Positions 1 to 64,000 of a stretch of DNA of 64,000 nucleotides are shown here, in pieces (position 1 is the first letter of the stretch; every line of letters starts with the position of its first letter). The notes under the pieces are model-generated. The model did not search any database. It worked only from the letters and a program-made list of their open reading frames with translations, and was not told the origin of the DNA. A program made the position numbers and the translations under genes. Source of the DNA: Singulisphaera acidiphila DSM 18658 (GTDB lineage: Bacteria > Planctomycetota > Planctomycetia > Isosphaerales > Isosphaeraceae); NCBI RefSeq assembly GCF_000242455.2, contig NC_019892.1:5652744-5716743 (forward strand). Reading direction: 5' to 3'.

Positions 1-2
1 TC

Positions 3-416
3 GCCTACCTCGACCTCGTCGGCAGCGGAATCGAGACCCTGGCCCACCTCCGCCAGAACGGCCGGCTCACCCTGATGTTCTGCGCCCTCGAGGGACGCCC
101 CTTGATTCTGCGGCTGTATGGCAAGGGCAGGGCGGTCGAGCCGGGTGAACCGGGCTGGGACGACCTGGTGGCGAATTTCCCCCCTCACCCCGCGACTCGC
201 TCGGTGGTTGTCATGGACATCGAGCGGATCGCGGACTCATGCGGTTGGGGCGTCCCGCGTTACGAGTACAAAGGAGAGCGCGACCAGTTGGCCGCCTACG
301 CCGAATCCAAAGGGAAAGCAGGCCTCGAACGCTACAAAGCCGAGAAGAATCGGACCAGCATCGACGGGTTGGATGGGCTCCGGCGGCTTCAAGGATCGGA
401 GTCGTTGATCGATTGA
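3..416 (+). CDS. Pyridoxamine 5'-phosphate oxidase-like flavin-binding protein (5' partial)
   Basis: The reading frame is open from the left edge of the window, so only the C-terminal part (about 137 residues) is present. The segment reads AYLDLVGSGIETLAHLR, then a run ending LTLMFC and LEGRPLILRLYGKGRAV. This is the split-barrel pattern of the pyridoxamine 5'-phosphate oxidase-like family, which binds FMN or F420 and covers many small oxidoreductases. The last third is charged and helical (GERDQLAAYAESKGKAG), as in the bacterial subfamily that ends with a YxxKN-type tail. The true substrate cannot be told from sequence. The start lies outside the window. Confidence 0.75.
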   Translation, partial: AYLDLVGSGIETLAHLRQNGRLTLMFCALEGRPLILRLYGKGRAVEPGEPGWDDLVANFPPHPATRSVVVMDIERIADSCGWGVPRYEYKGERDQLAAYAESKGKAGLERYKAEKNRTSIDGLDGLRRLQGSESLID

Positions 417-600
417 TTCGCAGAATCAGAATGCATGTCATTTGCAGCCTCGAAGAGGCGACCGCCAGAGCCGACCCTGGGTATTTGGCGGTCACCCTTT
501 TGGTATTGGAGTTGTATTGTTTTTTTGTTTGCTGTTTTGAATAACTGTGTGCTTGTATTTGCTGCTCTTTTGTTTTTCGCCAACGGAGGAGTCCACCGTC

Positions 601-990
601 TTGTCTCAGATCAAAATCTACGGAATCAAGGAAGCCTTGAACCCTGTGAAGGCACGGTTGTCGGATGTGATCCACTCCTGTGTTGTCGAGGCGCTCCACT
701 TTCCCGTCGACAAGAGGGCTCATCGTTTCTTCCCGATGGAAGCCGAAGACTTTTATGCGCCTGCCGGTCGCACGAACCGCTACACGATCATTGAGATCAG
801 CATGTTCGAGGGGCGATCGGTGGAGACCAAGACCCACCTGATCCGCCTGCTGTTCGAGCGGATCGCGCAAGAGATCGGGATCAGCCCGCAAGACGTTGAA
901 GTGACGATCACGGAAACGCCCCGGCACAACTGGGGCTTTCGCGGGCTCCCGGGTCATGAGATCGAATTGAACTACCAGGTGGAGGTGTAA
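601..990 (+). CDS. Tautomerase family protein (Tautomerase_2 type)
   Basis: A 129-residue protein beginning MSQIKIYGIKEALNPVKARL if the TTG at 601 is used. GGAGGA at 585-590 lies 10 bases upstream and decides this start over the longer frame opening at 547. The body (KRAHRFFPMEAEDFYAPAGR, ISMFEGRS, TITETPRHNWGFRGLPG) matches the 4-oxalocrotonate tautomerase superfamily, Tautomerase_2 branch. These enzymes usually use an N-terminal proline exposed after Met removal as catalytic base. Here position 2 is Ser, so either the start is misjudged or the classical base is absent. The substrate is unknown. The next gene starts about 195 bases downstream. Confidence 0.85.
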   Translation: MSQIKIYGIKEALNPVKARLSDVIHSCVVEALHFPVDKRAHRFFPMEAEDFYAPAGRTNRYTIIEISMFEGRSVETKTHLIRLLFERIAQEIGISPQDVEVTITETPRHNWGFRGLPGHEIELNYQVEV

Positions 991-1184
991 GGTCTCCAAG
1001 ATCAAGGCCAAGTGGGCTTGCTCGCCTCTTGGGTTCGGAAGCGAAGGCCAAAGGGGGGACTTGGGTCGACCGCTCGTTCACGAACGAGAATTGTGCGGCT
1101 AGAATGAGCGGTGCCGAAGCTTGGCGAGGTCTGAGGCGGACCCAAGGGTCCTGGCCCTCACTCGCATCCCCTTGTGGAGGTTTG

Positions 1185-2444
1185 ATGATCGCCGCACCGA
1201 TCCCCCTGGACGATGCCGAACGCCTGGAGGCGCTCCGCTCTCTCGACCTCCTCGACACGGCTCCCGAAGAGCGATTCGACCGGATTACCCGCGTCTTGAG
1301 CCTCGTCATGGACGTTCCCATGGCGTACATCTCTCTGGTGGACTCCGACCGCCAGTGGTTCAAGTCATCGTGCGGATTGAGCAGGTCCGAGACGGCCCGT
1401 GACGTCTCGTTTTGCGGGCATGCCATTCTCTCGGACGAGCCGTTGGTGGTTCCGGACGCCGCCGAGGATGACCGGTTCTGCGATAACCCGCTCGTGATGG
1501 GCGACCCCTTCGTCCGGTTCTACGCGGGGTATCCGATCGCCGGGCCGGGAGGCCAGAAGGTCGGCACCCTCTGCATCGCCGACCATCGACCGAGGGACCT
1601 CGAGCCCGCGCAGCTCGAGATCTTCGGGGAGATGGCTCGACTCGTCGAACGCGAGCTTGGACTGACGGAGGTGGCTCACCTTCAACAAGAGCTGATCGCC
1701 AGCCAGCACTATCTGATGCGCGAGCTCTCCCAGGCGGCTGAGTATGTTCAAACGCTCTTGCCCGAACCGCTCGATGGGCAGATCCGGATCCGCTGGACGT
1801 TCCACCCCTCGTCGCAACTGGGCGGGGACTTCTTCGGCTACGACTGGATCGACCCCGACCACTTCGTGCTCTACCTGCTCGACGTCTCCGGTCATGGCGT
1901 CGGGGCCGCCTTGCTGTCGATCTCGGTGGCCAATGCCCTGCGCGGTCGGTCGTTGCCCAACACCGACTTCCGCGACCCGGCGATGGTGTTGGCTCGTCTC
2001 AACGACGCGTTCCCGATGGAGCGGCATGGCGAAAAATACTTCACGATCTGGTACGGGGTCTATGACCGCAAGAATCAGCGGTTGACCTATGCCAACGGTG
2101 GCCATCCCCCGCCGCTCTTGCTGTCGGGGCCGTCGGCCGACCGGACCTCACCCGTCGCGCTGAGCGTGGGGAATTTCGCCGTCGGGATCATTCCAGGGGT
2201 GGAATTTCACGCCGGTGTCGTGGCCTTGGATCGGTTCAGCAAGCTCTTCATTTTCAGCGACGGCGCTTACGAGATCAAGAAACCGGGCAGGTCGATGATG
2301 AGGCTGGAAGAGCTGATGGATTACCTTGCCTCAGTCCCCGGCCCAGGCGGTCCCGACGAGGTCTTGCGGTTTGCCCAGAAATACGGGGAATCCGATTCCC
2401 TCGCTGATGACTTCTCCTTGATCGAGGTGGATATCAGGGCGTGA
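1185..2444 (+). CDS. GAF domain plus SpoIIE-type PP2C serine phosphatase
   Basis: A 419-residue cytoplasmic signalling protein. Residues about 25-160 form a GAF domain (SLVDSDRQWFKSSCG, FCGHAILSDEPLVVPDA, YAGYPI, KVGTLCIADHRPR), of the type often found before phosphatases or diguanylate cyclases. A short helical linker follows at 160-190. The rest is a PP2C/SpoIIE catalytic domain with metal-binding GGDFF (about 213-217), DVSGHG (233-238), YANGGHPPPLLL and FSDGAYE. Proteins of this kind dephosphorylate serine or threonine on partner-switching regulators such as anti-anti-sigma factors. No such partner lies next door. The start is the ATG after GGAGG at 1176-1180; the frame is open further upstream but without a better ribosome site. 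Confidence 0.9.
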   Translation: MIAAPIPLDDAERLEALRSLDLLDTAPEERFDRITRVLSLVMDVPMAYISLVDSDRQWFKSSCGLSRSETARDVSFCGHAILSDEPLVVPDAAEDDRFCDNPLVMGDPFVRFYAGYPIAGPGGQKVGTLCIADHRPRDLEPAQLEIFGEMARLVERELGLTEVAHLQQELIASQHYLMRELSQAAEYVQTLLPEPLDGQIRIRWTFHPSSQLGGDFFGYDWIDPDHFVLYLLDVSGHGVGAALLSISVANALRGRSLPNTDFRDPAMVLARLNDAFPMERHGEKYFTIWYGVYDRKNQRLTYANGGHPPPLLLSGPSADRTSPVALSVGNFAVGIIPGVEFHAGVVALDRFSKLFIFSDGAYEIKKPGRSMMRLEELMDYLASVPGPGGPDEVLRFAQKYGESDSLADDFSLIEVDIRA

Positions 2445-2460
2445 GCAAACAAGGTCTCTC

Positions 2461-3498
2461 TTAGAACGGCAAGAGACGTCGGAACCCGTGCCCCAAGATG
2501 ATGGGATAGAGAGCGAGGTTGCGTACCAGCGCTGCGGTCACGGAATAGCTGGGCGAGCGACTCGATTGGCCGCTCCGCGCTTGCTCCAGATTCGCGGCCA
2601 GCGAGCGGAGATGCGACGGGCCGAAGGGACCGTCGTGGATCCGGTTGATGAGGTCCTTGGGCAGGTGCGATTCGCCGTGGAGCGCGCCGAGCCAGGCACC
2701 CAGGATCGCTCCGATGGAGTCGGTGTCTCCTCCTACAGCAATCGCTTCGCTGAGCGTGGAGAGGGGATCGTGGTCCTGACGCACGAAGCAGAAGGTGGCG
2801 AAGGCCAACGTGTGAACCACGTAGCCCGAGGTCCCGCACAACCGGGCCGCCGCGTCAGGGCTGACGCCGTCCAGAGCCAGTTCCCGCGCTCGATCAATGG
2901 CCTGGCCGAGCTCGGGATGCGTCACGACCTGGCGGGCCTCTTGCTGGCAGCTTGCGGCGGCCGTCCCCGGATTGCTCCGGGTGCAGGCGGCGGCCAGTTC
3001 GGCGACATAAAGCGCCCCTTCGATCGCCCTTTGATCCCGGTGGGTGACTTGAGCGAGTGCCCGCGCAAACGCGCGACGAGGCTCGGCCCGGTCGTGGAAG
3101 AAGGCCCCGACGATCGCGCTCCTCATCGCGGCCCCGTTCCCGGCCGACATCACTCCCGTCGGACGGATTCCGAACCCGATCCGAACGCAGGCGCGGACGG
3201 TCGCCAGGCCGACGCCCCAGGGGAGCCGGCAGAACCAGCCCAGAAGCGAGCGTCGGAAGGCCCCCACGCACCGCTCCAGATCCTCGGGGTGACGAATGAG
3301 ACTCTGAGCCACCAGGGCCGACTGCTCCGTGTCGTCCGAGACGAATCCGGTGCGACCCAGCAGGCGAAATCGATCCAGCCGCCCGAATCGCCTGGCGATC
3401 GCCCCCGCTGACATGCCCTCGGCCGGCAAGCCCAACGCATCACCAAGGGCCGTGCCCAGGAGCGTCCCCGCCAACCGATCGGCGATGTTCTGCGTCAT
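2461..3498 (-). CDS. ADP-ribosylglycohydrolase family protein (DraG-like), copy 1
   Basis: A 345-residue protein starting MTQNIADRLAGTLLGTALGD, the typical opening of ADP-ribosylglycohydrolases. These remove ADP-ribose from arginine or other acceptors using two Mg or Mn ions. Metal-binding motifs are visible: SDDTEQ near the N-terminus and AVGGDTDSIGAILGAWLGA near residue 280. SAGNGAAMRSAIVGAFF matches the GNGAAMR motif. The frame extends 83 codons further upstream, but that part is low-complexity and unlike the family, so the ATG at 3498 is preferred. The gene converges with the GAF-phosphatase gene, leaving only 16 bases between them. A second homologue lies at 33528. The target protein is unknown. 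Confidence 0.88.
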   Translation of the reverse strand: MTQNIADRLAGTLLGTALGDALGLPAEGMSAGAIARRFGRLDRFRLLGRTGFVSDDTEQSALVAQSLIRHPEDLERCVGAFRRSLLGWFCRLPWGVGLATVRACVRIGFGIRPTGVMSAGNGAAMRSAIVGAFFHDRAEPRRAFARALAQVTHRDQRAIEGALYVAELAAACTRSNPGTAAASCQQEARQVVTHPELGQAIDRARELALDGVSPDAAARLCGTSGYVVHTLAFATFCFVRQDHDPLSTLSEAIAVGGDTDSIGAILGAWLGALHGESHLPKDLINRIHDGPFGPSHLRSLAANLEQARSGQSSRSPSYSVTAALVRNLALYPIILGHGFRRLLPF

Positions 3499-3774
3499 TT
3501 GTTCCCCAATCAGGAACAGGCTGCGGCTTGATGGGGTTGAGCGCTGGCCGCACCGAACGGTCGCAATCGCTTCTGCAATCCCTATCCTGCGACAAATGCC
3601 GGAGGATGGCAAGAGAAGGGGCGTAGAAGCGTCCGGTCGGCCGATTGTCCAGACGACGACTCGAGAACGGTCCCTTGTCAGGTTGGGTCGCCCTCCATTA
3701 GCCTTCCAGGAGATGTTTTCGCGCTGGCCGTTGGCCTTTCGACCCACTTCTTATTTTTGGAAAGATTCGCCCTG

Positions 3775-4443
3775 ATGAGTCTCGAGAAACGACCGCGTGC
3801 CCTTCTCCTGGACCTGGACGGCACGATCGCTGACACCTTGCCGCATATCTTCAATGCCTATCGCCATGCGGTCGCCCCTTGGGTCACGAAGCCGCCGACT
3901 GACGCCGAGGTTGAGGCGACGTTCGGACCCGCCGAGCGCGACTGCATCGGCGTGATGGTGCCTGCCGCCAACCTTGACGAGGCTGAGGAGCGGTTCCACT
4001 CGTATTACGAGGAGGAACTCGGCCGGAACGTCCAGCTTGTCCAGGGGATTGCCGAGGTTATCGATCACGCCCGTGCGCTGGGCTGGAGAGTCGGAGTTTT
4101 CACGGGTAAAGGGAGACGGTCCGCCCGGTTCACTCTGGTCGAACTGGGCCTCTGGGATCGCGTCGAGCACCTGGTTTCCAGCGACGATGTGACTCGGCCG
4201 AAGCCCGATTCGGAAGGGGTGTTCCAGGCTTCGGAAAAGCTTGCCGTTCCGGTTGCTCGGATTCTGATGGCGGGGGATTCCCTCGCGGACATCCAGGCGG
4301 GCGGAGGTGCCGGAGCGCAGACCGCGGCCGTCCTCTGGGCGGCGTTCCGGCCCGAGCGACTGCGCGACGCCGGTGCCGACTTTGTTTGCGAGCGAGTGGC
4401 CGACCTTTATAACGCGATTGATCACTTGAATGCCGGCGAATAA
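3775..4443 (+). CDS. HAD family hydrolase (phosphoglycolate phosphatase-like)
   Basis: A 222-residue cytoplasmic HAD-superfamily phosphatase. Motif I is DLDGTIADTLP with both nucleophile and acid Asp. Motif II is VGVFTGKG, motif III is the Lys of TRPKPDSEG, and motif IV is GDSLADIQAGGGAGA. The alpha-helical cap between motifs I and II (HIFNAYRHAV to VIDHARAL) places it with the phosphoglycolate phosphatase/beta-phosphoglucomutase subfamily. The substrate cannot be assigned. ATG 3775 is preferred because GGAAAG lies about 10 bases upstream; a TTG at 3757 is in frame. The ADP-ribosylglycohydrolase gene is divergent, with about 275 bases between the two starts. Confidence 0.85.
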   Translation: MSLEKRPRALLLDLDGTIADTLPHIFNAYRHAVAPWVTKPPTDAEVEATFGPAERDCIGVMVPAANLDEAEERFHSYYEEELGRNVQLVQGIAEVIDHARALGWRVGVFTGKGRRSARFTLVELGLWDRVEHLVSSDDVTRPKPDSEGVFQASEKLAVPVARILMAGDSLADIQAGGGAGAQTAAVLWAAFRPERLRDAGADFVCERVADLYNAIDHLNAGE

Positions 4444-4614
4444 GAGAATCGACCTCCCGCCCGCGGTCTCGTAGCACTCGCGCAGAGATCAATGTTCATG
4501 ACTGTGCCGAAGGCCGTGAACGGGACCGCGCCCGCAGAACGCCGAATGGCTGGCTACCATTGACCGAACCCCCGAGAAGGTGAAGCCTTGGCGTGTCATC
4601 GGATGAGCTCCCGT

Positions 4615-5679
4615 TCAAGGATGAATCTGCTCGATCGGGATAGCATTTCGGCGTCCCCAACGCCGTTGCTTGAGCGTAAGCCGGAGTCTGCGGCCGCCTT
4701 GAGGATACGAGAAGACCGGTGGCGTGGGAGCACAAACGGCGGGTGAGAGAGGCGCCGGTGGGCGAGGAGTGACTCTCACTACGTCGATGACGGAGGTGAC
4801 GCTTGGGGGCTGAATGTTCGATCTGATTTGCGCGTTCTCGGGCGTGCAACGACCGTACCCGTCGTCGAACCAGTCACGTACCAGAGCCACGACTCCCGGC
4901 TTGCCGGCGCCGATATAGAGATCACGACGGCGGCGGTACTCGGCCAGAATCGGTTCCGCTTGTGTCATGATCGCTCGGTCTTCGTCGTTCGGTTGATGGC
5001 CTTTGGGGACAGCCCAGACGAATTTGTGCGATTCGGACGCCACGGTGGGCACCGTGAGGAAATCGCGGGGGACGAGCTTCTTGTCCGTGGACTTTGAACC
5101 GTCCAGGTCGGCGTCGACGAAGAAATCGACGGCATGATCCGGGTAGCCGAAGAGATAGCCTGAAGCACGCAGGCGGTCGGCCGTCGGGGCGTGCTCCATC
5201 TTCTCCACGACTTCGATCGGGTGCGATTCCGGCGAGATCCCAAACGTCGAGAAGAAGGCGAGGTGAGCGGTGATCGTGCGCCGGAGGGCCGGGCGGTATG
5301 CGACCCAGGCATGAGCATGTCGTTTTCCATCGTGGACAGCGGCGAAAACAAGGACTCCTGCCTGGAACGCGTCGCCGCACCGAAGCACGGGGACGATCTT
5401 CCGCATCTCGTCGAGCCGCGACAGGTCAGGCGAATCCACCGAGAAGCGGGTCCACCAGAAGGAGCTGCTGACAGGTTTGATTCCTCCGACAATGGTGTAG
5501 AGGGCCTCGCTGTCAAGCATCTTCAGGAGCAGTTCCTCGAACTGTGGGCGGAGCTTCGGGTCGAGTTGCTCGACCGGGAAGCACTCGTTGCGGGGGACAC
5601 CGTCCGCACGGAGCTTGGCACCGGGGACCGACCAGAGAACAAGTCCAAGGAAAAGGAAGCGGGGGGCCAAGCGAGTCAC
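4615..5679 (-). CDS. Secreted protein of unknown function
   Basis: A 354-residue protein I do not recognise. It starts with GTG (AGAGGAA 5-8 bases upstream) and has a signal peptide (MTRLAPRFLFLGLVLWSVPGAKLRADG), so it is probably exported. The middle holds a plausible globular domain (DGKRHAHAWVAYRPALRRTI, GYLFGYPDHAVDFFVDADLDG) with a possible acidic cluster, DADLDGSKSTD. The last 60 residues are proline-rich and basic and look disordered. There is one gap of about 170 bases to the upstream HAD gene on the other strand and about 95 bases to the DUF1559 gene. Both genes are read on the minus strand, so they could be co-transcribed. No function is proposed. Confidence 0.75.
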   Translation of the reverse strand: MTRLAPRFLFLGLVLWSVPGAKLRADGVPRNECFPVEQLDPKLRPQFEELLLKMLDSEALYTIVGGIKPVSSSFWWTRFSVDSPDLSRLDEMRKIVPVLRCGDAFQAGVLVFAAVHDGKRHAHAWVAYRPALRRTITAHLAFFSTFGISPESHPIEVVEKMEHAPTADRLRASGYLFGYPDHAVDFFVDADLDGSKSTDKKLVPRDFLTVPTVASESHKFVWAVPKGHQPNDEDRAIMTQAEPILAEYRRRRDLYIGAGKPGVVALVRDWFDDGYGRCTPENAQIRSNIQPPSVTSVIDVVRVTPRPPAPLSPAVCAPTPPVFSYPQGGRRLRLTLKQRRWGRRNAIPIEQIHP

Positions 5680-5775
5680 GTTATTTCCTCTGCAATGGAT
5701 GTCTGAATAAGTGCGTGCGATTTTGATCGAGGTTCGCTGGTTGAAGCAAACCGCTTCCGCGTGTTTCGTCCCAGG

Positions 5776-6813
5776 TCAATAGCCGTCGGCCCCGACCACT
5801 TCGCCCCCCGCCCGCGTTCCCAGGGCCCGGTAGTTGCGCACGTCGATCGAGCTCTTGAGGAACCGGACGGACCCGTCTCCGAGCAGGAAATTGGCACCGC
5901 CGGGATGCATGCTCCGAAACCCGAACTGTCCGAGAGTGAGGCTGCGGGGATCGTCGATCCAGGTCGTCGAATTGGTGCCGTTGGCCGGGTCCACGACCCA
6001 GGTCGGCCGGCCGATGTAGGGGGGGGCGTTGAGCTTGGGGACGACGTAGGCACCCCCAGAGATCCGGGTGTCGCTCCAACTCGCATAACGCGCTGGAGTC
6101 CCGAGGTCGTCGCCGCTCCACGAACCACCGACATTGGCGATGTTGAAGCGAGTGAGCGGCGACTCCTCACGAAACCGCGACGTTTCCCCCACCATGAGGG
6201 TGTTGCTCAGACCGTCGCTCACGTTGGCGATCCGGTAGAACGTATTTCGGCCGAACATTCCCTCGGAGAAGATCGCTCCGCAAAGTTCCGCGTTCCTGTC
6301 TGTCAGTCCGGTTCCATAATTGTTCGCGATACACTCCGTGAGGCCGATGACGCTGGCGTACGACGTCTGTGTGATCTTGAACGACGTCCGCGACGGCTCG
6401 GCTCGGGTGTCCGTCGGACACAGATAGGTTGCGACCGGGAACTCCCAGACCGACGTGTTTGGGGGGAAACCCGCGGGATAGCTGAAGTTGAGGGTGTTGT
6501 ACTTATTGCCCTGTTCGAGGTAAGGCATGATGTAGTTCGACCACGTATGCCCCCAGGCCGACGTGCAAGCCGGCATCGTGGATCGCGACTGGGCGACGTA
6601 AGCGGGGGGAAACACCCCCATCGCGCTCTCATAGTTGTGCAGTGCCAGGCCGATCTGCTTCAGGTTGTTCGTGCATGAGATGCGCCGCGCGGCCTCGCGT
6701 GCGGCCTGCACGGCGGGCAAGAGCAACGCGATGAGGACCGCGATGATCGCGATCACGACGAGTAGCTCGATCAAGGTAAACGCCCGTGGGGGGCGAGCAC
6801 ATCGGTTTGGCAT
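5776..6813 (-). CDS. DUF1559 domain-containing protein with prepilin-type leader
   Basis: A 345-residue pseudopilin-like protein of the large planctomycete DUF1559 family. The N-terminus is [20 protein letters not shown], followed by [20 protein letters not shown]. This is a type IV prepilin leader with cleavage expected before Phe and a Glu at mature position 5. The following [22 protein letters not shown] is the DUF1559 signature. The C-terminus carries the typical [20 protein letters not shown] segment. These proteins are thought to form surface or secretion-associated filaments, but their role is unproven. The ATG at 6813 has AAGGA 8 bases upstream; the frame is open 48 codons further without family similarity. 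Confidence 0.93.
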
Positions 6814-7576
6814 CGGTCGTCCTTCGGGTCTCTCGAGGGGGGGAAACGACGGTCGATCTCGTTCCTGATCAGTCTGTTTCGCCGGCGGGCGACGTCGTTG
6901 AGGTCGCGTCGAGCACTCAGGCGTCGAGGCCGGTATGAGCAGCTCTGAACCGGCCACAAGCAGGCGGGTGGGATACTGCTACCAATGTGCAAACTCATGG
7001 GGCGACGCGTGGCTGGGTCGCAAGGCAAGAGTTTGGATTGCGTTAGGCTCGCGCATGCCTTGGTTACAGTGGATTTCTTGCGAGTCGCGCACGGAAATCA
7101 TGGGGCAGGGGTAGGTTCTCTCAAGCCTGGCCACCCACCGATGATCCGCTTGCTTGTGTGCCATACGAACGAAAACCGCTGTAGAAGGTCTGCTTCGGCC
7201 TTCGTCCTCTCATCCGGCAAAGCTTCGTATTAACGACGTGAGGCCGTCGCTTCGGAGTTTGCGAAGGTCGAGGGCAAACAAAAGGGAAATGACCGAAATG
7301 CCCGGCTTCCCCTCATTGGGCTCCCGAGCCTGGAATTCACCCTATTGAAGGCGGACCCAATGACCATGTGCCGCTCCCACAACTTGAGTTCCAATCCCAT
7401 TCGCCCATGACCGGGCGCGGCATCCGGTTTCGTTGGTTGTGGCTGGTCTCTGGTCCGAAGCTTCGGAAAAAGAATCGGTCGAATTGAAATGCGTTGATGG
7501 CGGTAGTCGTGAGTCTCCGTTAGGCTACCAGAGTTCACGTCCCATCAATGGCAGGACAATGCCTGGAGAACGACCG
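6814..7576. other. Intergenic region, about 760 bases, no supported gene
   Basis: This stretch separates two divergent genes, the DUF1559 gene and the exported CYTH-like gene, so it should hold both promoters. Several short open frames exist on both strands, but none has a convincing ribosome site, family motif or signal peptide. I see no strong hairpin, tandem repeat or RNA-gene pattern in it. Confidence 0.5.
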
Positions 7577-8428
7577 ATGGATTGCAAACGTGCCAGGTCC
7601 ATGCTCCCTCGCCTCTTCGTCTTCGCCTTGTGCTTGCTCTCACCCTCCGCGCAGGCCCAAGAGCCGGTCACGCCCGATTTCGAGGTCAAGTTCCCGCTCA
7701 ATCCGGCAATGGTCCTTGGGGCAGGGCAAGAACCCACCCCTTCGGCTAGGGAGGCTTTCGGGTTGAATGGCTCGGTGACCAAACTTCGGATGCTCTTCCT
7801 GGATAGCAAAAACCTCAGTCTCCACAACGCGGGTTGGGACGTCCGAGTTCGAAAGATCGAAGGGATGCAAGACGTCGAATTCACTTACAAGCGACGCTAT
7901 CCGTTTGGCGAATCCTCACTCGCGACGATTCTGGCCCAGGCGGCACGCGGCGGATTCGACGCCCGCGAGAAGAAATACAAGGCCCAGGTGGAGTGGGGTT
8001 TAAACAAAAGGACACTGAGCCTCGCGAGGAAGAAGCTGGTCAAGGTCGGGGGACTCGACGCGATGGAGTTACCCGGCCCCAAGAAGGTGAGGGAACTCAG
8101 CGCGGACAAGATTCCCGACAAGCTGAACCATTTGGAGGCGGCCGGCTGGGCTCGGAAGATCCTCGAAGACGCCAAAGTGTATGGACCCGTCCGAGGGCGA
8201 CGCTGGGCGGGCGAACTCGACGGGCTCGCCCTCGACTTCGAAGTCTGGGACATTCTCACGGAGGATGGGCAAGACTACGAGCCCATCGTCGAACTCTCAT
8301 TCAAGGCGGGTGATGAGAACAAGGCGGCATCCAAGAAGCAGGACTTGATCGATGCGTTGTCCCATCATCAAGGATGGTTACTCAGGAACGATATCCTGAA
8401 AACCGAGTTGATCCTCAAACGCTACTGA
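7577..8428 (+). CDS. Exported protein with CYTH-like domain
   Basis: A 283-residue protein with a clear signal peptide (SMLPRLFVFALCLLSPSAQAQ), so probably exported. The mature part resembles the CYTH (triphosphate tunnel) fold. It has DFEVKFPL like the ExExK strand, then LRMLFLDSKNLSLHNAGWDV where CYTH proteins have YFDTpdl.L...g..LRIR, then RVRKIEG, EFTYKRRYPFGE and the acidic strand YEPIVELSFK. Cytoplasmic CYTH enzymes hydrolyse thiamine triphosphate or tripolyphosphate or make cAMP. An exported version is unusual and its substrate is unknown. The ATG at 7577 has GGAG 8 bases upstream; the frame extends upstream but lacks signal-peptide logic there. A hairpin lies 38 bases after the stop. 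Confidence 0.7.
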   Translation: MDCKRARSMLPRLFVFALCLLSPSAQAQEPVTPDFEVKFPLNPAMVLGAGQEPTPSAREAFGLNGSVTKLRMLFLDSKNLSLHNAGWDVRVRKIEGMQDVEFTYKRRYPFGESSLATILAQAARGGFDAREKKYKAQVEWGLNKRTLSLARKKLVKVGGLDAMELPGPKKVRELSADKIPDKLNHLEAAGWARKILEDAKVYGPVRGRRWAGELDGLALDFEVWDILTEDGQDYEPIVELSFKAGDENKAASKKQDLIDALSHHQGWLLRNDILKTELILKRY

Positions 8429-8465
8429 GGAAAGCCGGTCGACACGGAACCCATGGCGCTCTTCA

Positions 8466-8504
8466 TTGTCGGGTAGGCTTCCGCCTGTGAAGCCCACCCG
8501 ACAA
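8466..8504. terminator. Hairpin after the CYTH-like gene, possible terminator or intergenic repeat
   Basis: The arms at 8466-8480 (TTGTCGGGTAGGCTT) and 8490-8504 pair over 15 bases with one mismatch and a 9-base loop. It lies 38 bases after the stop codon and has no T-run. The GGGTGGGCTT..AAGCCCACCC type of stem is a common kind of scattered intergenic repeat in planctomycetes, so it may be a mobile palindrome acting as a terminator. Confidence 0.5.
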
Positions 8505-8741
8505 GGCTGTCGTACCACGCTTGGGGTGTCGACCTGTTCAGGGAACGGGAACTTCGGGGCCGGAGTTCGAGTCAAAGAGTTGTCAATGTCTTTGACGGGA
8601 GTGAGGGCAGCAACTTTCGGCTTGGCGGAAACTGATCGCTGACGTAAGATAAACGTCGATGCCAGATCCCCTTCGGAACGAGACGCCCCCGAGTCTCAAA
8701 CGGTCTTGACGACGAGTGATCCCCCGACCATCGCACTCAAT

Positions 8742-9179
8742 ATGCTCAACGGATTTCGGAACTACGTTCTGATCGCAGCATTTTTTGCGATCCTCGGCAT
8801 GTCCGAGGCGTGTTCTGCGTCGTCCCTGAGCCGCTTCAAGGCCCATTCTCACTCCCACTTCCATTTCCATTCACGCCGAATCGATCTCATGCATTCGCGG
8901 GCGGCCCATCAGACTCGGGTCGTGGCGCTTCGGGCGGATTCGCTGCTCTCGCCCACGCTGAATGATGAGGTCGAAGCCCCCGATGAGTCCGAGGACGACC
9001 AGGGAGATGAGCCAAAAGAGGCGCTTCCCCAGGGTGATCCTGTCTCTCCCGGCTTCGCGTTCGAATGTGTGGGCGACGCCATCTGGCCGGCCACTGCTCT
9101 TCGTCCGCTGGGCCGAGAAGGCGGCATTGCCGGAAGTGCTCGGCCTCGTTTCCTCAGCCTCTGCCGCTTGCTGATTTGA
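8742..9179 (+). CDS. Small exported His-rich protein upstream of the metal efflux operon
   Basis: A 145-residue protein starting MLNGFRNYVLIAAFFAILGM, a good signal peptide or membrane anchor ending near EACSASS. Then comes a histidine-rich stretch with alternating His (FKAHSHSHFHFHSRR), and an acidic region (DEVEAPDESEDDQGDEPKEA). His-rich exported proteins beside RND metal pumps are often metal-binding accessory proteins, so a role with the czc-like operon is a guess from context. It is not a recognised family. No clear ribosome site precedes the ATG, and other frames overlap it, so both the start and the reality of the gene are uncertain. Confidence 0.45.
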   Translation: MLNGFRNYVLIAAFFAILGMSEACSASSLSRFKAHSHSHFHFHSRRIDLMHSRAAHQTRVVALRADSLLSPTLNDEVEAPDESEDDQGDEPKEALPQGDPVSPGFAFECVGDAIWPATALRPLGREGGIAGSARPRFLSLCRLLI

Positions 9180-9901
9180 ACGCACTCCCCCCCCCGCGCT
9201 CGCCGCATTCCGCTTTTATTACGATCATCGCGAATTCCGCCTCTGTTTGCCCTTTTTTTGAGGATGGAACAGAGATCCCGTGCGAGGGTCTGGCGATCAC
9301 CGCCCATGCTGAGCTTTGGTCTCAGTTCAATGCGATGACTCCTCGCTACGGGATCGTTCTGCCGACTTTCACCAAACAACAGGCTTGAAGTTGCCTTCCC
9401 GGCTTTGCGGAAGCCGTGCAAGTAGGGGAAGGTGCCGCGCAATCCTGGCTCGCCATTATCTCGTTGTCATTGAAAAACGCACGTTGGTGTCGTCTCCAAA
9501 ACGGGGCGACCGTCGGTAGCCCAGGGACACGAACGTCTCGCGGATTGTTCTGCCATGACTCGCTTCGGCCGGGCGGCCGGAATTCGCTCGATCGAAGGAG
9601 TTTGTGCCGCGAGAGGAGGAGGTCACTGGCGGCATTGGTCTCCTCACAGGGCTCGTGCCCTGGGCTACCGACGGACGTCCCGTTGAGGCTTTCGGGAGAG
9701 TTCCATGATCGTTATGGTGTTGAGAAAGTCGAATGTCTTGATTCATGGGCTTGGCGATTGATTCGGAATTCGAATTCGGCAAGCAACCTATTGAGGATAA
9801 GGCCTTTCCGACGAAGTAAGATTGCGGGTGGGTTGCCCGCGGTCACAGGGATTGTAACCGATGCGGAACCGCTCTAGCCGCTGGCAATAGGATCAAGATT
9901 G
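9180..9901. other. Intergenic region, about 720 bases, with an inverted repeat
   Basis: No convincing gene is present. The region precedes the RND efflux operon and should contain its promoter. Its notable content is a pair of inverted copies of CCGTCGGTAGCCCAGGG at 9510-9526 and 9658-9674, listed separately. Otherwise only short open frames without ribosome sites are seen. Confidence 0.5.
9501..9682. repeat. Imperfect inverted repeat pair, possible MITE-like or palindromic intergenic element
   Basis: The exact 17-base core CCGTCGGTAGCCCAGGG occurs on the plus strand at 9510-9526 and inverted at 9658-9674. Similarity extends outward and inward (ACGGGGCGAC versus ACGGGACGTC; ACACGA versus CACGAG), giving arms of about 32 bases separated by about 120 bases. 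There is no open frame inside. It could be a small non-autonomous element or a pair of scattered repeats. Confidence 0.6.
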
Positions 9902-12900
9902 ATGGTCCATGCGTTGATTAAATGGAGCCTGCACAATCGGCTCATCGTCATCCTCGGCGCACTGGCGCTGATCGCCGCCGGCGTCCACTCGGCCTTGAAT
10001 CTCAATGTCGAAGCCTACCCCGACCCGACGCCTCCCATCGTGGAGATCATCAGCCAGAACTCGGGCGCCAGCCCCGAGGAGATGGAGCGGCTGGTCGGCA
10101 TTCCGCTGGAAACAGCCCTGAATGGAATGCCGGGGCTGGAAGACTTACGCAGTACCTCGATCGCCGGCCTGAACGATATCAAATGCCAGTTCGCTTACGG
10201 CACCGACTACTGGGTCGCCCGGCAAGACGTTCTGAACCGAATCAATACCGTGGACCTGCCCAAAGGGGTTCGCCCCGAACTCTCCCCCTGGAGCCCGACC
10301 GGCGAAATCGTTCGCTATGTGCTGGAAGGACCGGGGTATACCACCAACCAACTCAAGGCCGTGCAGGACTGGGTGCTCAACCGAGCCTTGAAACAGGTCC
10401 CCGGCGTGATCGACGTCGTCGGGTTCGGCGGGACGGTCAAGCAGTACCAGGTCTTGCTCGACACCCGGCTCCTCAAGCAGTACGGCGTGACGATGGCGCA
10501 GGTGGAGGGGGCCATTGAACGCTCGAACGCGAACGTCGGCGGCGACATCCTGACCTTGGGAACCCAGTCGCACAACGTCCGGGCGATCGGCCTGCTCGGC
10601 GGGGGCGTCGACCCGCTTGAACCGGCGAACGTTGACCGGGCGGCCGACATCGAGACCCAGAAGCTCGACGACATTCGCGACGTCGTGATCACGATCTCCC
10701 CCGACGGCACGCCGATCTACGTCCGCCAAGTCGCTCAGGTGGTTGTCGGGCATCGTCCGAGGCTCGGTAAGGTGGGCCGAGGGGACGAAGGCGACGTGAT
10801 CGAAGGCATCGTGATGATGCGAAAATATGAGAAATCACTGCCGACGGCCAATGCGGTCGCGGCCAAGATGAAGGAGATCGAGCACGACAAGCTCTTGCCC
10901 AAGGGCATGAAGCTGACGGTCTTCAACCAGCGGACCGACCTGGTCCATGTCACGACCCACAACGTGATTCACAACCTGGTTGTCGGTATCGGGCTGGTGA
11001 TCGCGGTGCTCCTGATCTTCCTGGGCGACCTGGCCAGCGCCGGGATCGTGGCCTTGGTTATTCCGCTTGCCTTGTTGTTTGCGATCACGGTCCTCTCGGT
11101 CCGAGGGCAGTCGGCCAACCTGCTCTCGATTGGCGCGGTGGACTTTGGGATCATCGTGGACAGCTCGGTGATCCTCGTGGAGACCATCTATCGCCGGATC
11201 TGCGAGCCGGGTGCTGATCGATCGCAACCCTTGATCGATCGGATCGCCGAGGCCTCGCGCGGGGTCGAGCGGCCGATCTTCTTCTCGACCTTGATCATCG
11301 TCTGCGCCTTCCTGCCTCTATTCACGATGTCCGGGCCTGCCGGAGCGCTCTTCGGCCCGATGGCCGCGACCTACGCGTTCTCGATCCTGGGCGCTTTGCT
11401 CATCTCGGTGACCTTGGCTCCGGTTCTCTGTTCCTTTCTCTTCCACAACAAGACGGAGGAGAAAGAGACGCTGGTTGACCGGATCATGACAACCGTTTAT
11501 ATGAAACTGCTTCGGATTGCCTTGCGGATGCGCTGGGCGGTCCTCGCCGTGATGGGGGGCCTTTTGGTCTACACTATCACGCTTCTGCCGGGCCTCGGCG
11601 CGGAGTTCATGCCCCAACTGGAAGAAGGGAACCTTTGGATCCGGGCCTTGATGCCGCGAACCGTCTCGTTTGAGGAGGCTGCGCGGATGGCCCCTCGGCT
11701 TTGCAAGGTGATCGCCACGGTCCCCGAGGTCCGCGACGTCATGTCCCAGGTCGGTCGCCCCGACGACGGTACGGACGTCACGAGCTTTTTCAACCTGGAG
11801 TTCAACGTCCCCCTTCGCCCGATGGAGGAGTGGCGCGAGGGGATGACCCGCGAGAAGATCGAGGACGAGCTGACCGAGAAGTTCAAGGACTTCCCCGGGC
11901 TCAGCTTCAGTTTCTCCCAGCTCATCCGCGACAACATCGACGAGGCGCTCTCGGGAATCAAGGGGGCCAACTCCGTCAAGCTCTTCGGTAGCGACCTGGA
12001 GACGCTGGAGGAGACAGGCCAGCGGATCGTCAACATCCTCAGCTCGGTCCGGGGGATCGAGAACGTCGGCCTCTTCCACATCGTCGGCCAGCCCAACCTC
12101 GAGATTCGGATCGACCGGCGGGCCTGCGCCCGTTACGGGCTCAACGTCGACGACGTCGAATCGGTCATCGAGGTCGCCATCGGCGGTCGTGCTTTCTCCG
12201 AGATGGTCGAGGGGGAGAAGCTCTACGAGATCGTGCTCAGGCTGCCGAAAGACCTGCGCAACGACCCGAAGGACATCGCCCGGATCCCGATCGACGTTCC
12301 CAAGGCTGACGGCAGCCCGGGGGCTCGGATCCCCTTGTCGCAACTGGCCGAGATCGTGCCGCATAAGTCGGGCGCGTCTTATATCTATCGCGAGAACAAT
12401 CGCCGTTTCATCCCGATCAAGTTCAGCGTACGTGGCCGCGACCTCTCTTCGGCCATCGAGGAGGCCCGCCGCAAGGTTGACGACCCGAAGAACGGGGCGA
12501 AACTTCCCGACGGCTACCGGATGGAGTGGTCGGGCGAGTTCGCCCAGATGCAGGAAGCCAACGCGCGACTCGTGGTCATGGTCCCCGTCTCGATCGTCCT
12601 GATCATGGTCCTGCTCTACACGATGTTCCAGTCGATCAAGGACGCCCTCCTCGTGATGGCGGGAGTTCTGCCCGCTGCGATGGGGGGGATCTGGGCCTTG
12701 AAGCTGACCGAGACCAACTTCAGCATCTCGGCGGCGGTCGGGTTCATCTCGATCTTCGGCGTGGCCGTGCAGAACGGCGTGCTGCTGATCTCGTTCTTCA
12801 ACCAGATGCGGGCCTCCGGCTCCAGCGTGAGCGAGGCGGTGACTCACGGGGCCGAATTGAGGCTTCGCCCGGTCGCCATGACCTCGCTGACCGCGATCCT

Positions 12901-13078
12901 GGGCTTGCTCCCCGCCGCGCTTGCGACCTCGATCGGATCGCAGGCCCAGAAGCCGCTGGCGATTGTGGTTGTCGGCGGCATTACGACGGCCTTATTCTTC
13001 ACTATGTACCTGATCCCCGCGCTCTATAGCTACTTCCCCGCGCCACGCGGCCAAGAGCGGCGAGGTGCCGAGCATTGA
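9902..13078 (+). CDS. czcA: CzcA-type heavy-metal efflux RND transporter, inner-membrane pump
   Basis: A 1,058-residue RND pump of the heavy-metal efflux (HME) class. It begins with a cytoplasmic end and TM1 (MVHALIKWSLHNRLIVILGA) followed by NVEAYPDPTPPIVEIISQNSG, typical of CusA/CzcA. TM4 reads IGAVDFGIIVDSSVILVE. The DFG..VD acidic pair is characteristic of the Czc/Cnr/Ncc-type divalent cation pumps rather than of Cus copper pumps, so Zn/Co/Cd/Ni export is the better guess. Length and the second-half repeat (ALRMRWAVLAVMGGL, AAVGFISIFGVAVQNGVLLI) are complete. The pump exports ions from the periplasm or inner membrane together with a membrane fusion protein and an outer-membrane channel. 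The partner fusion gene follows 11 bases downstream; no outer-membrane channel gene is seen nearby. ATG 9902 is preferred over the TTG at 9899. Confidence 0.93.
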   Translation: MVHALIKWSLHNRLIVILGALALIAAGVHSALNLNVEAYPDPTPPIVEIISQNSGASPEEMERLVGIPLETALNGMPGLEDLRSTSIAGLNDIKCQFAYGTDYWVARQDVLNRINTVDLPKGVRPELSPWSPTGEIVRYVLEGPGYTTNQLKAVQDWVLNRALKQVPGVIDVVGFGGTVKQYQVLLDTRLLKQYGVTMAQVEGAIERSNANVGGDILTLGTQSHNVRAIGLLGGGVDPLEPANVDRAADIETQKLDDIRDVVITISPDGTPIYVRQVAQVVVGHRPRLGKVGRGDEGDVIEGIVMMRKYEKSLPTANAVAAKMKEIEHDKLLPKGMKLTVFNQRTDLVHVTTHNVIHNLVVGIGLVIAVLLIFLGDLASAGIVALVIPLALLFAITVLSVRGQSANLLSIGAVDFGIIVDSSVILVETIYRRICEPGADRSQPLIDRIAEASRGVERPIFFSTLIIVCAFLPLFTMSGPAGALFGPMAATYAFSILGALLISVTLAPVLCSFLFHNKTEEKETLVDRIMTTVYMKLLRIALRMRWAVLAVMGGLLVYTITLLPGLGAEFMPQLEEGNLWIRALMPRTVSFEEAARMAPRLCKVIATVPEVRDVMSQVGRPDDGTDVTSFFNLEFNVPLRPMEEWREGMTREKIEDELTEKFKDFPGLSFSFSQLIRDNIDEALSGIKGANSVKLFGSDLETLEETGQRIVNILSSVRGIENVGLFHIVGQPNLEIRIDRRACARYGLNVDDVESVIEVAIGGRAFSEMVEGEKLYEIVLRLPKDLRNDPKDIARIPIDVPKADGSPGARIPLSQLAEIVPHKSGASYIYRENNRRFIPIKFSVRGRDLSSAIEEARRKVDDPKNGAKLPDGYRMEWSGEFAQMQEANARLVVMVPVSIVLIMVLLYTMFQSIKDALLVMAGVLPAAMGGIWALKLTETNFSISAAVGFISIFGVAVQNGVLLISFFNQMRASGSSVSEAVTHGAELRLRPVAMTSLTAILGLLPAALATSIGSQAQKPLAIVVVGGITTALFFTMYLIPALYSYFPAPRGQERRGAEH

Positions 13079-13089
13079 GGAAGCCCATC

Positions 13090-14448
13090 ATGGCGATATC
13101 TCAGACCCATCCCTCGCTCCACCCGTCGGAGCGAACCGAGCCGAGTCCGCCGTCGTCCTCGCCTGGTCGGTCGTCGTTCCCGAAGTTCCTCAAGGCCGCG
13201 CTGGCGCTGGCCTTGGTGGGGGGGCTTGGTTATCTTGCCTCCCAATATCCGGAGGAGGCCCGTCGCCTTTGGCACTCCGTCACGGGCGAGGGCAAGCCAA
13301 AGTCGGAGCACTCACCCGTCAAGTCGGTATCCACGGAGCCGACCGGGCCCTGGGACGGATTCGTCACGGTGACCGACCGGGCGCTCACCGCAATGGGCCT
13401 GGCCACGGTTGAGGTCGAGCCGCAGTCGAAGCCGATCCGCCTGGAGCTGCTCGGTACCACGGCTTATATGACCGACACGCTGACCAAGGTTCGTCCGATG
13501 TTCAAGGGACGGGTCGACAAAGTCCACGTGGTGATCGGCCAGGCCGTGAAACAGGGAGAGCCGCTGATCGAGCTCTACAGTAAGGACCTGGCCGAGGCCA
13601 AGAGTGCCTACCAGGTCGAACGGATTCAGTGGCTATATGATAAGAATCTGCTTAATAGTCGTGAGCCACTCCTGAAGTCACACGCGATCTCTCAGCAAGT
13701 GTATGACGAGACCAAGAACAATGAGATGAAGAGCCGCCGCGAATACGAGGTGGCGCGGGACAAGCTCCTGATCTACGGGCTCTCCGATGCAGAAGTCGAC
13801 GAGGTTGACAATGAGGTAGGCGCATCGAAGGCCCGGGTCACGCTTCGGTCGAGGGCCGACGGCTTTGTCATCGAGCGCGACGTGGTTCCGGGAAACCTCT
13901 ATGATGACAACGACACCCTGCTCGTGATCGCCCCGCTGGACCGCCTCTGGGTCTGGGGCCACGTTTTCGAGAGTGACCTCGACCTGGTCAAGCTCGGCCA
14001 GTCCTGGGAGATCCGCTTCCCGTTCCTCGAGCATCAGCTTCACGGCAAGGTTGAGTTGATCTCCAACCGGGTGGATCCCGACACGCACGCCGTCAAGATC
14101 AGGACGTCGATCCCGAACCCAGGGCAGCAGCTCAAGTCGGACATGCTCGTGCGGGGCATGCTGGAAATTCCCCCCGTTCCCGGCAGGACCGTGATTCCAC
14201 GAACCGCCCTGATCGTCGACGACGGCCGCTACTGCGTCTTCGTGCGCCGTCCGGGTGAGGGGGGGAAGTACGAACGACGGCGGGTCGTCGTTGCTCAGGA
14301 AAAAGACGATCATGTGGTTATCGATCACGGCTTGAAGGTCGGTGAGACCATCGTATCCGTGGGTGCCTTGATTCTCGCCCAGATTTACGAGGATTCGCAC
14401 GGGCTCGAGTCGGGTGCGCCGTCCCATGAGAACACCGGCGCGGATTGA
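13090..14448 (+). CDS. czcB: CzcB/CusB-type periplasmic adaptor (membrane fusion protein) of the RND pump
   Basis: A 452-residue membrane fusion protein. The N-terminus has a cytoplasmic Ser/Pro-rich stretch, then a single membrane anchor (KAALALALVGGLGYLASQ, about 35-55). After this come a lipoyl half (VRPMFKGRVDKVHVVIGQAV), a helical hairpin (AEAKSAYQVERIQWLYDKN), a second lipoyl half (LRSRADGFVIERDVVPGNLY), a beta-barrel (LWVWGHVFESDL) and the membrane-proximal domain (RTVIPRTALIVDDGRYCVFV). It links the CzcA pump to an outer-membrane channel. GAGGAA 7 bases upstream supports the ATG at 13090; a TTG at 13075 overlaps the czcA stop. The two genes form an operon ended by the hairpin at 14488. 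Confidence 0.92.
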   Translation: MAISQTHPSLHPSERTEPSPPSSSPGRSSFPKFLKAALALALVGGLGYLASQYPEEARRLWHSVTGEGKPKSEHSPVKSVSTEPTGPWDGFVTVTDRALTAMGLATVEVEPQSKPIRLELLGTTAYMTDTLTKVRPMFKGRVDKVHVVIGQAVKQGEPLIELYSKDLAEAKSAYQVERIQWLYDKNLLNSREPLLKSHAISQQVYDETKNNEMKSRREYEVARDKLLIYGLSDAEVDEVDNEVGASKARVTLRSRADGFVIERDVVPGNLYDDNDTLLVIAPLDRLWVWGHVFESDLDLVKLGQSWEIRFPFLEHQLHGKVELISNRVDPDTHAVKIRTSIPNPGQQLKSDMLVRGMLEIPPVPGRTVIPRTALIVDDGRYCVFVRRPGEGGKYERRRVVVAQEKDDHVVIDHGLKVGETIVSVGALILAQIYEDSHGLESGAPSHENTGAD

Positions 14449-14487
14449 AGCGGTGTTTGTCCGGCGGGATTCCAAGGGTGAGCGATC

Positions 14488-14537
14488 GGGGCGGGGTGGT
14501 GGAGGCCGAAGGCGGACCTCTGCCACCCCGCCCTTGT
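14488..14537 (+). terminator. Rho-independent terminator after the RND operon
   Basis: A GC-rich stem pairs 14488-14505 (GGGCGGGGTGGTGGAGG region) with 14517-14533 (CCTCTGCCACCCCGCCC). There are two mismatches and an 11-base loop, followed by TTGTTCT. It lies about 40 bases after the czcB stop. Confidence 0.75.
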
Positions 14538-14897
14538 TCTGTACAGATGACGCTCAGGTTGGCTCTCGCTGAGTTTTCACCGCCCCTCCGTGGTTGCCAA
14601 AGCATTCGGTGTGGCATGTGTCCCACGGGTTCAAGCGTGAATTCGCCTGTGAGGCATGGATCCGGCAACAGGATCGGCCTCCCCCTTTTTTTTTCTTTGG
14701 AAAATTGGATCCGATCCCTCAATGAATTGGGTCAGGGAGCGAACCACTCGCGTAGAGTGCTCGAGAGCGAGCCCCTGAGCGGTGCGTTCCGGCGTCGAAG
14801 CGATGAAGGGCAATGGGTTGTCTTGGATGAGCCTGCGCCTGAACTCGGCCGAGGGAGGCATTGTGGGAATGGCGACGGGAAAACGGGAGGAGGGGCG
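14538..14897. other. Intergenic region upstream of the ABC transporter operon
   Basis: About 360 bases between the RND terminator and the ABC transporter start. The ABC reading frame happens to stay open through it, but the ribosome site and family similarity begin only at 14898. It contains a poly-T run (CCCTTTTTTTTTC) near 14684-14697. No gene or repeat is supported; it should hold the ABC promoter. Confidence 0.5.
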
Positions 14898-15824
14898 ATG
14901 ATCCGGGTGCGAGACCTCCGCATTGACTACGACTCGGTTTGTGCGGTGAGCGACCTGTCGCTGGAGGTGGGGTCAGGAGAGGTCTGCGGCCTGATCGGCC
15001 CGAACGGGGCGGGTAAGACGACGACGATGAAGGCGATCCTCGGCCTGATCGAGCCGACCTACGGTGAAATCGAACTGGCCGGCGTCGACATGCGGGAGCG
15101 GCCCCGCGACGCCTGCCGGGTGGTCGGGTTCATGCCCGACTTTCCGCCGATGTACGACGACCTGATGTGCTGGGAATTCCTCGACCTGTTCGCCGCCAGC
15201 TATTTTATCCCACGCTCCGAGCGGCCTCGGGTCATCGACCGTTCCCTGGCCCTGGTCGGTCTGACCGAGAAGCGGCGGGCGATGGTGGTGGAACTGTCGC
15301 GGGGGATGCGTCAACGCTTGATGCTGGCCAAGACGCTCATCCCCGACCCACAGGTGTTGATGCTCGACGAGCCGGCCAGCGGCCTCGACCCGCAGGGGCG
15401 GATCGACCTCAAGAACGTGGTGAAGGGGCTGGCCGCTGAGAAGAAGACGGTCCTGATCTCGTCGCACATCCTCTCCGAGATGTCGGAGTTCTGCACGTCC
15501 GTGGCGATCATGGAGCGAGGCAGGATGGTCGTCAGTGGGACGATCGCCGAGATCCAGGAGCGGATCATGGGGGGAGCCGTCCTCTTGGTCGAGGTCCTTG
15601 GCGACTCGGGAGCGCTCACCGCGATCGTGGAGTCGGACCCGCTGGTCGAGTCGGTCGAGCAAGAGGACGGCTTCTTCTCGATCCGCTACCGAGGTGATTC
15701 CGAGCAGGCGAGCGACTTGCTTGCGGCCCTGGTCCGGGGCGGAGTACGCGTCGCTTCGTTCGCAAGGCGGCGCGAGGGGCTGGAAGAACTCTTCCTCAAG
15801 GTGGGCGCCAAGGATCTTTCCTAA
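14898..15824 (+). CDS. ABC transporter ATP-binding protein
   Basis: A 308-residue ATPase subunit. Walker A is GPNGAGKTTT at about residues 37-46, the signature is ELSRGMRQRL, Walker B is VLMLDEPASGLDP, and the switch His is in LISSHILSE. The VELSRGMRQR signature and the C-terminal tail (about residues 220-308) place it with the ABC-2 export type (CcmA/DrrA/NatA-like). It powers the membrane protein encoded 40 bases downstream. The substrate is unknown. Start ATG 14898 has GGAGG 7 bases upstream. The frame extends upstream to 14445 without coding character. Confidence 0.93.
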   Translation: MIRVRDLRIDYDSVCAVSDLSLEVGSGEVCGLIGPNGAGKTTTMKAILGLIEPTYGEIELAGVDMRERPRDACRVVGFMPDFPPMYDDLMCWEFLDLFAASYFIPRSERPRVIDRSLALVGLTEKRRAMVVELSRGMRQRLMLAKTLIPDPQVLMLDEPASGLDPQGRIDLKNVVKGLAAEKKTVLISSHILSEMSEFCTSVAIMERGRMVVSGTIAEIQERIMGGAVLLVEVLGDSGALTAIVESDPLVESVEQEDGFFSIRYRGDSEQASDLLAALVRGGVRVASFARRREGLEELFLKVGAKDLS

Positions 15825-15864
15825 GGGCCTGTGTCGGCTTGTCATGGGACTGCGCTGGGGGTAA

Positions 15865-17505
15865 ATGAAAATGGGCTTGGCTCAGGTCATCATCGATAAC
15901 CCGATCGTGGTCAAACACTGCCGCGCGCGGCTTCGGGCCGGGCAGGCGTTGCCCTGGGCCGCGATCGTCCTGGTTTTGACTGCATGCATTGTTTGGGTGG
16001 GAGAATATTTCCGTTGGGTGGGGCACGAGTCGGTCGTGATGGTCTTGCTCGGCCTCCAGGCCCTGATCCTCTGGTTTGGCGGGTCGAACCAACTCAACAC
16101 GTCGCTGGGCGGGATTCGGGAAACCGGCTTGATCGACTTCCACCGGGTTTCCCCCTTGCCTCCGAGTGTGGTCAGCCTCGGCTTCTTTCTCGGGGCGCCG
16201 ATCCGGGAGTACCTGCTCGCGGCGATCACGTTTCCGTTCGCCCTGTACAGCGCCTATCAAGTGGACGGGGCCGACCCGTGGAGAGGCCTGTCCTGGTTCT
16301 TGCAGCTCGAGGTCGCGGTGCTGACGACCACCTGGATGCTGCACGCCTTCACCATGTTCGGTTGCATGACCCGCAGGAAGCCGCGTGGTTCGATTCTAGG
16401 GACCGTCGCGGCGATCGTCGGGATCCTTTTCTTCGGCTACCTGGGATCGGTCGGGTCCTATTTGGGGATGCGCTGGCTGCTGGTTGAGAGCCGGTCGATG
16501 AACTTTTTCGGGTTCATGATCCCCTGGCTCCTCTGGGTCTTGATTGTCCAACTGCCGATCCTCGGCTTTGTGGGCCTCGCGGTGTCGCGGAAGATGGCAG
16601 CGGAGCGGGCGCACGCCCTCACCAAGCCCCAGGCGCTCGCCTGCATGGCGACGCTGACGGCCTTGCTCACGGGAGGACTCTGGAACATTGCCAGGATCCT
16701 GCCTCCCAGTCCGCCGTTCGAACCGACGATGTGTGACGTGGTTATGTTTGCGTCGGTTTATGTTCTTTCGCTCATGGCGATGGTCCTGAGCATCGCTATC
16801 ACGCCCGACGCGGGTGAGTACGTCAAGGGACTGCGCCGGGCTGCGCATCAAGGCCAGCGCCGGATCAGTCCTTGGTCGGATGCGGGGAGCAATCGGCTCG
16901 CCCTCTTCGCGCTCTGCGCTCTCGTCATGGTCGGAGCGACCACCGTCGTCCACGTGGTGGGCCGGCAGCAGATTCCTGACGTGGCCAACGCTTATTGGGT
17001 CAACAATCCGTCCTACATCGGCAACAAGGTGATGACCGACGAGGCCTGGCTGGCGTCGAGGCAGGCGTTGCTCTCTAGGCCGATCGCCATCGGCGTCCTG
17101 ACGGTGGCTTATTTCGGTCTCGGCCTCCAGTGCTTTTCGCTGCGTACCCGGTCGTCGGGGCTTGTGCTCATGACCCTCTTCCTCTTCATTGCCTGGCTTG
17201 TCCCGTTGCTGGTGGGTGCGATGTTGGGCATTGCAAGAAGCAACCAGACTCGCAACGTCGCAATCTTTGCCCTGAGCCCCTTGCCTGGAATTGCCCTCTC
17301 CTCAGGCATGGGCAAGTTCCCCGGCGCTGATACGGTCCAACTCGCCGCGCTCGCGCCTTCGATCACGTTTGCTTTTCTCTTCAACTATCTTCTCGTGATC
17401 ACCCAGCGCAAGATCGATCGCCGGCTGCTCGCCACGGAGAAGTCCTCTACGAAGTCGTCAGCCGGCGCCCTGAAGTCGAACGAAGCGTCTTCAGACCTCG
17501 CGTGA
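15865..17505 (+). CDS. ABC transporter membrane protein (ABC-2-like permease)
   Basis: A 546-residue polytopic membrane protein with about 12 hydrophobic segments, for example ALPWAAIVLVLTACIVWV, VMVLLGLQALILWFGG, VLIVQLPILGFVGLAV and FLFIAWLVPLLVGAMLGI. The motif GGIRETGLIDFHRVSPLPP near residue 90 resembles the cytoplasmic coupling helix region of ABC-2 permeases, in which newly assembled proteins interact with the ATPase. It lies 40 bases downstream of the ATPase gene and is evidently its partner. The substrate is unknown. The C-terminal tail (TEKSSTKSSAGALKSNEASS) is Ser/Thr-rich and cytoplasmic. GGGGGT shortly upstream serves as ribosome site. Confidence 0.85.
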   Translation: MKMGLAQVIIDNPIVVKHCRARLRAGQALPWAAIVLVLTACIVWVGEYFRWVGHESVVMVLLGLQALILWFGGSNQLNTSLGGIRETGLIDFHRVSPLPPSVVSLGFFLGAPIREYLLAAITFPFALYSAYQVDGADPWRGLSWFLQLEVAVLTTTWMLHAFTMFGCMTRRKPRGSILGTVAAIVGILFFGYLGSVGSYLGMRWLLVESRSMNFFGFMIPWLLWVLIVQLPILGFVGLAVSRKMAAERAHALTKPQALACMATLTALLTGGLWNIARILPPSPPFEPTMCDVVMFASVYVLSLMAMVLSIAITPDAGEYVKGLRRAAHQGQRRISPWSDAGSNRLALFALCALVMVGATTVVHVVGRQQIPDVANAYWVNNPSYIGNKVMTDEAWLASRQALLSRPIAIGVLTVAYFGLGLQCFSLRTRSSGLVLMTLFLFIAWLVPLLVGAMLGIARSNQTRNVAIFALSPLPGIALSSGMGKFPGADTVQLAALAPSITFAFLFNYLLVITQRKIDRRLLATEKSSTKSSAGALKSNEASSDLA

Positions 17506-17552
17506 CAAGGTGATGAGAATTTTGGGCACCGCCTATTCTCTTCTGTTCTCAA

Positions 17553-17602
17553 GGAGCCGGCTTTTCTCACTCGCCCCAAGGCGAGTGGGGAGTGTCGGCT
17601 CC
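17553..17602. terminator. Bidirectional hairpin between convergent ABC permease and NERD genes
   Basis: The outer arms GGAGCCGGC (17553-17561) and GTCGGCTCC (17594-17602), and the inner arms CTCACTCGCC and GGCGAGTGGGGA, form a long stem. It lies between genes that run toward each other, so it can stop transcription from both sides. Confidence 0.7.
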
Positions 17603-17667
17603 CTGTCTTCCTGCGCTCGATCTCATCCCAAGTGCGAGGCTAGAAAGCAAGACAGGGAGAATCCCCC

Positions 17668-18681
17668 TCAAGATCCCAGGACGATCTGTTGCAGGTCGAT
17701 GAGCTTGTGAACCGTTGTTTCTTGCTCGCCCACCGCGTGAAACATGACCGTATCGGTGGTGGAGAGCCTGAACCTGGTCTTGCCCAATTTGAGGCTTCCG
17801 AGTGAGCCCAGCCCCGTGATCGCTTTGAACAGGCCCAAGGAACGCCCTCTCGTCCAGCGGACAGGGATCGGACGCAGCCCCGCCTTCTCCCGGAGTTCGC
17901 CCACCCGATAGATCGTTCCCCCCAGCCTCAGGCTTACCACGTCCCCCGTAACGGCCCGGCCGCCGTAGTGTTGGAGTTGATCCCAGGTTCCAACCTCCGT
18001 CAGCCGCGCGACGATCTGTTTGTACGGGACGGCCGGGATCCGCCCAAAAGTCGAGGATCCGAGGCTTTCGCCGGGCTTCGACTCGCGGGCGAGGCAGCAG
18101 TCGATGAGCGACGAGAACATGGTCTCAGCCCGCCCTTTTTTCGAGGGCTGCTTTCCGAGGTAGTCGTCTAACTCCCTGCGCGAGATGACGTCGGGTCGGG
18201 CCTCGATCGCGTCTTCCAGTTGCAGATTGGGATTTGTGAAAATGATTTTCGGAGCGATGTGGCTGCGGATGATCTGGTCGTCGAGATCGATGCCCCGCTC
18301 GCGGAGGTACTCGACCACGGCGTCCTGCTTGAGACGATTCGTCTCGAGCAGGTTTCCGTGATCCACCACGTCTCCGCCCCGGCGCGTCTGCCGCCAGGCT
18401 CCCTGGCGGACCTCGAGCCGGCCCGACCAGTTCTTGACCTCGATCAAGTGAATCATCTTGGGCGTACAGACGATCAGGTCGATCTCCCGCCGCCTTCCTT
18501 GGCCCTTCGACGGGATGCGCCTGCCTGTGAGGAGATGGGCATCCTTGAATTGGAAGCAGGAGCCGACAAGCTGTTTGAGCAGTAACTCCCCCTCCCTTCC
18601 CCCCGTCACGTCGGGCAATTCTTCGATCGGCCTGACCTGTTGGAGGTCGGACCACTCTTTCAGGCGGCTCATCAGACCCAT
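17668..18681 (-). CDS. NERD domain-containing protein
   Basis: A 337-residue cytoplasmic protein. The N-terminal part contains a nuclease-related (NERD) domain, with REGELLLKQLVGSCFQFKDA, then the catalytic-like pair REIDLIVCTPKMIHLIEVKNW (residues about 65-85). These give the D...ExK pattern of the restriction-endonuclease fold. The C-terminal 150 residues (YKQIVARLTEVGTWDQLQHY, VTGDVVSLRLGGTIYRV) are not a family I recognise. NERD proteins are probably DNA processing enzymes, but their roles are poorly known. It lies divergent from the UV-damage endonuclease gene, with about 95 bases between them, so a shared control region is possible. Confidence 0.82.
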   Translation of the reverse strand: MGLMSRLKEWSDLQQVRPIEELPDVTGGREGELLLKQLVGSCFQFKDAHLLTGRRIPSKGQGRRREIDLIVCTPKMIHLIEVKNWSGRLEVRQGAWRQTRRGGDVVDHGNLLETNRLKQDAVVEYLRERGIDLDDQIIRSHIAPKIIFTNPNLQLEDAIEARPDVISRRELDDYLGKQPSKKGRAETMFSSLIDCCLARESKPGESLGSSTFGRIPAVPYKQIVARLTEVGTWDQLQHYGGRAVTGDVVSLRLGGTIYRVGELREKAGLRPIPVRWTRGRSLGLFKAITGLGSLGSLKLGKTRFRLSTTDTVMFHAVGEQETTVHKLIDLQQIVLGS

Positions 18682-18776
18682 CGCATTCCCCCCACAAGAC
18701 TTGGAATCGGTCGCTATTCTCTACTTGCGACCCCATCCTGGCCAGGCGGATTCCATCTTGTGGTATCATCGTTGCA

Positions 18777-19724
18777 ATGAAGAAAAAGAACAGGTCTGAC
18801 GGTCCCGATCGTGCTGCTCGGCTTCGGCTCGGCCTTTGCTGCCTCTTCCGGGATCAGCCCATCAAGTTCGCCAACACGACCGCGACGGCGATCGGGCGGA
18901 TGGAGCGAGCCGATGGCCTGGCGAAGATCGGCCGGCTTTGTCAGGCGAATGCCGAAGCCTTGATGCTTGCCCTCCAGTTCTGCGCTCGGACGGGAATCGG
19001 CTGTTTTCGGATCAACAGCCAGATCCTCCCCCTCAAGTCTCATCCTGTTCTCGGCTACACCCTGGATGACCTGCCGCAAGGGGCCGAGATCGTGGCCCGA
19101 TTTCAGGCCTGCGGCGCCTTCGCAACGCGTTCCGGCCTGCGGACATGCTTTCACCCCGATCAATTCATCGTCCTGAACTCACCCCGGCCCGAGGTCGTCG
19201 ACGCCTCCGTCCGCGAGCTGGAATATCAAGCCGAGGTGGCCGAGTGGGTCGCAGCCGACGTTGTGAACGTCCACGGCGGCGGAGCTTATGGCGATAAACC
19301 CAAAGCACTCGGGGATTTCGCCCGGAACCTGCAACGCCTCTCCCCCCGAGCCAGGCGAGTCCTGACTGTCGAGAACGATGATAAGACCTATACGCCGGCC
19401 GACTTATTACCTTTATGCCGTTCCGAAGGGATCCCGCTCGTCTATGACGTCCATCACCACCGTTGCCATTCGGACGGCCTGACCGTCGACGAAGCGACCG
19501 AGCAGGCGGTGCTCACCTGGGACAGGGAACCGCTGTTTCATGTCTCCAGCCCGATCGCAGGGTGGAACGGTCCGAAGCCCCAGCGCCATCACGACTTCAT
19601 CGACCGGAACGACTTCCCCGACGCCTGGCTCGGACGTCGGTTGACCGTGGAAGTTGAGGCGAAGGCCAAAGAGGTCGCCGTCCTGGCGTTGAGAGAGGCG
19701 ATTATTGGCTTTTGTGCGAACTGA
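18777..19724 (+). CDS. uvsE: UV damage endonuclease (UvsE/UVDE family)
   Basis: A 315-residue TIM-barrel nuclease that nicks DNA 5' to UV photoproducts and other lesions, starting alternative excision repair. The family motifs are present: LGLCCLFRDQPIKFANTT near the N-terminus, FRINSQILPLKSHP, TCFHPDQFIVLNSP, VVNVHGGGAYGDK, LTVENDDKTYTP, LVYDVHHHRCH and RHHDFID. The conserved His, Glu and Asp residues that hold the divalent metals are in place. Length is normal for the family. It is convergent with the protease gene, with 36 bases between stops. Confidence 0.95.
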   Translation: MKKKNRSDGPDRAARLRLGLCCLFRDQPIKFANTTATAIGRMERADGLAKIGRLCQANAEALMLALQFCARTGIGCFRINSQILPLKSHPVLGYTLDDLPQGAEIVARFQACGAFATRSGLRTCFHPDQFIVLNSPRPEVVDASVRELEYQAEVAEWVAADVVNVHGGGAYGDKPKALGDFARNLQRLSPRARRVLTVENDDKTYTPADLLPLCRSEGIPLVYDVHHHRCHSDGLTVDEATEQAVLTWDREPLFHVSSPIAGWNGPKPQRHHDFIDRNDFPDAWLGRRLTVEVEAKAKEVAVLALREAIIGFCAN

Positions 19725-19760
19725 TGAATGATTGAGATGGCGATTTGGCTTGCCGGACCT

Positions 19761-20789
19761 CTAGCCCCTACGCACCTCGTGGGGGATGATGATCAGTTCT
19801 TGTTTTGTTTCCCCGCGGAGGATGGACAGAGGCGTTCGGACGCCGACCCGCTCGTCGGTCAAGTCACGGTGCAGGTCGTCGATGCCGGCGATTGCATGGC
19901 CGTCGAGGGCGACGATCACATCACCCTCTTCGATCCCCGCATGCTCGGCGGGGCCGCCGGGCTCGATCGCGATGATCAACACTCCGCCTTCGGTCGCGAG
20001 GTTGTGGCGGCGGATGACGCGGGTGGGGAGAGTCACCGACTGAACGTGGACGCCGATCCGGCTTCGACGTACCCAGCCGTCTCGGATCAGGCGGCCGGCC
20101 ACATATTTCGCCGTGTTGATGGCGATCGCGAAGCAGATGCCCTGGGCCGGGAGGATCACGGCCGAGTTGACCCCGATCGTTTCGCCTCGCGAGTTGACCA
20201 AGGGGCCGCCCGAGTTCCCCGGGTTGAGCGCGGCGTCGGTCTGGAGCACGTCGTCGATCAAGCGGCCCGACCGGCTCCGCAAACTTCGTCCCAAGGCGCT
20301 CACGACGCCAGCGGTCACCGTGCACTGGAAGCCGTAGGGATGGCCGATGGCGATCGCCAGTTGCCCGACCCGCACCGCCTGGGAGTCGCCCAGCGCCACA
20401 GGGGGGAGCCCGCTGGAGGAGTGAACGCGGACGACGGCGAGGTCGGTCTCGGGGTCGTCGCCGATCAGGTCGGCCGGGAGCTTTCGGCCGTCGGCCAGGG
20501 TCACCTCGACGTGGCTGGCGCCATGGACCACGTGGCTGTTGGTCAGGATGTAACCGTTGGACGTGAACACGAAGCCCGATCCGCTGCCACGTCCCCGGCC
20601 GTTATGCTCAACCGCGAGATGAACCACCGATGGGCTGACCCTCTCGGCGGCGTGGATCACGGCGTGTGAGTAGGCGTCGAGCAATTCACCATCGTTCGGC
20701 CCGGTGGCCTTACTTTCGACTGCATCGGCAAGGCCTCCGGTTTGATCGAAGCCCGGGCCCGCCATACCAACCAGACTGCTGAGACTCAT
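19761..20789 (-). CDS. HtrA/DegP-like trypsin-like serine protease with PDZ domain
   Basis: A 342-residue S1C-family protease. The catalytic triad is visible: His in ILTNSHVVHG, Asp in DPETDLAVVRV and Ser in LNPGNSGGPLVNSRGE. The C-terminal domain (GVLIIAIEPGGPAEHAGIEE through DVIVALDGHAI) is one PDZ module. HtrA proteins degrade or refold damaged proteins, usually in the periplasm. No hydrophobic signal peptide or anchor is seen at the N-terminus (MSLSSLVGMAGPGFDQTGG), so this copy may be cytoplasmic. An internal ATG does not change that. About 170 bases upstream hold no gene. Confidence 0.9.
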   Translation of the reverse strand: MSLSSLVGMAGPGFDQTGGLADAVESKATGPNDGELLDAYSHAVIHAAERVSPSVVHLAVEHNGRGRGSGSGFVFTSNGYILTNSHVVHGASHVEVTLADGRKLPADLIGDDPETDLAVVRVHSSSGLPPVALGDSQAVRVGQLAIAIGHPYGFQCTVTAGVVSALGRSLRSRSGRLIDDVLQTDAALNPGNSGGPLVNSRGETIGVNSAVILPAQGICFAIAINTAKYVAGRLIRDGWVRRSRIGVHVQSVTLPTRVIRRHNLATEGGVLIIAIEPGGPAEHAGIEEGDVIVALDGHAIAGIDDLHRDLTDERVGVRTPLSILRGETKQELIIIPHEVRRG

Positions 20790-20960
20790 GGCGCTTTCCC
20801 CTTGTATCTAGATCCAAGAGGAACTGTAGGGAGGCACATCCGTCTGGACAAGTCCGCACCTGGTCGTGCTCAGCTTACCAAGGAGTCTCCCTCGTCACTC
20901 AGCCATTGATATTCTGGTGTTCCCTGGGAACATGAATTTGCAATGTGAGGCAGAGGGTTT

Positions 20961-22301
20961 CTAACGTCCGGCAGGAGTCGCCGCGCTTTTGGAGGAGGGG
21001 ACTGGCTGGCCCTGACGCGGGCGGCCACGAGATGGTTGCTGATGGGCTTCGTAGTAAGAACCGAGCGTGTGCATCGCCACGATCGAGGTCCAGGCCGTCA
21101 GCATCCAGCAGGCCAGGCTCGCTCCGATGAAGAGCCCGAAGGCTTTGGGCCGAAGCAAGAAGGCACCGACGAAGGCGAGGACGGCTGAACCGCCGATCGT
21201 TCCGACCGTCAGGCAGAGTCCGAGGAATGATGGGGCGAGATGCGCGATCGTCCCGAGAACGCCCCCGGGCTTGGCCTCCAGGGGGTCGTCGTTCAGGAAG
21301 ACGATCAGCAAGGCCATCAGCGCGTACGGAAACCCGAGCAGGCCGAGGGCGATCGCAATGCCAGGGTTCCCGGTGAGGCTGCGCTCTGCGGTGGCGATGG
21401 AGTAGGCGGCCAGCGGAAGGAACCCGATGCTAAGGCCGAGAACGCCCCAGAGCATCCAGGTGCCGAGGCCGTCGAAAAGGCCCTCGAAGTTCCGGTCAGG
21501 CGGACGCGGGGGTAAGGTCTCCCCCTCGAACGAGGCCGTCAGCACGCGCCCGAGATACTGGAGCCAGTAGATCAGCACCATCGGCAACATGATCACCGAG
21601 GGCAAGGCTGTGATCAGGCCGATGAGGGTGCCCATCAACCCGGCTCCCCAAAACTCGGCGCTCGTTTGGAGCGACAGACAATACTCCGGGACGAGAGTGG
21701 CCATGACCCACAACGCCAGACCAATCGTAATCACCATGGCCACCCCTTCCGCACCGCGAAGCGGGTAGAACAGGACGGGGGGCCACCAAGCATCCGGTGG
21801 CGGTCGGTGAGTCGTTCGTGCTTCCCCATCCTTGGTCCAGCCGATCGGGGCGGGGGTCGGGACCGGACCGTCGTCGACTTCGTTCGAAGGCCGATTCGCG
21901 TCGGGGCTCGGGGCCGGTGCGGCGACGTCCGCGCCGAGGTTGTAGGAGGTCCCGTGCCAGCCCCACTCGTCGTCGGCTTGCTCGCTGTCGGGAGGAGTCG
22001 CCGGCGCGGTGGTTTCAGGCAGATCGAAAAGCTCGTCGGCCCAGGGATCCACCGGAGAAGGAGGCGGTGTCGGCTCGGGCTCCAAGGGGCGAAGCGCGAG
22101 TGGCTTCACCGCCTGGCCGAGCTCGTAGATCCCTTGCCAGTTCCACTCGTCGTCCACGTCGCCGGCCGTTGGAGGAACGGGCTCGGCGCCAGGCACACGG
22201 ATCAAGGCTCCACAACTCGGGCAACGACCGCTCTTGCCGGGGGAGAGCCCCGTCGCCTTCAGTCGGAGCCCGCACGGGCAGACCAGGATCGTGACGCTCA
22301 T
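20961..22301 (-). CDS. Zinc-ribbon membrane protein of unknown function
   Basis: A 446-residue protein. The first 37 residues form a zinc-ribbon (two CxxC pairs: CPCGLRL and CPSCGALI), as in many planctomycete proteins that start with a GYJ-type zinc finger. Then comes a Pro/Asp-rich linker with repeated acidic WxW motifs (DDEWNWQGIY, DDEWGWHGTS). The second half has about six membrane segments, for example GVAMVITIGLALWVMATL, LITALPSVIMLPMVLIYWL, IAIALGLLGFPYALMALLIVF and SAVLAFVGAFLL. The function is unknown. The start at 22301 is chosen because the zinc ribbon begins there; no strong ribosome site is visible. Confidence 0.75.
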   Translation of the reverse strand: MSVTILVCPCGLRLKATGLSPGKSGRCPSCGALIRVPGAEPVPPTAGDVDDEWNWQGIYELGQAVKPLALRPLEPEPTPPPSPVDPWADELFDLPETTAPATPPDSEQADDEWGWHGTSYNLGADVAAPAPSPDANRPSNEVDDGPVPTPAPIGWTKDGEARTTHRPPPDAWWPPVLFYPLRGAEGVAMVITIGLALWVMATLVPEYCLSLQTSAEFWGAGLMGTLIGLITALPSVIMLPMVLIYWLQYLGRVLTASFEGETLPPRPPDRNFEGLFDGLGTWMLWGVLGLSIGFLPLAAYSIATAERSLTGNPGIAIALGLLGFPYALMALLIVFLNDDPLEAKPGGVLGTIAHLAPSFLGLCLTVGTIGGSAVLAFVGAFLLRPKAFGLFIGASLACWMLTAWTSIVAMHTLGSYYEAHQQPSRGRPRQGQPVPSSKSAATPAGR

Positions 22302-22440
22302 GACAAGAACTCGTTCGCTGACCTCTGTGCGTGCCGGGTCTTTTTCCTCACGCTGAGCGAACGACAATTGTAATGGAGCAGGACCAATCACTCAAGGACA
22401 AATATCAGAGGCGAGAGGGAAATCGAAGGAGGCGCCGGGG

Positions 22441-23823
22441 TCAGACCGGCGCGGTCGAGTAGAGGGAGGTCATCGGCTCACCGGAGCAGAGGGTCAGGGG
22501 GCGGCCGAGTCGGTCGCGGAGTTCGGTCCCTGTGTCGACGCCGAGGGCGCGATAGATGGTCGCGGCGAGGTCAGGGGGGCTGAAGCTTCGCGAGATCGGG
22601 TAGGCTCCGAGGCGGTCGGACTTGCCGATGACCTGGCCGCCAACAACCCCACCGCCGGCGAACATCGCTGGGAAGACGGCCGGCCAGTGATCGCGGCCCG
22701 GGACGTCGCCTGGTTTGAGCGGATGGATTCGAGGGGTTCGGCCGAACTCGCCGAGCATCACGACGAGGGTTTCGTCGAGCAGGCCACGGACATCGAGGTC
22801 GTCGAGGAGGGCCGAGACGGCGCGGTCGAGTGGGGGTAAGAGGTCGTTTTTGAGGCGAGGGAAGTTATCGGTGTGGGTATCCCAGGTCTGAACGATCCCC
22901 ATCGAGGCCTGCACGATCGGCACCCCGGCTTCGACCAGGCGTCGGGCCAGCAGGAGCGACTTGCCGAACGAGTGGTGGCCGTAGCGGTCGACCAGGCGCG
23001 GATCTTCGTGTTCCACGTTCAAGGCGCGGCCGACTTGCCCGTTGCAGAGCAGGGCGAGGGCGGCGTCCTGCTGGTCGGCGAATGCGTCACCGGTCGTCGG
23101 AACGACGAAGGTTTGGCCGAGCAGGTGGCGGCGGCGATGGAGCCGGGCCGGGTCGAGACCGTCCGGCAAGGCGAGGCTGTCGTCCTTGGATTCCGCTTGA
23201 TTCGGGTCGAGCTTGAGCTGCCAGGGGTCGTGTCGGGGACCGAGGAAGCCGGCGTCCTGTCCCGGCCAGGTGAGCGGCCCCTCGACCAGGCGGGTCGGCA
23301 GGGCCACGCCGTTGGGAATCCCGTCGCTCCGGCGGCGGAGGCTGTCGAGCACGGCCGCGTAGCAGGGGAAGTCATCGCGCGACGCGACCCGGTCGAGGTC
23401 GCTGGCGCCTCGCGGGGTCGAGGCGTGCCCCGTCAAGATCCGGTGGACCGCGCAGAGGTGGTTCCCCTCGGGGTGGGACATCGACCGGACGATCGCCAGC
23501 CGCTTGGCCCGCGCCGCCAGGCCGGGCAGGTGCTCGCACATCTGGAGACCGGGAGCCGCCGTATCGATCGGCTTGAACTCCCCCCGGATCCCGTCGGGCG
23601 CTTCGGGCTTCATGTCGAACGAGTCGTGCTGGCCCAAGCCGCCGCTCAGCAAGATCACGATGACCGATTTCGCCCGTCCCGGAATTGCGCCGGTGGCTGC
23701 TGCCGTGGCGCTTCGCCCGGCCAGGAGACCGGGCAGCCCCATCCCGAGCAGCCCCGAGTAGCCCACCTGGAGGAAGTTGCGTCGTGTCGTCATGCCGTCG
23801 CGAGTCTTATTCCGCTGGTCCAT
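22441..23823 (-). CDS. DUF1501 domain-containing protein, copy 1
   Basis: A 460-residue member of the planctomycete DUF1501 family, related to alkaline-phosphatase-fold proteins and often exported by Tat. The N-terminus has TTRRNFLQVGYSGLLGMGLPG, a Tat-like signal with twin Arg. The family features are VIVILLSGGLGQHDSFDMKPEAPDG, PHMLP-like ARAKRLAIVRSMSHPEGNH, VQTWDTHTDNF, VVMLGEFGRTPRIHP and GRDHWPAVF. Its function is unknown, though members usually pair with DUF1549/DUF1553 proteins or sulfatases. A sulfatase gene lies 107 bases upstream in the same direction, probably co-transcribed. The ATG at 23823 has GGGAGA 8 bases upstream; the frame extends slightly further. Confidence 0.9.
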   Translation of the reverse strand: MDQRNKTRDGMTTRRNFLQVGYSGLLGMGLPGLLAGRSATAAATGAIPGRAKSVIVILLSGGLGQHDSFDMKPEAPDGIRGEFKPIDTAAPGLQMCEHLPGLAARAKRLAIVRSMSHPEGNHLCAVHRILTGHASTPRGASDLDRVASRDDFPCYAAVLDSLRRRSDGIPNGVALPTRLVEGPLTWPGQDAGFLGPRHDPWQLKLDPNQAESKDDSLALPDGLDPARLHRRRHLLGQTFVVPTTGDAFADQQDAALALLCNGQVGRALNVEHEDPRLVDRYGHHSFGKSLLLARRLVEAGVPIVQASMGIVQTWDTHTDNFPRLKNDLLPPLDRAVSALLDDLDVRGLLDETLVVMLGEFGRTPRIHPLKPGDVPGRDHWPAVFPAMFAGGGVVGGQVIGKSDRLGAYPISRSFSPPDLAATIYRALGVDTGTELRDRLGRPLTLCSGEPMTSLYSTAPV

Positions 23824-23930
23824 GACCGATCTCCCGGTGTCCCCAGAATCAGGCAAAGGCCCGCTCCCAGTCACGCATCCATCCGATGTAGTTTAACATT
23901 TGCTGGCGAAAGGTAAAGCGGTCTCTCTGC

Positions 23931-25517
23931 TCAGCGGGGGGCAGGGGCGTCGGAGTTGATCCCCCTGCCGGCCTTCTTGGCGGGAGCGTTGCCGCTGTTC
24001 ACTGGGCGTTCTGTGGGTGGGTTGAAGGTTTGGGACTTGAGCCAGGTGTCGTAGTCCTTGGCGCGCGGCCCGACGTACTTGTACGTCTCGAAGATTGCCC
24101 CGTTGCCGAGCGCTCGCGGGTCCTGTTCCTGGCGAAGCATGGCGATCATTTGATCGCGTAGGGTTGTCATGACGGTGGTGTAAGCGGGGTCGGCAGCGAG
24201 GTTTCGGACGCATTCCGGGTCGTCGGCCAGGCGATAGAGGGCGGCCATCGGCCGTTTGCCGAAGGCGATGTCGTAGAACTCGCCGCCGATGGCTTTGAGC
24301 AGTTCCTTGGTGGGACTCGGGTCGCAGTTGCCGAAGTCGGTTTCCGGGTTGCCGGCCGGCCAGCGGTCGGGGAAGTAGTTGTGGACGTAGAGGAATTCGG
24401 GCGTGCGGATGGCCCGCGCGGGGTAGCCCCAATCGTAGGGGCGGCCGAGGTCGTGGCGCTCCTTGCCGGCGAGCATGACGTTGCGGCTGCGATCGACCCA
24501 CCCCGACTCCTTGGAGCGGAGCAACTCGACCAGGCTCCGCCCGGTCACTTGCGGGTGCGGTTGCAGGCCGGCCAGTTCCAGAAAGGTCGGCGCGAAGTCG
24601 CGCACGTTAATAAAGTCATCAACAACCCGCCCCGGCTTGATCCCATCGCCCCAGCGGATGGCCAGGGGAAGGTGGAAGCCGTCTTCGTAGATTTGCCCCT
24701 TTACGCGGGGGAATGGCATTCCATGGTCGGAGGTCACGACGATGAGCGTCCGCTCGAGTTCGCCAGCATCCTTGAGGGCCTCGAGTGCTCTCCCGATGTG
24801 TGCGTCGGCCGACTCAACCTCGACGGCGTAGTCGAGCAGGTCGTCCCGGACCACGTCGAGGTCGGGGAGGTAGGCGGGGACCTTCACGTCCTCGGGGCGT
24901 TTGCCGAGGCGAACACCCGAGTGGCGCTCGTAGCCTCGATGAGGCTCCTTGAATCCCATCCAGAAGCAGAAGGGCTGGCCCGCCTTGCGTTTGCCGAGGA
25001 ACGACGCGAAGTTCTTCGCGTAGTCGGTCCGGGCGATCCCCGACGCCGGGGGTGTCATGGTGTGCTCATCGAAGAGCGGACCGGCCGGGTTGCGGGTGAA
25101 TCCGGTGGACTGATGATCGCCCGGCCCCCACCCTTTCCCCGTGAGGCCCACCGTATAGCCGGCCGCTTCGAGGAGCTCGGGGTAGACCGCGAACTTGCGC
25201 GGGAAGATTCCGTAGTGGCAGGCCGCCTCCTCGAGTTGCCAGCTATTCCGCCCGGTCAGGATGCTGGCGCGGCAGGGGCTGCACTTCGGGTTCGAGGTGA
25301 ACGCGTTCTTGAACAAGACCCCCTCGCGAGCGACCCGGTCGAAGTTCGGCGTCTTGATCCAGGAACAGCCATAAGCCCCGGCGTGGTTCCAGCCCCAGTC
25401 ATCAAAGATAATAAACAGAATGTTCGGCCGGTCCGACCCGCTCGCGGCTCTTGCGTCCGCCGGATCGACCAAGGAGACGAGGGACGCAAGGAGCAGGGGG
25501 ACGAGCAATGACCTCAT
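23931..25517 (-). CDS. Sulfatase (arylsulfatase family), exported
   Basis: A 528-residue type I sulfatase with a signal peptide (MRSLLVPLLLASLVSLVDPADARA). The catalytic CSPCRASILTG carries the Cys that is converted to formylglycine. DDWGWNHAGAYG holds the metal-binding Asp pair; other motifs are GKGWGPG, VVTSDHGMPF and the ending DYDTWLKSQTF. The CSPCRAS and FDDWGWNHAG motifs resemble the N-sulfoglucosamine sulfohydrolase-like subfamily. It probably removes sulfate groups from sulfated polysaccharides at the cell surface. The exact substrate is unknown. It is followed by the DUF1501 gene, a common planctomycete arrangement. Confidence 0.92.
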   Translation of the reverse strand: MRSLLVPLLLASLVSLVDPADARAASGSDRPNILFIIFDDWGWNHAGAYGCSWIKTPNFDRVAREGVLFKNAFTSNPKCSPCRASILTGRNSWQLEEAACHYGIFPRKFAVYPELLEAAGYTVGLTGKGWGPGDHQSTGFTRNPAGPLFDEHTMTPPASGIARTDYAKNFASFLGKRKAGQPFCFWMGFKEPHRGYERHSGVRLGKRPEDVKVPAYLPDLDVVRDDLLDYAVEVESADAHIGRALEALKDAGELERTLIVVTSDHGMPFPRVKGQIYEDGFHLPLAIRWGDGIKPGRVVDDFINVRDFAPTFLELAGLQPHPQVTGRSLVELLRSKESGWVDRSRNVMLAGKERHDLGRPYDWGYPARAIRTPEFLYVHNYFPDRWPAGNPETDFGNCDPSPTKELLKAIGGEFYDIAFGKRPMAALYRLADDPECVRNLAADPAYTTVMTTLRDQMIAMLRQEQDPRALGNGAIFETYKYVGPRAKDYDTWLKSQTFNPPTERPVNSGNAPAKKAGRGINSDAPAPR

Positions 25518-25731
25518 GGCGTTCCTTGTTCCTGGACGAGAGGAGCAACAAAGACCGTTGGATTTGGGGCCGGTTGGACTGAAACCAAATCTTGTCGGTC
25601 GAATTTGTCGGCTATTGGATCGAAGTCAGCGACTCTCGTCAAAGGAAATTCAACGCGAGCGAACGGGAATCGACCGGGATGTCAGCGATTCCAGGCGAGT
25701 CAGCGGGCATCCCGTCGATCGTGACGCGGGG

Positions 25732-27450
25732 CTATCGTGAGCGATCCGTTCCCCGATCGGACGGAAGGACCCAGAAGAGGAGTTGTGCCCAGCGGACGGT
25801 CATCCCCTTCTCGACGGTGGCGAATTGCCCGTCGACCCCGGGGATTGGCCAGCGGGCATAGTCCAACCTGCCGGTGACAGGGGTTACGATTCGGCAATGC
25901 GCGATCTGATTTTCGATCTTCGCCCGTTTGTCCTTCTCTCGTCTCCAGTCCAGTTCCCGAATTCGTTCTTCGGCGCGAGCCTGTTCAACCTCGCTCTGGA
26001 GCTCCTTGATCGTCATGATGGAAGTGTACGTCTCAAGCAAATTCTTTTTCCCCATCGCCTGTTCGTAGGCGAAGATCTTTTGGTCCAGCGCGATCTTGTC
26101 GGCGACGTTCCGATCTTTCGAGAGGTAGCCTTTGGCGCGCATTCGTTGGGACCATCCCAGCCGATCCTCTGCGCGTTCTCGTTCGGCCTCAGCCAGGCTG
26201 ATCTCTCCCTCGAGCGTCTGCAGTTCCTGCTTGTAGATCCCATCCTTATACTCGGCGACGGCAATCTCGGCGGTTTCACGCTGCCGCCTTGCTTTTTGAT
26301 AGGCAGCCTCGGCCCTCAATGTCGCGATCACCTGCTTGGCCAATTGATCTTTCAAATTCGCTGAGTCGAGCCGGCAAACCACATCGCCACGCCTCACCGT
26401 CGAACCATTGGGAGCGAGGAGGATGATCTTGGCGTCCGACTCGACGTCGCTGACGATCGCGACGGCGTTTGCCGGGCGCTGGTCTTCCGCAGTCCTCCCA
26501 GGGAGGTCGGAAGCGGGGCCTGTTTCGATCCTGCGATTCGACCTTTCCGCCTCGTCGCCGTGGCCGGCCTGTGCGAGGATTCCGACCCCGGCCGTCATCC
26601 CCAACGCAGCCAGCAGTCCGATGGCGACGAATTTCAGCTTGGTAAAAAGCATGGCTCTCAACGCTCCCCGGGACAGGGCGACTACCGACGCCGAGGCCAA
26701 CGTGGCCGCGGTCTGACCGCCCACGGCGAATGGCAAGGCAGAACGCACGGTTCTCTCGGCCAGGTGTGCGGGCACGACGAGTCGCGCGTCTGCCTTGAGG
26801 GCCGAACCGAGAAAGAGGGCGGCGGGAGCCAGCCCTCGGCGGGCCAATCTCCCCCTCAGTAGGTTTCGAGCCTGCGCCAGCCGCCCTTTGACGGTGCCGA
26901 CCGGCCACTGGAGTCGGTTCGCCGCCTCGGTGTGCGTGAGTCCTTCCAGGTCACAGAGCAAGACCGGCACGCGGTATTTTTCGGGCAATCGGCCCAGTTC
27001 GTCGTCCAGGGCCGCGAGGAGTTCCGCTCGTTCCGCGTCGGGGGCCGGAAACGCTGGTTCCCACGTGGTGGAGGAAGCGGTTTCGCGGGTTCTCCGCTTT
27101 TCGGCCAGGGTCCGTGCCCGGTGGGCCACCCGCCTGGCGACGCCGTAGAGCCATCGGCCCAACGAGTCGTCGACCCGCACGACGCCCGACTTGCGGACGA
27201 GGACCAGGAACGTAGCCTGGAATGCGTCCTCGACGTCGCGCGGGTCGTTCAAAGCACGGCGGCAGACTCCGAGGACCATCGGCCCATGGCGGGCCATCAA
27301 TGCCTCGAATGCGGCTTCCGCCGTGCTGGCCGCCCTGGTCGCGGCTCGGATCCGGTCCAGCAGTTGGGTGTCACTGAGCCCGGAGGGGGTCCCGGATGAG
27401 AACAGAGTGGAGAGATGCCTCAGACTGGCGGTCGACGTGTCGTTGGCCAT
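25732..27450 (-). CDS. ECF sigma factor fused to a membrane-anchored HlyD-like domain
   Basis: A 572-residue two-part protein. Residues about 47-113 are sigma-70 region 2 (AFEALMARHGPMVLGVCRR, DVEDAFQATFLVLV, GRWLYGVARRVAHRAR). Residues 151-205 are region 4 (LGRLPEKYRVPVLLCDLEG, VGTVKGRLAQARNLLRGRL). Residues about 271-294 form a membrane segment (KLKFVAIGLLAALGMTAG). The C-terminal 240 residues read like a membrane fusion protein. There is a first lipoyl half (IILLAPNGSTVRRGDVVCRL), a long coiled coil (about 363-515, Glu/Lys/Arg-rich) and a return strand (CRIVTPVTGRLDYARWPIPG). A transcription factor is thus joined to a periplasmic sensor or adaptor. ATG 27450 has GGAGAA upstream. The gene lies 136 bases past the DUF1080 gene. 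I do not see an anti-sigma gene beside it. Confidence 0.9.
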   Translation of the reverse strand: MANDTSTASLRHLSTLFSSGTPSGLSDTQLLDRIRAATRAASTAEAAFEALMARHGPMVLGVCRRALNDPRDVEDAFQATFLVLVRKSGVVRVDDSLGRWLYGVARRVAHRARTLAEKRRTRETASSTTWEPAFPAPDAERAELLAALDDELGRLPEKYRVPVLLCDLEGLTHTEAANRLQWPVGTVKGRLAQARNLLRGRLARRGLAPAALFLGSALKADARLVVPAHLAERTVRSALPFAVGGQTAATLASASVVALSRGALRAMLFTKLKFVAIGLLAALGMTAGVGILAQAGHGDEAERSNRRIETGPASDLPGRTAEDQRPANAVAIVSDVESDAKIILLAPNGSTVRRGDVVCRLDSANLKDQLAKQVIATLRAEAAYQKARRQRETAEIAVAEYKDGIYKQELQTLEGEISLAEAERERAEDRLGWSQRMRAKGYLSKDRNVADKIALDQKIFAYEQAMGKKNLLETYTSIMTIKELQSEVEQARAEERIRELDWRREKDKRAKIENQIAHCRIVTPVTGRLDYARWPIPGVDGQFATVEKGMTVRWAQLLFWVLPSDRGTDRSR

Positions 27451-27586
27451 CTCTCCATTCTCCGGTCCTCTCCGCGTTGTCCTCACTGTCTATTCCATGC
27501 ACGTTTGCGGCGAACGGATCTGACTTTTTGTCGTCGGTCTCTGGATTTCGCTGATTCGCGATCGATCGTCCGGGGAAGTGGGCGGA

Positions 27587-28291
27587 TCACTGATCCGACT
27601 TGTTGGCGGCCTTGACCTCGGCGGTGGTCAGCGGCCGGATCTCGATATTGCGGAGGGCGCCGGTGGATTCGTAAGTGGCGAAGCCGAGCGGCTGATTGGG
27701 GCGGGTTTCGATCCGCGTGCCGAGTTGCAGGCCGCGATAGTCGAGGTGGATGATTTCCTTGTCGTCGACCTGGCAAGCGATCGTCTGATCGGTGACGCGG
27801 ACCCGGAACTTGTACCAGGTCTTGTTCTCATATTTGACGAATTTGTTGGTTTCGTTTTCCGAGGCGTCCGAGCCGTTGAGGCTGGAGATTCCCGTGACGT
27901 TTCCTCCCCAGCCGCCGTTGACCAAGGTCACGAACGACTTGCCGACGGGGAAGGTGGCCGCCGCGAAGAAATCGGACCCGGTGATCCGCTTGGCCTCATA
28001 GCTCAGTTCGTAGTTCGTCGTGGGCAAGTCCTGCCGGCTGGTGGTGATGCCCGTCATCGCTCGCCCAGGGGCCATGACGATCACGCCGTCAACCACCTGG
28101 ACCACCCCGGCGCGGAAGAACTCGGTCTTCTTCCAGCCGTCGAGACTCTTGCCGTCGAAGAGGACGATCGGCTTGTCCGGCGCCTTCACGGCCTGGTCGG
28201 CGCCCATGGTCGACATCTGCATCGTGAGGACCGCCAGCATGACGGCACCTTGGCGCAGCAAGAACAGGACGGGTCGGCGTTCGGTCGTCAT
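27587..28291 (-). CDS. DUF1080 (3-keto-disaccharide hydrolase-like) exported protein, copy 1
   Basis: A 234-residue secreted protein of the large planctomycete DUF1080 family, a concanavalin-like fold. A signal peptide is present (PVLFLLRQGAVMLAVLTM). The opening IVLFDGKSLDGWKKTEFF matches the family's LFNGkdLdGW signature. Other family parts are GVIVMAPG, NYELSYEAKRITGSDFFAAA, WYKFRVRVTDQTIACQVDDK and YESTGALRNIEIRPL. Members have been linked to cleavage of 3-keto-glucosides. The ATG at 28291 begins the MTTERRP sequence; the frame extends 44 codons upstream but without similarity. The sigma-HlyD gene follows downstream in the same direction. Confidence 0.88.
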   Translation of the reverse strand: MTTERRPVLFLLRQGAVMLAVLTMQMSTMGADQAVKAPDKPIVLFDGKSLDGWKKTEFFRAGVVQVVDGVIVMAPGRAMTGITTSRQDLPTTNYELSYEAKRITGSDFFAAATFPVGKSFVTLVNGGWGGNVTGISSLNGSDASENETNKFVKYENKTWYKFRVRVTDQTIACQVDDKEIIHLDYRGLQLGTRIETRPNQPLGFATYESTGALRNIEIRPLTTAEVKAANKSDQ

Positions 28292-28460
28292 GGTGACACC
28301 CTTTTGTCTTTTGGAGAGAGAAGGCTTCCGAGCCACAAGTGGGCATCCGGTCATGTGAGGCCCCTCGGAGAATTCTTCGATGAGCACGACGCGCATTGTA
28401 ACGGACGGTCTGATCGCCCCCAATGCGCTCGCGTTGGCGGATTCGCCGGGTGGCTGACGG

Positions 28461-29315
28461 CTATCGGAGCAAGCCCGGCGCGACCTTGGACCGGATTGCC
28501 CAGACCAGGTAGAGACGCGCGTGCAGCTTCCAACGCCAAGGTGCGAGCGATTCGCGTTCGGTCACAAGCGCGCGAAGGACGGGGTCTTCCTCGAAGGCCG
28601 CCCAGAGGACGTCCGGGTTGACCCCGTGGAAGTAATTCCGTTCCCGAACGATCGCGTTCATGAGATCGGGCAGCGCCGAGTCTGCGACAGTCGGCAGAGC
28701 CGGCAATGTCTCGGAAGAAACGATGTCAGTAATCAGCAAGGCGGTTCCCCCCGGCGCGGTCAGCCGGCTCAGAAGGCGCAAGTGTCCCGCCCGGATGGAT
28801 TGCACGATCGCCATGAACTGCGGATGGGATTCCCCCACCGAGTGGAACGCATTGCCCACCAGCGGGCTGAGCAGACAGGTCGAGGCGACGAGGTCGAAGG
28901 GACCCGGGAGATTCGGAACCACGAGGCGCGTCGGTTCTTCGACCAGGCTCACGAGCTCTCGAAGGCCGATCGAGGTCGTCGCCGACCAGTTTGCCAGATC
29001 GTCAATCATGCCGGTGAGGTCGATCCCCCCCAGCCGGTGGAGCGCCGGGTGGACCGCTACTCCTTGACGCTCTGCGCCTTGGGCGAGCGCGTCATGGTCC
29101 AGGTCCACCAGGTAGACGTTGCCGTGAGCCTTCAAGAGCGTGGGTAAGTCCAGGTCGTTGCAGTTCCCCGCCCCGAGCACGCAGAGCCGACTTTCCCCCG
29201 GTCGCCCTCCGGCTGCTAGCAGTTGCGTAACCCGCTCTCGATGCCCGGCGAACCCGTCCCACTGGCCCCTACTTCCGGCATTGAATTCGAGATGCCGTTC
29301 CTTCGATGGATTCAC
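28461..29315 (-). CDS. SAM-dependent methyltransferase-like protein
   Basis: A 284-residue cytoplasmic protein. The glycine-rich SAM-binding motif is RLCVLGAGNCNDLDLPTLL, followed by the acidic strand end NVYLVDLDHDAL. This is the Rossmann pattern of class I methyltransferases. Later motifs are FDLVASTCLLSPLVG (motif IV-like) and APGGTALLITDIVSSE. The substrate is not recognisable. The GTG start at 29315 has GAGGAG about 12 bases upstream. The frame stays open upstream but that part is not protein-like and overlaps an intergenic repeat-like region. Confidence 0.72.
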   Translation of the reverse strand: MNPSKERHLEFNAGSRGQWDGFAGHRERVTQLLAAGGRPGESRLCVLGAGNCNDLDLPTLLKAHGNVYLVDLDHDALAQGAERQGVAVHPALHRLGGIDLTGMIDDLANWSATTSIGLRELVSLVEEPTRLVVPNLPGPFDLVASTCLLSPLVGNAFHSVGESHPQFMAIVQSIRAGHLRLLSRLTAPGGTALLITDIVSSETLPALPTVADSALPDLMNAIVRERNYFHGVNPDVLWAAFEEDPVLRALVTERESLAPWRWKLHARLYLVWAIRSKVAPGLLR

Positions 29316-29700
29316 GTTCGGTTTCGACTCCTCAAGAGCTCTTCTTTGTTTTCCTGGGACTGCGGGTGCCCTGCCTGCCATTTCTGATTTCCCAAGCAGC
29401 AAGCCTTCGGATGCCACACTTTGTACCCAACCCAGGCGCCAAAGACCAAGGCCTCCGTGCTCCCTCTCTCCTGGGACTGCGGGCGGGTCGCTCGCGGCCC
29501 CAGGAGGGGAGGAGACAAGACATCGGAACAAATAAATCATCGGATGATCCCACGCTTCAAGCGTCGCTTGCGGCGGTTGGTGGCACTCGATAGAGTGAGC
29601 CGTTCTCTTGAGGTCGACAACTCGCCCCCTCGTTGAATCGAGGTCTCAGGCGGGAGTTCGTCGATGCGTTTCCCGAATCCGAAGGGGAGAGATTCGTCTC
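29316..29700. other. Intergenic region between divergent genes with a short direct repeat
   Basis: About 385 bases between the methyltransferase start and the secreted-protein start. The 15-base sequence TCCTGGGACTGCGGG occurs at 29352-29366 and again at 29469-29483. No gene is supported here; both promoters should lie in it. Confidence 0.5.
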
Positions 29701-31452
29701 ATGCTGGCACAGTTATTATCGATCTGGGTCGTGGCCGCGACGCTGGGCCAAACTCCGGCGGACTCGGCCTGGTTAAAAGCGGTTCCAGGGGATGTCGACC
29801 TGGTCATCCGGAGCCGTGGCCTCGAGGCGACCTCTGTTGACCTGACGGCGATGCTCAAGGCGATGAGCCCTCGGTTGGGGGCGATGGCTGAGCCGGCCCT
29901 GACGGATCTCTTGTCGAAGTTCAAGGACCAGCATGGCGAGACGGCCATCAAGACCGCGTGGGTGGGCCTGGTGCGGGCGGTCCCGCCCGGCCCTGACGGC
30001 GTGATCCCGTTTGCGGTCCTGGTCATCCAGGAAGACTACCGCAGCGTGCTCAAGTCGCTCGCGGGGGGGAAGGACGTGGCTCTCAAGCCCCAGGACGGCG
30101 GGTTTGACGCGTTCGATAATCCCCACGGCAACGGCCTCTGGTACGCCGTCAAGGGGCCTGGGTTCGTGGCATTCGGCCCTGACAAGGAGTTCATCGCCGC
30201 AGCCGCCAAGCCGGGGGAGAAGACGCTCGATCAGGTCCTCACCCCTGCGCTCGCCAAGCTCTTCCTGGCCGGCGATCTCGGCCTGTTCGTCAACACTGCG
30301 AAGCTTTCGACCCGTTACGCCGCCCAGATCGATCTGGGGCGACAGAAGTTCATGGACTCCCTCGACCAGGCCGGGAAGCAGGGCCCGAACGGGCCGTCGA
30401 TCGAGGGCATCAAAGCGATGTACGGCCGGTTCTTCGACGCGATCAAGGAGGCCGATTCCCTGGCGCTCAACCTCGACTTCGCCGCCGAAGGTTTCCAACT
30501 CGGCGGTCAGCTCGACGTGAAGGCTGGCTCCGACGTGGCGAAGGCGATCGACCCGAGCAGGTCGGGCGCGGCCGACCTGAGCAAGTTTGCCCCGGACGCT
30601 GCATTCTACGTGTCCATGAACATGGACGCGAAAGAGGCTGCTCGGCTTCAGAGCATGAGCTTGAGCATGATCAATCCCGGTGCCAAGGAGAGCCCCGAGA
30701 TGACAGCGGCCACGGAACGGTTCAACCAGCTCGGGCAGATCGAAACTCAGGGCAATGTGACGTTCGGGAACGGGATGCGTGCGTTCAACGTGATCAACGT
30801 GGCGGACCCCAAGGCGTACATCGCGGCGGTCGAGGCGATGCTCCAGGCCATGAAGAAAGCGGATAGCCCTTTGAATTTCTACAAGGACGTCAAGGTCGAC
30901 GCCGACGTGGAAACCTATCAAGGTATAAAGTTTACGCATGTTGTTGCGACGTTCGATGATGAGAAGCTCGCGAAGCTTGGCGCGATGAATCAAGGCGGGG
31001 CCGCGAGTGTGAAAGCCATGTTTGGCGGCGATGCCTTCAGCTACTGGATCGGCACCGACGGCAAGCGCGTCCTGTACATCACGACGCCGACCTGGGACGA
31101 GGCCAAGGCTCAGATTGATGTCTACACAAAGGGAGATGCCGGCCTCGGGACCGTTCCTACTTATCCGTTCGTCCGCGCCGCGCTGCCCGAGCAGGCCAGC
31201 CTCCTGATGATTGTGAGCGCCCAGGGACTGGTTCGGATGTTCGCGTCGCAATTGAGCGCGACCCTGAATAAGCCCGAGTTGAAAGTGCCCGAGGGACTTC
31301 CCAAGGAGCCGGCTCTCTTCGGCGGTTCGATCACCCCCCGGGCGCCGCGGGGCATTGAGTTCCACTTCGTGCTCCCCAGCCAGGTCGGCCCCATCATCGA
31401 GAAGGGGATGATTCCGCTCTTCCAGGGGTTGCAAGGGAACGTCAATCAATAG
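29701..31452 (+). CDS. Large exported protein of unknown function
   Basis: A 583-residue protein with a signal peptide (MLAQLLSIWVVAATLGQTPA). It starts with SAWLKAVPGDVDLVIRSRGL, which resembles the opening of DUF3352-like secreted proteins in planctomycetes (a sequence about not failing a low-value check). The repeated pattern VAFGPDKEFIAAAAK, FAPDAAFYVSMNMDAKEAARL and KVDADVETYQGIKFTHVVAT suggests two related halves. No catalytic motif is visible. ATG 29701 follows AGGGGAGAG with about 9 bases of spacing. A hairpin lies 16 bases after the stop. Its role is unknown. Confidence 0.75.
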   Translation: MLAQLLSIWVVAATLGQTPADSAWLKAVPGDVDLVIRSRGLEATSVDLTAMLKAMSPRLGAMAEPALTDLLSKFKDQHGETAIKTAWVGLVRAVPPGPDGVIPFAVLVIQEDYRSVLKSLAGGKDVALKPQDGGFDAFDNPHGNGLWYAVKGPGFVAFGPDKEFIAAAAKPGEKTLDQVLTPALAKLFLAGDLGLFVNTAKLSTRYAAQIDLGRQKFMDSLDQAGKQGPNGPSIEGIKAMYGRFFDAIKEADSLALNLDFAAEGFQLGGQLDVKAGSDVAKAIDPSRSGAADLSKFAPDAAFYVSMNMDAKEAARLQSMSLSMINPGAKESPEMTAATERFNQLGQIETQGNVTFGNGMRAFNVINVADPKAYIAAVEAMLQAMKKADSPLNFYKDVKVDADVETYQGIKFTHVVATFDDEKLAKLGAMNQGGAASVKAMFGGDAFSYWIGTDGKRVLYITTPTWDEAKAQIDVYTKGDAGLGTVPTYPFVRAALPEQASLLMIVSAQGLVRMFASQLSATLNKPELKVPEGLPKEPALFGGSITPRAPRGIEFHFVLPSQVGPIIEKGMIPLFQGLQGNVNQ

Positions 31453-31467
31453 ACGCTGTCCGGATGC

Positions 31468-31499
31468 GCCGGCCGTACGCTCAACGAGCTGCGGCCGGC
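31468..31499 (+). terminator. Hairpin after the large exported protein gene
   Basis: The arms GCCGGCCG (31468-31475) and CGGCCGGC (31492-31499) pair perfectly over 8 GC-rich bases with a 16-base loop. It lies 16 bases past the stop codon. There is no strong T-run. Confidence 0.55.
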
Positions 31500-31540
31500 A
31501 ACTTAATCAATGAGGAAAAAAGCCACGGACGTTCCCATCC

Positions 31541-33274
31541 ATGAAGTACACGATGATCGTGGCCCTACTGACGGGCCTTGTGTCGTCAGCCCGGGCGGAC
31601 GAGCTCGACTTGCCGCCCCGGCCAGCCTCGGCGCTCGGCGGAACGGAGTTCGCCCGTTCGCTCGCGGATCTACCGTTGCAGGAGCGTGAAGCGAAGATCC
31701 TGGCGGAGTTCGAACGGGGCAATGTCCCGCGTTTCCTCCGCACGCTCGTTCCGGTCCACGTCGCCACCGAGAAGGCCAAGGCGACCTACCAGGTCACTCC
31801 GGACTACCTTGCGATCGGTTCGGATGAAGACTACTTCCTGGTCCCGATGACCCCCTTCACGGCCCAGAAGATCGCCGATCGGCTCGGTTGCCTCTTGCCC
31901 ACCCCCAAGATGGTCGACGACATCCACGCAGCCGCGGCCATCAAGCTGAACCCGTCGCCCATCCCGCCTTCGCCCGCGATGACGACCATCCCCGTTTTCA
32001 TCCAACACAACGCGACGGTCCGCGACCAGCGAAAAGGCAAGCCGCTCGGCGCTCTGGTCGCCGGTCACAAGAAAGACGTCGTGATCGCGAACCGAGTCTT
32101 CGCCGCGCCCGGGAAAGAGGCCATCTACGGCTGGCACAAGACGGAGGACGGGAGACCGATTCAACCGCTCTACACCGGCCATATCGCGTCCTGGGTTGAC
32201 TACAGTCATGGCATCCGGCTCGTCCTCCGGCGGTTGACCGTCAACGGGAAAGCGACCACCGTGGATGACGTTCTCGCCGATCCTGCCCTGGCCCCGCTTT
32301 TGAACCATGACGGTGTGATGAGCCGGTCGCGGTACGAGTTCGCCGAGTTTCCCACCGAGTCGAGGCCCCCCTCGAAGCCGCCTGTGCCCGCGCCCGGAGA
32401 AACGAACGAAGAGTTTCGCGTGGAGCCGGGCGTTCGAGTCGTCATCAATCGGCCCGAAGCGGCCAATTCCGAGGGGCCCGTCCTGTTGGTCTACTACGCG
32501 CTTCCCAACGGAAGCACGATCGAGCAGACGATCGGCAAGGCGATCCAGCTGGGGGACGACTGGCGCTTTGAGATCCAGCACATCGGAGCCCAGACCCGGT
32601 TCCTGCGCGAAAAGATCAAGGATCAAACGCTCGTCGTGGCCTACCTCGAGAACGACCTCAAGAGCTGGCCCGCCTGGCGGAAGACGCATGGAGATGTCGC
32701 GATTGCAAAGGTCCTCGACGCCGTGCAGGGCCGGTTCGCGGCCGCGAGGACTCGCGTTGTGTTCAACGGCCACAGCGGCGGCGGGAGCTTCATCTTCGGC
32801 TACCTGAACGGCCTGGAGGCGATCCCGGACGAGGTTGAGCGGATCGCTTTTCTCGATTCCGACTATGGTTATGAGACCGACCGTCATTGCGATAAGCTGG
32901 TTGCCTGGCTGCGCGCCTCCGATCGGCACTCGCTCTGCGTGCTCGCCTACAATGACGCCGTTGCGCTTTTGAATGGCAAAACCTTCGTCAGCGAGGCCGG
33001 GGGCACCTGGGGCCGGAGCCATCTTATGCAAGGCGACCTCGAACGTTCCTTCCCGTTCCAGAAAAGGCTTGTCGACGGCATGCACCGGAACACGGCCCTG
33101 GAAGGACGGGTGACCTTCTTTCTCAAGGAAAACCCCGAAAAGAAGATTTTCCACACGGTGCAAGTTGAGCGGAACGGCTTTATCGAGAGCCTCCTCTCGG
33201 GAACCAAGCTTGACGAGGTTGACTACGCGTACTTTGGCGACAGGGCCTATTCCTCGTTCCTCCGGCCCGATTGA
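31541..33274 (+). CDS. Exported alpha/beta hydrolase-like protein
   Basis: A 577-residue protein with a signal peptide (MKYTMIVALLTGLVSSARA). The N-terminal 250 residues form an unfamiliar domain (RTLVPVHVATEKAKATYQV, FVPMTPF-like LVPMTPFTAQKIADRLG, HIASWVDYSHGIRLVLRR). After a Pro-rich linker (ESRPPSKPPVPAPGETN) comes an alpha/beta-hydrolase-like half with LVYYALPNGSTIEQTIG and VVFNGHSGGGSFIFGYLNG. The GHSGGG motif gives a likely nucleophile Ser near residue 412. Candidate acid and His residues follow (AFLDSDYGYETD, DRHSLCVLAYND) but I cannot prove the triad. Probably a secreted esterase or peptidase-like enzyme with unknown substrate. Confidence 0.78.
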   Translation: MKYTMIVALLTGLVSSARADELDLPPRPASALGGTEFARSLADLPLQEREAKILAEFERGNVPRFLRTLVPVHVATEKAKATYQVTPDYLAIGSDEDYFLVPMTPFTAQKIADRLGCLLPTPKMVDDIHAAAAIKLNPSPIPPSPAMTTIPVFIQHNATVRDQRKGKPLGALVAGHKKDVVIANRVFAAPGKEAIYGWHKTEDGRPIQPLYTGHIASWVDYSHGIRLVLRRLTVNGKATTVDDVLADPALAPLLNHDGVMSRSRYEFAEFPTESRPPSKPPVPAPGETNEEFRVEPGVRVVINRPEAANSEGPVLLVYYALPNGSTIEQTIGKAIQLGDDWRFEIQHIGAQTRFLREKIKDQTLVVAYLENDLKSWPAWRKTHGDVAIAKVLDAVQGRFAAARTRVVFNGHSGGGSFIFGYLNGLEAIPDEVERIAFLDSDYGYETDRHCDKLVAWLRASDRHSLCVLAYNDAVALLNGKTFVSEAGGTWGRSHLMQGDLERSFPFQKRLVDGMHRNTALEGRVTFFLKENPEKKIFHTVQVERNGFIESLLSGTKLDEVDYAYFGDRAYSSFLRPD

Positions 33275-33527
33275 ACGGCAGGTTTTGCCTTCAGGGGTGG
33301 AAGGCTGCCGCTGGATCTTCGCGACGGCGGTTCGTACGCCTAACTGGCGAGCGAAAACAAAGGTGCTGAGCTTCCTGTTTTGCGGGTGGCCTGATCGGAA
33401 CTCAAAAGGATTTGGAGGAACGTCTCCACCGAGCATCGCGGGATTGTTCCCGCGGTCGTACACTGCCGTTTGGTCCCACGAAGCCTGACAACGATGATCG
33501 CCGCACCCCAAGACCGAGGTTATTCCC

Positions 33528-34301
33528 ATGCTGGGCGCCATTGCGGGAGACATCATTGGCTCGATCTACGAGCGCAATAACATCAAGACGACCGAGTTCC
33601 CGCTTTTTCAGCCATCCTGTCGTTTCACTGACGACACGGTGCTGACCGTCGCGTTGGCCGACAGCATCCTCAACGGCATACCCTACGTGGACCTTCTGAA
33701 GCGGTATTATCGCGCCTATCCTCATGCCGGCTACGGCGGCTCGTTTCACAAATGGGCCCAGTCCAAGGGGACCGAACCCTACAACAGTTGGGGGAACGGG
33801 TCGGCGATGCGCGTCAGTCCGGTCGGCCTGGCTTACGAAACCCTTGAGACCGTGCTGGAAGAAGCCAAGAAGAGTGCGGAGGTTACGCATAACCATCCCG
33901 AAGGAATCAAAGGCGCTCAAGCGATCGCATCGGCAGTCTTTCTGGCCCGGACGGGACAGAGTCATGAGCAAATCAAGAATTACGTGGAAGCCGAGTTTGG
34001 CTATCACCTCGACACGCCGCTGGATGAGATCCGCAAGACCTACGTATTCCAGATCTCTTGCCAGGAAAGCGTGCCCCAGGCGATTCGAGCGTTTTTGGAG
34101 TCCACCGACTTTGAAGACGCCGTGCGTCGAGCGATTTCGATCGGAGGCGACAGCGACACGATCGCTTGCATGGCCGGGGCGATCGCCGAGGCCCGCGAAG
34201 GCGGCATCCCCGCGCCCATCCGTCGCAAGGTCTACGAGATTCTCGATGAGTCTTTGTGTCGTACGACCCGGGAGTTCGTCCGGAAATACTCCCGATCCTG
34301 A
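33528..34301 (+). CDS. ADP-ribosylglycohydrolase family protein, copy 2
   Basis: A 257-residue protein starting MLGAIAGDIIGSIYERNNIK, the typical N-terminus of the family. Metal motifs are FTDDTVLTVALADSI and SIGGDSDTIACMAGAIAE. SWGNGSAMRVSPVG matches the family's GNGSAMR motif. It differs strongly from the copy at 2461 in length and sequence, so the two are not recent duplicates. The short form resembles ADP-ribosylglycohydrolases found near macrodomain or stress genes. No toxin or transferase gene is seen next to it. A short hairpin follows the stop. Confidence 0.92.
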   Translation: MLGAIAGDIIGSIYERNNIKTTEFPLFQPSCRFTDDTVLTVALADSILNGIPYVDLLKRYYRAYPHAGYGGSFHKWAQSKGTEPYNSWGNGSAMRVSPVGLAYETLETVLEEAKKSAEVTHNHPEGIKGAQAIASAVFLARTGQSHEQIKNYVEAEFGYHLDTPLDEIRKTYVFQISCQESVPQAIRAFLESTDFEDAVRRAISIGGDSDTIACMAGAIAEAREGGIPAPIRRKVYEILDESLCRTTREFVRKYSRS

Positions 34302-34320
34302 GCCGGTGGGAACCCACGGC
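34302..34320 (+). terminator. Short hairpin after ADP-ribosylglycohydrolase copy 2
   Basis: GCCGGTGGG (34302-34310) and CCCACGGC (34313-34320) pair with one bulged G around a two-base gap. It starts directly after the stop codon. No T-run follows. A weak terminator is possible. Confidence 0.35.
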
Positions 34321-34611
34321 CGTGAGATCGATCGCTCCTTGATTTCTGATGAATTAGGGAAGCTTGCTGTCCTGATGTGTGTTTTGGTGGATTAGGAAGA
34401 CAGGGGTTTTTGCTGAAAATAGAAGCGGATGCGAGGTCTGGGTTGAAGAATCTAGGCTTGCGGGATTCTGTGGCGGATCAATCCCGGCTACCGAAAGAAA
34501 TTCGTCTTTGTTAATATGGAACGCCGTCCCGATTCGAGGGGCGTATTGGGAAAACGACAGCCAGTCGACGAGAGCAACACACGCTCCTTCCGGAGCTTTT
34601 GAGGAAGCAAT
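34321..34611. other. Intergenic region with no supported gene
   Basis: About 290 bases between the ADP-ribosylglycohydrolase and the next small gene. It is somewhat richer in A+T than its surroundings. Only short frames without ribosome sites are present. It probably carries the promoter of the small gene. Confidence 0.4.
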
Positions 34612-34836
34612 ATGAATTCAGGCGATCTTGAGTTGTTCACCTGCGAACAACTCATTGAGGAATTGCTGCGTCGGACAACCTTCCAAGGGGTCATCGTTCA
34701 TGCCAGCGACGCGGCAAAGAGTCGGAGTTGGGATGGGGAGCGAGTCTTCAGGGTCCGGCTCAACGATAACCTGGAAGTCGATGAGGCGGGACGATTGCTC
34801 GACGTCGTCAGTCAGCATATTGCGCGAAGTGCCTGA
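34612..34836 (+). CDS. Small protein of unknown function (74 residues)
   Basis: A 74-residue acidic cytoplasmic protein: MNSGDLELFTCEQLIEELLR, then RTTFQGVIVHASDAAKS, then FRVRLNDNLEVDEAGRLLDV. The ATG has GAGGAAGC directly upstream, a good ribosome site. The pattern TCEQLIEELLRRTTFQGVIV looks like a conserved small protein known from other planctomycetes, but I cannot name its function. It has no membrane segment or signal peptide. A strong hairpin follows 20 bases after the stop and separates it from the convergent gene. Confidence 0.65.
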   Translation: MNSGDLELFTCEQLIEELLRRTTFQGVIVHASDAAKSRSWDGERVFRVRLNDNLEVDEAGRLLDVVSQHIARSA

Positions 34837-34856
34837 GATGGACCGGTCCCCGCTAA

Positions 34857-34878
34857 CGGGGGTGCTCGAGCACCCCCG
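34857..34878. terminator. Perfect palindrome serving as bidirectional terminator
   Basis: CGGGGGTGCTCGAGCACCCCCG is a 22-base perfect palindrome between two convergent genes. On the plus strand a run ATTATTTTTTTG follows about 15 bases later. It can end transcription from both sides. Confidence 0.65.
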
Positions 34879-34934
34879 CTGACTGCGTTTGCGATTATTT
34901 TTTTGCGGAACGGAACCGCCGAACCGTACGTAGC

Positions 34935-35810
34935 TCACTTCGAAGGCTTGTTTTTGCCTTGGGTCCGGGCGTAGATATCACCGGTTTTGTCGAGAGGGAC
35001 CTCCCCCTTGCGGACCTGCCCGGAAACCCTCTGAGACTCCTGAACGGCCTGCTTGGCGACGTCGACCTGCTCCTCACGGACCGGGATCCGAATCTCCTCG
35101 CCTTGCCGCATCGAGTCTGTCGAAAGGCCTTCGGTCGTGGCTCGGCCGTGGACGGGGGGCCGCTCGATGACCACGTCTTCATGCTCGACAGGCACTTCGA
35201 TCCTCTTGTTCTCGGCGGGTGACCGCTCCGTTTTGGGCGGGATGGTCGCCCCTTCGCGTGGACGGAACGGCGCGGAGGTGGAACCGGAGGTCTCGCGAGC
35301 GACGGCAACCTGGGTGCGCATATCATACGCGCCATAGCGTCGCAGGATGGCAGTGGCCTCGTTGAGGCGACCTTCGGCGTTGACGGTCACGATGGCTCGG
35401 CCCGCTTCGAACTCGCCCTGATAATAGTGGGCCTCCTCCTCGGGAATGCCGGCGCCAATCAGGGCGCCCACGAGACCCGCGACTCCGGCGCCGATCGCGG
35501 CGTTCGAGAGAATCACGCCGAGCGTTCCGGCGGCAATGGCGGGTCCAAGCACGGGAATGACCCCGGACAGGACGCCGAGCCCGGTAAGCGCACCCAGGCC
35601 CAGGCCGGTCAAGACGCCTGCGATGGCTCCCTGCCCGGCGTGCGAGCCTTCCTCGTTGGCCCTGGCTTCCACGATCTCCTCCGCATGCCGCATGACGACG
35701 CCGATCTGGTCGTCGCGGAACCCGGCCTGGCAAAGTGCGCGGATGGCCTCGTCGGCCCTCTTCCGATCCTCGAAAACCCCCACGATGGTTGTGCATTGAG
35801 GCGCTTTCAT
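34935..35810 (-). CDS. Stress-type membrane protein with DUF2382 (YsnF/AvaK) domain
   Basis: A 291-residue protein. The N-terminus (TTIVGVFEDRKRADEAIRAL, GFRDDQIGVVMRHAEE) resembles the general-stress YflT-type domain found before glycine zippers. Next is a Gly/Ala-rich hydrophobic stretch (GAIAGVLTGLGLGALTGLG and IGAGVAGLVGALIGAGIPEE), as in glycine-zipper membrane proteins. The C-terminal 110 residues contain a DUF2382 motif, KRIEVPVEHEDVVIERPPV and EEIRIPVREEQVDVAKQAV. This family is linked to general stress in bacteria and cyanobacteria. ATG 35810 has GAGGAG about 7 bases upstream. A dyad at 35840 sits where a promoter would be. Confidence 0.88.
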   Translation of the reverse strand: MKAPQCTTIVGVFEDRKRADEAIRALCQAGFRDDQIGVVMRHAEEIVEARANEEGSHAGQGAIAGVLTGLGLGALTGLGVLSGVIPVLGPAIAAGTLGVILSNAAIGAGVAGLVGALIGAGIPEEEAHYYQGEFEAGRAIVTVNAEGRLNEATAILRRYGAYDMRTQVAVARETSGSTSAPFRPREGATIPPKTERSPAENKRIEVPVEHEDVVIERPPVHGRATTEGLSTDSMRQGEEIRIPVREEQVDVAKQAVQESQRVSGQVRKGEVPLDKTGDIYARTQGKNKPSK

Positions 35811-35839
35811 GATGTGCTCCTCGTGTGGTTGCGAGATGT

Positions 35840-35858
35840 GTTGATATTCGATATCAAC
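35840..35858 (-). promoter_or_regulatory. Operator-like dyad upstream of the DUF2382 stress gene
   Basis: GTTGATATTCGATATCAAC is a perfect 8-3-8 inverted repeat ending about 30 bases before the start codon of the minus-strand stress gene. Its size, position and AT-rich core fit a repressor or activator binding site. It could also form a small hairpin in the leader RNA. No regulator gene is adjacent. Confidence 0.5.
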
Positions 35859-36189
35859 AGTAAAATATCGCGGTTCACCGGAGGTAATAAATAAGCAAAC
35901 TTGGTGCCATTGCTGCCATGTCGAAAGCCTTGACGCACGTCGGCACCTTGAGCGAATCACGGCGCTTCATCGGTTCCCGCCGCTTGTTTGCAGAGAAGCA
36001 ACGGTCGTCCCGAGGATGCGGGGCAAGATCGCGAAGGCTGCATCGCAGTTTTCGCGAGCGGGAGAGTGGGTTGTCTGCTACAGTAGATATCGATCGGATC
36101 GGCGCACCGGTCGGTTTCGACACGTGCGTTGGATTGGCCTGGCGAGAGAGCTAACCTCTTTTCTTTTTCGTTTCGCCGAGGGTCCTCAT
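35859..36189. other. Intergenic region between divergent genes
   Basis: About 330 bases between the DUF2382 gene and DUF1501 copy 2. The reading frame of the latter stays open through half of it but lacks a ribosome site and a signal peptide there. Apart from the dyad at 35840 I see no repeat or gene. It should hold the promoters of both genes. Confidence 0.4.
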
Positions 36190-37629
36190 ATGGAACTCGA
36201 CCTCCCGGTCCCCCATTTCCCGGCCGCCCGCAGTCGCCGTGAGTTCCTTCGCCAGGCCGGCGGAGGGTTCGGGGCCTTGGCGGCGTCCTGGTTGCTCTCT
36301 CAGGAGCCGCTCCTCGGGGCCGAGCCCACGGCTGATCCCCTGGCGCCCCGACCGCCCCATTTTGCTCCCAAGGCGAAGCGGGTCATCTACTTGTTCATGC
36401 ACGGCGGCCCCAGCCACCTCGAGACGTTCGACCCCAAGGCCGACCTTCAGCGCCTCGCCGGAGAACCGTTGCCCGCGAGCTTCGGCATGGTGGCGACCCG
36501 TCGAAAAGTGGCCTCGAACCCGTTGTTGGCCACAAAACGAACCTTTCGCAAGCACGGGCAGAGCGGGATCGAGGTTTCCGACTTTCTCCCGCACACCGCC
36601 CGCTGTGTCGATGACGTCGCCGTGATCCGGTCGTGCTGGGCCGATAGCGTCAATCACCCGCAGGCCGTCTACCAGATGAATACCGGGTCGGTCCTCATGG
36701 GCAAACCTTGCCTGGGGAGTTGGGTCGGCTACGGTCTGGGAACCGAGAACCAGGACCTCCCCGCGTTCGTCGTCCTGCCCGACCCCGGCGGTGGGATCAA
36801 AGGGGGGCCGCCCGCTTACGGGTCGGGGTTCCTGCCCGCGAGCTACCAGGGGACGAACGTCCGCTCGGGCGCCAGCCCGATCCTCGACCTCAGGCCGGCC
36901 GAGGCGGCTGCCGCCAGCGGCCAGCGCCGGACGCTCGACCTGATCGGTCGGCTCAACCAGTTTCATCGCGAGGGACGCGAAGAAGACTCCGAGCTCTCGG
37001 CGCGGATCCAGGCCTATGAGCTCGCCTACCGGATGCAGAGCGCGGCCCCCGATGCCGTCGACCTGGCACGCGAGTCGGCCGAGACTCGCGCACTCTACGG
37101 ACTCGACGCGCGGACCACGGCCGAGTTCGGCACACGCTGCTTGTTGGCCAGGCGGCTCGTCGAACGCGGCGTGCGGTTCGTCCAGCTCTATTCGGGCGAC
37201 GTGGCCGGGTGGGATGCCCACGAAGACGTGGAAGAGAATCATGCCCGCATGTGTGCCAGGACCGACAAGCCGGTCGCCGGCCTGTTGACCGACCTCAAAC
37301 GCAGGGGGCTGTTGGAGAGCACCCTGGTGATCTGGGGCGGGGAGTTCGGGCGGATGCCGATGTCGGAGGGGGGCAAGGGACGCGACCACAACCCGCATGG
37401 GTTCTCCGTCTGGATGGCCGGCGGCGGCATCAAAGGAGGGACGGTCCACGGCGCCACCGACGCCGTCGGGCTGCGTGCCGAGGTCGACCGTGTGCATGTT
37501 CATGACATCCATGCCACGATCCTCCACCTGCTCGGCCTCGACCACACGCAGCTCACTTTTTCCCACAACGGTCGCGACGAGCGATTAACCGACACGGCGG
37601 GTAAAGTGGTTACCTCGATCCTGGCCTGA
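36190..37629 (+). CDS. DUF1501 domain-containing protein, copy 2
   Basis: A 479-residue exported protein. The N-terminus has a Tat-like signal, [20 protein letters not shown]. The family blocks are [93 protein letters not shown] and [18 protein letters not shown]. It belongs to the type usually encoded next to a DUF1549/DUF1553 protein; that partner follows 28 bases downstream. The pair's role in planctomycetes is unknown. ATG 36190 has GAGGGTCC just upstream and the frame extends further upstream without similarity. Confidence 0.93.
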
Positions 37630-37657
37630 TCGTTTTCCAACGAACGGATCCGAATCC

Positions 37658-39901
37658 ATGAGCGGGAATCGTTTGCGGCAACCGACCCGTTGTCTGTCTC
37701 TCTTTCTGCTTCTGCTCCTTACGTCTGTTGGGGGCGTTGGCTTTGCGCTTCGGGCCGATGAGCCGAGCGGCCCGACCCGCGACGCCACCCCCCTGAAGGA
37801 AAAGGCGATCACGAACGAGGATCGGGAGCATTGGGCGTTCGTCCCCCCTTCGCGTCCCGAACTCCCCGAGGTCCGTGGGAAAGGGTGGGCTCGCAACCCG
37901 ATCGATCGGTTCGTCCTCGCCCGGCTCGAAGAGGACGGTCTCGCGCACGCGCCTGAGGCCGATCGCTCGACCTTGCTCCGTCGCGTCACGTTCGACCTGA
38001 CCGGTCTGCCGCCGACACCTGAGGAACTCGACGCCTTCCTGGTCGACAAGGCGCCCGACGCGTTCGAGCGGGTCGTCGATCGGCTCCTCGCCAGCGCCCA
38101 TTACGGCGAGCGCTGGGCGCAGCACTGGCTCGACCTGGCCCGCTATGCGGACACCGACGGGTTCGAGTTCGACCAGGCCCGCCCCGATGCCTGGCGGTAT
38201 CGCGACTGGGTCGTGGGCGCTCTGAACGATGACATGCCGTACGACGAGTTCGTGCGCCGGCAGCTTGCCGGAGATGAGATCGCCCCCGATGATTCCGGGT
38301 CGTTCGTGGCGACCGGCTTCAACCGTTGCTATCCCGACATGGTGGACCTGAACGACCAGAAACTGAGGCGGCAGAACGCGCTCAACGACATCACCGAGAC
38401 GACCGGCCTGGTTTTCCTCGGTTTGACTGTCGGCTGTGCGCGGTGCCACGATCACAAGTTTGACCCGATCCGGCTTTCCGACTTCTACCGGCTGCAAGCC
38501 TTCTTCGCCCCCGCGCGATTCCGTGACGATTACCCGGTCGCTCCGGCGGCGATCCGACACGAGAACGAGCGGCAGGTGGCCGCCTGGACCGCCGATCTGG
38601 CCGCGCTCGAATCGGCCATTCTTTCGCTCGAGATCCCCCTGCGCAAGCAACTTTCGTTGGGCCTTCGCGCTACGGTGACCGACGACGTGGTCTCGGCCTA
38701 CCAGAAGGCCGCCTCGGAGCGGACGCCGCAAGAGGTCAAGCTGGTTTTCGACGCCCTGGAGAAAGACCGCCGGATCAAGTCGGAGGTCTTCGACGTGTTG
38801 TTGGGGCCGGACCTGGCCTCGATCCGAACGCTCCTACGCAGTCGGTTGCGCGTCGTTCAGAAATCGGCGCCGACTGCGCTGCCCCAGGCTCGCGGTCTGG
38901 ACGAAGTCAGTCCCGAGGCACCGCCAACCTACCTGCTGCGTCGCGGTGATTTCTCCAACCAGGGGCCCGAGATCGATCCTGGCTTCCCGGCCGTTCTGAC
39001 CTCCAGCGCCACCCAGATTCCCGTGATCCGGCCGAACGCACGAACCACGGGCCGCCGGACCAAACTGGCCGAATGGCTGCTCGAACCGCAGAATCCCCTG
39101 ACCGGCCGGGTGATGGTCAATCGCATCTGGCAGCGCCACTTTGGCCGTGGGATCGTCGCGACCGCCAGCGACTTCGGCACGATGGGCGCCGGGCCTTCGC
39201 ATCCGGAGTTGCTCGACTGGCTGGCCACCGAGTTCATCGCCCGAGGCTGGAGCATCAAGGCGATGCATCGCCTGATGCTGACGAGTGCCACCTATCGGCA
39301 ATCGAGCCGGAACGATCCGAGCGCATTCAAGGCCGACCCCGAGAACAATCTGCTCTGGCGGCACGCTCGCCAACGCCTCGACGGCGAGGCGATCCGCGAC
39401 GCGCTCCTGGCCGTCTCGAACCAGTTGAACCTGAGCCTTGGCGGCCCTTGCGTCTTTCCGGAACTGCCTGCCGAACTGACCAAGCTCAGCAGCCACGGCG
39501 CAGTTTGGCCCGTCTCACCCACGAGCGCGGAACGTAACCGGCGCAGTCTCTACGTCTTCGTCCGCCGCAACTTGCGTTACCCCTTCTTTGAAGCGTTCGA
39601 CCGCCCCGATACCAACGCCAGTTGCCCTGTGCGGAGCGTCACGACGATCGCCCCCCAAGCCCTCAGCCTGATGAACAGCAAGCTCGCGCTTGACGCGGCC
39701 CACGGCCTCGCCTCTCGAATCGCCGGCGCAACGACCCTTGATTCCCGGATCGAACGGGCGTACCGCTTGACCCTTGGCCGGATGCCTCGGGCCGAGGAAA
39801 TCGAGCTGGCCCGCCGCTTCCTCACGCCTGAGACCCGTGAGAGTCTCACGGGCTTCTGCCTGGCGCTGCTCAACGTCAATGAGTTTGTTTATCTCGACTG
39901 A
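37658..39901 (+). CDS. DUF1549 and DUF1553 domain-containing protein (PSD family)
   Basis: A 747-residue exported protein. It has a signal peptide (CLSLFLLLLLTSVGGVGFALRA). The DUF1549 region (about 75-290) contains NPIDRFVLARLEEDGLAHAP, LLRRVTFDLTGLPPTPEEL, YGERWAQHWLDLARYADTDG and the CxxCH-like GCARCHDHKFDPI. The DUF1553 region (about 460-745) contains LAEWLLEPQNPLTGRVMVNR, WQRHFGRGIVATASDFGTMG, HPELLDWLATEFIARGW and RRSLYVFVRRNL. The N-terminal cytochrome c (PSCyt1) domain found in longer relatives is missing, so this is the short form. It is encoded with its usual partner DUF1501 upstream. Function unknown. Confidence 0.93.
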   Translation: MSGNRLRQPTRCLSLFLLLLLTSVGGVGFALRADEPSGPTRDATPLKEKAITNEDREHWAFVPPSRPELPEVRGKGWARNPIDRFVLARLEEDGLAHAPEADRSTLLRRVTFDLTGLPPTPEELDAFLVDKAPDAFERVVDRLLASAHYGERWAQHWLDLARYADTDGFEFDQARPDAWRYRDWVVGALNDDMPYDEFVRRQLAGDEIAPDDSGSFVATGFNRCYPDMVDLNDQKLRRQNALNDITETTGLVFLGLTVGCARCHDHKFDPIRLSDFYRLQAFFAPARFRDDYPVAPAAIRHENERQVAAWTADLAALESAILSLEIPLRKQLSLGLRATVTDDVVSAYQKAASERTPQEVKLVFDALEKDRRIKSEVFDVLLGPDLASIRTLLRSRLRVVQKSAPTALPQARGLDEVSPEAPPTYLLRRGDFSNQGPEIDPGFPAVLTSSATQIPVIRPNARTTGRRTKLAEWLLEPQNPLTGRVMVNRIWQRHFGRGIVATASDFGTMGAGPSHPELLDWLATEFIARGWSIKAMHRLMLTSATYRQSSRNDPSAFKADPENNLLWRHARQRLDGEAIRDALLAVSNQLNLSLGGPCVFPELPAELTKLSSHGAVWPVSPTSAERNRRSLYVFVRRNLRYPFFEAFDRPDTNASCPVRSVTTIAPQALSLMNSKLALDAAHGLASRIAGATTLDSRIERAYRLTLGRMPRAEEIELARRFLTPETRESLTGFCLALLNVNEFVYLD

Positions 39902-39922
39902 GTGGTGGCTTCGAGGATCGAG

Positions 39923-39962
39923 CCGTTCTCAGTAGCACGGCCGGCCGTGCTACTGAGAACGG
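39923..39962. terminator. 40-base perfect palindrome between convergent genes
   Basis: The two 20-base arms (CCGTTCTCAGTAGCACGGCC and its exact reverse complement) meet without a loop spacer. The element lies 22 bases after the DUF1549/DUF1553 stop and about 60 bases from the stop of the convergent cytochrome gene. It fits a bidirectional terminator, though it has no T-run and is unusually perfect. It could also be a mobile palindromic repeat. Confidence 0.7.
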
Positions 39963-40023
39963 TCAAGAGCTTGTCGGAGCGAGCTGAAGGGGGGTTGGGG
40001 GGAATGATGGCCGGGCTTGCCGG

Positions 40024-41592
40024 CTACGGGTTTCGGCGACTCCGGAACGACTTGAGCGTTTCGGCCAATTCGGCCGGGTTCAACTTCTTGTCCCCATCGC
40101 GATCGAACTCGGCAAACCGCTTCTCCATCTCGGCCCTGGTCTCAAGGGCTCCGATGACCGTCATGACCTCATCGATGCTCAGTTTGCCGTCGCCGTCCTT
40201 GTCCATCAGGCGCATCGCCTCGGCGGTCCGCTTGCTGACTTCTTCGGGCGAGGGGGCCTTGGCGGGAGTGGGAGTGGCCCCTTGTTTCGGGGCTGGCCCC
40301 GTCGGGATGACGTCGAGGATGAGGATGGCCATCTCGTTGGTGGTCTGCTCGCCGTAGGTCACACGCGCGGGAGGATGGCTCGGGTTGGCCGAGTTATCGG
40401 CCGAGTTGTCGAACGTCCAGGTCCCCTCCAGCTTGGTCCCGGCCGGGAGGCTCAGCGGGGTCTGATACTGGTAATAGTTCTGCCAGTTGAAGTCCCAATC
40501 GGCGATGGAAATGATGGGTTTCGTCGTTCCATCGGGCAGGGTCGCGGTCATCTTCACGGTGCGGCCGAGCAGGTGCATGTGCGGGAAGACGCCGTAGAGG
40601 TCGACCGCGTTGGGGAGCGTCCTCGATGCCTTGATCTCGTATTTCGCGTCCCCGGGGGGGATGTCGATCTGGTTATTGTTCACAAGGACAAGCTTGAGCC
40701 GCCCCCTTGGTTTCTGGTCGGTGAAGTGGAAGCCGATGGACGATTGTTCGGTCTCCGGCTTGCCGCTGGGGTGGAGATGGAGTTGCAGGACGAGGTCGGA
40801 ATCCTTGGGGAACTCGGCGGCGAGGCCGTCCGGCAGCGGGCGGGGCTCCATGCCGGGGGTCCAGAAGGCGAGCTGTCCGGGGAGCAACTGGCCCGGCGGT
40901 GCCAGGCCACTGCCGAAACTCTTGCCATCGCTCTCGGCCAGCTTGGCCTGGGCGACCCGGGTGGGAAGCGTGGTGAGCACGGCGTGGTGGACGATCCGCC
41001 GATTTCCAGGGCGGAACTCAACCGCCTTGAGATACTGACCGGCTGGCACCTTCAGTGGGATGACGAAGCAACGGTAGAGATCAGGACCTTCGGCCGCCAA
41101 GGCGTGAGGCTCGGCCATTTTGACCACCAGGTCCGGCTCGCCGAGCTTCCAGCCCGCCACGAATTTGGGCTCCGGGGGAAGGTCGGCGGCATCCCCTTCC
41201 GTCGCCCCCTCTTCGACCCAGCGGGCGAACGTGGCGATCTGCTCGTCGGTCAACCGCCGCTCGTCAGCGAAATGACCGAAGCCCGGCTCCGCCTTCCAGG
41301 GCGGCATCACCCGCTCCTCGATCGCGGATCGGAGCAGCTTGGTCCGCTTGCTCACGTCGCGGTAGTTCAGCAAGGAGAAGGGGGCCACCTCCCCCGGACG
41401 ATGGCACGAGGAACAGTGGTTGAACACCAGCGGCGCGATGTCTTTGTTGAACGTCAGCGCCCCTTTTTGTGGCGCCGGCTCCGGAACGGCCTTGTTGGCT
41501 CCTTCCTCGGCCCAGCTCTCGCTTGAAAAGAACAGAAGGCTCGCCAAGGAAAGCAGGGCAGCCTGCGTGGGCCTGTGGTTTCGCATCATCAT
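40024..41592 (-). CDS. Cytochrome c, copper monooxygenase-like and EF-hand protein
   Basis: A 522-residue exported protein with three modules. A signal peptide ends near SSESWAEEG. A cytochrome c domain follows with the haem site CSSCH (about 60-64) and MPPW. The middle resembles copper type II ascorbate-dependent monooxygenases (PHM/DBH fold): RRIVHHAVLTTL with the His pair, LVLQLHLHPSG with HxH, and FPHMHLLGRTVKM. The C-terminus has EF-hand calcium loops, DKDGDGKLSIDE and DRDGDKKLNPAE. Such proteins may oxidise organic substrates in the periplasm, but planctomycete members are not characterised. The start is one of three consecutive ATG codons at 41592, 41589 and 41586. Confidence 0.85.
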   Translation of the reverse strand: MMMRNHRPTQAALLSLASLLFFSSESWAEEGANKAVPEPAPQKGALTFNKDIAPLVFNHCSSCHRPGEVAPFSLLNYRDVSKRTKLLRSAIEERVMPPWKAEPGFGHFADERRLTDEQIATFARWVEEGATEGDAADLPPEPKFVAGWKLGEPDLVVKMAEPHALAAEGPDLYRCFVIPLKVPAGQYLKAVEFRPGNRRIVHHAVLTTLPTRVAQAKLAESDGKSFGSGLAPPGQLLPGQLAFWTPGMEPRPLPDGLAAEFPKDSDLVLQLHLHPSGKPETEQSSIGFHFTDQKPRGRLKLVLVNNNQIDIPPGDAKYEIKASRTLPNAVDLYGVFPHMHLLGRTVKMTATLPDGTTKPIISIADWDFNWQNYYQYQTPLSLPAGTKLEGTWTFDNSADNSANPSHPPARVTYGEQTTNEMAILILDVIPTGPAPKQGATPTPAKAPSPEEVSKRTAEAMRLMDKDGDGKLSIDEVMTVIGALETRAEMEKRFAEFDRDGDKKLNPAELAETLKSFRSRRNP

Positions 41593-41851
41593 GAGCGTGA
41601 TTGCCCTCACTCGTGGACCAGGTCGGAGCCTTTGGAATTTTTTTCAAGCGCGCACGAGATACCCGGCGAACCGCACGCATGTTTCCAATTCTCGCTTCTC
41701 CCCGTAACTTGGCCGTTGGCATTCGCTCTGAGTCGGAAGGGCAGGTCGAATTGCAGGGCGCTTTGCATCCGCTGGCCTGGAATATGCAGGATCGTTAGGC
41801 GGACTGAGGTCGAATGGCCTGGTGAGAGCTTGCACCGTCGGAGTCATCGTT

Positions 41852-43042
41852 ATGGTCGTTTCACGTTGGGGTTGGGTGATCTCGACCGTTTTGCTGGGGT
41901 CGGGGGTTAGTTTTGTCGGTTCCGAGGCGAGGGGCCAGGCGAAGCCGGATGCTCCGCCGGTTCTCGAGGGACCTCTGGTCGGGGAACAGTCGCCTTTGCC
42001 GCCACCGGCGGATGCCCTTGAGGAGGCGCCGGCGGGTGAACCCGAAACGGCGAATGCCCCGCTGCACGATGCCTTGAGACTCTCGAAAACTCGGCCCAAA
42101 CCGGAGCGGGCTCCGAAGTCGCCCCCCGCGCCGGTCGCTGAGCGTGCCTCGACCGATCGTCCCGACCCGTCGGCACGGTGGTATGGCGGCTACTGGTCCT
42201 GGGATTCGGCCCGTGCCGACTTCGTCTGGGTCTCGGGGGCGTGGCGCGTTCCGCCCGCCAACTCGCTCTGGGTCGAGAGCCGCTGGAGGCGGGACGCCGA
42301 GGGTTGGTATCGCGTGCCTGGATTCTGGAGCCCGCGCCAGGGGCAACAGAACAGGGACCCGGCTGCCGCTCCTGCTGCCGTTGTGAACGGACCCGCCCTC
42401 GACGTCACCAATACCAACGCAGCCGGAGGATGGCGAATCAGCGGTCCCCCCGCCGATCGCCCTGCGGAATCGCCTGGCCCGGCGCCCGGCCCGGACTTTT
42501 TCTACATCCCGGGCCAGTACGCCCCTGACGGTGACCGGGCGACCTGGAAGAGCGGCTTCTGGGCGCAAGTGCAACCCGGCTGGGATTGGGTCCCGGCACG
42601 CTGGTCCCGCCAGGCCGACGGCTGGCACTTTCGTGAGGGCTACTGGACCCGAGACACGGGACCGGGCCAGCAGGCCGATGTCCGCCGCCATGCGGTGGCT
42701 CGTCCCCCCGGCCTTCCCCCAGCCATCATTGAATCGGAACCGGCGACCGATCCTGATCCCAATTCCAGGACGGGCACCGATGACTTGGCTCCCATGGACC
42801 CCAACGCGGACAGCGGTCGCGATGTGATTACCGAGGCGGAGCAAGATGCTGTGGATCCAGCGCCGGTCGTGGTCGTGCCCCCCACCGTCCTCTACGGTCC
42901 TCCGGTCGTCGGTTATCGCTATCGTTATCGGAGGCCCTATCGCATGATTCGGCCGCCGGGCCTGCTCTACCCGGCGGGCGTCGTCGTCCCCGACGCGGTG
43001 CCGCCGTTCGTTCAGCGCCTGCTCAATCGGGTTTTGCCTTGA
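41852..43042 (+). CDS. Exported protein with YxxW/WxxY-type repeats
   Basis: A 396-residue protein with a signal peptide (GWVISTVLLGSGVSFVGSEA). A Pro/Ala-rich spacer follows (about 40-110). Then come several repeats of aromatic type, ARWYGGYWSWDSARADFVWV, GAWRVPPANSLWVESRWRR, GWYRVPGFWSPRQ, DFFYIPGQYAPDGDRATW, FWAQVQPGWDWVPARWSR and GWHFREGYWTRD. This is the WYxGxW repeat (YXWGXR-like) pattern of many secreted bacterial proteins, often called BcpO/YXWGXW repeat proteins. The end is Tyr/Arg-rich (YRYRYRRPYRMIRPPG). It probably sits at the cell surface. ATG 41852 is chosen because the signal peptide starts there; a GTG at 41822 is in frame. Confidence 0.75.
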   Translation: MVVSRWGWVISTVLLGSGVSFVGSEARGQAKPDAPPVLEGPLVGEQSPLPPPADALEEAPAGEPETANAPLHDALRLSKTRPKPERAPKSPPAPVAERASTDRPDPSARWYGGYWSWDSARADFVWVSGAWRVPPANSLWVESRWRRDAEGWYRVPGFWSPRQGQQNRDPAAAPAAVVNGPALDVTNTNAAGGWRISGPPADRPAESPGPAPGPDFFYIPGQYAPDGDRATWKSGFWAQVQPGWDWVPARWSRQADGWHFREGYWTRDTGPGQQADVRRHAVARPPGLPPAIIESEPATDPDPNSRTGTDDLAPMDPNADSGRDVITEAEQDAVDPAPVVVVPPTVLYGPPVVGYRYRYRRPYRMIRPPGLLYPAGVVVPDAVPPFVQRLLNRVLP

Positions 43043-43079
43043 TTCGGATCCCTCCCATCCGGGACCGCACGCCCGAGGT

Positions 43080-44240
43080 TCAGGGCGCTGTGGTCCCGTA
43101 CTTTTTGAGGATCGTCCGGAGTGGGTCAATCGGGATGGCTTCGGCCGTTCGACCGCCACGAGTGACGGTGGTCGCCTGGAGCAGTGAGTTGTCGATCGCC
43201 TCTTCGGTGGCTTCCAGGGCTGCCTGGAATAAGGGGGAGAGGGCATCAGGGGGGAGGAGCGTTCGCGTTCGGGGCGACATTTCACCGTGTTGCGAGCGCG
43301 CTTCGTGGGATGTCGAGAACGCGATGGCGAAGTCGCCGCTGGAGTGCGCGTACGACGCCCCGGTGCGTCCCATACCAAAGATCGCCCGCGCTGCGAGCCG
43401 GCGTAAGTCGCGGGCGTCGAGCGGGGCGTCGGTGGCCACGACGATCATGCACGAGCCGTCATCCCGGCTCTGAGTCTCCTCCTCCCGAGGCGGCGCGAAC
43501 GAGTAGCGGCCGAGCTCCTTGCCGACCGGGGCGCCGGCGATGGTGAGCACGCCCCCGTAGTTCGTCTGGACGAGCACGCCCAGTGTGTGGCCGCCATAAC
43601 GTGCGGGGAGCTTTCGGGAAGCGGTCCCAATTCCCCCTTTCCAGCCGAAGCACTGGGTGCCGGTCCCCGCTCCGACGCTCCCTTCGGGAACCGGCCCTTC
43701 CTTCGCATTACGAATGGCCTCGAGCACGTGGACTCGCGTCACCGGCATCCGGCGGATGTCGTTCAGCTCCGCGTCATTCGTCTCGCCGACCAATGCGTTG
43801 ACCGAGCGGACCTCCTCGTTGCCTGGCTGGGCCAGCGTGTGAGCCACCACAGCCTCGACCGCGGTGCCGACCGCCAGGGTGTTGGTCAGCACGATCGGCG
43901 TCTCAATCGTGCCGAGCTCTTCGACCTGGGTCGAGCCGGCCAGCTTGCCGAACGCGTTGCCCACGAACACGGCGCCGGCGACTTTATTCTGGAACAGGTT
44001 GCCACCATGCGGCAGGATTGCCGTCACCCCCGTGTGGACCTGGTCTCCCTCAATGACCGTCGTATGACCCACTTTCAGGCCGGCCACGTCGGTGATTGCA
44101 TTCAGCGGCCCTGGCGGAAAAACCCCAGGCGCAATGCCAAGTTCTCTGGCGCGTGGCCGGCGCTCGTTCCCGTCCCCGGCGCTCGCGAAGCTCGCAACGA
44201 GCAGGATCAAAATAGATGCATGCAGCATTGACGAGGACAA
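43080..44240 (-). CDS. P1 family peptidase (DmpA/BapA type aminopeptidase)
   Basis: A 386-residue protein of the DmpA family, N-terminal nucleophile hydrolases that cut themselves into two subunits before a Ser. The signal peptide is MLHASILILLVASFASAGDG. The family start is ARELGIAPGVFPPGPLNAIT followed by DVAGLKVGHTTVI. Other blocks are AGAVFVGNAFGKLAG, VNALVGETNDAELNDIR and YGGHTLGVLVQTNYGGVL. The cleavage Ser is in DDGSCMIVVATDAPLDARDL, where the family has GDGS. It probably releases D- or beta-amino acids or other N-terminal residues from peptides. The TTG at 44240 has GAGG upstream; an ATG 12 bases later is an alternative. Confidence 0.9.
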   Translation of the reverse strand: MSSSMLHASILILLVASFASAGDGNERRPRARELGIAPGVFPPGPLNAITDVAGLKVGHTTVIEGDQVHTGVTAILPHGGNLFQNKVAGAVFVGNAFGKLAGSTQVEELGTIETPIVLTNTLAVGTAVEAVVAHTLAQPGNEEVRSVNALVGETNDAELNDIRRMPVTRVHVLEAIRNAKEGPVPEGSVGAGTGTQCFGWKGGIGTASRKLPARYGGHTLGVLVQTNYGGVLTIAGAPVGKELGRYSFAPPREEETQSRDDGSCMIVVATDAPLDARDLRRLAARAIFGMGRTGASYAHSSGDFAIAFSTSHEARSQHGEMSPRTRTLLPPDALSPLFQAALEATEEAIDNSLLQATTVTRGGRTAEAIPIDPLRTILKKYGTTAP

Positions 44241-44288
44241 GACTCACCTCACTCGCAGGTTGATCCGTAGCGAAATCTGTCATGATCA

Positions 44289-44321
44289 GGCGAGCGGGGA
44301 GCGGGTCGCTCCCCGCTCGCC
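44289..44321. terminator. Strong GC hairpin downstream of the beta-helix gene
   Basis: GGCGAGCGGGGAGC (44289-44302) pairs perfectly with GCTCCCCGCTCGCC (44308-44321) around a 5-base loop. It lies about 50 bases past the stop of the minus-strand beta-helix gene and just upstream of the DmpA-like gene. It is likely a terminator for the former. Confidence 0.65.
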
Positions 44322-44368
44322 TTCGAGGGTAGGAACCCTTGATGCTCCTTGCTCGCCGCGTTTGATCC

Positions 44369-45562
44369 TCACGGAACGCGTTTCACGGCGCTCTGCGAGC
44401 TGGTCCGAACTCCTAACCGACCGAGGCGGCTCTCCGGCCGGAGCCGAAAATCCCCGTTCTCGGCGTCCTGGAACTGAGGATCCGTGCCGTAGACCCCATC
44501 GACCTCTGGGAGCGGGAGGTTCGGGCGGCTCCGTGCGGGGGCGTCGAGGGCGTACCAGGCGTTGCGAGCGAGCACGAACGACTCGGACGCTGTGTTCGGA
44601 CCAATGTTCACGGGGTTTCCCATCTCTCCCGAGCGGTAGGCGATGATGTTGTCGGTAAACTGCCCGTTGCGTGAAGCGACGAAGCCAGGCTCGAGATTTT
44701 CCTGGAGAATTCGCAACGCCCAGCGACTGGGGCGATAGATCGTGTTGTGCCGCACAATGGCACCATCCACCCCCACAAAGGCAATCGGCGACTGCGAACC
44801 GATGAAGGTGCAGTCCTCGACCGTGATATCCTTGGCCTCATGCCCAGGCGCCTGGGGCCGGAAGAAGGCGAGGCCCGTGCTGCCGCCGACGTTGATCGCC
44901 CGGCCTCCTGCATGTTCGAAGCGACAGCCCTGAACCAGGATGTCGCGGCTCCCCCCCTTGGTCTGAACTCCGTTGGCCTCCGGGTTATCTTCATGTCGGA
45001 AGGTGCAGTTGGCGATCTTGCCTTGATGACATCCCACCATGTCGATGCCCGACCCCCGGCGCCCCCAGCGCTCGAGGGTGCAATTCTCGATCTGAAAGTC
45101 TTCAACCCCCGAGAGCTTGATCCCGTCCCGATTCCCCTCGGGCCCAACGTCGCGGACGATCAATCCGTGAACGATCAGATGGTGAGCGGGGTGGGTCAGG
45201 GAACCCCCGTCGTCGATGTTGAGTCCGTTGCCCGTGGCTTTCGTAATCACGAGATGGCGGATCTCCACATAGGCGGGGCTGGAGAGTTGTAACGAGCTGA
45301 CGCCCCCCTCGATGACGGGGGGACGCGCCGGGTCGGCCGCTGTGAGAATGATCGGTTTCCCAGGTTCCCCCTGAAGCGTTTGGGAGGAAAGGCCCCCTTG
45401 ATACCTGCCCGCCGCAATCCGGATTGTCGTGCCCGGCTTCGCCTCGGTCAGCGCCTGGCGAAGCTCGGCGGTGTTGGCGACCATGACGGTTCGCTCGCTC
45501 GCGGCTTGAGCCTGGGCGGTTAATAATCTAAGAGTGGCGATCGCGATAAATATTGATTTCAT
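44369..45562 (-). CDS. Right-handed beta-helix repeat protein, exported
   Basis: A 397-residue protein with signal peptide MKSIFIAIATLRLLTAQAQA. The rest is a parallel beta-helix, as in pectate-lyase-like and NosD-type proteins. It has the opening AELRQALTEAKPGTTIRIAA followed by GRYQGGL, then repeat coils such as YVEIRHLVITKATGNGLNI, HLIVHGLIVRDVGPEGNRDG, FQIENCTLERWGRRGSGIDM, DILVQGCRFEHAGGRAINV and AIVRHNTIYRPSRWALRIL. Probably a secreted polysaccharide-binding or cleaving protein; no catalytic residues can be confirmed. No Shine-Dalgarno site is seen before the ATG, and the 100 bases upstream are clearly AT-rich. The frame continues upstream but without signal-peptide logic. Confidence 0.82.
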   Translation of the reverse strand: MKSIFIAIATLRLLTAQAQAASERTVMVANTAELRQALTEAKPGTTIRIAAGRYQGGLSSQTLQGEPGKPIILTAADPARPPVIEGGVSSLQLSSPAYVEIRHLVITKATGNGLNIDDGGSLTHPAHHLIVHGLIVRDVGPEGNRDGIKLSGVEDFQIENCTLERWGRRGSGIDMVGCHQGKIANCTFRHEDNPEANGVQTKGGSRDILVQGCRFEHAGGRAINVGGSTGLAFFRPQAPGHEAKDITVEDCTFIGSQSPIAFVGVDGAIVRHNTIYRPSRWALRILQENLEPGFVASRNGQFTDNIIAYRSGEMGNPVNIGPNTASESFVLARNAWYALDAPARSRPNLPLPEVDGVYGTDPQFQDAENGDFRLRPESRLGRLGVRTSSQSAVKRVP

Positions 45563-45679
45563 TGGTTTATTGAAAATTTTGATGTTGGAAAATTCATATT
45601 GGAGTGGTGGAATATTTTGTTGGAAGAATATTGACGGCAAGCCGGAGCGAACTCGGTGGCTTGCGTCAGTCGGGTGGGC

Positions 45680-45710
45680 CGGACCCCAGTCACCCACTCA
45701 ACGGGGTCCG
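45680..45710 (-). terminator. Hairpin downstream of the fae-like gene
   Basis: CGGACCCC (45680-45687) pairs with GGGGTCCG (45703-45710) around a 15-base loop. It lies about 57 bases past the end of the minus-strand fae-like gene. The word CCCAGTCACCCA occurs twice in this spacer. No T-run follows, so terminator activity is only likely. Confidence 0.45.
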
Positions 45711-45766
45711 AGTCCGGCTCCCAGTCACCCAGATGAAGGGTGTTTCAGAGAGAAGCTGCTCTGGAC

Positions 45767-46315
45767 TTAGAGGTTTCCCTCGAGCCCCTGCTGGTGATAG
45801 TAGTGCTCGACCTTATCCTGGTTTTCCAGCAGCCAGTCGATCGTCGGTTCGTGGCCCATCGCCTTGCGGATCACTTTCAGGGTGGCCTCGCGGTGGACGT
45901 CAAACAGGGCCTTGTGGTCGAGCTTGTCGGCCTTGGTGACGGCGGGGTCGAGCCAGACCGAATAGATGATGCCGAGGTCGTTGACCTTGTCCTTGGGGAT
46001 CACGCCCTCACGCACGGCGTCGAGCACGCCGTTGGCGATGGCTGCCTGGACGGTGCCCATGAGGATGTTGGTGTACTTGTTACCTTTGACCGTGACCTTG
46101 CTGACCATGATGGTCGCCGGCCGCACTTGCACGTCGCTGTTCAGGATGGCGAAGACCTTGGTGTGTCCCTTGACCTGCTCGCCGATCAGGCTGGCCAGAG
46201 CGTTTCCGACCGGCCCGTCGAGTTCGCCGATGACGATCTCGGGTTCGGCGGCCATATAGTCCTCCGGGCCTTCCACGAGGGCTTCGCCGGTCCGCAGGAC
46301 AATTCGATCGCTCAT
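45767..46315 (-). CDS. Formaldehyde-activating enzyme (Fae) homologue
   Basis: A 182-residue protein of the Fae family. Fae joins formaldehyde to tetrahydromethanopterin in one-carbon metabolism, which planctomycetes can have. The typical blocks are present: VLRTGEALVEGPEDYMAA, EIVIGELDGPVGNALASLIG, GHTKVFAILNSDVQVRPATI, MVSKVTVKGNKYTNILM and GVIPKDKVNDLGIIYSVWLD. In characterised Fae a His in the AHIDLIIG segment is catalytic. The matching place here reads AEPEIVIG, without His, so this may be a Fae-like protein of different activity. ATG 46315 has AGGA 8 bases upstream. It lies 163 bases downstream of arsM, so it may have its own promoter. Confidence 0.88.
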   Translation of the reverse strand: MSDRIVLRTGEALVEGPEDYMAAEPEIVIGELDGPVGNALASLIGEQVKGHTKVFAILNSDVQVRPATIMVSKVTVKGNKYTNILMGTVQAAIANGVLDAVREGVIPKDKVNDLGIIYSVWLDPAVTKADKLDHKALFDVHREATLKVIRKAMGHEPTIDWLLENQDKVEHYYHQQGLEGNL

Positions 46316-46478
46316 GTTGGTTCCTTCGTGCTTGTCATTTGGGAATGGGGCGGCGCCGAGGATGAGAGCCGCTCCTACCCCCTCGGCCGCGCATTCCACT
46401 GGCACGATTATTGACCGAAGTCGTGACTGCGCCAACCCAATCGGCTGACCGTCGATGGGGCTGATCTTTGAACGGGAT

Positions 46479-47369
46479 TCAGCGAGGTTTTACGGCGTAG
46501 ACCTTCACGCTGGCGGCATAGTCGTTCACGTCGTGCCGTCGCAAGAGGTCGGCGAGGCGGGCGTGGAGGCTTTCGTCGCTCGGCTGCGTGGGGGTGGGAG
46601 GGCAACAACCGGCGTCGACAACCGCCAGGCCCGCCGTGGAGGAGGGCAGGGGGGGAGGGCAGCAGACGGCCTGGTTCTCGACGTTGGCGTACGCGTTCAG
46701 ATCGGCGCCGCTGTCGATCACCTCGACGTGGGCGAAGCCCGCCGCGACCAGACCCTGGCGATATTGCTCGATCGGGATCGCCCCGGTGATGCAGCCGACG
46801 TAGGCCATCAGATCGTCGGCCAACTCTTGGGGCAGCGGTTTCTTGAGGGCGATGTCGCTGACGGCGAGCCGGCCGCCCGGCTTGAGGATGCGGGCGATCT
46901 CCTTGAAGACAGCGTCCTTGTCGATGGCCAGGTTGATTACACAATTGCTGATGACGCAGTCCACGGAACCGGCGGCCAAGGGAAGACGGTCGATGGTCGC
47001 GAGGTGGAACTCGACGTTGGTCAGGCCCGAACTGACCGCGTTCTTGCGGGCCAGGGCGATCATCTCCTCGGTCATGTCGATCCCAATGGCGCGGCCGGTC
47101 GGGCCAACCTTGCGTGAGGCCAGGAGCACGTCAAGGCCTCCGCCGCTGCCCAGGTCGACGACCGTCTCCCCCACGCGGAGACCGGCGAAGGCCGTCGGGT
47201 TGCCGCAGGAGAGGCCCATGTTGGCTTCGGCCGGAATCGAGGACAATTCCTCGGTCGCGTAGCCGAACGCTTCGGCCACGGCGCGCACACCGTCCTGGTC
47301 GCTCGAGAGGCCGCTCAGGGCGACCGATCCATATTTGCTCTTCACGGCCTGAGTGATTGCGTCGGACAT
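46479..47369 (-). CDS. arsM: Arsenite S-adenosylmethionine methyltransferase
   Basis: A 296-residue ArsM. Arsenite is methylated in the cytoplasm using SAM. The SAM motif is [20 protein letters not shown] with the following acidic end GIDMTEEM. The early blocks are [11 protein letters not shown] and [15 protein letters not shown]. Cysteines expected to bind As(III) are seen in [14 protein letters not shown] and YVGCITGAI. The C-terminus has additional Cys pairs ([16 protein letters not shown]), as in several ArsM proteins. GAGGAGC 10 bases upstream supports ATG 47369. It lies 33 bases downstream of the phosphatase/ArsC-like gene, in one operon with arsR. Confidence 0.94.
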
Positions 47370-47402
47370 TGGGAGATAGCTCCTCGTTCGGATTGGATCG
47401 GA

Positions 47403-48461
47403 TCAGTTCGTGGGCTGCGTTTGAAGCTGGTTGCGGACCCGCATCATCACGGAGAAGAGCAGGCGGCCCATGTCGTCGCGCCGCTCCGCGTACTTGGCTG
47501 TCTCGTAGACGCTATCGTCATAGATTTTGGGGTCGAGGTAGGGCATCGCGATCCGGACCGAGGCGCCTTGGACGACCGGGCAGCCCGCGTCTGCTTCACC
47601 GCAGACCAGAAGGGCGGCGAAGCCCGCCTGCGGATTTGCAGGGTCGGAATAACGCTTGGAGAACTCGGTCGTTTCGAGCGGGGGCGTGTTGGAATCGCCC
47701 GGAATCCCCCAGCGGACCCGGTAGACTGGGTTCGCTGTTGCGGGCTCGCCCCGCTTGGCTTCCGCGTCCGTTGGGTCGATCTCGACGCCGATCTCGCGGA
47801 GGGCGTTCACCGTCCGGGGATTGAATGCGGTCGGGGCCGTTCCGCCACTGTGGAACCGGATCTCGGGCAGGCCGTAGTAGGCGGCGGCGATGTTGCCCAT
47901 CGTTGCCCCCAGGATGCTCCGCCGGCTGTTCCCCGTGCAGATCATGGTGAGGTCGAGAGGCTGGCCCGGAACGTGTTTCTGGGTGATCCAGGTCACGAGC
48001 GCGTGGCCGGCGGCTTGGTGCGCCGCGTCGATCAGGTCGAAGGAGGTTGTCAGGGCGTCGGCGTGTGCCCGAAGCTTTGGAAGCAGTCGGGTCCGCGACG
48101 CGGGGGTGTCGGCAGTCAGTGCCATTTCGATCTCCTGCGGGTCGAGCCGCTGGTCGGGGCCGGCGAGCTTGGCGAACGTTGAGGACGACATCAGGCCGGT
48201 CAGTGCCGTTGACGTCAGGGTTTTCTCCTTGCCCAAGGCCTTGGAGAGTCGTCCTTTGACGGCCTGATCGCGTTGAGGGTCGAGAGCGTCCGGGGTGCCT
48301 TGACTCTGAATGAGCCAGAGCGCACGCACCAGAGGACCCGGATCACGGGCCGTCGTCTGAGGAGGCGTTGCGCCGGTGGCTGCCGCCGCCAGGGCGGCAC
48401 AGGCCAGCAAGAAGGCGGGACGGGTCGTCAAGGCCGCTCCTTTGTTTTTCTGGTGGGTCAT
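47403..48461 (-). CDS. Exported low-molecular-weight phosphatase/ArsC-like protein with extra N-terminal domain
   Basis: A 352-residue protein. The N-terminus looks like a signal peptide or lipid anchor (RPAFLLACAALAAAATGATP). Residues about 40-120 form an extra domain I do not know. The C-terminal 200 residues are a low-molecular-weight phosphatase of the arsenate reductase-like branch. It has LPKLRAHADALTTSFDLI, the P-loop MICTGNSRRSILG with Cys175, AAAYYGLPEIRFHSGGTAPT, FNPRTVNALREIGVEI and ALLVCGEADAGCPVVQGA. In context with arsR and arsM it could reduce arsenate or remove phosphate, but its export is odd for arsenate reduction. It lies 75 bases after arsR and 33 bases before arsM. Confidence 0.82.
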   Translation of the reverse strand: MTHQKNKGAALTTRPAFLLACAALAAAATGATPPQTTARDPGPLVRALWLIQSQGTPDALDPQRDQAVKGRLSKALGKEKTLTSTALTGLMSSSTFAKLAGPDQRLDPQEIEMALTADTPASRTRLLPKLRAHADALTTSFDLIDAAHQAAGHALVTWITQKHVPGQPLDLTMICTGNSRRSILGATMGNIAAAYYGLPEIRFHSGGTAPTAFNPRTVNALREIGVEIDPTDAEAKRGEPATANPVYRVRWGIPGDSNTPPLETTEFSKRYSDPANPQAGFAALLVCGEADAGCPVVQGASVRIAMPYLDPKIYDDSVYETAKYAERRDDMGRLLFSVMMRVRNQLQTQPTN

Positions 48462-48536
48462 CGTAGATAGGTTGGCTTGATTTGTATGGGGTCAAGCGAA
48501 TATAGTTAGCCAAAAAAATAAGGGGGTGCGATCGAG

Positions 48537-48914
48537 TCAGGTCCCGTCGCAGCAGGAGACAGCCTGGACGAGCCGGCGGCGGTCTTCCTGGAAGACGTCG
48601 AGTTCGTGGAGGCAGGTTTCGAGGCTCCCCACCAAGGTGCGGTGGAGGCTCGACTTCGGCTGGGCCAGGCGGTAGTGGACCCACAACCCTTCCTTGCGCC
48701 CGACGACCAGACCGTGCTTGCGGAGGTAGGCCAGGTGGCGGGAGACGGTTGGCTGTGGCAGGCCGAGTGCTTCGTGAAGGTGGCAGACGCAGATCTCACG
48801 ATCCTCGGAGAGCAGGTTCAGGAGCCGAAGCCGGACCGGATCGGCGAGGGCCTTGAGCAGGCCCGTGGAGGCGGCCAGCGTCAGGGCCGTCGGGGTCGGT
48901 CGTGGGTCTCTCAT
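48537..48914 (-). CDS. arsR: ArsR-family metalloregulator (arsenic-responsive repressor)
   Basis: A 125-residue winged-helix repressor. The segment ADPVRLRLLNLLSEDREICV and CHLHEALGLPQPTVSRHLAY shows the helix-turn-helix and the CVC pair used by ArsR to bind As(III), with a CC near the C-terminus (SCCDGT). It should repress its own operon, which includes the phosphatase/ArsC-like gene and arsM, and release DNA when arsenite is present. GAAGG 8 bases upstream gives the ATG at 48914. A dyad at 48939 fits an operator. The cydAB operon lies divergent, 180 bases away. Confidence 0.93.
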   Translation of the reverse strand: MRDPRPTPTALTLAASTGLLKALADPVRLRLLNLLSEDREICVCHLHEALGLPQPTVSRHLAYLRKHGLVVGRKEGLWVHYRLAQPKSSLHRTLVGSLETCLHELDVFQEDRRRLVQAVSCCDGT

Positions 48915-48938
48915 CGGGCGGCCTTCGGGTTAGACTTT

Positions 48939-48954
48939 ATTCGCTCAGGCAAAT
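48939..48954 (-). promoter_or_regulatory. Candidate ArsR operator
   Basis: ATTCGCTCAGGCAAAT is an imperfect dyad (ATTnGC-4-GCnAAT) located 25-40 bases before the arsR start. It overlaps where the arsR promoter should be and sits between arsR and cydA. A related fragment (GCGAATATA) recurs near 48496 between arsR and the next gene. Position and form fit autoregulation. Confidence 0.45.
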
Positions 48955-49090
48955 ATAGGGGTTCGTAGGGTGGGAGTCAACCGCTACCTTGGGTTTGGCT
49001 GTTGCCCCCATCGGCAGGGTTTCGCGTGTTGTCGTATAATGGGGTGGCCACGCGGGATTGATACCAACAGGCAAAGAACGGGACAACTTG

Positions 49091-50428
49091 ATGTCGAACC
49101 TCCTGGCCGCACGTTGGCAGATGGCCATTTCGCTGGGGTTCCATATCATCTTCGCGGTGATTGGGATCGCGCTTCCCTTGATGATGGTCATCGCCGAGGC
49201 GTTCTGGCTGCGGACCGGTGATGGGGTCTACCGGTTCCTGGCGCGGAGCTGGGCGCGTGGTGCGGCGATTCTGTTCGCCGTCGGCGCGGTCTCGGGCACG
49301 GTCCTTTCCTTTGAGCTCGGTTTGTTGTGGCCTCACTTCATGCAGTTCGCCGGGCCGATCATTGGGCTCGGGTTCGGGCTGGAGGGGTTTGCCTTCTTCA
49401 CGGAGGCGATCTTCCTGGGGATCTACATCTATGGCTGGGACCGTGTTCCTCCGCTCGCCCACTGGCTGGCGGGCGTGATCGTCGCGGTCAGCGGGGCCCT
49501 TTCGGGCATCCTGGTCGTGTCGGTGAATGCCTGGATGAACACGCCGGCCGGGTTTCAGCTCAACGGGAAGGAAGCCACCAATATCGACCCGCTCGCCGCG
49601 CTCTTGAACCCGTCGATGGTGGCGGAAACCCTGCACATGACCTTGGCGGCTTATGCGGCGACCGGGTTCATGGTGGCCGGGGTTCATGCGATCTACCTGG
49701 GTCGCGATCGCTCGGTCCGCTTTCATCGCCGGGCCTTGGCGATTGCCTTGGCGGTTGGAGGCACCGCGGCGCTCCTGCAACCGCTGAGTGGAGACTACTC
49801 GGCCAAGGTCGTGGCGCGGACGCAGCCGGTGAAGCTGGCGGCGATGGAGGGGCAGTTCAAAACGGAGCGGCGAGCGCCGTTGCGGATCGGCGGATGGCCC
49901 GATCCCATGACCGGCGAAACACGCTTCGCTCTGGAAATTCCAGGGGCTCTGAGTCTGCTGGCTCACGACTCGATCGACGCCCAGGTGGTTGGGCTCAACG
50001 ACGTGCCGAAAGCCAACCGGCCTCCGGTCCTGGTCGTCCACCTGGCGTTTCAGACCATGGTCGCGTGCGGCATGGTGATGATGGTCGTCGCGCTCTGGGG
50101 AGGGATCACGGCCCTTCGAAAGCGTCGACTGCCCGACGGTCCCTGGTTCCTCCGCGCGGTGGTTCTGGCCAGCCCGCTCGGGATGGTGGCCATCGAGGCG
50201 GGGTGGACTGTCACCGAGGTGGGTCGGCAACCTTGGATCATTCACAAGATCATGCGGACGACCGAGGCTGTGACCCCTGTCGGCGGACTCTGGGTCTCGA
50301 TGCTCAGTTATTCCGCGATTTACCTGATGTTGGGAGTGGTGGTCGTGCTGCTCTTGCGGATGCAGTTTCGGACGAGTCCAGGCGCTGATGAGCGGGCCGT
50401 TGTCGCGGTGGAAGGGGGCGGACATTGA
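49091..50428 (+). CDS. cydA: Cytochrome bd-type ubiquinol oxidase subunit I
   Basis: A 445-residue membrane protein. The N-terminus is MSNLLAARWQMAISLGFHII; the His of GFHIIFA is the haem b595/d ligand position. Other conserved pieces are ALSGILVVSVNAWMNTPAGF, AETLHMTLAAYAATGFMVA (with the second haem His) and EVGRQPWIIHKIMRT, the GRQPW quinol-oxidase motif. The Q-loop is short, as in the CIO/CydA short-loop group. It reduces O2 to water with quinol at the membrane. ATG 49091 is chosen because the family starts there; a TTG lies 33 bases upstream in frame. cydB overlaps by 4 bases. Confidence 0.95.
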   Translation: MSNLLAARWQMAISLGFHIIFAVIGIALPLMMVIAEAFWLRTGDGVYRFLARSWARGAAILFAVGAVSGTVLSFELGLLWPHFMQFAGPIIGLGFGLEGFAFFTEAIFLGIYIYGWDRVPPLAHWLAGVIVAVSGALSGILVVSVNAWMNTPAGFQLNGKEATNIDPLAALLNPSMVAETLHMTLAAYAATGFMVAGVHAIYLGRDRSVRFHRRALAIALAVGGTAALLQPLSGDYSAKVVARTQPVKLAAMEGQFKTERRAPLRIGGWPDPMTGETRFALEIPGALSLLAHDSIDAQVVGLNDVPKANRPPVLVVHLAFQTMVACGMVMMVVALWGGITALRKRRLPDGPWFLRAVVLASPLGMVAIEAGWTVTEVGRQPWIIHKIMRTTEAVTPVGGLWVSMLSYSAIYLMLGVVVVLLLRMQFRTSPGADERAVVAVEGGGH

Positions 50429-51480
50429 ACGCGATTGCGATTTCCCCGGAGATCGGCATCGCCCTCACGATGCTGTTCGCCCTGACGCTCTACGCCCTGT
50501 TTGGCGGGGCGGACTTTGGTGCGGGGGTTTGGCACCTGCTGGCACGCGGGCCGAGGGCCGAGGCTCAGCACGAATTGATCGCTCATGCCATCGGGCCGGT
50601 CTGGGAGGCGAACCACGTCTGGCTGATCATCGTGATCGTCCTGCTCTTTACCGGATTCCCCCCTGCATTTGCGGTCATCATGACCGACCTGCATGTCCCG
50701 ATCTCCTTGATGTTGGTCGGGATCGTCCTGCGGGGCTCGGCATTTACGTTCGCCCACTACGACACCACCGAGCGTGGCCGGCAACGCTGGGGGCGGACCT
50801 TCCCGCTCCCCAGTGTGGTCACCCCCGTGCTGCTCGGGACGATCATCGGCGCCATTGCCAACGGGCGGCTTGCCCCTCACCCGGAGGCCGGCTTCCCTTT
50901 GTTCTCCTCCTGGCTCCGCCCCTTCCCCTTAACGGTCGGCTTTTTCACGTTGGCGATCTTCTCTTATCTGGCCGCGGTCTATCTGACCCTGGAGACGTCG
51001 GACACCGCGCTCCAGGATGATTTCCGCCGCCGGGCGTTGGTCTCGGCGGTGGTGGTGGTGGCGCTCGCCTATGCGGTCTACCTGCTTGCTCGCCGCGACG
51101 CTCCGCTCGTCTTCCGGGGACTCGACGGCTCCCCCTGGGGCTTACCGGTCCGGGTCGCGACCGGGGCTTGTGCCATCCTCGCTCTGGCCGGCCTCTGGTT
51201 TCGCTGGTACCACTGGGCCCGCGCGGCGGCGATGATGCAGGTGGCGTTGATCCTCTGGGGCTGCGCCCTGGCTCAGAACCCTTATCTCGTCCCCCCTGAG
51301 CTGACGGTGCACAACAGCGCCGCTCCGCCGCTGATCCTCAAGTGGCTCCTGTTCGCCCTGGCGGCCGGATCGCTCATCCTCTTTCCGTCAATCTACTATC
51401 TCTTCCGGGTTTTCAAGGGGCATACGTTCGCAAGGCCGGGCAATCCGGTCGAGCTGCCATCGACGGCGGGAGAGTCTTGA
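50425..51480 (+). CDS. cydB: Cytochrome bd-type ubiquinol oxidase subunit II
   Basis: A 351-residue membrane protein with about eight to nine helices. Typical CydB motifs are ALTLYALFGGADFGAGVWHL, AIGPVWEANHVWLIIVIVLL, FPPAFAVIMTDLHVPISLML, VGIVLRGSAFTFAHYD and WGCALAQNPYLVPPELTV. It partners CydA in the oxidase. The TTG start overlaps the cydA stop (ATTGA), so translational coupling is likely. No cydX or cydDC genes are seen nearby. Confidence 0.94.
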   Translation: MNAIAISPEIGIALTMLFALTLYALFGGADFGAGVWHLLARGPRAEAQHELIAHAIGPVWEANHVWLIIVIVLLFTGFPPAFAVIMTDLHVPISLMLVGIVLRGSAFTFAHYDTTERGRQRWGRTFPLPSVVTPVLLGTIIGAIANGRLAPHPEAGFPLFSSWLRPFPLTVGFFTLAIFSYLAAVYLTLETSDTALQDDFRRRALVSAVVVVALAYAVYLLARRDAPLVFRGLDGSPWGLPVRVATGACAILALAGLWFRWYHWARAAAMMQVALILWGCALAQNPYLVPPELTVHNSAAPPLILKWLLFALAAGSLILFPSIYYLFRVFKGHTFARPGNPVELPSTAGES

Positions 51481-51618
51481 ATCGCGATCCAATCCTTTGA
51501 CGAGGTCGGCTCGGGCCGTTCTAATCAGCCCTGGACGTCGGCAACGAACGCGTTCCCGGCGCCGCGGCAAAGTAAAAAAAGAAGAAGAGCCCCGATCCCC
51601 AGCCAGGAGTGAACACGC

Positions 51619-52455
51619 ATGTCCCAGAACCGACTCGCCGGCCCTCGGCCTGCAACCGTCCGGACTTTGGCCACCCTGATGGTTCCCGTGGCCCTCGGCT
51701 TCGTACTGGCCGGAATGAACGAGGCTCGGGGCCAGGATGCCGCGAGCAAAAAAGGCTGGGTCAGCCTGTTCAACGGCAAGGACCTCGAAGGCTGGACCCC
51801 CAAGATCACCAAGTACAAGGCGGGCGAGAACTACGCCAACACGTTCCGGGTCGAAGATGGGGTCATGAAGGTTTCCTTTGATGGATATCCCAAGTTCGAC
51901 GGAAAATTCGGCCATCTCTTCTCGGCGAAGAAGTACTCGAACTACAAGCTTCGGATCGAATACCGGTTCGTTGGCGACCAGTGCCCTGGCGGTCCCGGTT
52001 GGGCGATCCGCAACAGCGGCGTGATGCTCCACTGCCAGTCACCCGAGAGCATGAGGAAGGATCAGGAGTTCCCGGTCTCCGTCGAGGTCCAGTTCCTCGG
52101 AGGGGACGGCAAGAAAGAGCGATCGACGGCCAACGTCTGCACGCCCGGAACGCACATCGTGATGGACGGCAAGCTGATCACCCAGCATTGCACCGACTCG
52201 AAATCCAAGACCTATGCCGGCGACCAGTGGGTCACAGTGGAAGTGGAAGTCCACGGCGATGGAGTCATCACGCACCGGGTGAACGGGGAACCCGTGCTCA
52301 CCTACGAGAAGACGCAGTACGACGAGAACGATGCCGACGCCCGGGCTTTGATCAAAGATGGGGATAAGCGGCTTCGCGAAGGCTATATCTCGCTCCAGAG
52401 CGAGAGCCACCCGATCGAGTTTCGCAAGGTGGAGATCCTCGAACTCGACGAGTGA
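51619..52455 (+). CDS. DUF1080 (3-keto-disaccharide hydrolase-like) exported protein, copy 2
   Basis: A 278-residue secreted DUF1080 protein with signal segment TLATLMVPVALGFVLAGMNE. It opens with GWVSLFNGKDLEGWTPKITK, the family signature, followed by TFRVEDGVMKVSFDGY, YSNYKLRIEYRFVGDQCPGG, AIRNSGVMLHCQSPESM and EVQFLGGDGK. The end (GYISLQSESHPIEFRKVEIL) matches the family's closing block. It is closer to the textbook family pattern than the copy at 27587. It stands alone, 138 bases after cydB. Confidence 0.92.
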   Translation: MSQNRLAGPRPATVRTLATLMVPVALGFVLAGMNEARGQDAASKKGWVSLFNGKDLEGWTPKITKYKAGENYANTFRVEDGVMKVSFDGYPKFDGKFGHLFSAKKYSNYKLRIEYRFVGDQCPGGPGWAIRNSGVMLHCQSPESMRKDQEFPVSVEVQFLGGDGKKERSTANVCTPGTHIVMDGKLITQHCTDSKSKTYAGDQWVTVEVEVHGDGVITHRVNGEPVLTYEKTQYDENDADARALIKDGDKRLREGYISLQSESHPIEFRKVEILELDE

Positions 52456-52478
52456 GCCTTCTCTCTCGAGGGCAGGTC

Positions 52479-52576
52479 ACCACGGAGAGCACGGAAAGAA
52501 TCGAAATCTCATCAAGCCGGTAAGCACCGAGTGGATTCGTTTCGGGCTTTCCGTGATTTTCGTCTGCTTCGTGGTT
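52479..52576. repeat. Degenerate inverted intergenic repeat (CCACGGAGAGCACGG type)
   Basis: The left arm at 52479-52498 reads ACCACGGAGAGCACGGAAAG. The right arm at 52547-52576, when reversed, reads AACCACGAAGCAGACGAAAA followed by TCACGGAAAG. The shared ACCACGNAG and CACGGAAAG words form an imperfect inverted pair. Repeats of this kind are scattered between genes in planctomycetes and other phyla. It may act as terminator of the DUF1080 gene. Confidence 0.5.
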
Positions 52577-52609
52577 CCCTTTGCTTGGGTTGGAGCGACG
52601 AACATCGCT

Positions 52610-52867
52610 CTAATCCTCTTTGCTTCGCCTCTTGATCTCTTTCGCAAGGCCGTGGAGCAGGCCATCCAGGTATTGCCGTCGTGGCGGCCAGATCCATGCG
52701 TAAATGCCCCGCCGCTGACGCGCCACTTTGACCTGGCGTTCCCGAAGCTGTTGCGTTCGAATGGAATGCATCCAGTGGGCTTCCAGGACGCCTCGATCCC
52801 AGGGGGAAAGGGTGCCGATGCTGGTGGGGGATTCAAAGTACCCCTTCTTCGGTTTCTTCCGACCCAT
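52610..52867 (-). CDS. Small basic protein of unknown function (85 residues), possible gene
   Basis: An 85-residue strongly basic frame: MGRKKPKKGYFESPTSIG, then TLSPWDRGVLEAHWMHSIRT, then RRGIYAWIWPPRRQYLDGLL. The ATG at 52867 has GAGG 6 bases upstream. The mixture of Trp, Tyr and charged residues looks more protein-like than the overlapping plus-strand frames. I recognise no family. It lies in an otherwise empty spacer of about 700 bases. Confidence 0.42.
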   Translation of the reverse strand: MGRKKPKKGYFESPTSIGTLSPWDRGVLEAHWMHSIRTQQLRERQVKVARQRRGIYAWIWPPRRQYLDGLLHGLAKEIKRRSKED

Positions 52868-53167
52868 CGTAGGCCTCATGTCGCCGCGAGTTTCGTCTTC
52901 TGTTGGGATCAATCCCACACTCCGCTTGAGGCGGAAAGTCCGTTTTCAGGTTTGGATCCAACGAGTCGAACCGGGATAATCCTGAGCCTATCGCACGCAG
53001 GCGAGATGGGGAAGAGGAAGAGGTGGATTGCCTCCCTCGCGTCGTTCCCGCCTTGAAAGATTCTCGTGAACGATCGGCCAGAGCGCTTGGTTGGATTTGC
53101 GTAGACGATTGCATTGTTGTGGATATCAGATTTTCTGAACCGGAACCGACCGAAGGATCTCGAATTC

Positions 53168-55054
53168 ATGGCGGAATCGATTCCCCGGGGCCGCGCGATG
53201 GTCCTGTTGGGCCGCATCCTCAATCGCCTGGTGAGCCAGTGGGCCATTCCGGGAGCGGGTCGCGTGGCCGTTTGCAGCCCCTTGGTCGGCCTGATTGCGG
53301 GGCTGGGTGCGGTCGCGTTTCTCCGCTTGCTGGCTTTGTTGGTTCACTACGTGCTCAATGGTCTGCTGCACTTTTATCTGCCTCCCACCGGAGAAGGGGT
53401 TCCCCACGCGATCACCAGCCCGTACCCGTGGTGGCTGGTGCTTTTGGTTCCGACCCTGGGCGGTTTGCTCTCCGGCTTGATCGTTTTCACTTGGGCCCCT
53501 GAAGCGGAAGGGCATGGCACTGATGCCTTGATTCGAGCGTTCCATCGGGGAGGCGGGCAGATTCGGGGCCGGGTTCCTCTGATCAAAGGGATTGCTTCGG
53601 TAATTACGATCGGGACGGGTGGCTCGGCAGGGCAGGAAGGGCCAATTGCGCAGATCGGCGCGGGCTTCGGCTCATTTCTGGCGAGGCTCTTGCGGTTGAC
53701 CCCCAACGAGCGTCGGCTCCTCATGCTGGCCGGGGCCGCAGGGGGAGTCGGGGCGATCTTTCGGGCTCCGTTGGGAGGGGCTCTCTTTGCCTGCGAGGTA
53801 CTCTACATGACGGCCGCGATGGAGTCGGCGGCGCTACTGCCCTGCCTGGCCAGCTCGATCGTGGCGTATTCCACCTTTGCCCTGTTCATCACGCCGAGCC
53901 CGATCTTCATCGTCCCGAACATGGCCTTCCGCGGGTTGGCCGAGCTTCCTATGTTCGCACTGTTGGCTTTGGCCTGCGCGGGGGTCGGCTGGCTCTACGT
54001 TCGCATATTTTACGGGCTGCGTGACTATGTGTTCAAGCCAATTCCTCTACCGCGTCACATTAAGCCTGCGCTTGGGGGGCTTCTGCTTGGATTGATCGCT
54101 TTGATCTTTCCGCAGGTTATGACGGGGGGATACGGCTGGGTGCAGTGGGGGGCGATCGGGATGCCTCCGTCGCTCTTGCAGCCGCACGAGTTGCCGTTCG
54201 CGCCGCAGATGGGCGTGGGAATGCTCCTCAGCCTCGCCTTGCTGAAGACGGTGACGACCGGCCTGACGATCAGCTCAGGGGGGAGCGGCGGGGTCTTCGG
54301 GCCTTCGGTGTTCATTGGCGGGATGCTCGGAGGTGCAGTCGGCCAGCTCCTACACGGCCTCTTTCCGAGCTGGAACCTGAACCCGTCGGCGTTCGCCTTG
54401 GTGGGCATGGGAGGCTTCTTCGCCGGCGTCTCGAAGACCCCGCTGACGTCGATCATGATGGTCTCGGAGATGGCGGGCAACTATAGCCTGCTCGTCCCTC
54501 TGATGCTGGTCTGCGGCTTGAACATGGGACTCTCGAGGCGCTGGACGCTCTATGAGGAGCAGGTGCCCAGCCCCGTCGACAGCCCGGCGCACCAGGGGGA
54601 CTTTGTCATCGACGTCCTCGAACAGCTTCGTGTCAGCCAGGTTATGGTCCGAACCGAGGGGCTCGAACTGGTCCCGGCGGGCACCCCGTTCGTGGAGATT
54701 GTCCGCCGGGTGGCCCAGTCGACGGAGACGCTGTTTCTGGTCGTGGATCGCCAGGGGGCGCTGAGTGGAGTGTTTACCCTCCGCGACATCCGGCTCGCCC
54801 TCGAGGGGACGGAATGGGCCCCCTTGGTCGTGGCCGACGACCTGGCCCACCGCCCCGTGCTCACCGTCACTCTGGCCGACGACCTGCACACCGCCTTGAA
54901 GCGGCTGACCGAGCTCAACGTCGACGAGATACCGGTCGTCGCCCCCGACGATCCCGGGCAACTCGTCGGCCTCTTGCATCGGCGCGAGCTGGTCGCTGCC
55001 TACACCACCCAGATCGATGCCTTGCGCTCGCCCGATCCTGCGTCGGTCTTGTGA
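53168..55054 (+). CDS. ClC-type chloride channel/transporter with CBS domains
   Basis: A 628-residue membrane protein. The ClC selectivity regions are EAEGHGTDALIRAF, GTGGSAGQEGPIAQIGAG (gating Glu in GQEGP) and SSGGSGGVFGPSVFIGGMLG. FRAPLGGALFACEVLY matches the ClC core. The C-terminal 130 residues contain a CBS pair: RVSQVMVRTEGLELVPAGTP, RQGALSGVFTLRDIRLAL, LTELNVDEIPVVAPDDPGQL and VGLLHRRELVAAYT. It probably transports chloride, perhaps with proton exchange because the gating Glu is present, and is regulated by nucleotides. ATG 53168 has AAGGA 11 bases upstream. Low-GC DNA begins just after the stop. Confidence 0.92.
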   Translation: MAESIPRGRAMVLLGRILNRLVSQWAIPGAGRVAVCSPLVGLIAGLGAVAFLRLLALLVHYVLNGLLHFYLPPTGEGVPHAITSPYPWWLVLLVPTLGGLLSGLIVFTWAPEAEGHGTDALIRAFHRGGGQIRGRVPLIKGIASVITIGTGGSAGQEGPIAQIGAGFGSFLARLLRLTPNERRLLMLAGAAGGVGAIFRAPLGGALFACEVLYMTAAMESAALLPCLASSIVAYSTFALFITPSPIFIVPNMAFRGLAELPMFALLALACAGVGWLYVRIFYGLRDYVFKPIPLPRHIKPALGGLLLGLIALIFPQVMTGGYGWVQWGAIGMPPSLLQPHELPFAPQMGVGMLLSLALLKTVTTGLTISSGGSGGVFGPSVFIGGMLGGAVGQLLHGLFPSWNLNPSAFALVGMGGFFAGVSKTPLTSIMMVSEMAGNYSLLVPLMLVCGLNMGLSRRWTLYEEQVPSPVDSPAHQGDFVIDVLEQLRVSQVMVRTEGLELVPAGTPFVEIVRRVAQSTETLFLVVDRQGALSGVFTLRDIRLALEGTEWAPLVVADDLAHRPVLTVTLADDLHTALKRLTELNVDEIPVVAPDDPGQLVGLLHRRELVAAYTTQIDALRSPDPASVL

Positions 55055-55184
55055 ACCGTTTTCCTCTCAAGCCTACAGCGGTATCCGACTCTCAGTATTT
55101 GGGGCCAAGAAATCGCCAAAGTTTAGATGGCAATGACGCAATTATTGAGCACAAATTTGCTATGAAATAGCATAATGTGTAATA

Positions 55185-55523
55185 TCAAAATATGAAACAT
55201 AAATTCAGTGTGCCGATAGTAATTGCTATCCACCAGAGTTCCCACAGATACAGAGGGAATCGCAAGTTTAGAACCAAGGGGACACCCAAGACTGCGGCAT
55301 CAACCATAAAGATGCATAACCGGCATCTGGGAATTCGCCAAGTATCAAATATTATAGCGAGGTCAATGCCCAAGATGGGAATGAGAATCATGAGCAACCA
55401 AAGTCTAAGCTTTGTTGGTCCGTAACGTGCTGTCTTGACCCCCCAGCTACGTGTTGCACTAAGCCTGAGAACAGATAGTGGTATTGCTAAAAACATAGAA
55501 TAGAACGTCGCAAAGCTTAGCAT
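55185..55523 (-). CDS. Possible small membrane protein in the low-GC island
   Basis: A 112-residue frame with three hydrophobic stretches: MLSFATFYSMFLAIPLSVLR, LRLWLLMILIPILGIDLAII and ELWWIAITIGTLNLCFIF. The base composition is far from that of neighbours, so if real it is of foreign origin. No clear ribosome site is seen before the ATG and I recognise no family. Hydrophobic frames appear easily in A+T-rich DNA, so this could be chance. Confidence 0.35.
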   Translation of the reverse strand: MLSFATFYSMFLAIPLSVLRLSATRSWGVKTARYGPTKLRLWLLMILIPILGIDLAIIFDTWRIPRCRLCIFMVDAAVLGVPLVLNLRFPLYLWELWWIAITIGTLNLCFIF

Positions 55524-55673
55524 AATAATGATCCAGTATTATATCTGTAAAATGCTAATTTGTTGAAAATTTATTGATTTCTCGTGTTGGTGTATTATGG
55601 CTTTATTTGTCTGTTTGAAAGCTGGATCGAAGGCCGGCATGGCCGAGAGCGGCGTTGAGGAGTAAGATGGTAA

Positions 55674-56460
55674 TTATGGCCTTGCTCTTGCTGCTCGAGT
55701 CGGCTCGGCGGGGGCTAATCCAGCTCTCGATATAGCACGTGAGCTTTCGCCACGGAAAGCCGATAGTGGTTTACTTTGGCGTTGTGCGCGGCCCGGAATG
55801 CCGAAACTGTCCAAGGATATCCTAATGTGTGATCTGCCGGAGGACGACCCCCAAGGCATCGTATGAGTTCGGTTTTCGTTCTTGTTTCGGCTCGACGGAG
55901 CCCCTGTTTGGCCTACGAGAACATCATCCTCGATCGGAGTGTACCCTGGGCTGGACGGTGGGAGTGGCAGAACCTTCGCCCCCGTCTGCTTGATCGCGTT
56001 CGCCACCACGGCACTCTGATGGGGCTTGAGGTTATTGAAAATGACCACATCTCCCTTGTGCAGTTCCGGCGCCAGTGATCGTTCCACGTACTGTTGGAAC
56101 GTTGCTGTGCCGGTCGCTCTTGGGAGTGCCAGCGGGGCGCGCACTCCGTTCAGTCCCCAGCCCGCGATCACGGTGATCGTCGCCCAGGAGGCGGGTGCCG
56201 AGCCCGCCGCCCGCTCACCCCTCGGGGCTCGGGCGAGGGGCGGAGTCATCGCCGTGGTGATCCTCGCCTTGTTCACGAAAACAAACTTCTTTGCCTCGAT
56301 TTTGAGAACCTTTCGCCGGAACGAACGTCGCTTCTTTTGCACGGTAGGGTTGGTCACGCAGGCTGGCGTGTAGGCTCTTCTTCTTGAAGGTCAGCAGGTC
56401 ACCCGGATCTATCCCTCTCTATGGAATTATTCGCGCGTGCGATCAGATGGTAAATCGCTG
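55674..56460 (-). pseudogene. Decayed IS630-family transposase
   Basis: The minus strand contains parts of an IS630-type DDE transposase in more than one frame. One part at 56341-56400 reads DLLTFKKKSLHASLRDQPYR; the next, in another frame, contains VFVNKARITTAMTPPLARAP, ATITVIAGWGLNGVRAPL, VVIFNNLKPHQSAVVANAI and LPLPPSSPGYTPIEDD. The catalytic acids are altered: the family has FVDE and MDNLRPH, here FVNK and FNNLKPH. The last acid region is followed by unrelated sequence. Frameshift plus active-site loss show it is dead. The N-terminal helix-turn-helix was not found. Confidence 0.75.
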
Positions 56461-56482
56461 TTAATGAGGAGTGACCCACCCA

Positions 56483-57271
56483 ATGACCGCGACCGAGAAG
56501 GATTTTACTCCGATCCAGAGCGACTACGAGTTCTTCGTCGCCCACGCCACCGAAGCCGAGGCCGATCTGACCGCCTACCTGGATTGGCTTGGGGAGATCC
56601 GACCTGATGCCGGCGCAGACCGAGTCCGGCTCCTCGACTTTGGCTGCGGCCCGGGTACGTTCACCGAGCTGTTCCTGGCTCGGGCCGGTTGGCCGGCCGA
56701 GCAAGTGGAACTCGCACTCGTCGAGCCAGTCGACGACTATCGACGCGCGGCCGTCACGCGGCTTCAAGGGCACGCGACATCACCCGTTCATGCCTGGACG
56801 CAGTTGCCGGAGGGGCTGGTCGAGCCGTTTGATCTGGCGCTCTCGAATCATGTCTTCTACTACGTTCCGGCCTTGCGTGAGGAACTCGCGCGGATTGTGC
56901 GAGCACTCAAGCCCGACGGGGCGTTTCTGGCGGCGATCGCCGGCAACGATAATGTTCTCATCCAGGTCTGGGTCGAAGCCTTCGCCCGGCTCGGCCGGCC
57001 GGTCCCCTATCACACGGCCGAAGCGTTTGAGGACGCTCTCGGGACGCTTCACTTTCCATTCCGCCGCAAGGAAGTCCGCTACACGCTCGCCTTTCCCGAC
57101 TCCGAAGAGAATCGAGGAAAGATCCTTCACTTCCTGCTGGGAGAACATTTTGGAGAGATCCCGCGTGCGACGGCCCTCGGTTTTCTTGACCCTTACTCCG
57201 CTAATCATCGCATCGAGATGAACGCGAAACACTTCCAATATTGCGTTCGACGTTCGCCCGGAACGCCGTGA
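56483..57271 (+). CDS. Class I SAM-dependent methyltransferase
   Basis: A 262-residue cytoplasmic methyltransferase. The SAM motif is VRLLDFGCGPGTFTELFLAR, with the acidic second strand end LALVEPVDDYRRAA. Later blocks are FDLALSNHVFYYVPALREEL and LARIVRALKPDGAFLAAIAG. No substrate domain is recognised. The ATG at 56483 follows GAGGAG by about 11 bases; a GTG at 56471 is in frame. It borders the low-GC island and has normal high GC itself. Confidence 0.85.
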   Translation: MTATEKDFTPIQSDYEFFVAHATEAEADLTAYLDWLGEIRPDAGADRVRLLDFGCGPGTFTELFLARAGWPAEQVELALVEPVDDYRRAAVTRLQGHATSPVHAWTQLPEGLVEPFDLALSNHVFYYVPALREELARIVRALKPDGAFLAAIAGNDNVLIQVWVEAFARLGRPVPYHTAEAFEDALGTLHFPFRRKEVRYTLAFPDSEENRGKILHFLLGEHFGEIPRATALGFLDPYSANHRIEMNAKHFQYCVRRSPGTP

Positions 57272-57445
57272 CTCGATCGCGATGGAGCTTGGGGGAGGGG
57301 AGACGATTCGCACTTGCTGGGGTGTTCGGAAAATCCTTCCCAGCCGTCTAAGTCCTCGGCTGTCGTGGTGTGATCCGCAACAAAAAAGGAAATCGGCGGC
57401 GGGAAGGAATTCGAGACTGCGATGAACACGCTCGTGAAATGAGGC

Positions 57446-57461
57446 CGAGGCGGAAGCCTCG
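57446..57461 (+). terminator. Short hairpin after the methyltransferase gene
   Basis: CGAGGC (57446-57451) and GCCTCG (57456-57461) pair around a GGAA tetraloop. It lies about 175 bases past the stop of the methyltransferase gene and close to the convergent thioredoxin-like gene. No T-run; a weak candidate. Confidence 0.3.
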
Positions 57462-57556
57462 TCCTGACCGCAAGGCGGCCGACGTTGTGATGCTACCTCG
57501 AGCTGAGGTCACACCCGAGCGAACGGCTTCGTTCGACGAAGGCGTGTTTGGATCGA

Positions 57557-57976
57557 TTACTTCGGATTGAGGAAATCGACAAACTGGCGAACGTTACGGT
57601 ATCCGACGCCATGCTTGTAGGCTCGCCCCATCCCGTCAAGGACGACGTAGGAGGGGAGACTCTGGACACCGTATGCCTGCATGAGCTGAGGATTCGCGTC
57701 GGCATCGATGACGCGCAAGTCGTGTCCAGGCAGGGAAACATTCGGCAATGTTTGCGACTTCATCTGGATACAGGCGGGGCACCAGGATGCAGTGAAGAAG
57801 AGGATCGAATGCTTCTTGGCCACCGGCTTCGGCACGGAAACTTTGAGCGCAGCCGCTGTGGCCGGAACGACCCGAGCGGAAAGCGAGAGAGCCGATCGAA
57901 CCGGTTGGGCCTCGAGGACGCCGGAGCCGAGCGGTGATGACCACATAAGACTAAGAACGAGAATAAGATCATGCAT
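57557..57976 (-). CDS. Thioredoxin-like exported protein
   Basis: A 139-residue protein with a likely signal peptide (HDLILVLSLMWSSPLGSGVL). The mature part is a thioredoxin fold with the redox site SILFFTASWCPACIQMKSQT (WCPAC), the cis-Pro region VQSLPSYVVLDGMGRAYKHG, and VIDADANPQLMQAYGV. It probably acts in the periplasm in disulfide exchange or reduction. The start is uncertain: AAGGAG lies before a cluster of ATG/TTG codons; 57976 is preferred because the signal peptide starts there. Confidence 0.8.
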   Translation of the reverse strand: MHDLILVLSLMWSSPLGSGVLEAQPVRSALSLSARVVPATAAALKVSVPKPVAKKHSILFFTASWCPACIQMKSQTLPNVSLPGHDLRVIDADANPQLMQAYGVQSLPSYVVLDGMGRAYKHGVGYRNVRQFVDFLNPK

Positions 57977-58343
57977 CAAACTCATCATCTCCTTCAAGGT
58001 GATCGTTCAAGTCAAGTTGAACCAGGATAATCACCGAAATCCAGTCGTTCAACCCATTCTTTGTAAATTGTGCAAATCCGGTGAGTCGCGAAATTGTTGT
58101 TGTTTTCGCTCTTTCGAGATTTGCAGGCGCGATCAGTCAGGAGAATTGATTTGATCGCTGATTCGTGTGGATCTGTGGGAATTGTATGAATTCAATTGTT
58201 GAATTTATGGGTTTCGTGATAAATGGTCGTTCGATTTTGACGGTGTTCCGATCGAGTTTGGGGTTGGCCTTGTTGGTGCGAAGGGGGAGAATTGGTAATC
58301 TGAGGACGAATTGATCTGCAATGCCATGCGGGGCTGCCGAACT
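57977..58343. other. Intergenic region between divergent genes
   Basis: About 365 bases, richer in A+T than neighbouring coding DNA. It contains the small dyad ATTCAATTGTTGAAT at 58190-58204, which could be an operator. No gene or larger repeat is supported. It should hold promoters for the thioredoxin-like and YqgE genes. Confidence 0.4.
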
Positions 58344-58901
58344 ATGAACTCTCTCAAGGGCCAACTCGTTATTGCGACCCCTCAGCTCGACACCCCGATC
58401 TTTTCGCGGTCCGTCATTCTCATGCTCGATCATGGAGAAGATGGGGCGATGGGGGTGATCTTGAACCACCCGATGAACGTCGTCGTGACCGACCTCTCGG
58501 GCCGAATCTTCGATGAGGAGTTTGTCTGGGACAAAACCCTCTGCCTGGGCGGACCGGTCACGGGGCCGCTCTTGGTGCTGCATACCATCGAAGAAATGGC
58601 CGATCAGCAGGTGATCCCCGGCGTCTACTGCACGATGGAAGCGACCAAGGTCCAGGAACTCATCAGCCGAAAGTCGGAGCCGTCGCTCGTGATCGCCAAC
58701 TATTCCGGGTGGGGCCCCGACCAGTTGGAAAGCGAGTTCGAGACCGATTCCTGGCTCACGCTGCCCGCCCAGATTGCGCACATCTTTCGCGAGGCGGATG
58801 ACAAGGAACTCTGGAAAGCGGTGGTCAGCGAGGTCAATACCCAGAAACTTTCCGAGTTTCTGGGGCTCCGGGAGCTGCCTGCCGACCCTACCGTGAACTG
58901 A
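58344..58901 (+). CDS. YqgE/AlgH family protein
   Basis: A 185-residue protein of the YqgE/AlgH (DUF179) family. It starts MNSLKGQLVIATPQLDTPIF. The family blocks are RSVILMLDHGEDGAMGVILN, LGGPVTGPLLVLHTIEE, SLVIANYSGWGPDQLESEFE and TDSWLTLPAQIAHIF. The family is widespread in bacteria but its molecular function is unclear; AlgH has been reported to influence alginate regulation. It is encoded alone, between a divergent thioredoxin-like gene and the large helicase-nuclease gene. Confidence 0.92.
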   Translation: MNSLKGQLVIATPQLDTPIFSRSVILMLDHGEDGAMGVILNHPMNVVVTDLSGRIFDEEFVWDKTLCLGGPVTGPLLVLHTIEEMADQQVIPGVYCTMEATKVQELISRKSEPSLVIANYSGWGPDQLESEFETDSWLTLPAQIAHIFREADDKELWKAVVSEVNTQKLSEFLGLRELPADPTVN

Positions 58902-59191
58902 AGCGGTTGAGTCACGGGGGAACGCAGATCCTCCATCAAAAATGGGTTGGTTGCCTGGTTTTCGTCGAGCTTCGGCCGTGTGCGACGGCCACGGTGTCGT
59001 CGCCTGCTCTGCTTTCCGAAAGCGGGCTGCGCTGCTAGGATGAAGCCGCCTCAAACGTGCCGACGTGGACGCGATGCCGGCCCCGCAAATGGTGGGCGCG
59101 AGCGATCGTCGCACTTGCCTTCGCGTCCGGGGTCTTTTGGGGGGGCGAACCCAACGGCCACCCGGCGCATCGTTCGAGGGAAGCGCTGGTC

Positions 59192-62100
59192 ATGGCGAAC
59201 GACGATCCCGTGGGCTCGAGACTGAATGCCGACCGGAGGGACCTGCTCGACCTGAGTCTGCGAAACCCTCTGCTGAACTACCGTCCGAGGTCGCGCGGGC
59301 TGGAGATCGTGGGGGAGTCGCCGCCGGACGTGTTCCGGATCCTCGTCCGGGAAGGACGGGTGATGACCTTCCTCCACGACCCGACCGCCCCCGAAGATCC
59401 CGAGCCGGCGCCGGAGTCGACGTCTCTTCCCGAGCGGAATCCCGCGTCCCTGTCCCTTCCCGAGTCGGCTCCGCACCAGGCCCCTGAGCCGCCCGCCGAG
59501 CCTGCCCTTGAACCGCCACAAGCACCGAGTCCCGACTCGCTGGCGATGACGCTTCCCGCTGGCCCGGTCTCCGAGCCTGGGCATGAGGCTCCTCCTTCAC
59601 CACCTGCGGATCTGGTGACCGAGCCTCGTCCGGACGAGCCCCCTGTACCCTCGGTTTCCACGTCGACGACCGACCTCAAGCTTCAAACGGCCTTGTCGGC
59701 CACGCGGCTGGAGTCACGTTTGCTGGCCATCTACTTGGCGGCCAGGACCTCGATTGAAGAGCAGGGGGTCAACACGCTCTTCCTCGCCCAGGGGATGCTT
59801 TCCTGGCACGAGGCCGACGCTCCCCAGAAGCGGCTGAGTGCCCCGCTCGTGCTGATCCCGGTCGAGCTGGCGAGGACCAGCGCCCGGGATCGGTTCCGGC
59901 TTCGCCATGACGGCGAGGACTTGGGCGTGAACCTCTCGCTGGCGGAACGGCTCAAGGCCGAGTTCCAGATTGCGCTGCCTGCGATACCCGACGCGGATGA
60001 CCTTGATGTGGCCGCCTACTTCGACGCCGTGGCCGAGGCCGTGCAAGGCCGGCCCCAATGGGAGGTCCGACGCGACGCGATCGCCCTCGGATTCTTCTCA
60101 TTCGGCAAGTTCCTCATGTACGTGGACCTGGATGAACAGAGCTGGCCCGAAGAGGCCCGACCGGCCGGACATCCGATTCTCAAAGCCTTGCTGGGCGCTG
60201 GTTTCCAGGAACCGGCGGCGGAGGCTGGTGAGGATGAGTCGATCGACCGCTTCTTCGACCCTCGGGAGAACCGCCAGGTCGTCGACGCCGACAGCACGCA
60301 GATGCTCGCGCTCCTCGACGCCGATCGGGGCCGAAACCTGGTGATCCAGGGGCCCCCGGGGACCGGCAAGTCGCAGACGATCACGAACCTGATCGCCGAA
60401 GCGGCCGGCAAAGGGAAGAAAGTCCTGTTCGTGGCCGAGAAGATGGCCGCGCTCGAGGTGGTCAAGCGGCGGCTCGACGCGGCCGGGCTCGGGGGGGCCT
60501 GCCTGGAGCTCCACAGCCACAAGACCAAGAAAAAAGGGGTCCTCGACGAGCTGCGGCGGACCCTGGAGCTGACCCGCCCGCGCCTCGGCCCGATCGATGA
60601 CGACCTTCGCTTGCTGGTGGAGGTGCGCGACCGCCTGAACGCGTACAGCGACGCAGTCAACACGCCGATCGCCGCCAGCGGCGTCACACCGCACGAGGCG
60701 TTCGGTGAGTTCTTGAACCTGCGCGAGGGCTCAACGCCGGTCGCGCCGCCCCGTCCCGAACTGCCGGCGCTGCTCACCTGGACCGGCTTCGACTTCAAGC
60801 GCCGGCTTGATCTCGTCGAGCAATTGCAGGCTCGACTCGCCCAGGCGGGCGTTCCGCGCGATCACCCGTTCTTCGGCAGTCGCCGCACGATGCTCCTGGC
60901 GAGTGAGGAGGAGCAGCTCCTTGGTTTGATCGCCCAGGCGCGGCGGGCGACCGATCGGTTGCGTGACGCCGCGAGTCGGCTCGCGGCGCAACTCGGTTTC
61001 GATCCTCCCGAGGGGGGCGATCGGGTGGAGATCCTCCTCCGCTCCGCACGCTGGGCCGGGATGGAGGCGCTCCGGACCGGGGCCGACCTTCGGACCGAGG
61101 ATTGGGAATCGAGAGCCACCGAGACCGAGGATTTGCTCAAGGACGGTAAGGCCCTGGCCAACCTCCACCAACACCACGACGAAACGGTGATCCCCGAGGC
61201 CTGGGACCAGGACCTGCTTGAGACCCGCCACGACCTGAACGTCACCGGGCGGCGGTGGTGGCGGTTCATCTCGCCAACTTATTGGCGAACCAGGCGCCGT
61301 GTGGCCATGCTCTGCCGGGGCACGCCCCCGCGCGGCCTTGACGAGCAACTCGCCTTGATCGACGCGATCATGGCCGCGCGGCGGTATCGCGAGACCGTCC
61401 GCCGGCATGAGGCCCTGGCCGCCCGCCTGTTCGGGCCGCAATGGCGCGGCGAGCGCTCGAACTGGGCGGACCTGGCGACGGTCTCCCACACGGTCGTGAG
61501 CCTCCATGCGGATGTACGGGAGGGCCTGGTGCCCCCCGCCGTCATCGACCTGCTGGCGACTCGGCCGAGCTTGTCGGGCCTGCATGCTCTGACCTCTGCC
61601 GTCGAGGAGGCACTCACCGCCCGGCACGCGGCGATCCAGCCGCTTTTCACGTTCCTCAACCTCGACGAGCCGGTCCGATTCGGGCCGGCTGGATACGAAC
61701 ACCTTGGCCTGCAAGATCAGGCGGCCTTGCTGGAGCTCTGGGCGGCCCGGGCGAACGACCTTCGCGGGCTCGCCGCCTGGAACTTTCAGGTGAATGGATG
61801 CAGAAATGAAGGGCTAGATGAAGTGGTGGCCCTGGCCGAGTGGTGGCCAGAGGCCCGCCACCACCTGGCGCAAACGTTCCGCCGCTGGTGGTACGAAGGG
61901 TTGCTGGAACAGGCCTACCGCGAGCGGCCCTCGCTTGCCGGGTTCGAGGGGACGAGCCAGGATCAGGCTGTGGCCAGGTTCCGCGAGCTGGACCGGCTTG
62001 CCCTTCGGCATGCCCAGGCCCGCCTGGCCCACGACCACTGGCAAGGGCTGCCACGGAAAGGGGGAGGGGGGCAAATCGCCGTCCTCCGCCGCGAGTTCGA

Positions 62101-64000
62101 GAAGAAATCGCGGCACATTCCCGTTCGCCAACTGATGGTTCGGGCCGGCAACGCGGTCCAGGCGATCAAGCCCGTCTTCATGATGAGCCCGATGTCGGTC
62201 GCCTCGTATCTGCCCCCGGGTTCGCTCCAGTTCGACCTGGTCGTCTTCGACGAGGCCAGCCAGGTCCGGCCGGTCGACGCCCTCGGGGCCTTGTTGCGCG
62301 GGCGGAATGCGGTCGTCGTCGGCGACAGCCGGCAGCTTCCCCCGACCAACTTCTTCGACCGGCTCACGGGAGGAACCGATGACGGTGACGATGACGAGGC
62401 CTTGCACGACGTGGAGAGCATTCTCGGCCTCTTTGTCTCGCAGGGCGCGCCCCAGCGAATGCTCCGCTGGCATTACCGAAGCCGGCATGAGTCGCTGATC
62501 GCCGTCTCCAACCACGAGTTCTACGACAACCGCCTCGTCGTCTTTCCCAGCCCCGACGCCGGGCGAAGTGAGTCGGGCCTGGTCTTTCGCCACCTGCCGC
62601 AGACCCACTATGACCGGGGGCGAACCCGCACCAACCCCGGCGAGGCCGAGGAGGTTGCCCGTGCCGTTTTGACGTTCGCTCGCGAGCAGCTTGCTCGACC
62701 GGAATCGAGCCGTCAGACCCTCGGCGTGGCGGCCTTCAGCGTTTCGCAGATGCAGGCGATCATCGACCAGTTGGAACGTCTGCGTCGTGAAGACCCTGCC
62801 ACTGAAGAGTTCTTTGCGACCGGGACCGTGGAACCCTTTTTCGTCAAGAACCTCGAGAACGTTCAAGGGGACGAACGTGACGTCATTTTCATCAGCGTCG
62901 GTTATGGTCGGACGGCGGATGGAAATCTGGCGATGAACTTCGGACCGCTGAACAACGAGGGGGGTGAGCGCCGTTTGAACGTGCTGATCACCCGCGCCCG
63001 GCGCCGTTGCGAGGTCTTCACCAACCTGACGGCCGGTGACATCGACCTTGCCCGCACCAACGCCCGTGGAGTCCGGGCCCTGAAAGTCTTTTTCTCCTAC
63101 GCGCAGACCGGCATGCTCGATGCCGTCGCGGCGACCGGAGCGGAACCTGCCTCTCCCTTTGAGAAGGCGGTGAACGGTGCGCTGACGGCCGCCGGGCATC
63201 GCGTTCAAGAGCGGATCGGCACCTCGGGGTTCCGGCTCGAGATGGGGGTCGTCGATCCGGACAGGCCCAGCCACTACCTGGTCGGGGTCGAATGCGATGG
63301 GCCGGTCTACCAGAGTGCTCGATCGGCCCGCGACCGTGACCGGTTACGACAGCAAGTGCTCGAAAACCTGGGGTGGAAACTCCATCGGATCTGGAGTGCG
63401 GAGTGGTTCCGCGATCCCGACGGTGAACTGAACAAGGCCTGTGCCGCGATCAATGCCGCCCAAGCTGTGTCGCTGGCCGTCGAACCGTCCGGTCCTGTCT
63501 CCGATCTCGATCCCGAGCCGGATCCGGAGCCTGGGGAAGTGCCTTCCGAGTCGAAGAAGGCCGACGACCCGGTCGCTGGGGACCTGATTGCGGATTCCGC
63601 CGCGATTCCGGCCTACCAGCTTGCGACCTTGGACGTCAAGCTTGGTGAGCAAGAACTTCATGAAGTGCCGCCGCGTCGGATGTCTTCATGGGTTGTCCAG
63701 GTGGTTCGAGCGGAAGGTCCGATCCTGGCTTCGGAGATCGCGCGGCGGCTCGCCGACGCGGCCGGCGTCAAACGGATTGGCAACCGGATCCAGGCGGCCT
63801 TTGACTTGGCGTTCGAGCTTTCGATCCGCCAGGGCACGCTCCGTCGCGAGGGGGATTTTCTCTGGCTGACTGAGATGAATCAGCCGCCCGTGCGTGATCG
63901 AAGCGCCTTGCCCACGGCCTCGCGCAAGCTGGACCTCATTGCGCCGGAAGAGATCGGGGCGGCGGTCGAACGTGTCGTGACCGAGGCCCTTGGCATGGAG
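59192..64000 (+). CDS. DUF4011-helicase-nuclease-DUF3320 protein (3' partial, Hhe-like)
   Basis: At least 1,603 codons in one uninterrupted frame, running off the right edge. Residues 13-45 match DUF4011 (DRRDLLDLSLRNPLLNYRPR). A Pro/Glu-rich insert (about 70-160) follows. Walker A is VIQGPPGTGKSQTITNLIAE near residue 390. Walker B is FDLVVFDEASQVRPVDALGA near 1020. Superfamily I helicase motifs include VVVGDSRQLPPTNFF, LRWHYRSRHESLIAVSNHEF, VQGDERDVIFISVGYGR and LNVLITRARRRCEVFT. Residues about 1320-1410 form a Vsr/MTES_1575-like endonuclease (SPFEKAVNGALTAAGHRVQE, GVECDGPVYQSARSARDRDR). Residues about 1495-1560 resemble DUF3320 (SSWVVQVVRAEGPILASEIA). A single-gene antiphage system of this DUF4011-helicase-Vsr design is known as Hhe; function here is inferred. 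GAGGGAAG precedes the ATG. Confidence 0.9.
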   Translation, partial: MANDDPVGSRLNADRRDLLDLSLRNPLLNYRPRSRGLEIVGESPPDVFRILVREGRVMTFLHDPTAPEDPEPAPESTSLPERNPASLSLPESAPHQAPEPPAEPALEPPQAPSPDSLAMTLPAGPVSEPGHEAPPSPPADLVTEPRPDEPPVPSVSTSTTDLKLQTALSATRLESRLLAIYLAARTSIEEQGVNTLFLAQGMLSWHEADAPQKRLSAPLVLIPVELARTSARDRFRLRHDGEDLGVNLSLAERLKAEFQIALPAIPDADDLDVAAYFDAVAEAVQGRPQWEVRRDAIALGFFSFGKFLMYVDLDEQSWPEEARPAGHPILKALLGAGFQEPAAEAGEDESIDRFFDPRENRQVVDADSTQMLALLDADRGRNLVIQGPPGTGKSQTITNLIAEAAGKGKKVLFVAEKMAALEVVKRRLDAAGLGGACLELHSHKTKKKGVLDELRRTLELTRPRLGPIDDDLRLLVEVRDRLNAYSDAVNTPIAASGVTPHEAFGEFLNLREGSTPVAPPRPELPALLTWTGFDFKRRLDLVEQLQARLAQAGVPRDHPFFGSRRTMLLASEEEQLLGLIAQARRATDRLRDAASRLAAQLGFDPPEGGDRVEILLRSARWAGMEALRTGADLRTEDWESRATETEDLLKDGKALANLHQHHDETVIPEAWDQDLLETRHDLNVTGRRWWRFISPTYWRTRRRVAMLCRGTPPRGLDEQLALIDAIMAARRYRETVRRHEALAARLFGPQWRGERSNWADLATVSHTVVSLHADVREGLVPPAVIDLLATRPSLSGLHALTSAVEEALTARHAAIQPLFTFLNLDEPVRFGPAGYEHLGLQDQAALLELWAARANDLRGLAAWNFQVNGCRNEGLDEVVALAEWWPEARHHLAQTFRRWWYEGLLEQAYRERPSLAGFEGTSQDQAVARFRELDRLALRHAQARLAHDHWQGLPRKGGGGQIAVLRREFEKKSRHIPVRQLMVRAGNAVQAIKPVFMMSPMSVASYLPPGSLQFDLVVFDEASQVRPVDALGALLRGRNAVVVGDSRQLPPTNFFDRLTGGTDDGDDDEALHDVESILGLFVSQGAPQRMLRWHYRSRHESLIAVSNHEFYDNRLVVFPSPDAGRSESGLVFRHLPQTHYDRGRTRTNPGEAEEVARAVLTFAREQLARPESSRQTLGVAAFSVSQMQAIIDQLERLRREDPATEEFFATGTVEPFFVKNLENVQGDERDVIFISVGYGRTADGNLAMNFGPLNNEGGERRLNVLITRARRRCEVFTNLTAGDIDLARTNARGVRALKVFFSYAQTGMLDAVAATGAEPASPFEKAVNGALTAAGHRVQERIGTSGFRLEMGVVDPDRPSHYLVGVECDGPVYQSARSARDRDRLRQQVLENLGWKLHRIWSAEWFRDPDGELNKACAAINAAQAVSLAVEPSGPVSDLDPEPDPEPGEVPSESKKADDPVAGDLIADSAAIPAYQLATLDVKLGEQELHEVPPRRMSSWVVQVVRAEGPILASEIARRLADAAGVKRIGNRIQAAFDLAFELSIRQGTLRREGDFLWLTEMNQPPVRDRSALPTASRKLDLIAPEEIGAAVERVVTEALGME

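Follow-up and report, generated by a model that had tools for sequence, protein, structure and literature searches.

A fusion gene and the parts of its protein

The window (the whole stretch of 64,000 nucleotides analysed here) belongs to the 9.76 Mb genome of the planctomycete Singulisphaera acidiphila DSM 18658. On its minus strand, one reading frame is uninterrupted from an ATG at position 27450 to a stop codon at 25732-25734 and encodes 572 amino acids, confirming the single 572-residue frame of a preliminary description that had named no strand. The ATG, preceded by GGAG, is the likely start of the gene; a GTG 12 codons upstream is a possible alternative. As the preliminary description had also claimed, sigma regions 2 and 4, a membrane helix and a barrel-sandwich/coiled-coil adaptor module are found in this one protein by Pfam, hydropathy, AlphaFold and Foldseek. 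The features are as follows.

25735..27450, minus: protein of sigma factor, membrane helix and half-adaptor, 572 aa (stop codon 25732-25734; syntenic orthologue L099:7133-8848)
27112..27300, minus: sigma-70 region 2, residues 51-113 (Pfam PF04542, Sigma70_r2, 1.4e-8)
27262..27264, minus: Cys63, the sigma2 cysteine, invariant in 43/43 aligned sigma parts
26863..27015, minus: sigma-70 region 4, residues 146-196 (Pfam PF08281, Sigma70_r4_2, 1.5e-12)
26953..26955, minus: Cys166, the sigma4 cysteine, invariant in 43/43 aligned sigma parts
26572..26637, minus: membrane helix, residues 272-293 (hydropathy 2.2; net charge +3 before, -1 after)
overlapping the outer end of the membrane helix, minus: possible AQA↓G signal-peptidase-like site, residues 293-295
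26368..26463, minus: first lipoyl half (barrel-sandwich strands), residues 330-361 (AlphaFold, pLDDT >= 96 from residue 331)
25897..26361, minus: alpha-hairpin, helices 364-439 and 445-518 (AlphaFold pLDDT 97-98; Foldseek EmrA/HlyD/LipC)
26119..26154, minus: hairpin tip WSQRMRAKGYLS, residues 433-444, pump-adaptor-like (identity to the pump adaptor of the same genome)
25762..25893, minus: second lipoyl half, residues 520-563 (AlphaFold); the protein ends nine residues further

The gene is flanked by genes for a sulfatase, a DUF1501 protein and a 3-keto-disaccharide hydrolase. In Singulisphaera sp. GP187 the order DUF1501, sulfatase, fusion, 3-keto-disaccharide hydrolase is the same, and the orthologue has the same length and the same end. 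A frame or assembly error that joined two genes has practically no chance of being the explanation, because this independent genome carries a same-length syntenic orthologue, besides which about 30 further fusions were found. Chance origin of the pattern is excluded by homology, and the fusion protein is confirmed as real. The 136 bases upstream of the gene (window:27451-27586) are strongly conserved with GP187, including the block CAAAAAGTCAGATCC.TTCGCCGCAAACGTGCATGGA; despite this conservation, no canonical AAC...CGT ECF promoter was found upstream of the gene.

The sigma part is of the ECF type, with sigma-70 regions 2 and 4 and without regions 1.1 and 3 (Pfam, NCBIfam TIGR02937), and sigma-E is its Foldseek match. 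It is followed by the only hydrophobic helix of the protein (approximately residues 272-293). Hydropathy and charge predict that the sigma part is cytoplasmic and that the C-terminal part lies outside. Each of the 73 members sampled from the wider sigma family has a hydrophobic segment behind region 4.

The outer part was modelled by AlphaFold with pLDDT of about 97, as strands 330-361, two hairpin helices (364-439 and 445-518) of about 75 residues each, and strands 520-563. The lipoyl and coiled-coil fold, for which a structure prediction had been proposed as a check, is thus confidently modelled. Foldseek matches among solved adaptors are EmrA (1.5e-7), HlyD (3.8e-7) and LipC. Sequence families recover less: the HlyD part is invisible to Pfam alone, and a scan with NCBIfam gives a weak RND_mfp match over residues 324-572 (1.8e-5). 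When the protein and its relatives were aligned into a profile, this profile matched the solved MacA (4dk0) along the HlyD part with an E-value of 6.9e-14, and residues 332-559 share 50% identity with a genuine adaptor encoded in the same genome (L040:7354-9279), whose gene adjoins TolC-like, ATPase and permease genes. The protein therefore has the two lipoyl halves flanking an alpha-hairpin that are characteristic of membrane fusion proteins. However, the chain ends with residue 572, soon after its second lipoyl half; the beta-barrel and the membrane-proximal domain are absent, and no remnant of a decayed beta-barrel was found downstream of the stop codon. Hence the outer part is a half-adaptor: of the HlyD-like periplasmic module first described, the lipoyl and hairpin fold stands, but the module is only half an adaptor. 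The analysis also shows its descent from a MacA-like pump adaptor of its own lineage. Like the MacA-type adaptor L040:7354-9279, it has lipoyl halves, a long hairpin and a closely similar tip; unlike that adaptor, it carries an N-terminal sigma factor and has no adjacent pump genes.

No anti-sigma family was recognised among the seven neighbours scanned, four of which are without any Pfam match. A zf-HC2 match is also lacking within the window, and the whole genome holds only three zf-HC2 anti-sigma candidates. The earlier statement that no anti-sigma gene is adjacent holds on these counts. A pump ATPase, permease or TolC-like protein gave no tblastn match in the window, and a direct operon link between the fusion and a pump was not found. 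Pump or channel genes were likewise missing beside most of the tested fusions; near L039 and L131 the search gave no more than weak ATPase matches.

Relatives and repeated origin of sigma-HlyD fusions

The genome encodes about 40 paralogues with a common sigma and helix base and differing outer modules, including CarboxypepD_reg repeats, redoxin/thioredoxin-like domains, a weak PD40 match and HlyD. This set is probably ECF57-like. ECF57 factors have a conserved cysteine in sigma2 and another in sigma4, and the ECF57 model listed in the review comes from S. acidiphila (PMC8999054). Cys63 and Cys166 of the window protein correspond to these cysteines, and the long C-terminal extension, the genus and the lack of a recognisable adjacent anti-sigma gene are further likenesses. 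Unlike the window protein, the group is described there with WD40-like repeats and protein interaction, and a HlyD-type half-adaptor is not mentioned (PMC8999054). WD40-like repeats, a prevalent but not universal ECF57 trait, were not detected in the window protein by Pfam; the paralogue L049 has the weak PD40 match. ECF factors with C-terminal extensions, membrane-spanning ones included, were already known (PMC8999054), and it is the HlyD-type extension that would be novel. Our literature search, which did not extend to key ECF-classification and planctomycete papers or to most subscription papers, yielded no paper on HlyD-type ECF extensions and no experiment on any family member.

Other sigma-HlyD fusions were searched for, as the preliminary description had proposed, with a profile built from 13 fusions, and proteins spanning both the sigma and the adaptor part were counted. 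About 20 of the 45 Isosphaeraceae genomes contain them, as do two genomes from a second family of the same class; outside Isosphaeraceae this is an undercount, because the class-wide search scored three candidates per genome. A search of a plasmid collection returned only a distant sigma match. The window fusion is therefore not a one-off design, since about 40 paralogues share its base and sigma-HlyD fusions recur across the family.

Most of the fusions have a complete adaptor, and those scanned carry Pfam HlyD domains. Like the window protein, a second fusion encoded by this genome (L039:8585-10801, 738 aa) has sigma factor, helix and adaptor in one frame, as do the members of the main fusion clade. 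These fusions differ from the window protein by a complete, beta-barrel-containing adaptor (Pfam HlyD_D23, HlyD_3), by an altered hairpin tip and by a separate origin on the trees. At least two further groups, L115/L132/L133 and L149, also have half-adaptor fusions. In three genomes two sigma-HlyD fusions lie in tandem on the same strand (L101:4500-9288, L126:3129-7825, L129:2360-7163). A 549-aa fusion at L130:872-2518 (+) is overlapped by an open reading frame in another frame (2290-3126, +) that holds the adaptor remainder, which reflects either a frameshift or a true split. The fusions in the other family, L139:2970-5762 (+) and L140:3195-5375 (+), are of a more distant type, and their HlyD parts branch with distant fusions of Isosphaeraceae.

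The HlyD tree places the window protein and the GP187 orthologue among pump adaptors and free exported half-adaptors, apart from the main fusion clade, and in the cropped HlyD alignment the pump adaptors of the genus are their nearest non-orthologous rows. In the sigma tree, the window protein groups with moderate support with paralogues without a HlyD part. One common origin of 18 fusions was rejected in a cropped set without long branches (p = 0.017, which is moderate evidence because the group was chosen after the first tree). An independent fusion in the lineage of the window protein is the best reading of the trees, with caution because they contain long branches and the group was selected with a first tree in view. 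Several independent origins of sigma-HlyD fusions are supported by the trees. Free exported half-adaptors were observed in other genomes of the family (L105:2850-3911, +; L106:2729-3802, +; L117:3101-4048, -; L118:2413-3381, +), with a signal-peptide-like start and a lipoyl-hairpin-lipoyl arrangement without beta-barrel.

A pump-like hairpin tip

Between the window protein and the GP187 orthologue, identity is 86% in the sigma part and 68% in the HlyD part. The dN/dS values are 0.15 for the sigma part and 0.40 for the HlyD part, so both are under purifying selection; the matching region of the pump adaptor has 0.13.

The tip of the hairpin stands out from the rest of the HlyD part. Compared with the pump adaptor of the genus, the tip region (residues 422-466) is 69% identical and the rest 45% (p = 0.007), and the GP187 orthologue shows the same excess of tip over rest. 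In most pump adaptors of the family from other genera the tip is less conserved than elsewhere, and in the other sigma-HlyD fusions it is mostly changed and unlike that of pumps. Relative to the pump adaptor, the tip has roughly half the pN of the rest, whereas its pS in the GP187 orthologue is not reduced. This pS, although based on few synonymous sites (about 30), does not support a recent gene conversion from the pump gene to the tip, which is thus unlikely. Between the window protein and the orthologue, pN is 0.17 in the tip and 0.16 in the rest of the outer part; since the tip changed as fast as the rest, no tip-specific constraint is seen since the Singulisphaera species split. Judged from these comparisons, the tip is a lead to a partner related to a pump or channel, and it is not a proof of one.

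Possible function as a tethered sigma factor

In adaptors, the beta-barrel and the membrane-proximal domain face the inner-membrane transporter. As both are absent here, the half-adaptor most likely does not transport. The best reading, which carries about half of our confidence, is a sigma factor tethered to the membrane as a one-protein system, in which the outer half-adaptor would sense a partner in the envelope. The ECF sigma part would be held at the cytoplasmic side by the single helix, and the hairpin with its tip would dock on a partner, which may be an adaptor ring, a TolC-like channel or further copies of the protein itself. A change in this contact could release the sigma part through proteolysis in two steps or through a changed tethered state, and the freed sigma part would then start transcription of its regulon. 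We infer topology, partner, signal, release step and regulon alike. The genome encodes one RseP-like and three Prc-like proteins above the family cut-offs, which only make a proteolytic release possible.

A precedent for such a design is IutY (ECF243) of Pseudomonas putida, a fusion of sigma factor, transmembrane segment and periplasmic part for which release by Prc and RseP has been proven (PMC5411451). IutY has the cytosolic ECF sigma factor, membrane helix and periplasmic part on one polypeptide, as predicted for the window protein. Its outer part is a cell-surface-signalling anti-sigma domain that works with an outer-membrane receptor, whereas that of the window protein is an adaptor fragment; no receptor gene is seen beside the gene, and the Pfam scan found no FecR-type outer anti-sigma domain in the protein. 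In the related planctomycete Tuwongella immobilis, ECF factors were detected in Triton- or SDS-soluble fractions (PMC8567305), which agrees with membrane association.

Alternatively, the outer part might serve oligomerisation or tethering, with coiled coils or a lipoyl ring formed among its own copies that cluster or sequester the sigma factor, and no pump or channel would be sensed. Adaptors are known to oligomerise through their lipoyl and hairpin parts, no pump gene is adjacent, and most other fusions have a pump-unlike tip. Nevertheless, the tip is the most pump-like part of the outer module in both the window protein and its orthologue, and simple tethering needs no such tip. We regard this alternative as unlikely, although the strongest of those considered.

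It is tempting to speculate further on the sensing reading. A class of tethered sigma factors might read the assembly state of efflux machines by means of half an adaptor that mimics the pump's own one as a decoy: its hairpin would plug an adaptor ring or TolC-like channel, and one protein would turn this occupancy directly into transcription. This idea is speculative, and we hold it to be unlikely.

In a different scenario, the helix would act as an internal signal sequence, and signal peptidase would yield a membrane-bound sigma factor and a secreted half-adaptor. One frame would then give rise to two proteins, leaving the sigma part free of control by the outer part. The motif AQA↓G at the outer end of the helix (293-295), which is AKA↓G in the GP187 orthologue, fits this scenario, as do the free exported half-adaptors of equal truncated design (L105, L106, L117, L118). 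On the other hand, an AXA motif is not general (the hydrophobic segment ends in Ala in just 23 of 73 members), the segment has the full length of a membrane helix, and no fusion has lost the link to the sigma part. Such processing thus appears improbable.

Hardly convincing, and given very little weight by us, is the view that the HlyD part is a functionless passenger that remained after the genes had fused. Its evolution is faster than that of the pump adaptor (dN/dS 0.40 against 0.13) and its beta-barrel is lost, but its fold is intact and confidently modelled, its length and end are equal in GP187, it is under purifying selection, and the half-adaptor design is also found in L115, L132, L133 and L149.

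In large planctomycete genomes, dozens of ECF factors lack a recognisable anti-sigma partner, and the fusion family bears on the question of how these are controlled. The recruitment of adaptor modules on several occasions suggests a recurring wiring from the envelope to gene expression, and the pump-like hairpin tip offers one specific hypothesis on the partner that can be tested. Together, the window protein, its orthologue and the approximately 30 further fusions suggest that the sigma and helix base is a standard cytoplasmic end for varied outer modules. CarboxypepD_reg and redoxin/thioredoxin-like domains are usually extracytoplasmic. In the same genome, the paralogues L043, L045, L046, L048, L049, L051, L055 and L056 have CarboxypepD_reg repeats, redoxin/thioredoxin-like domains or weak PD40 matches behind their membrane helix, and each of them could be a separate envelope sensor.
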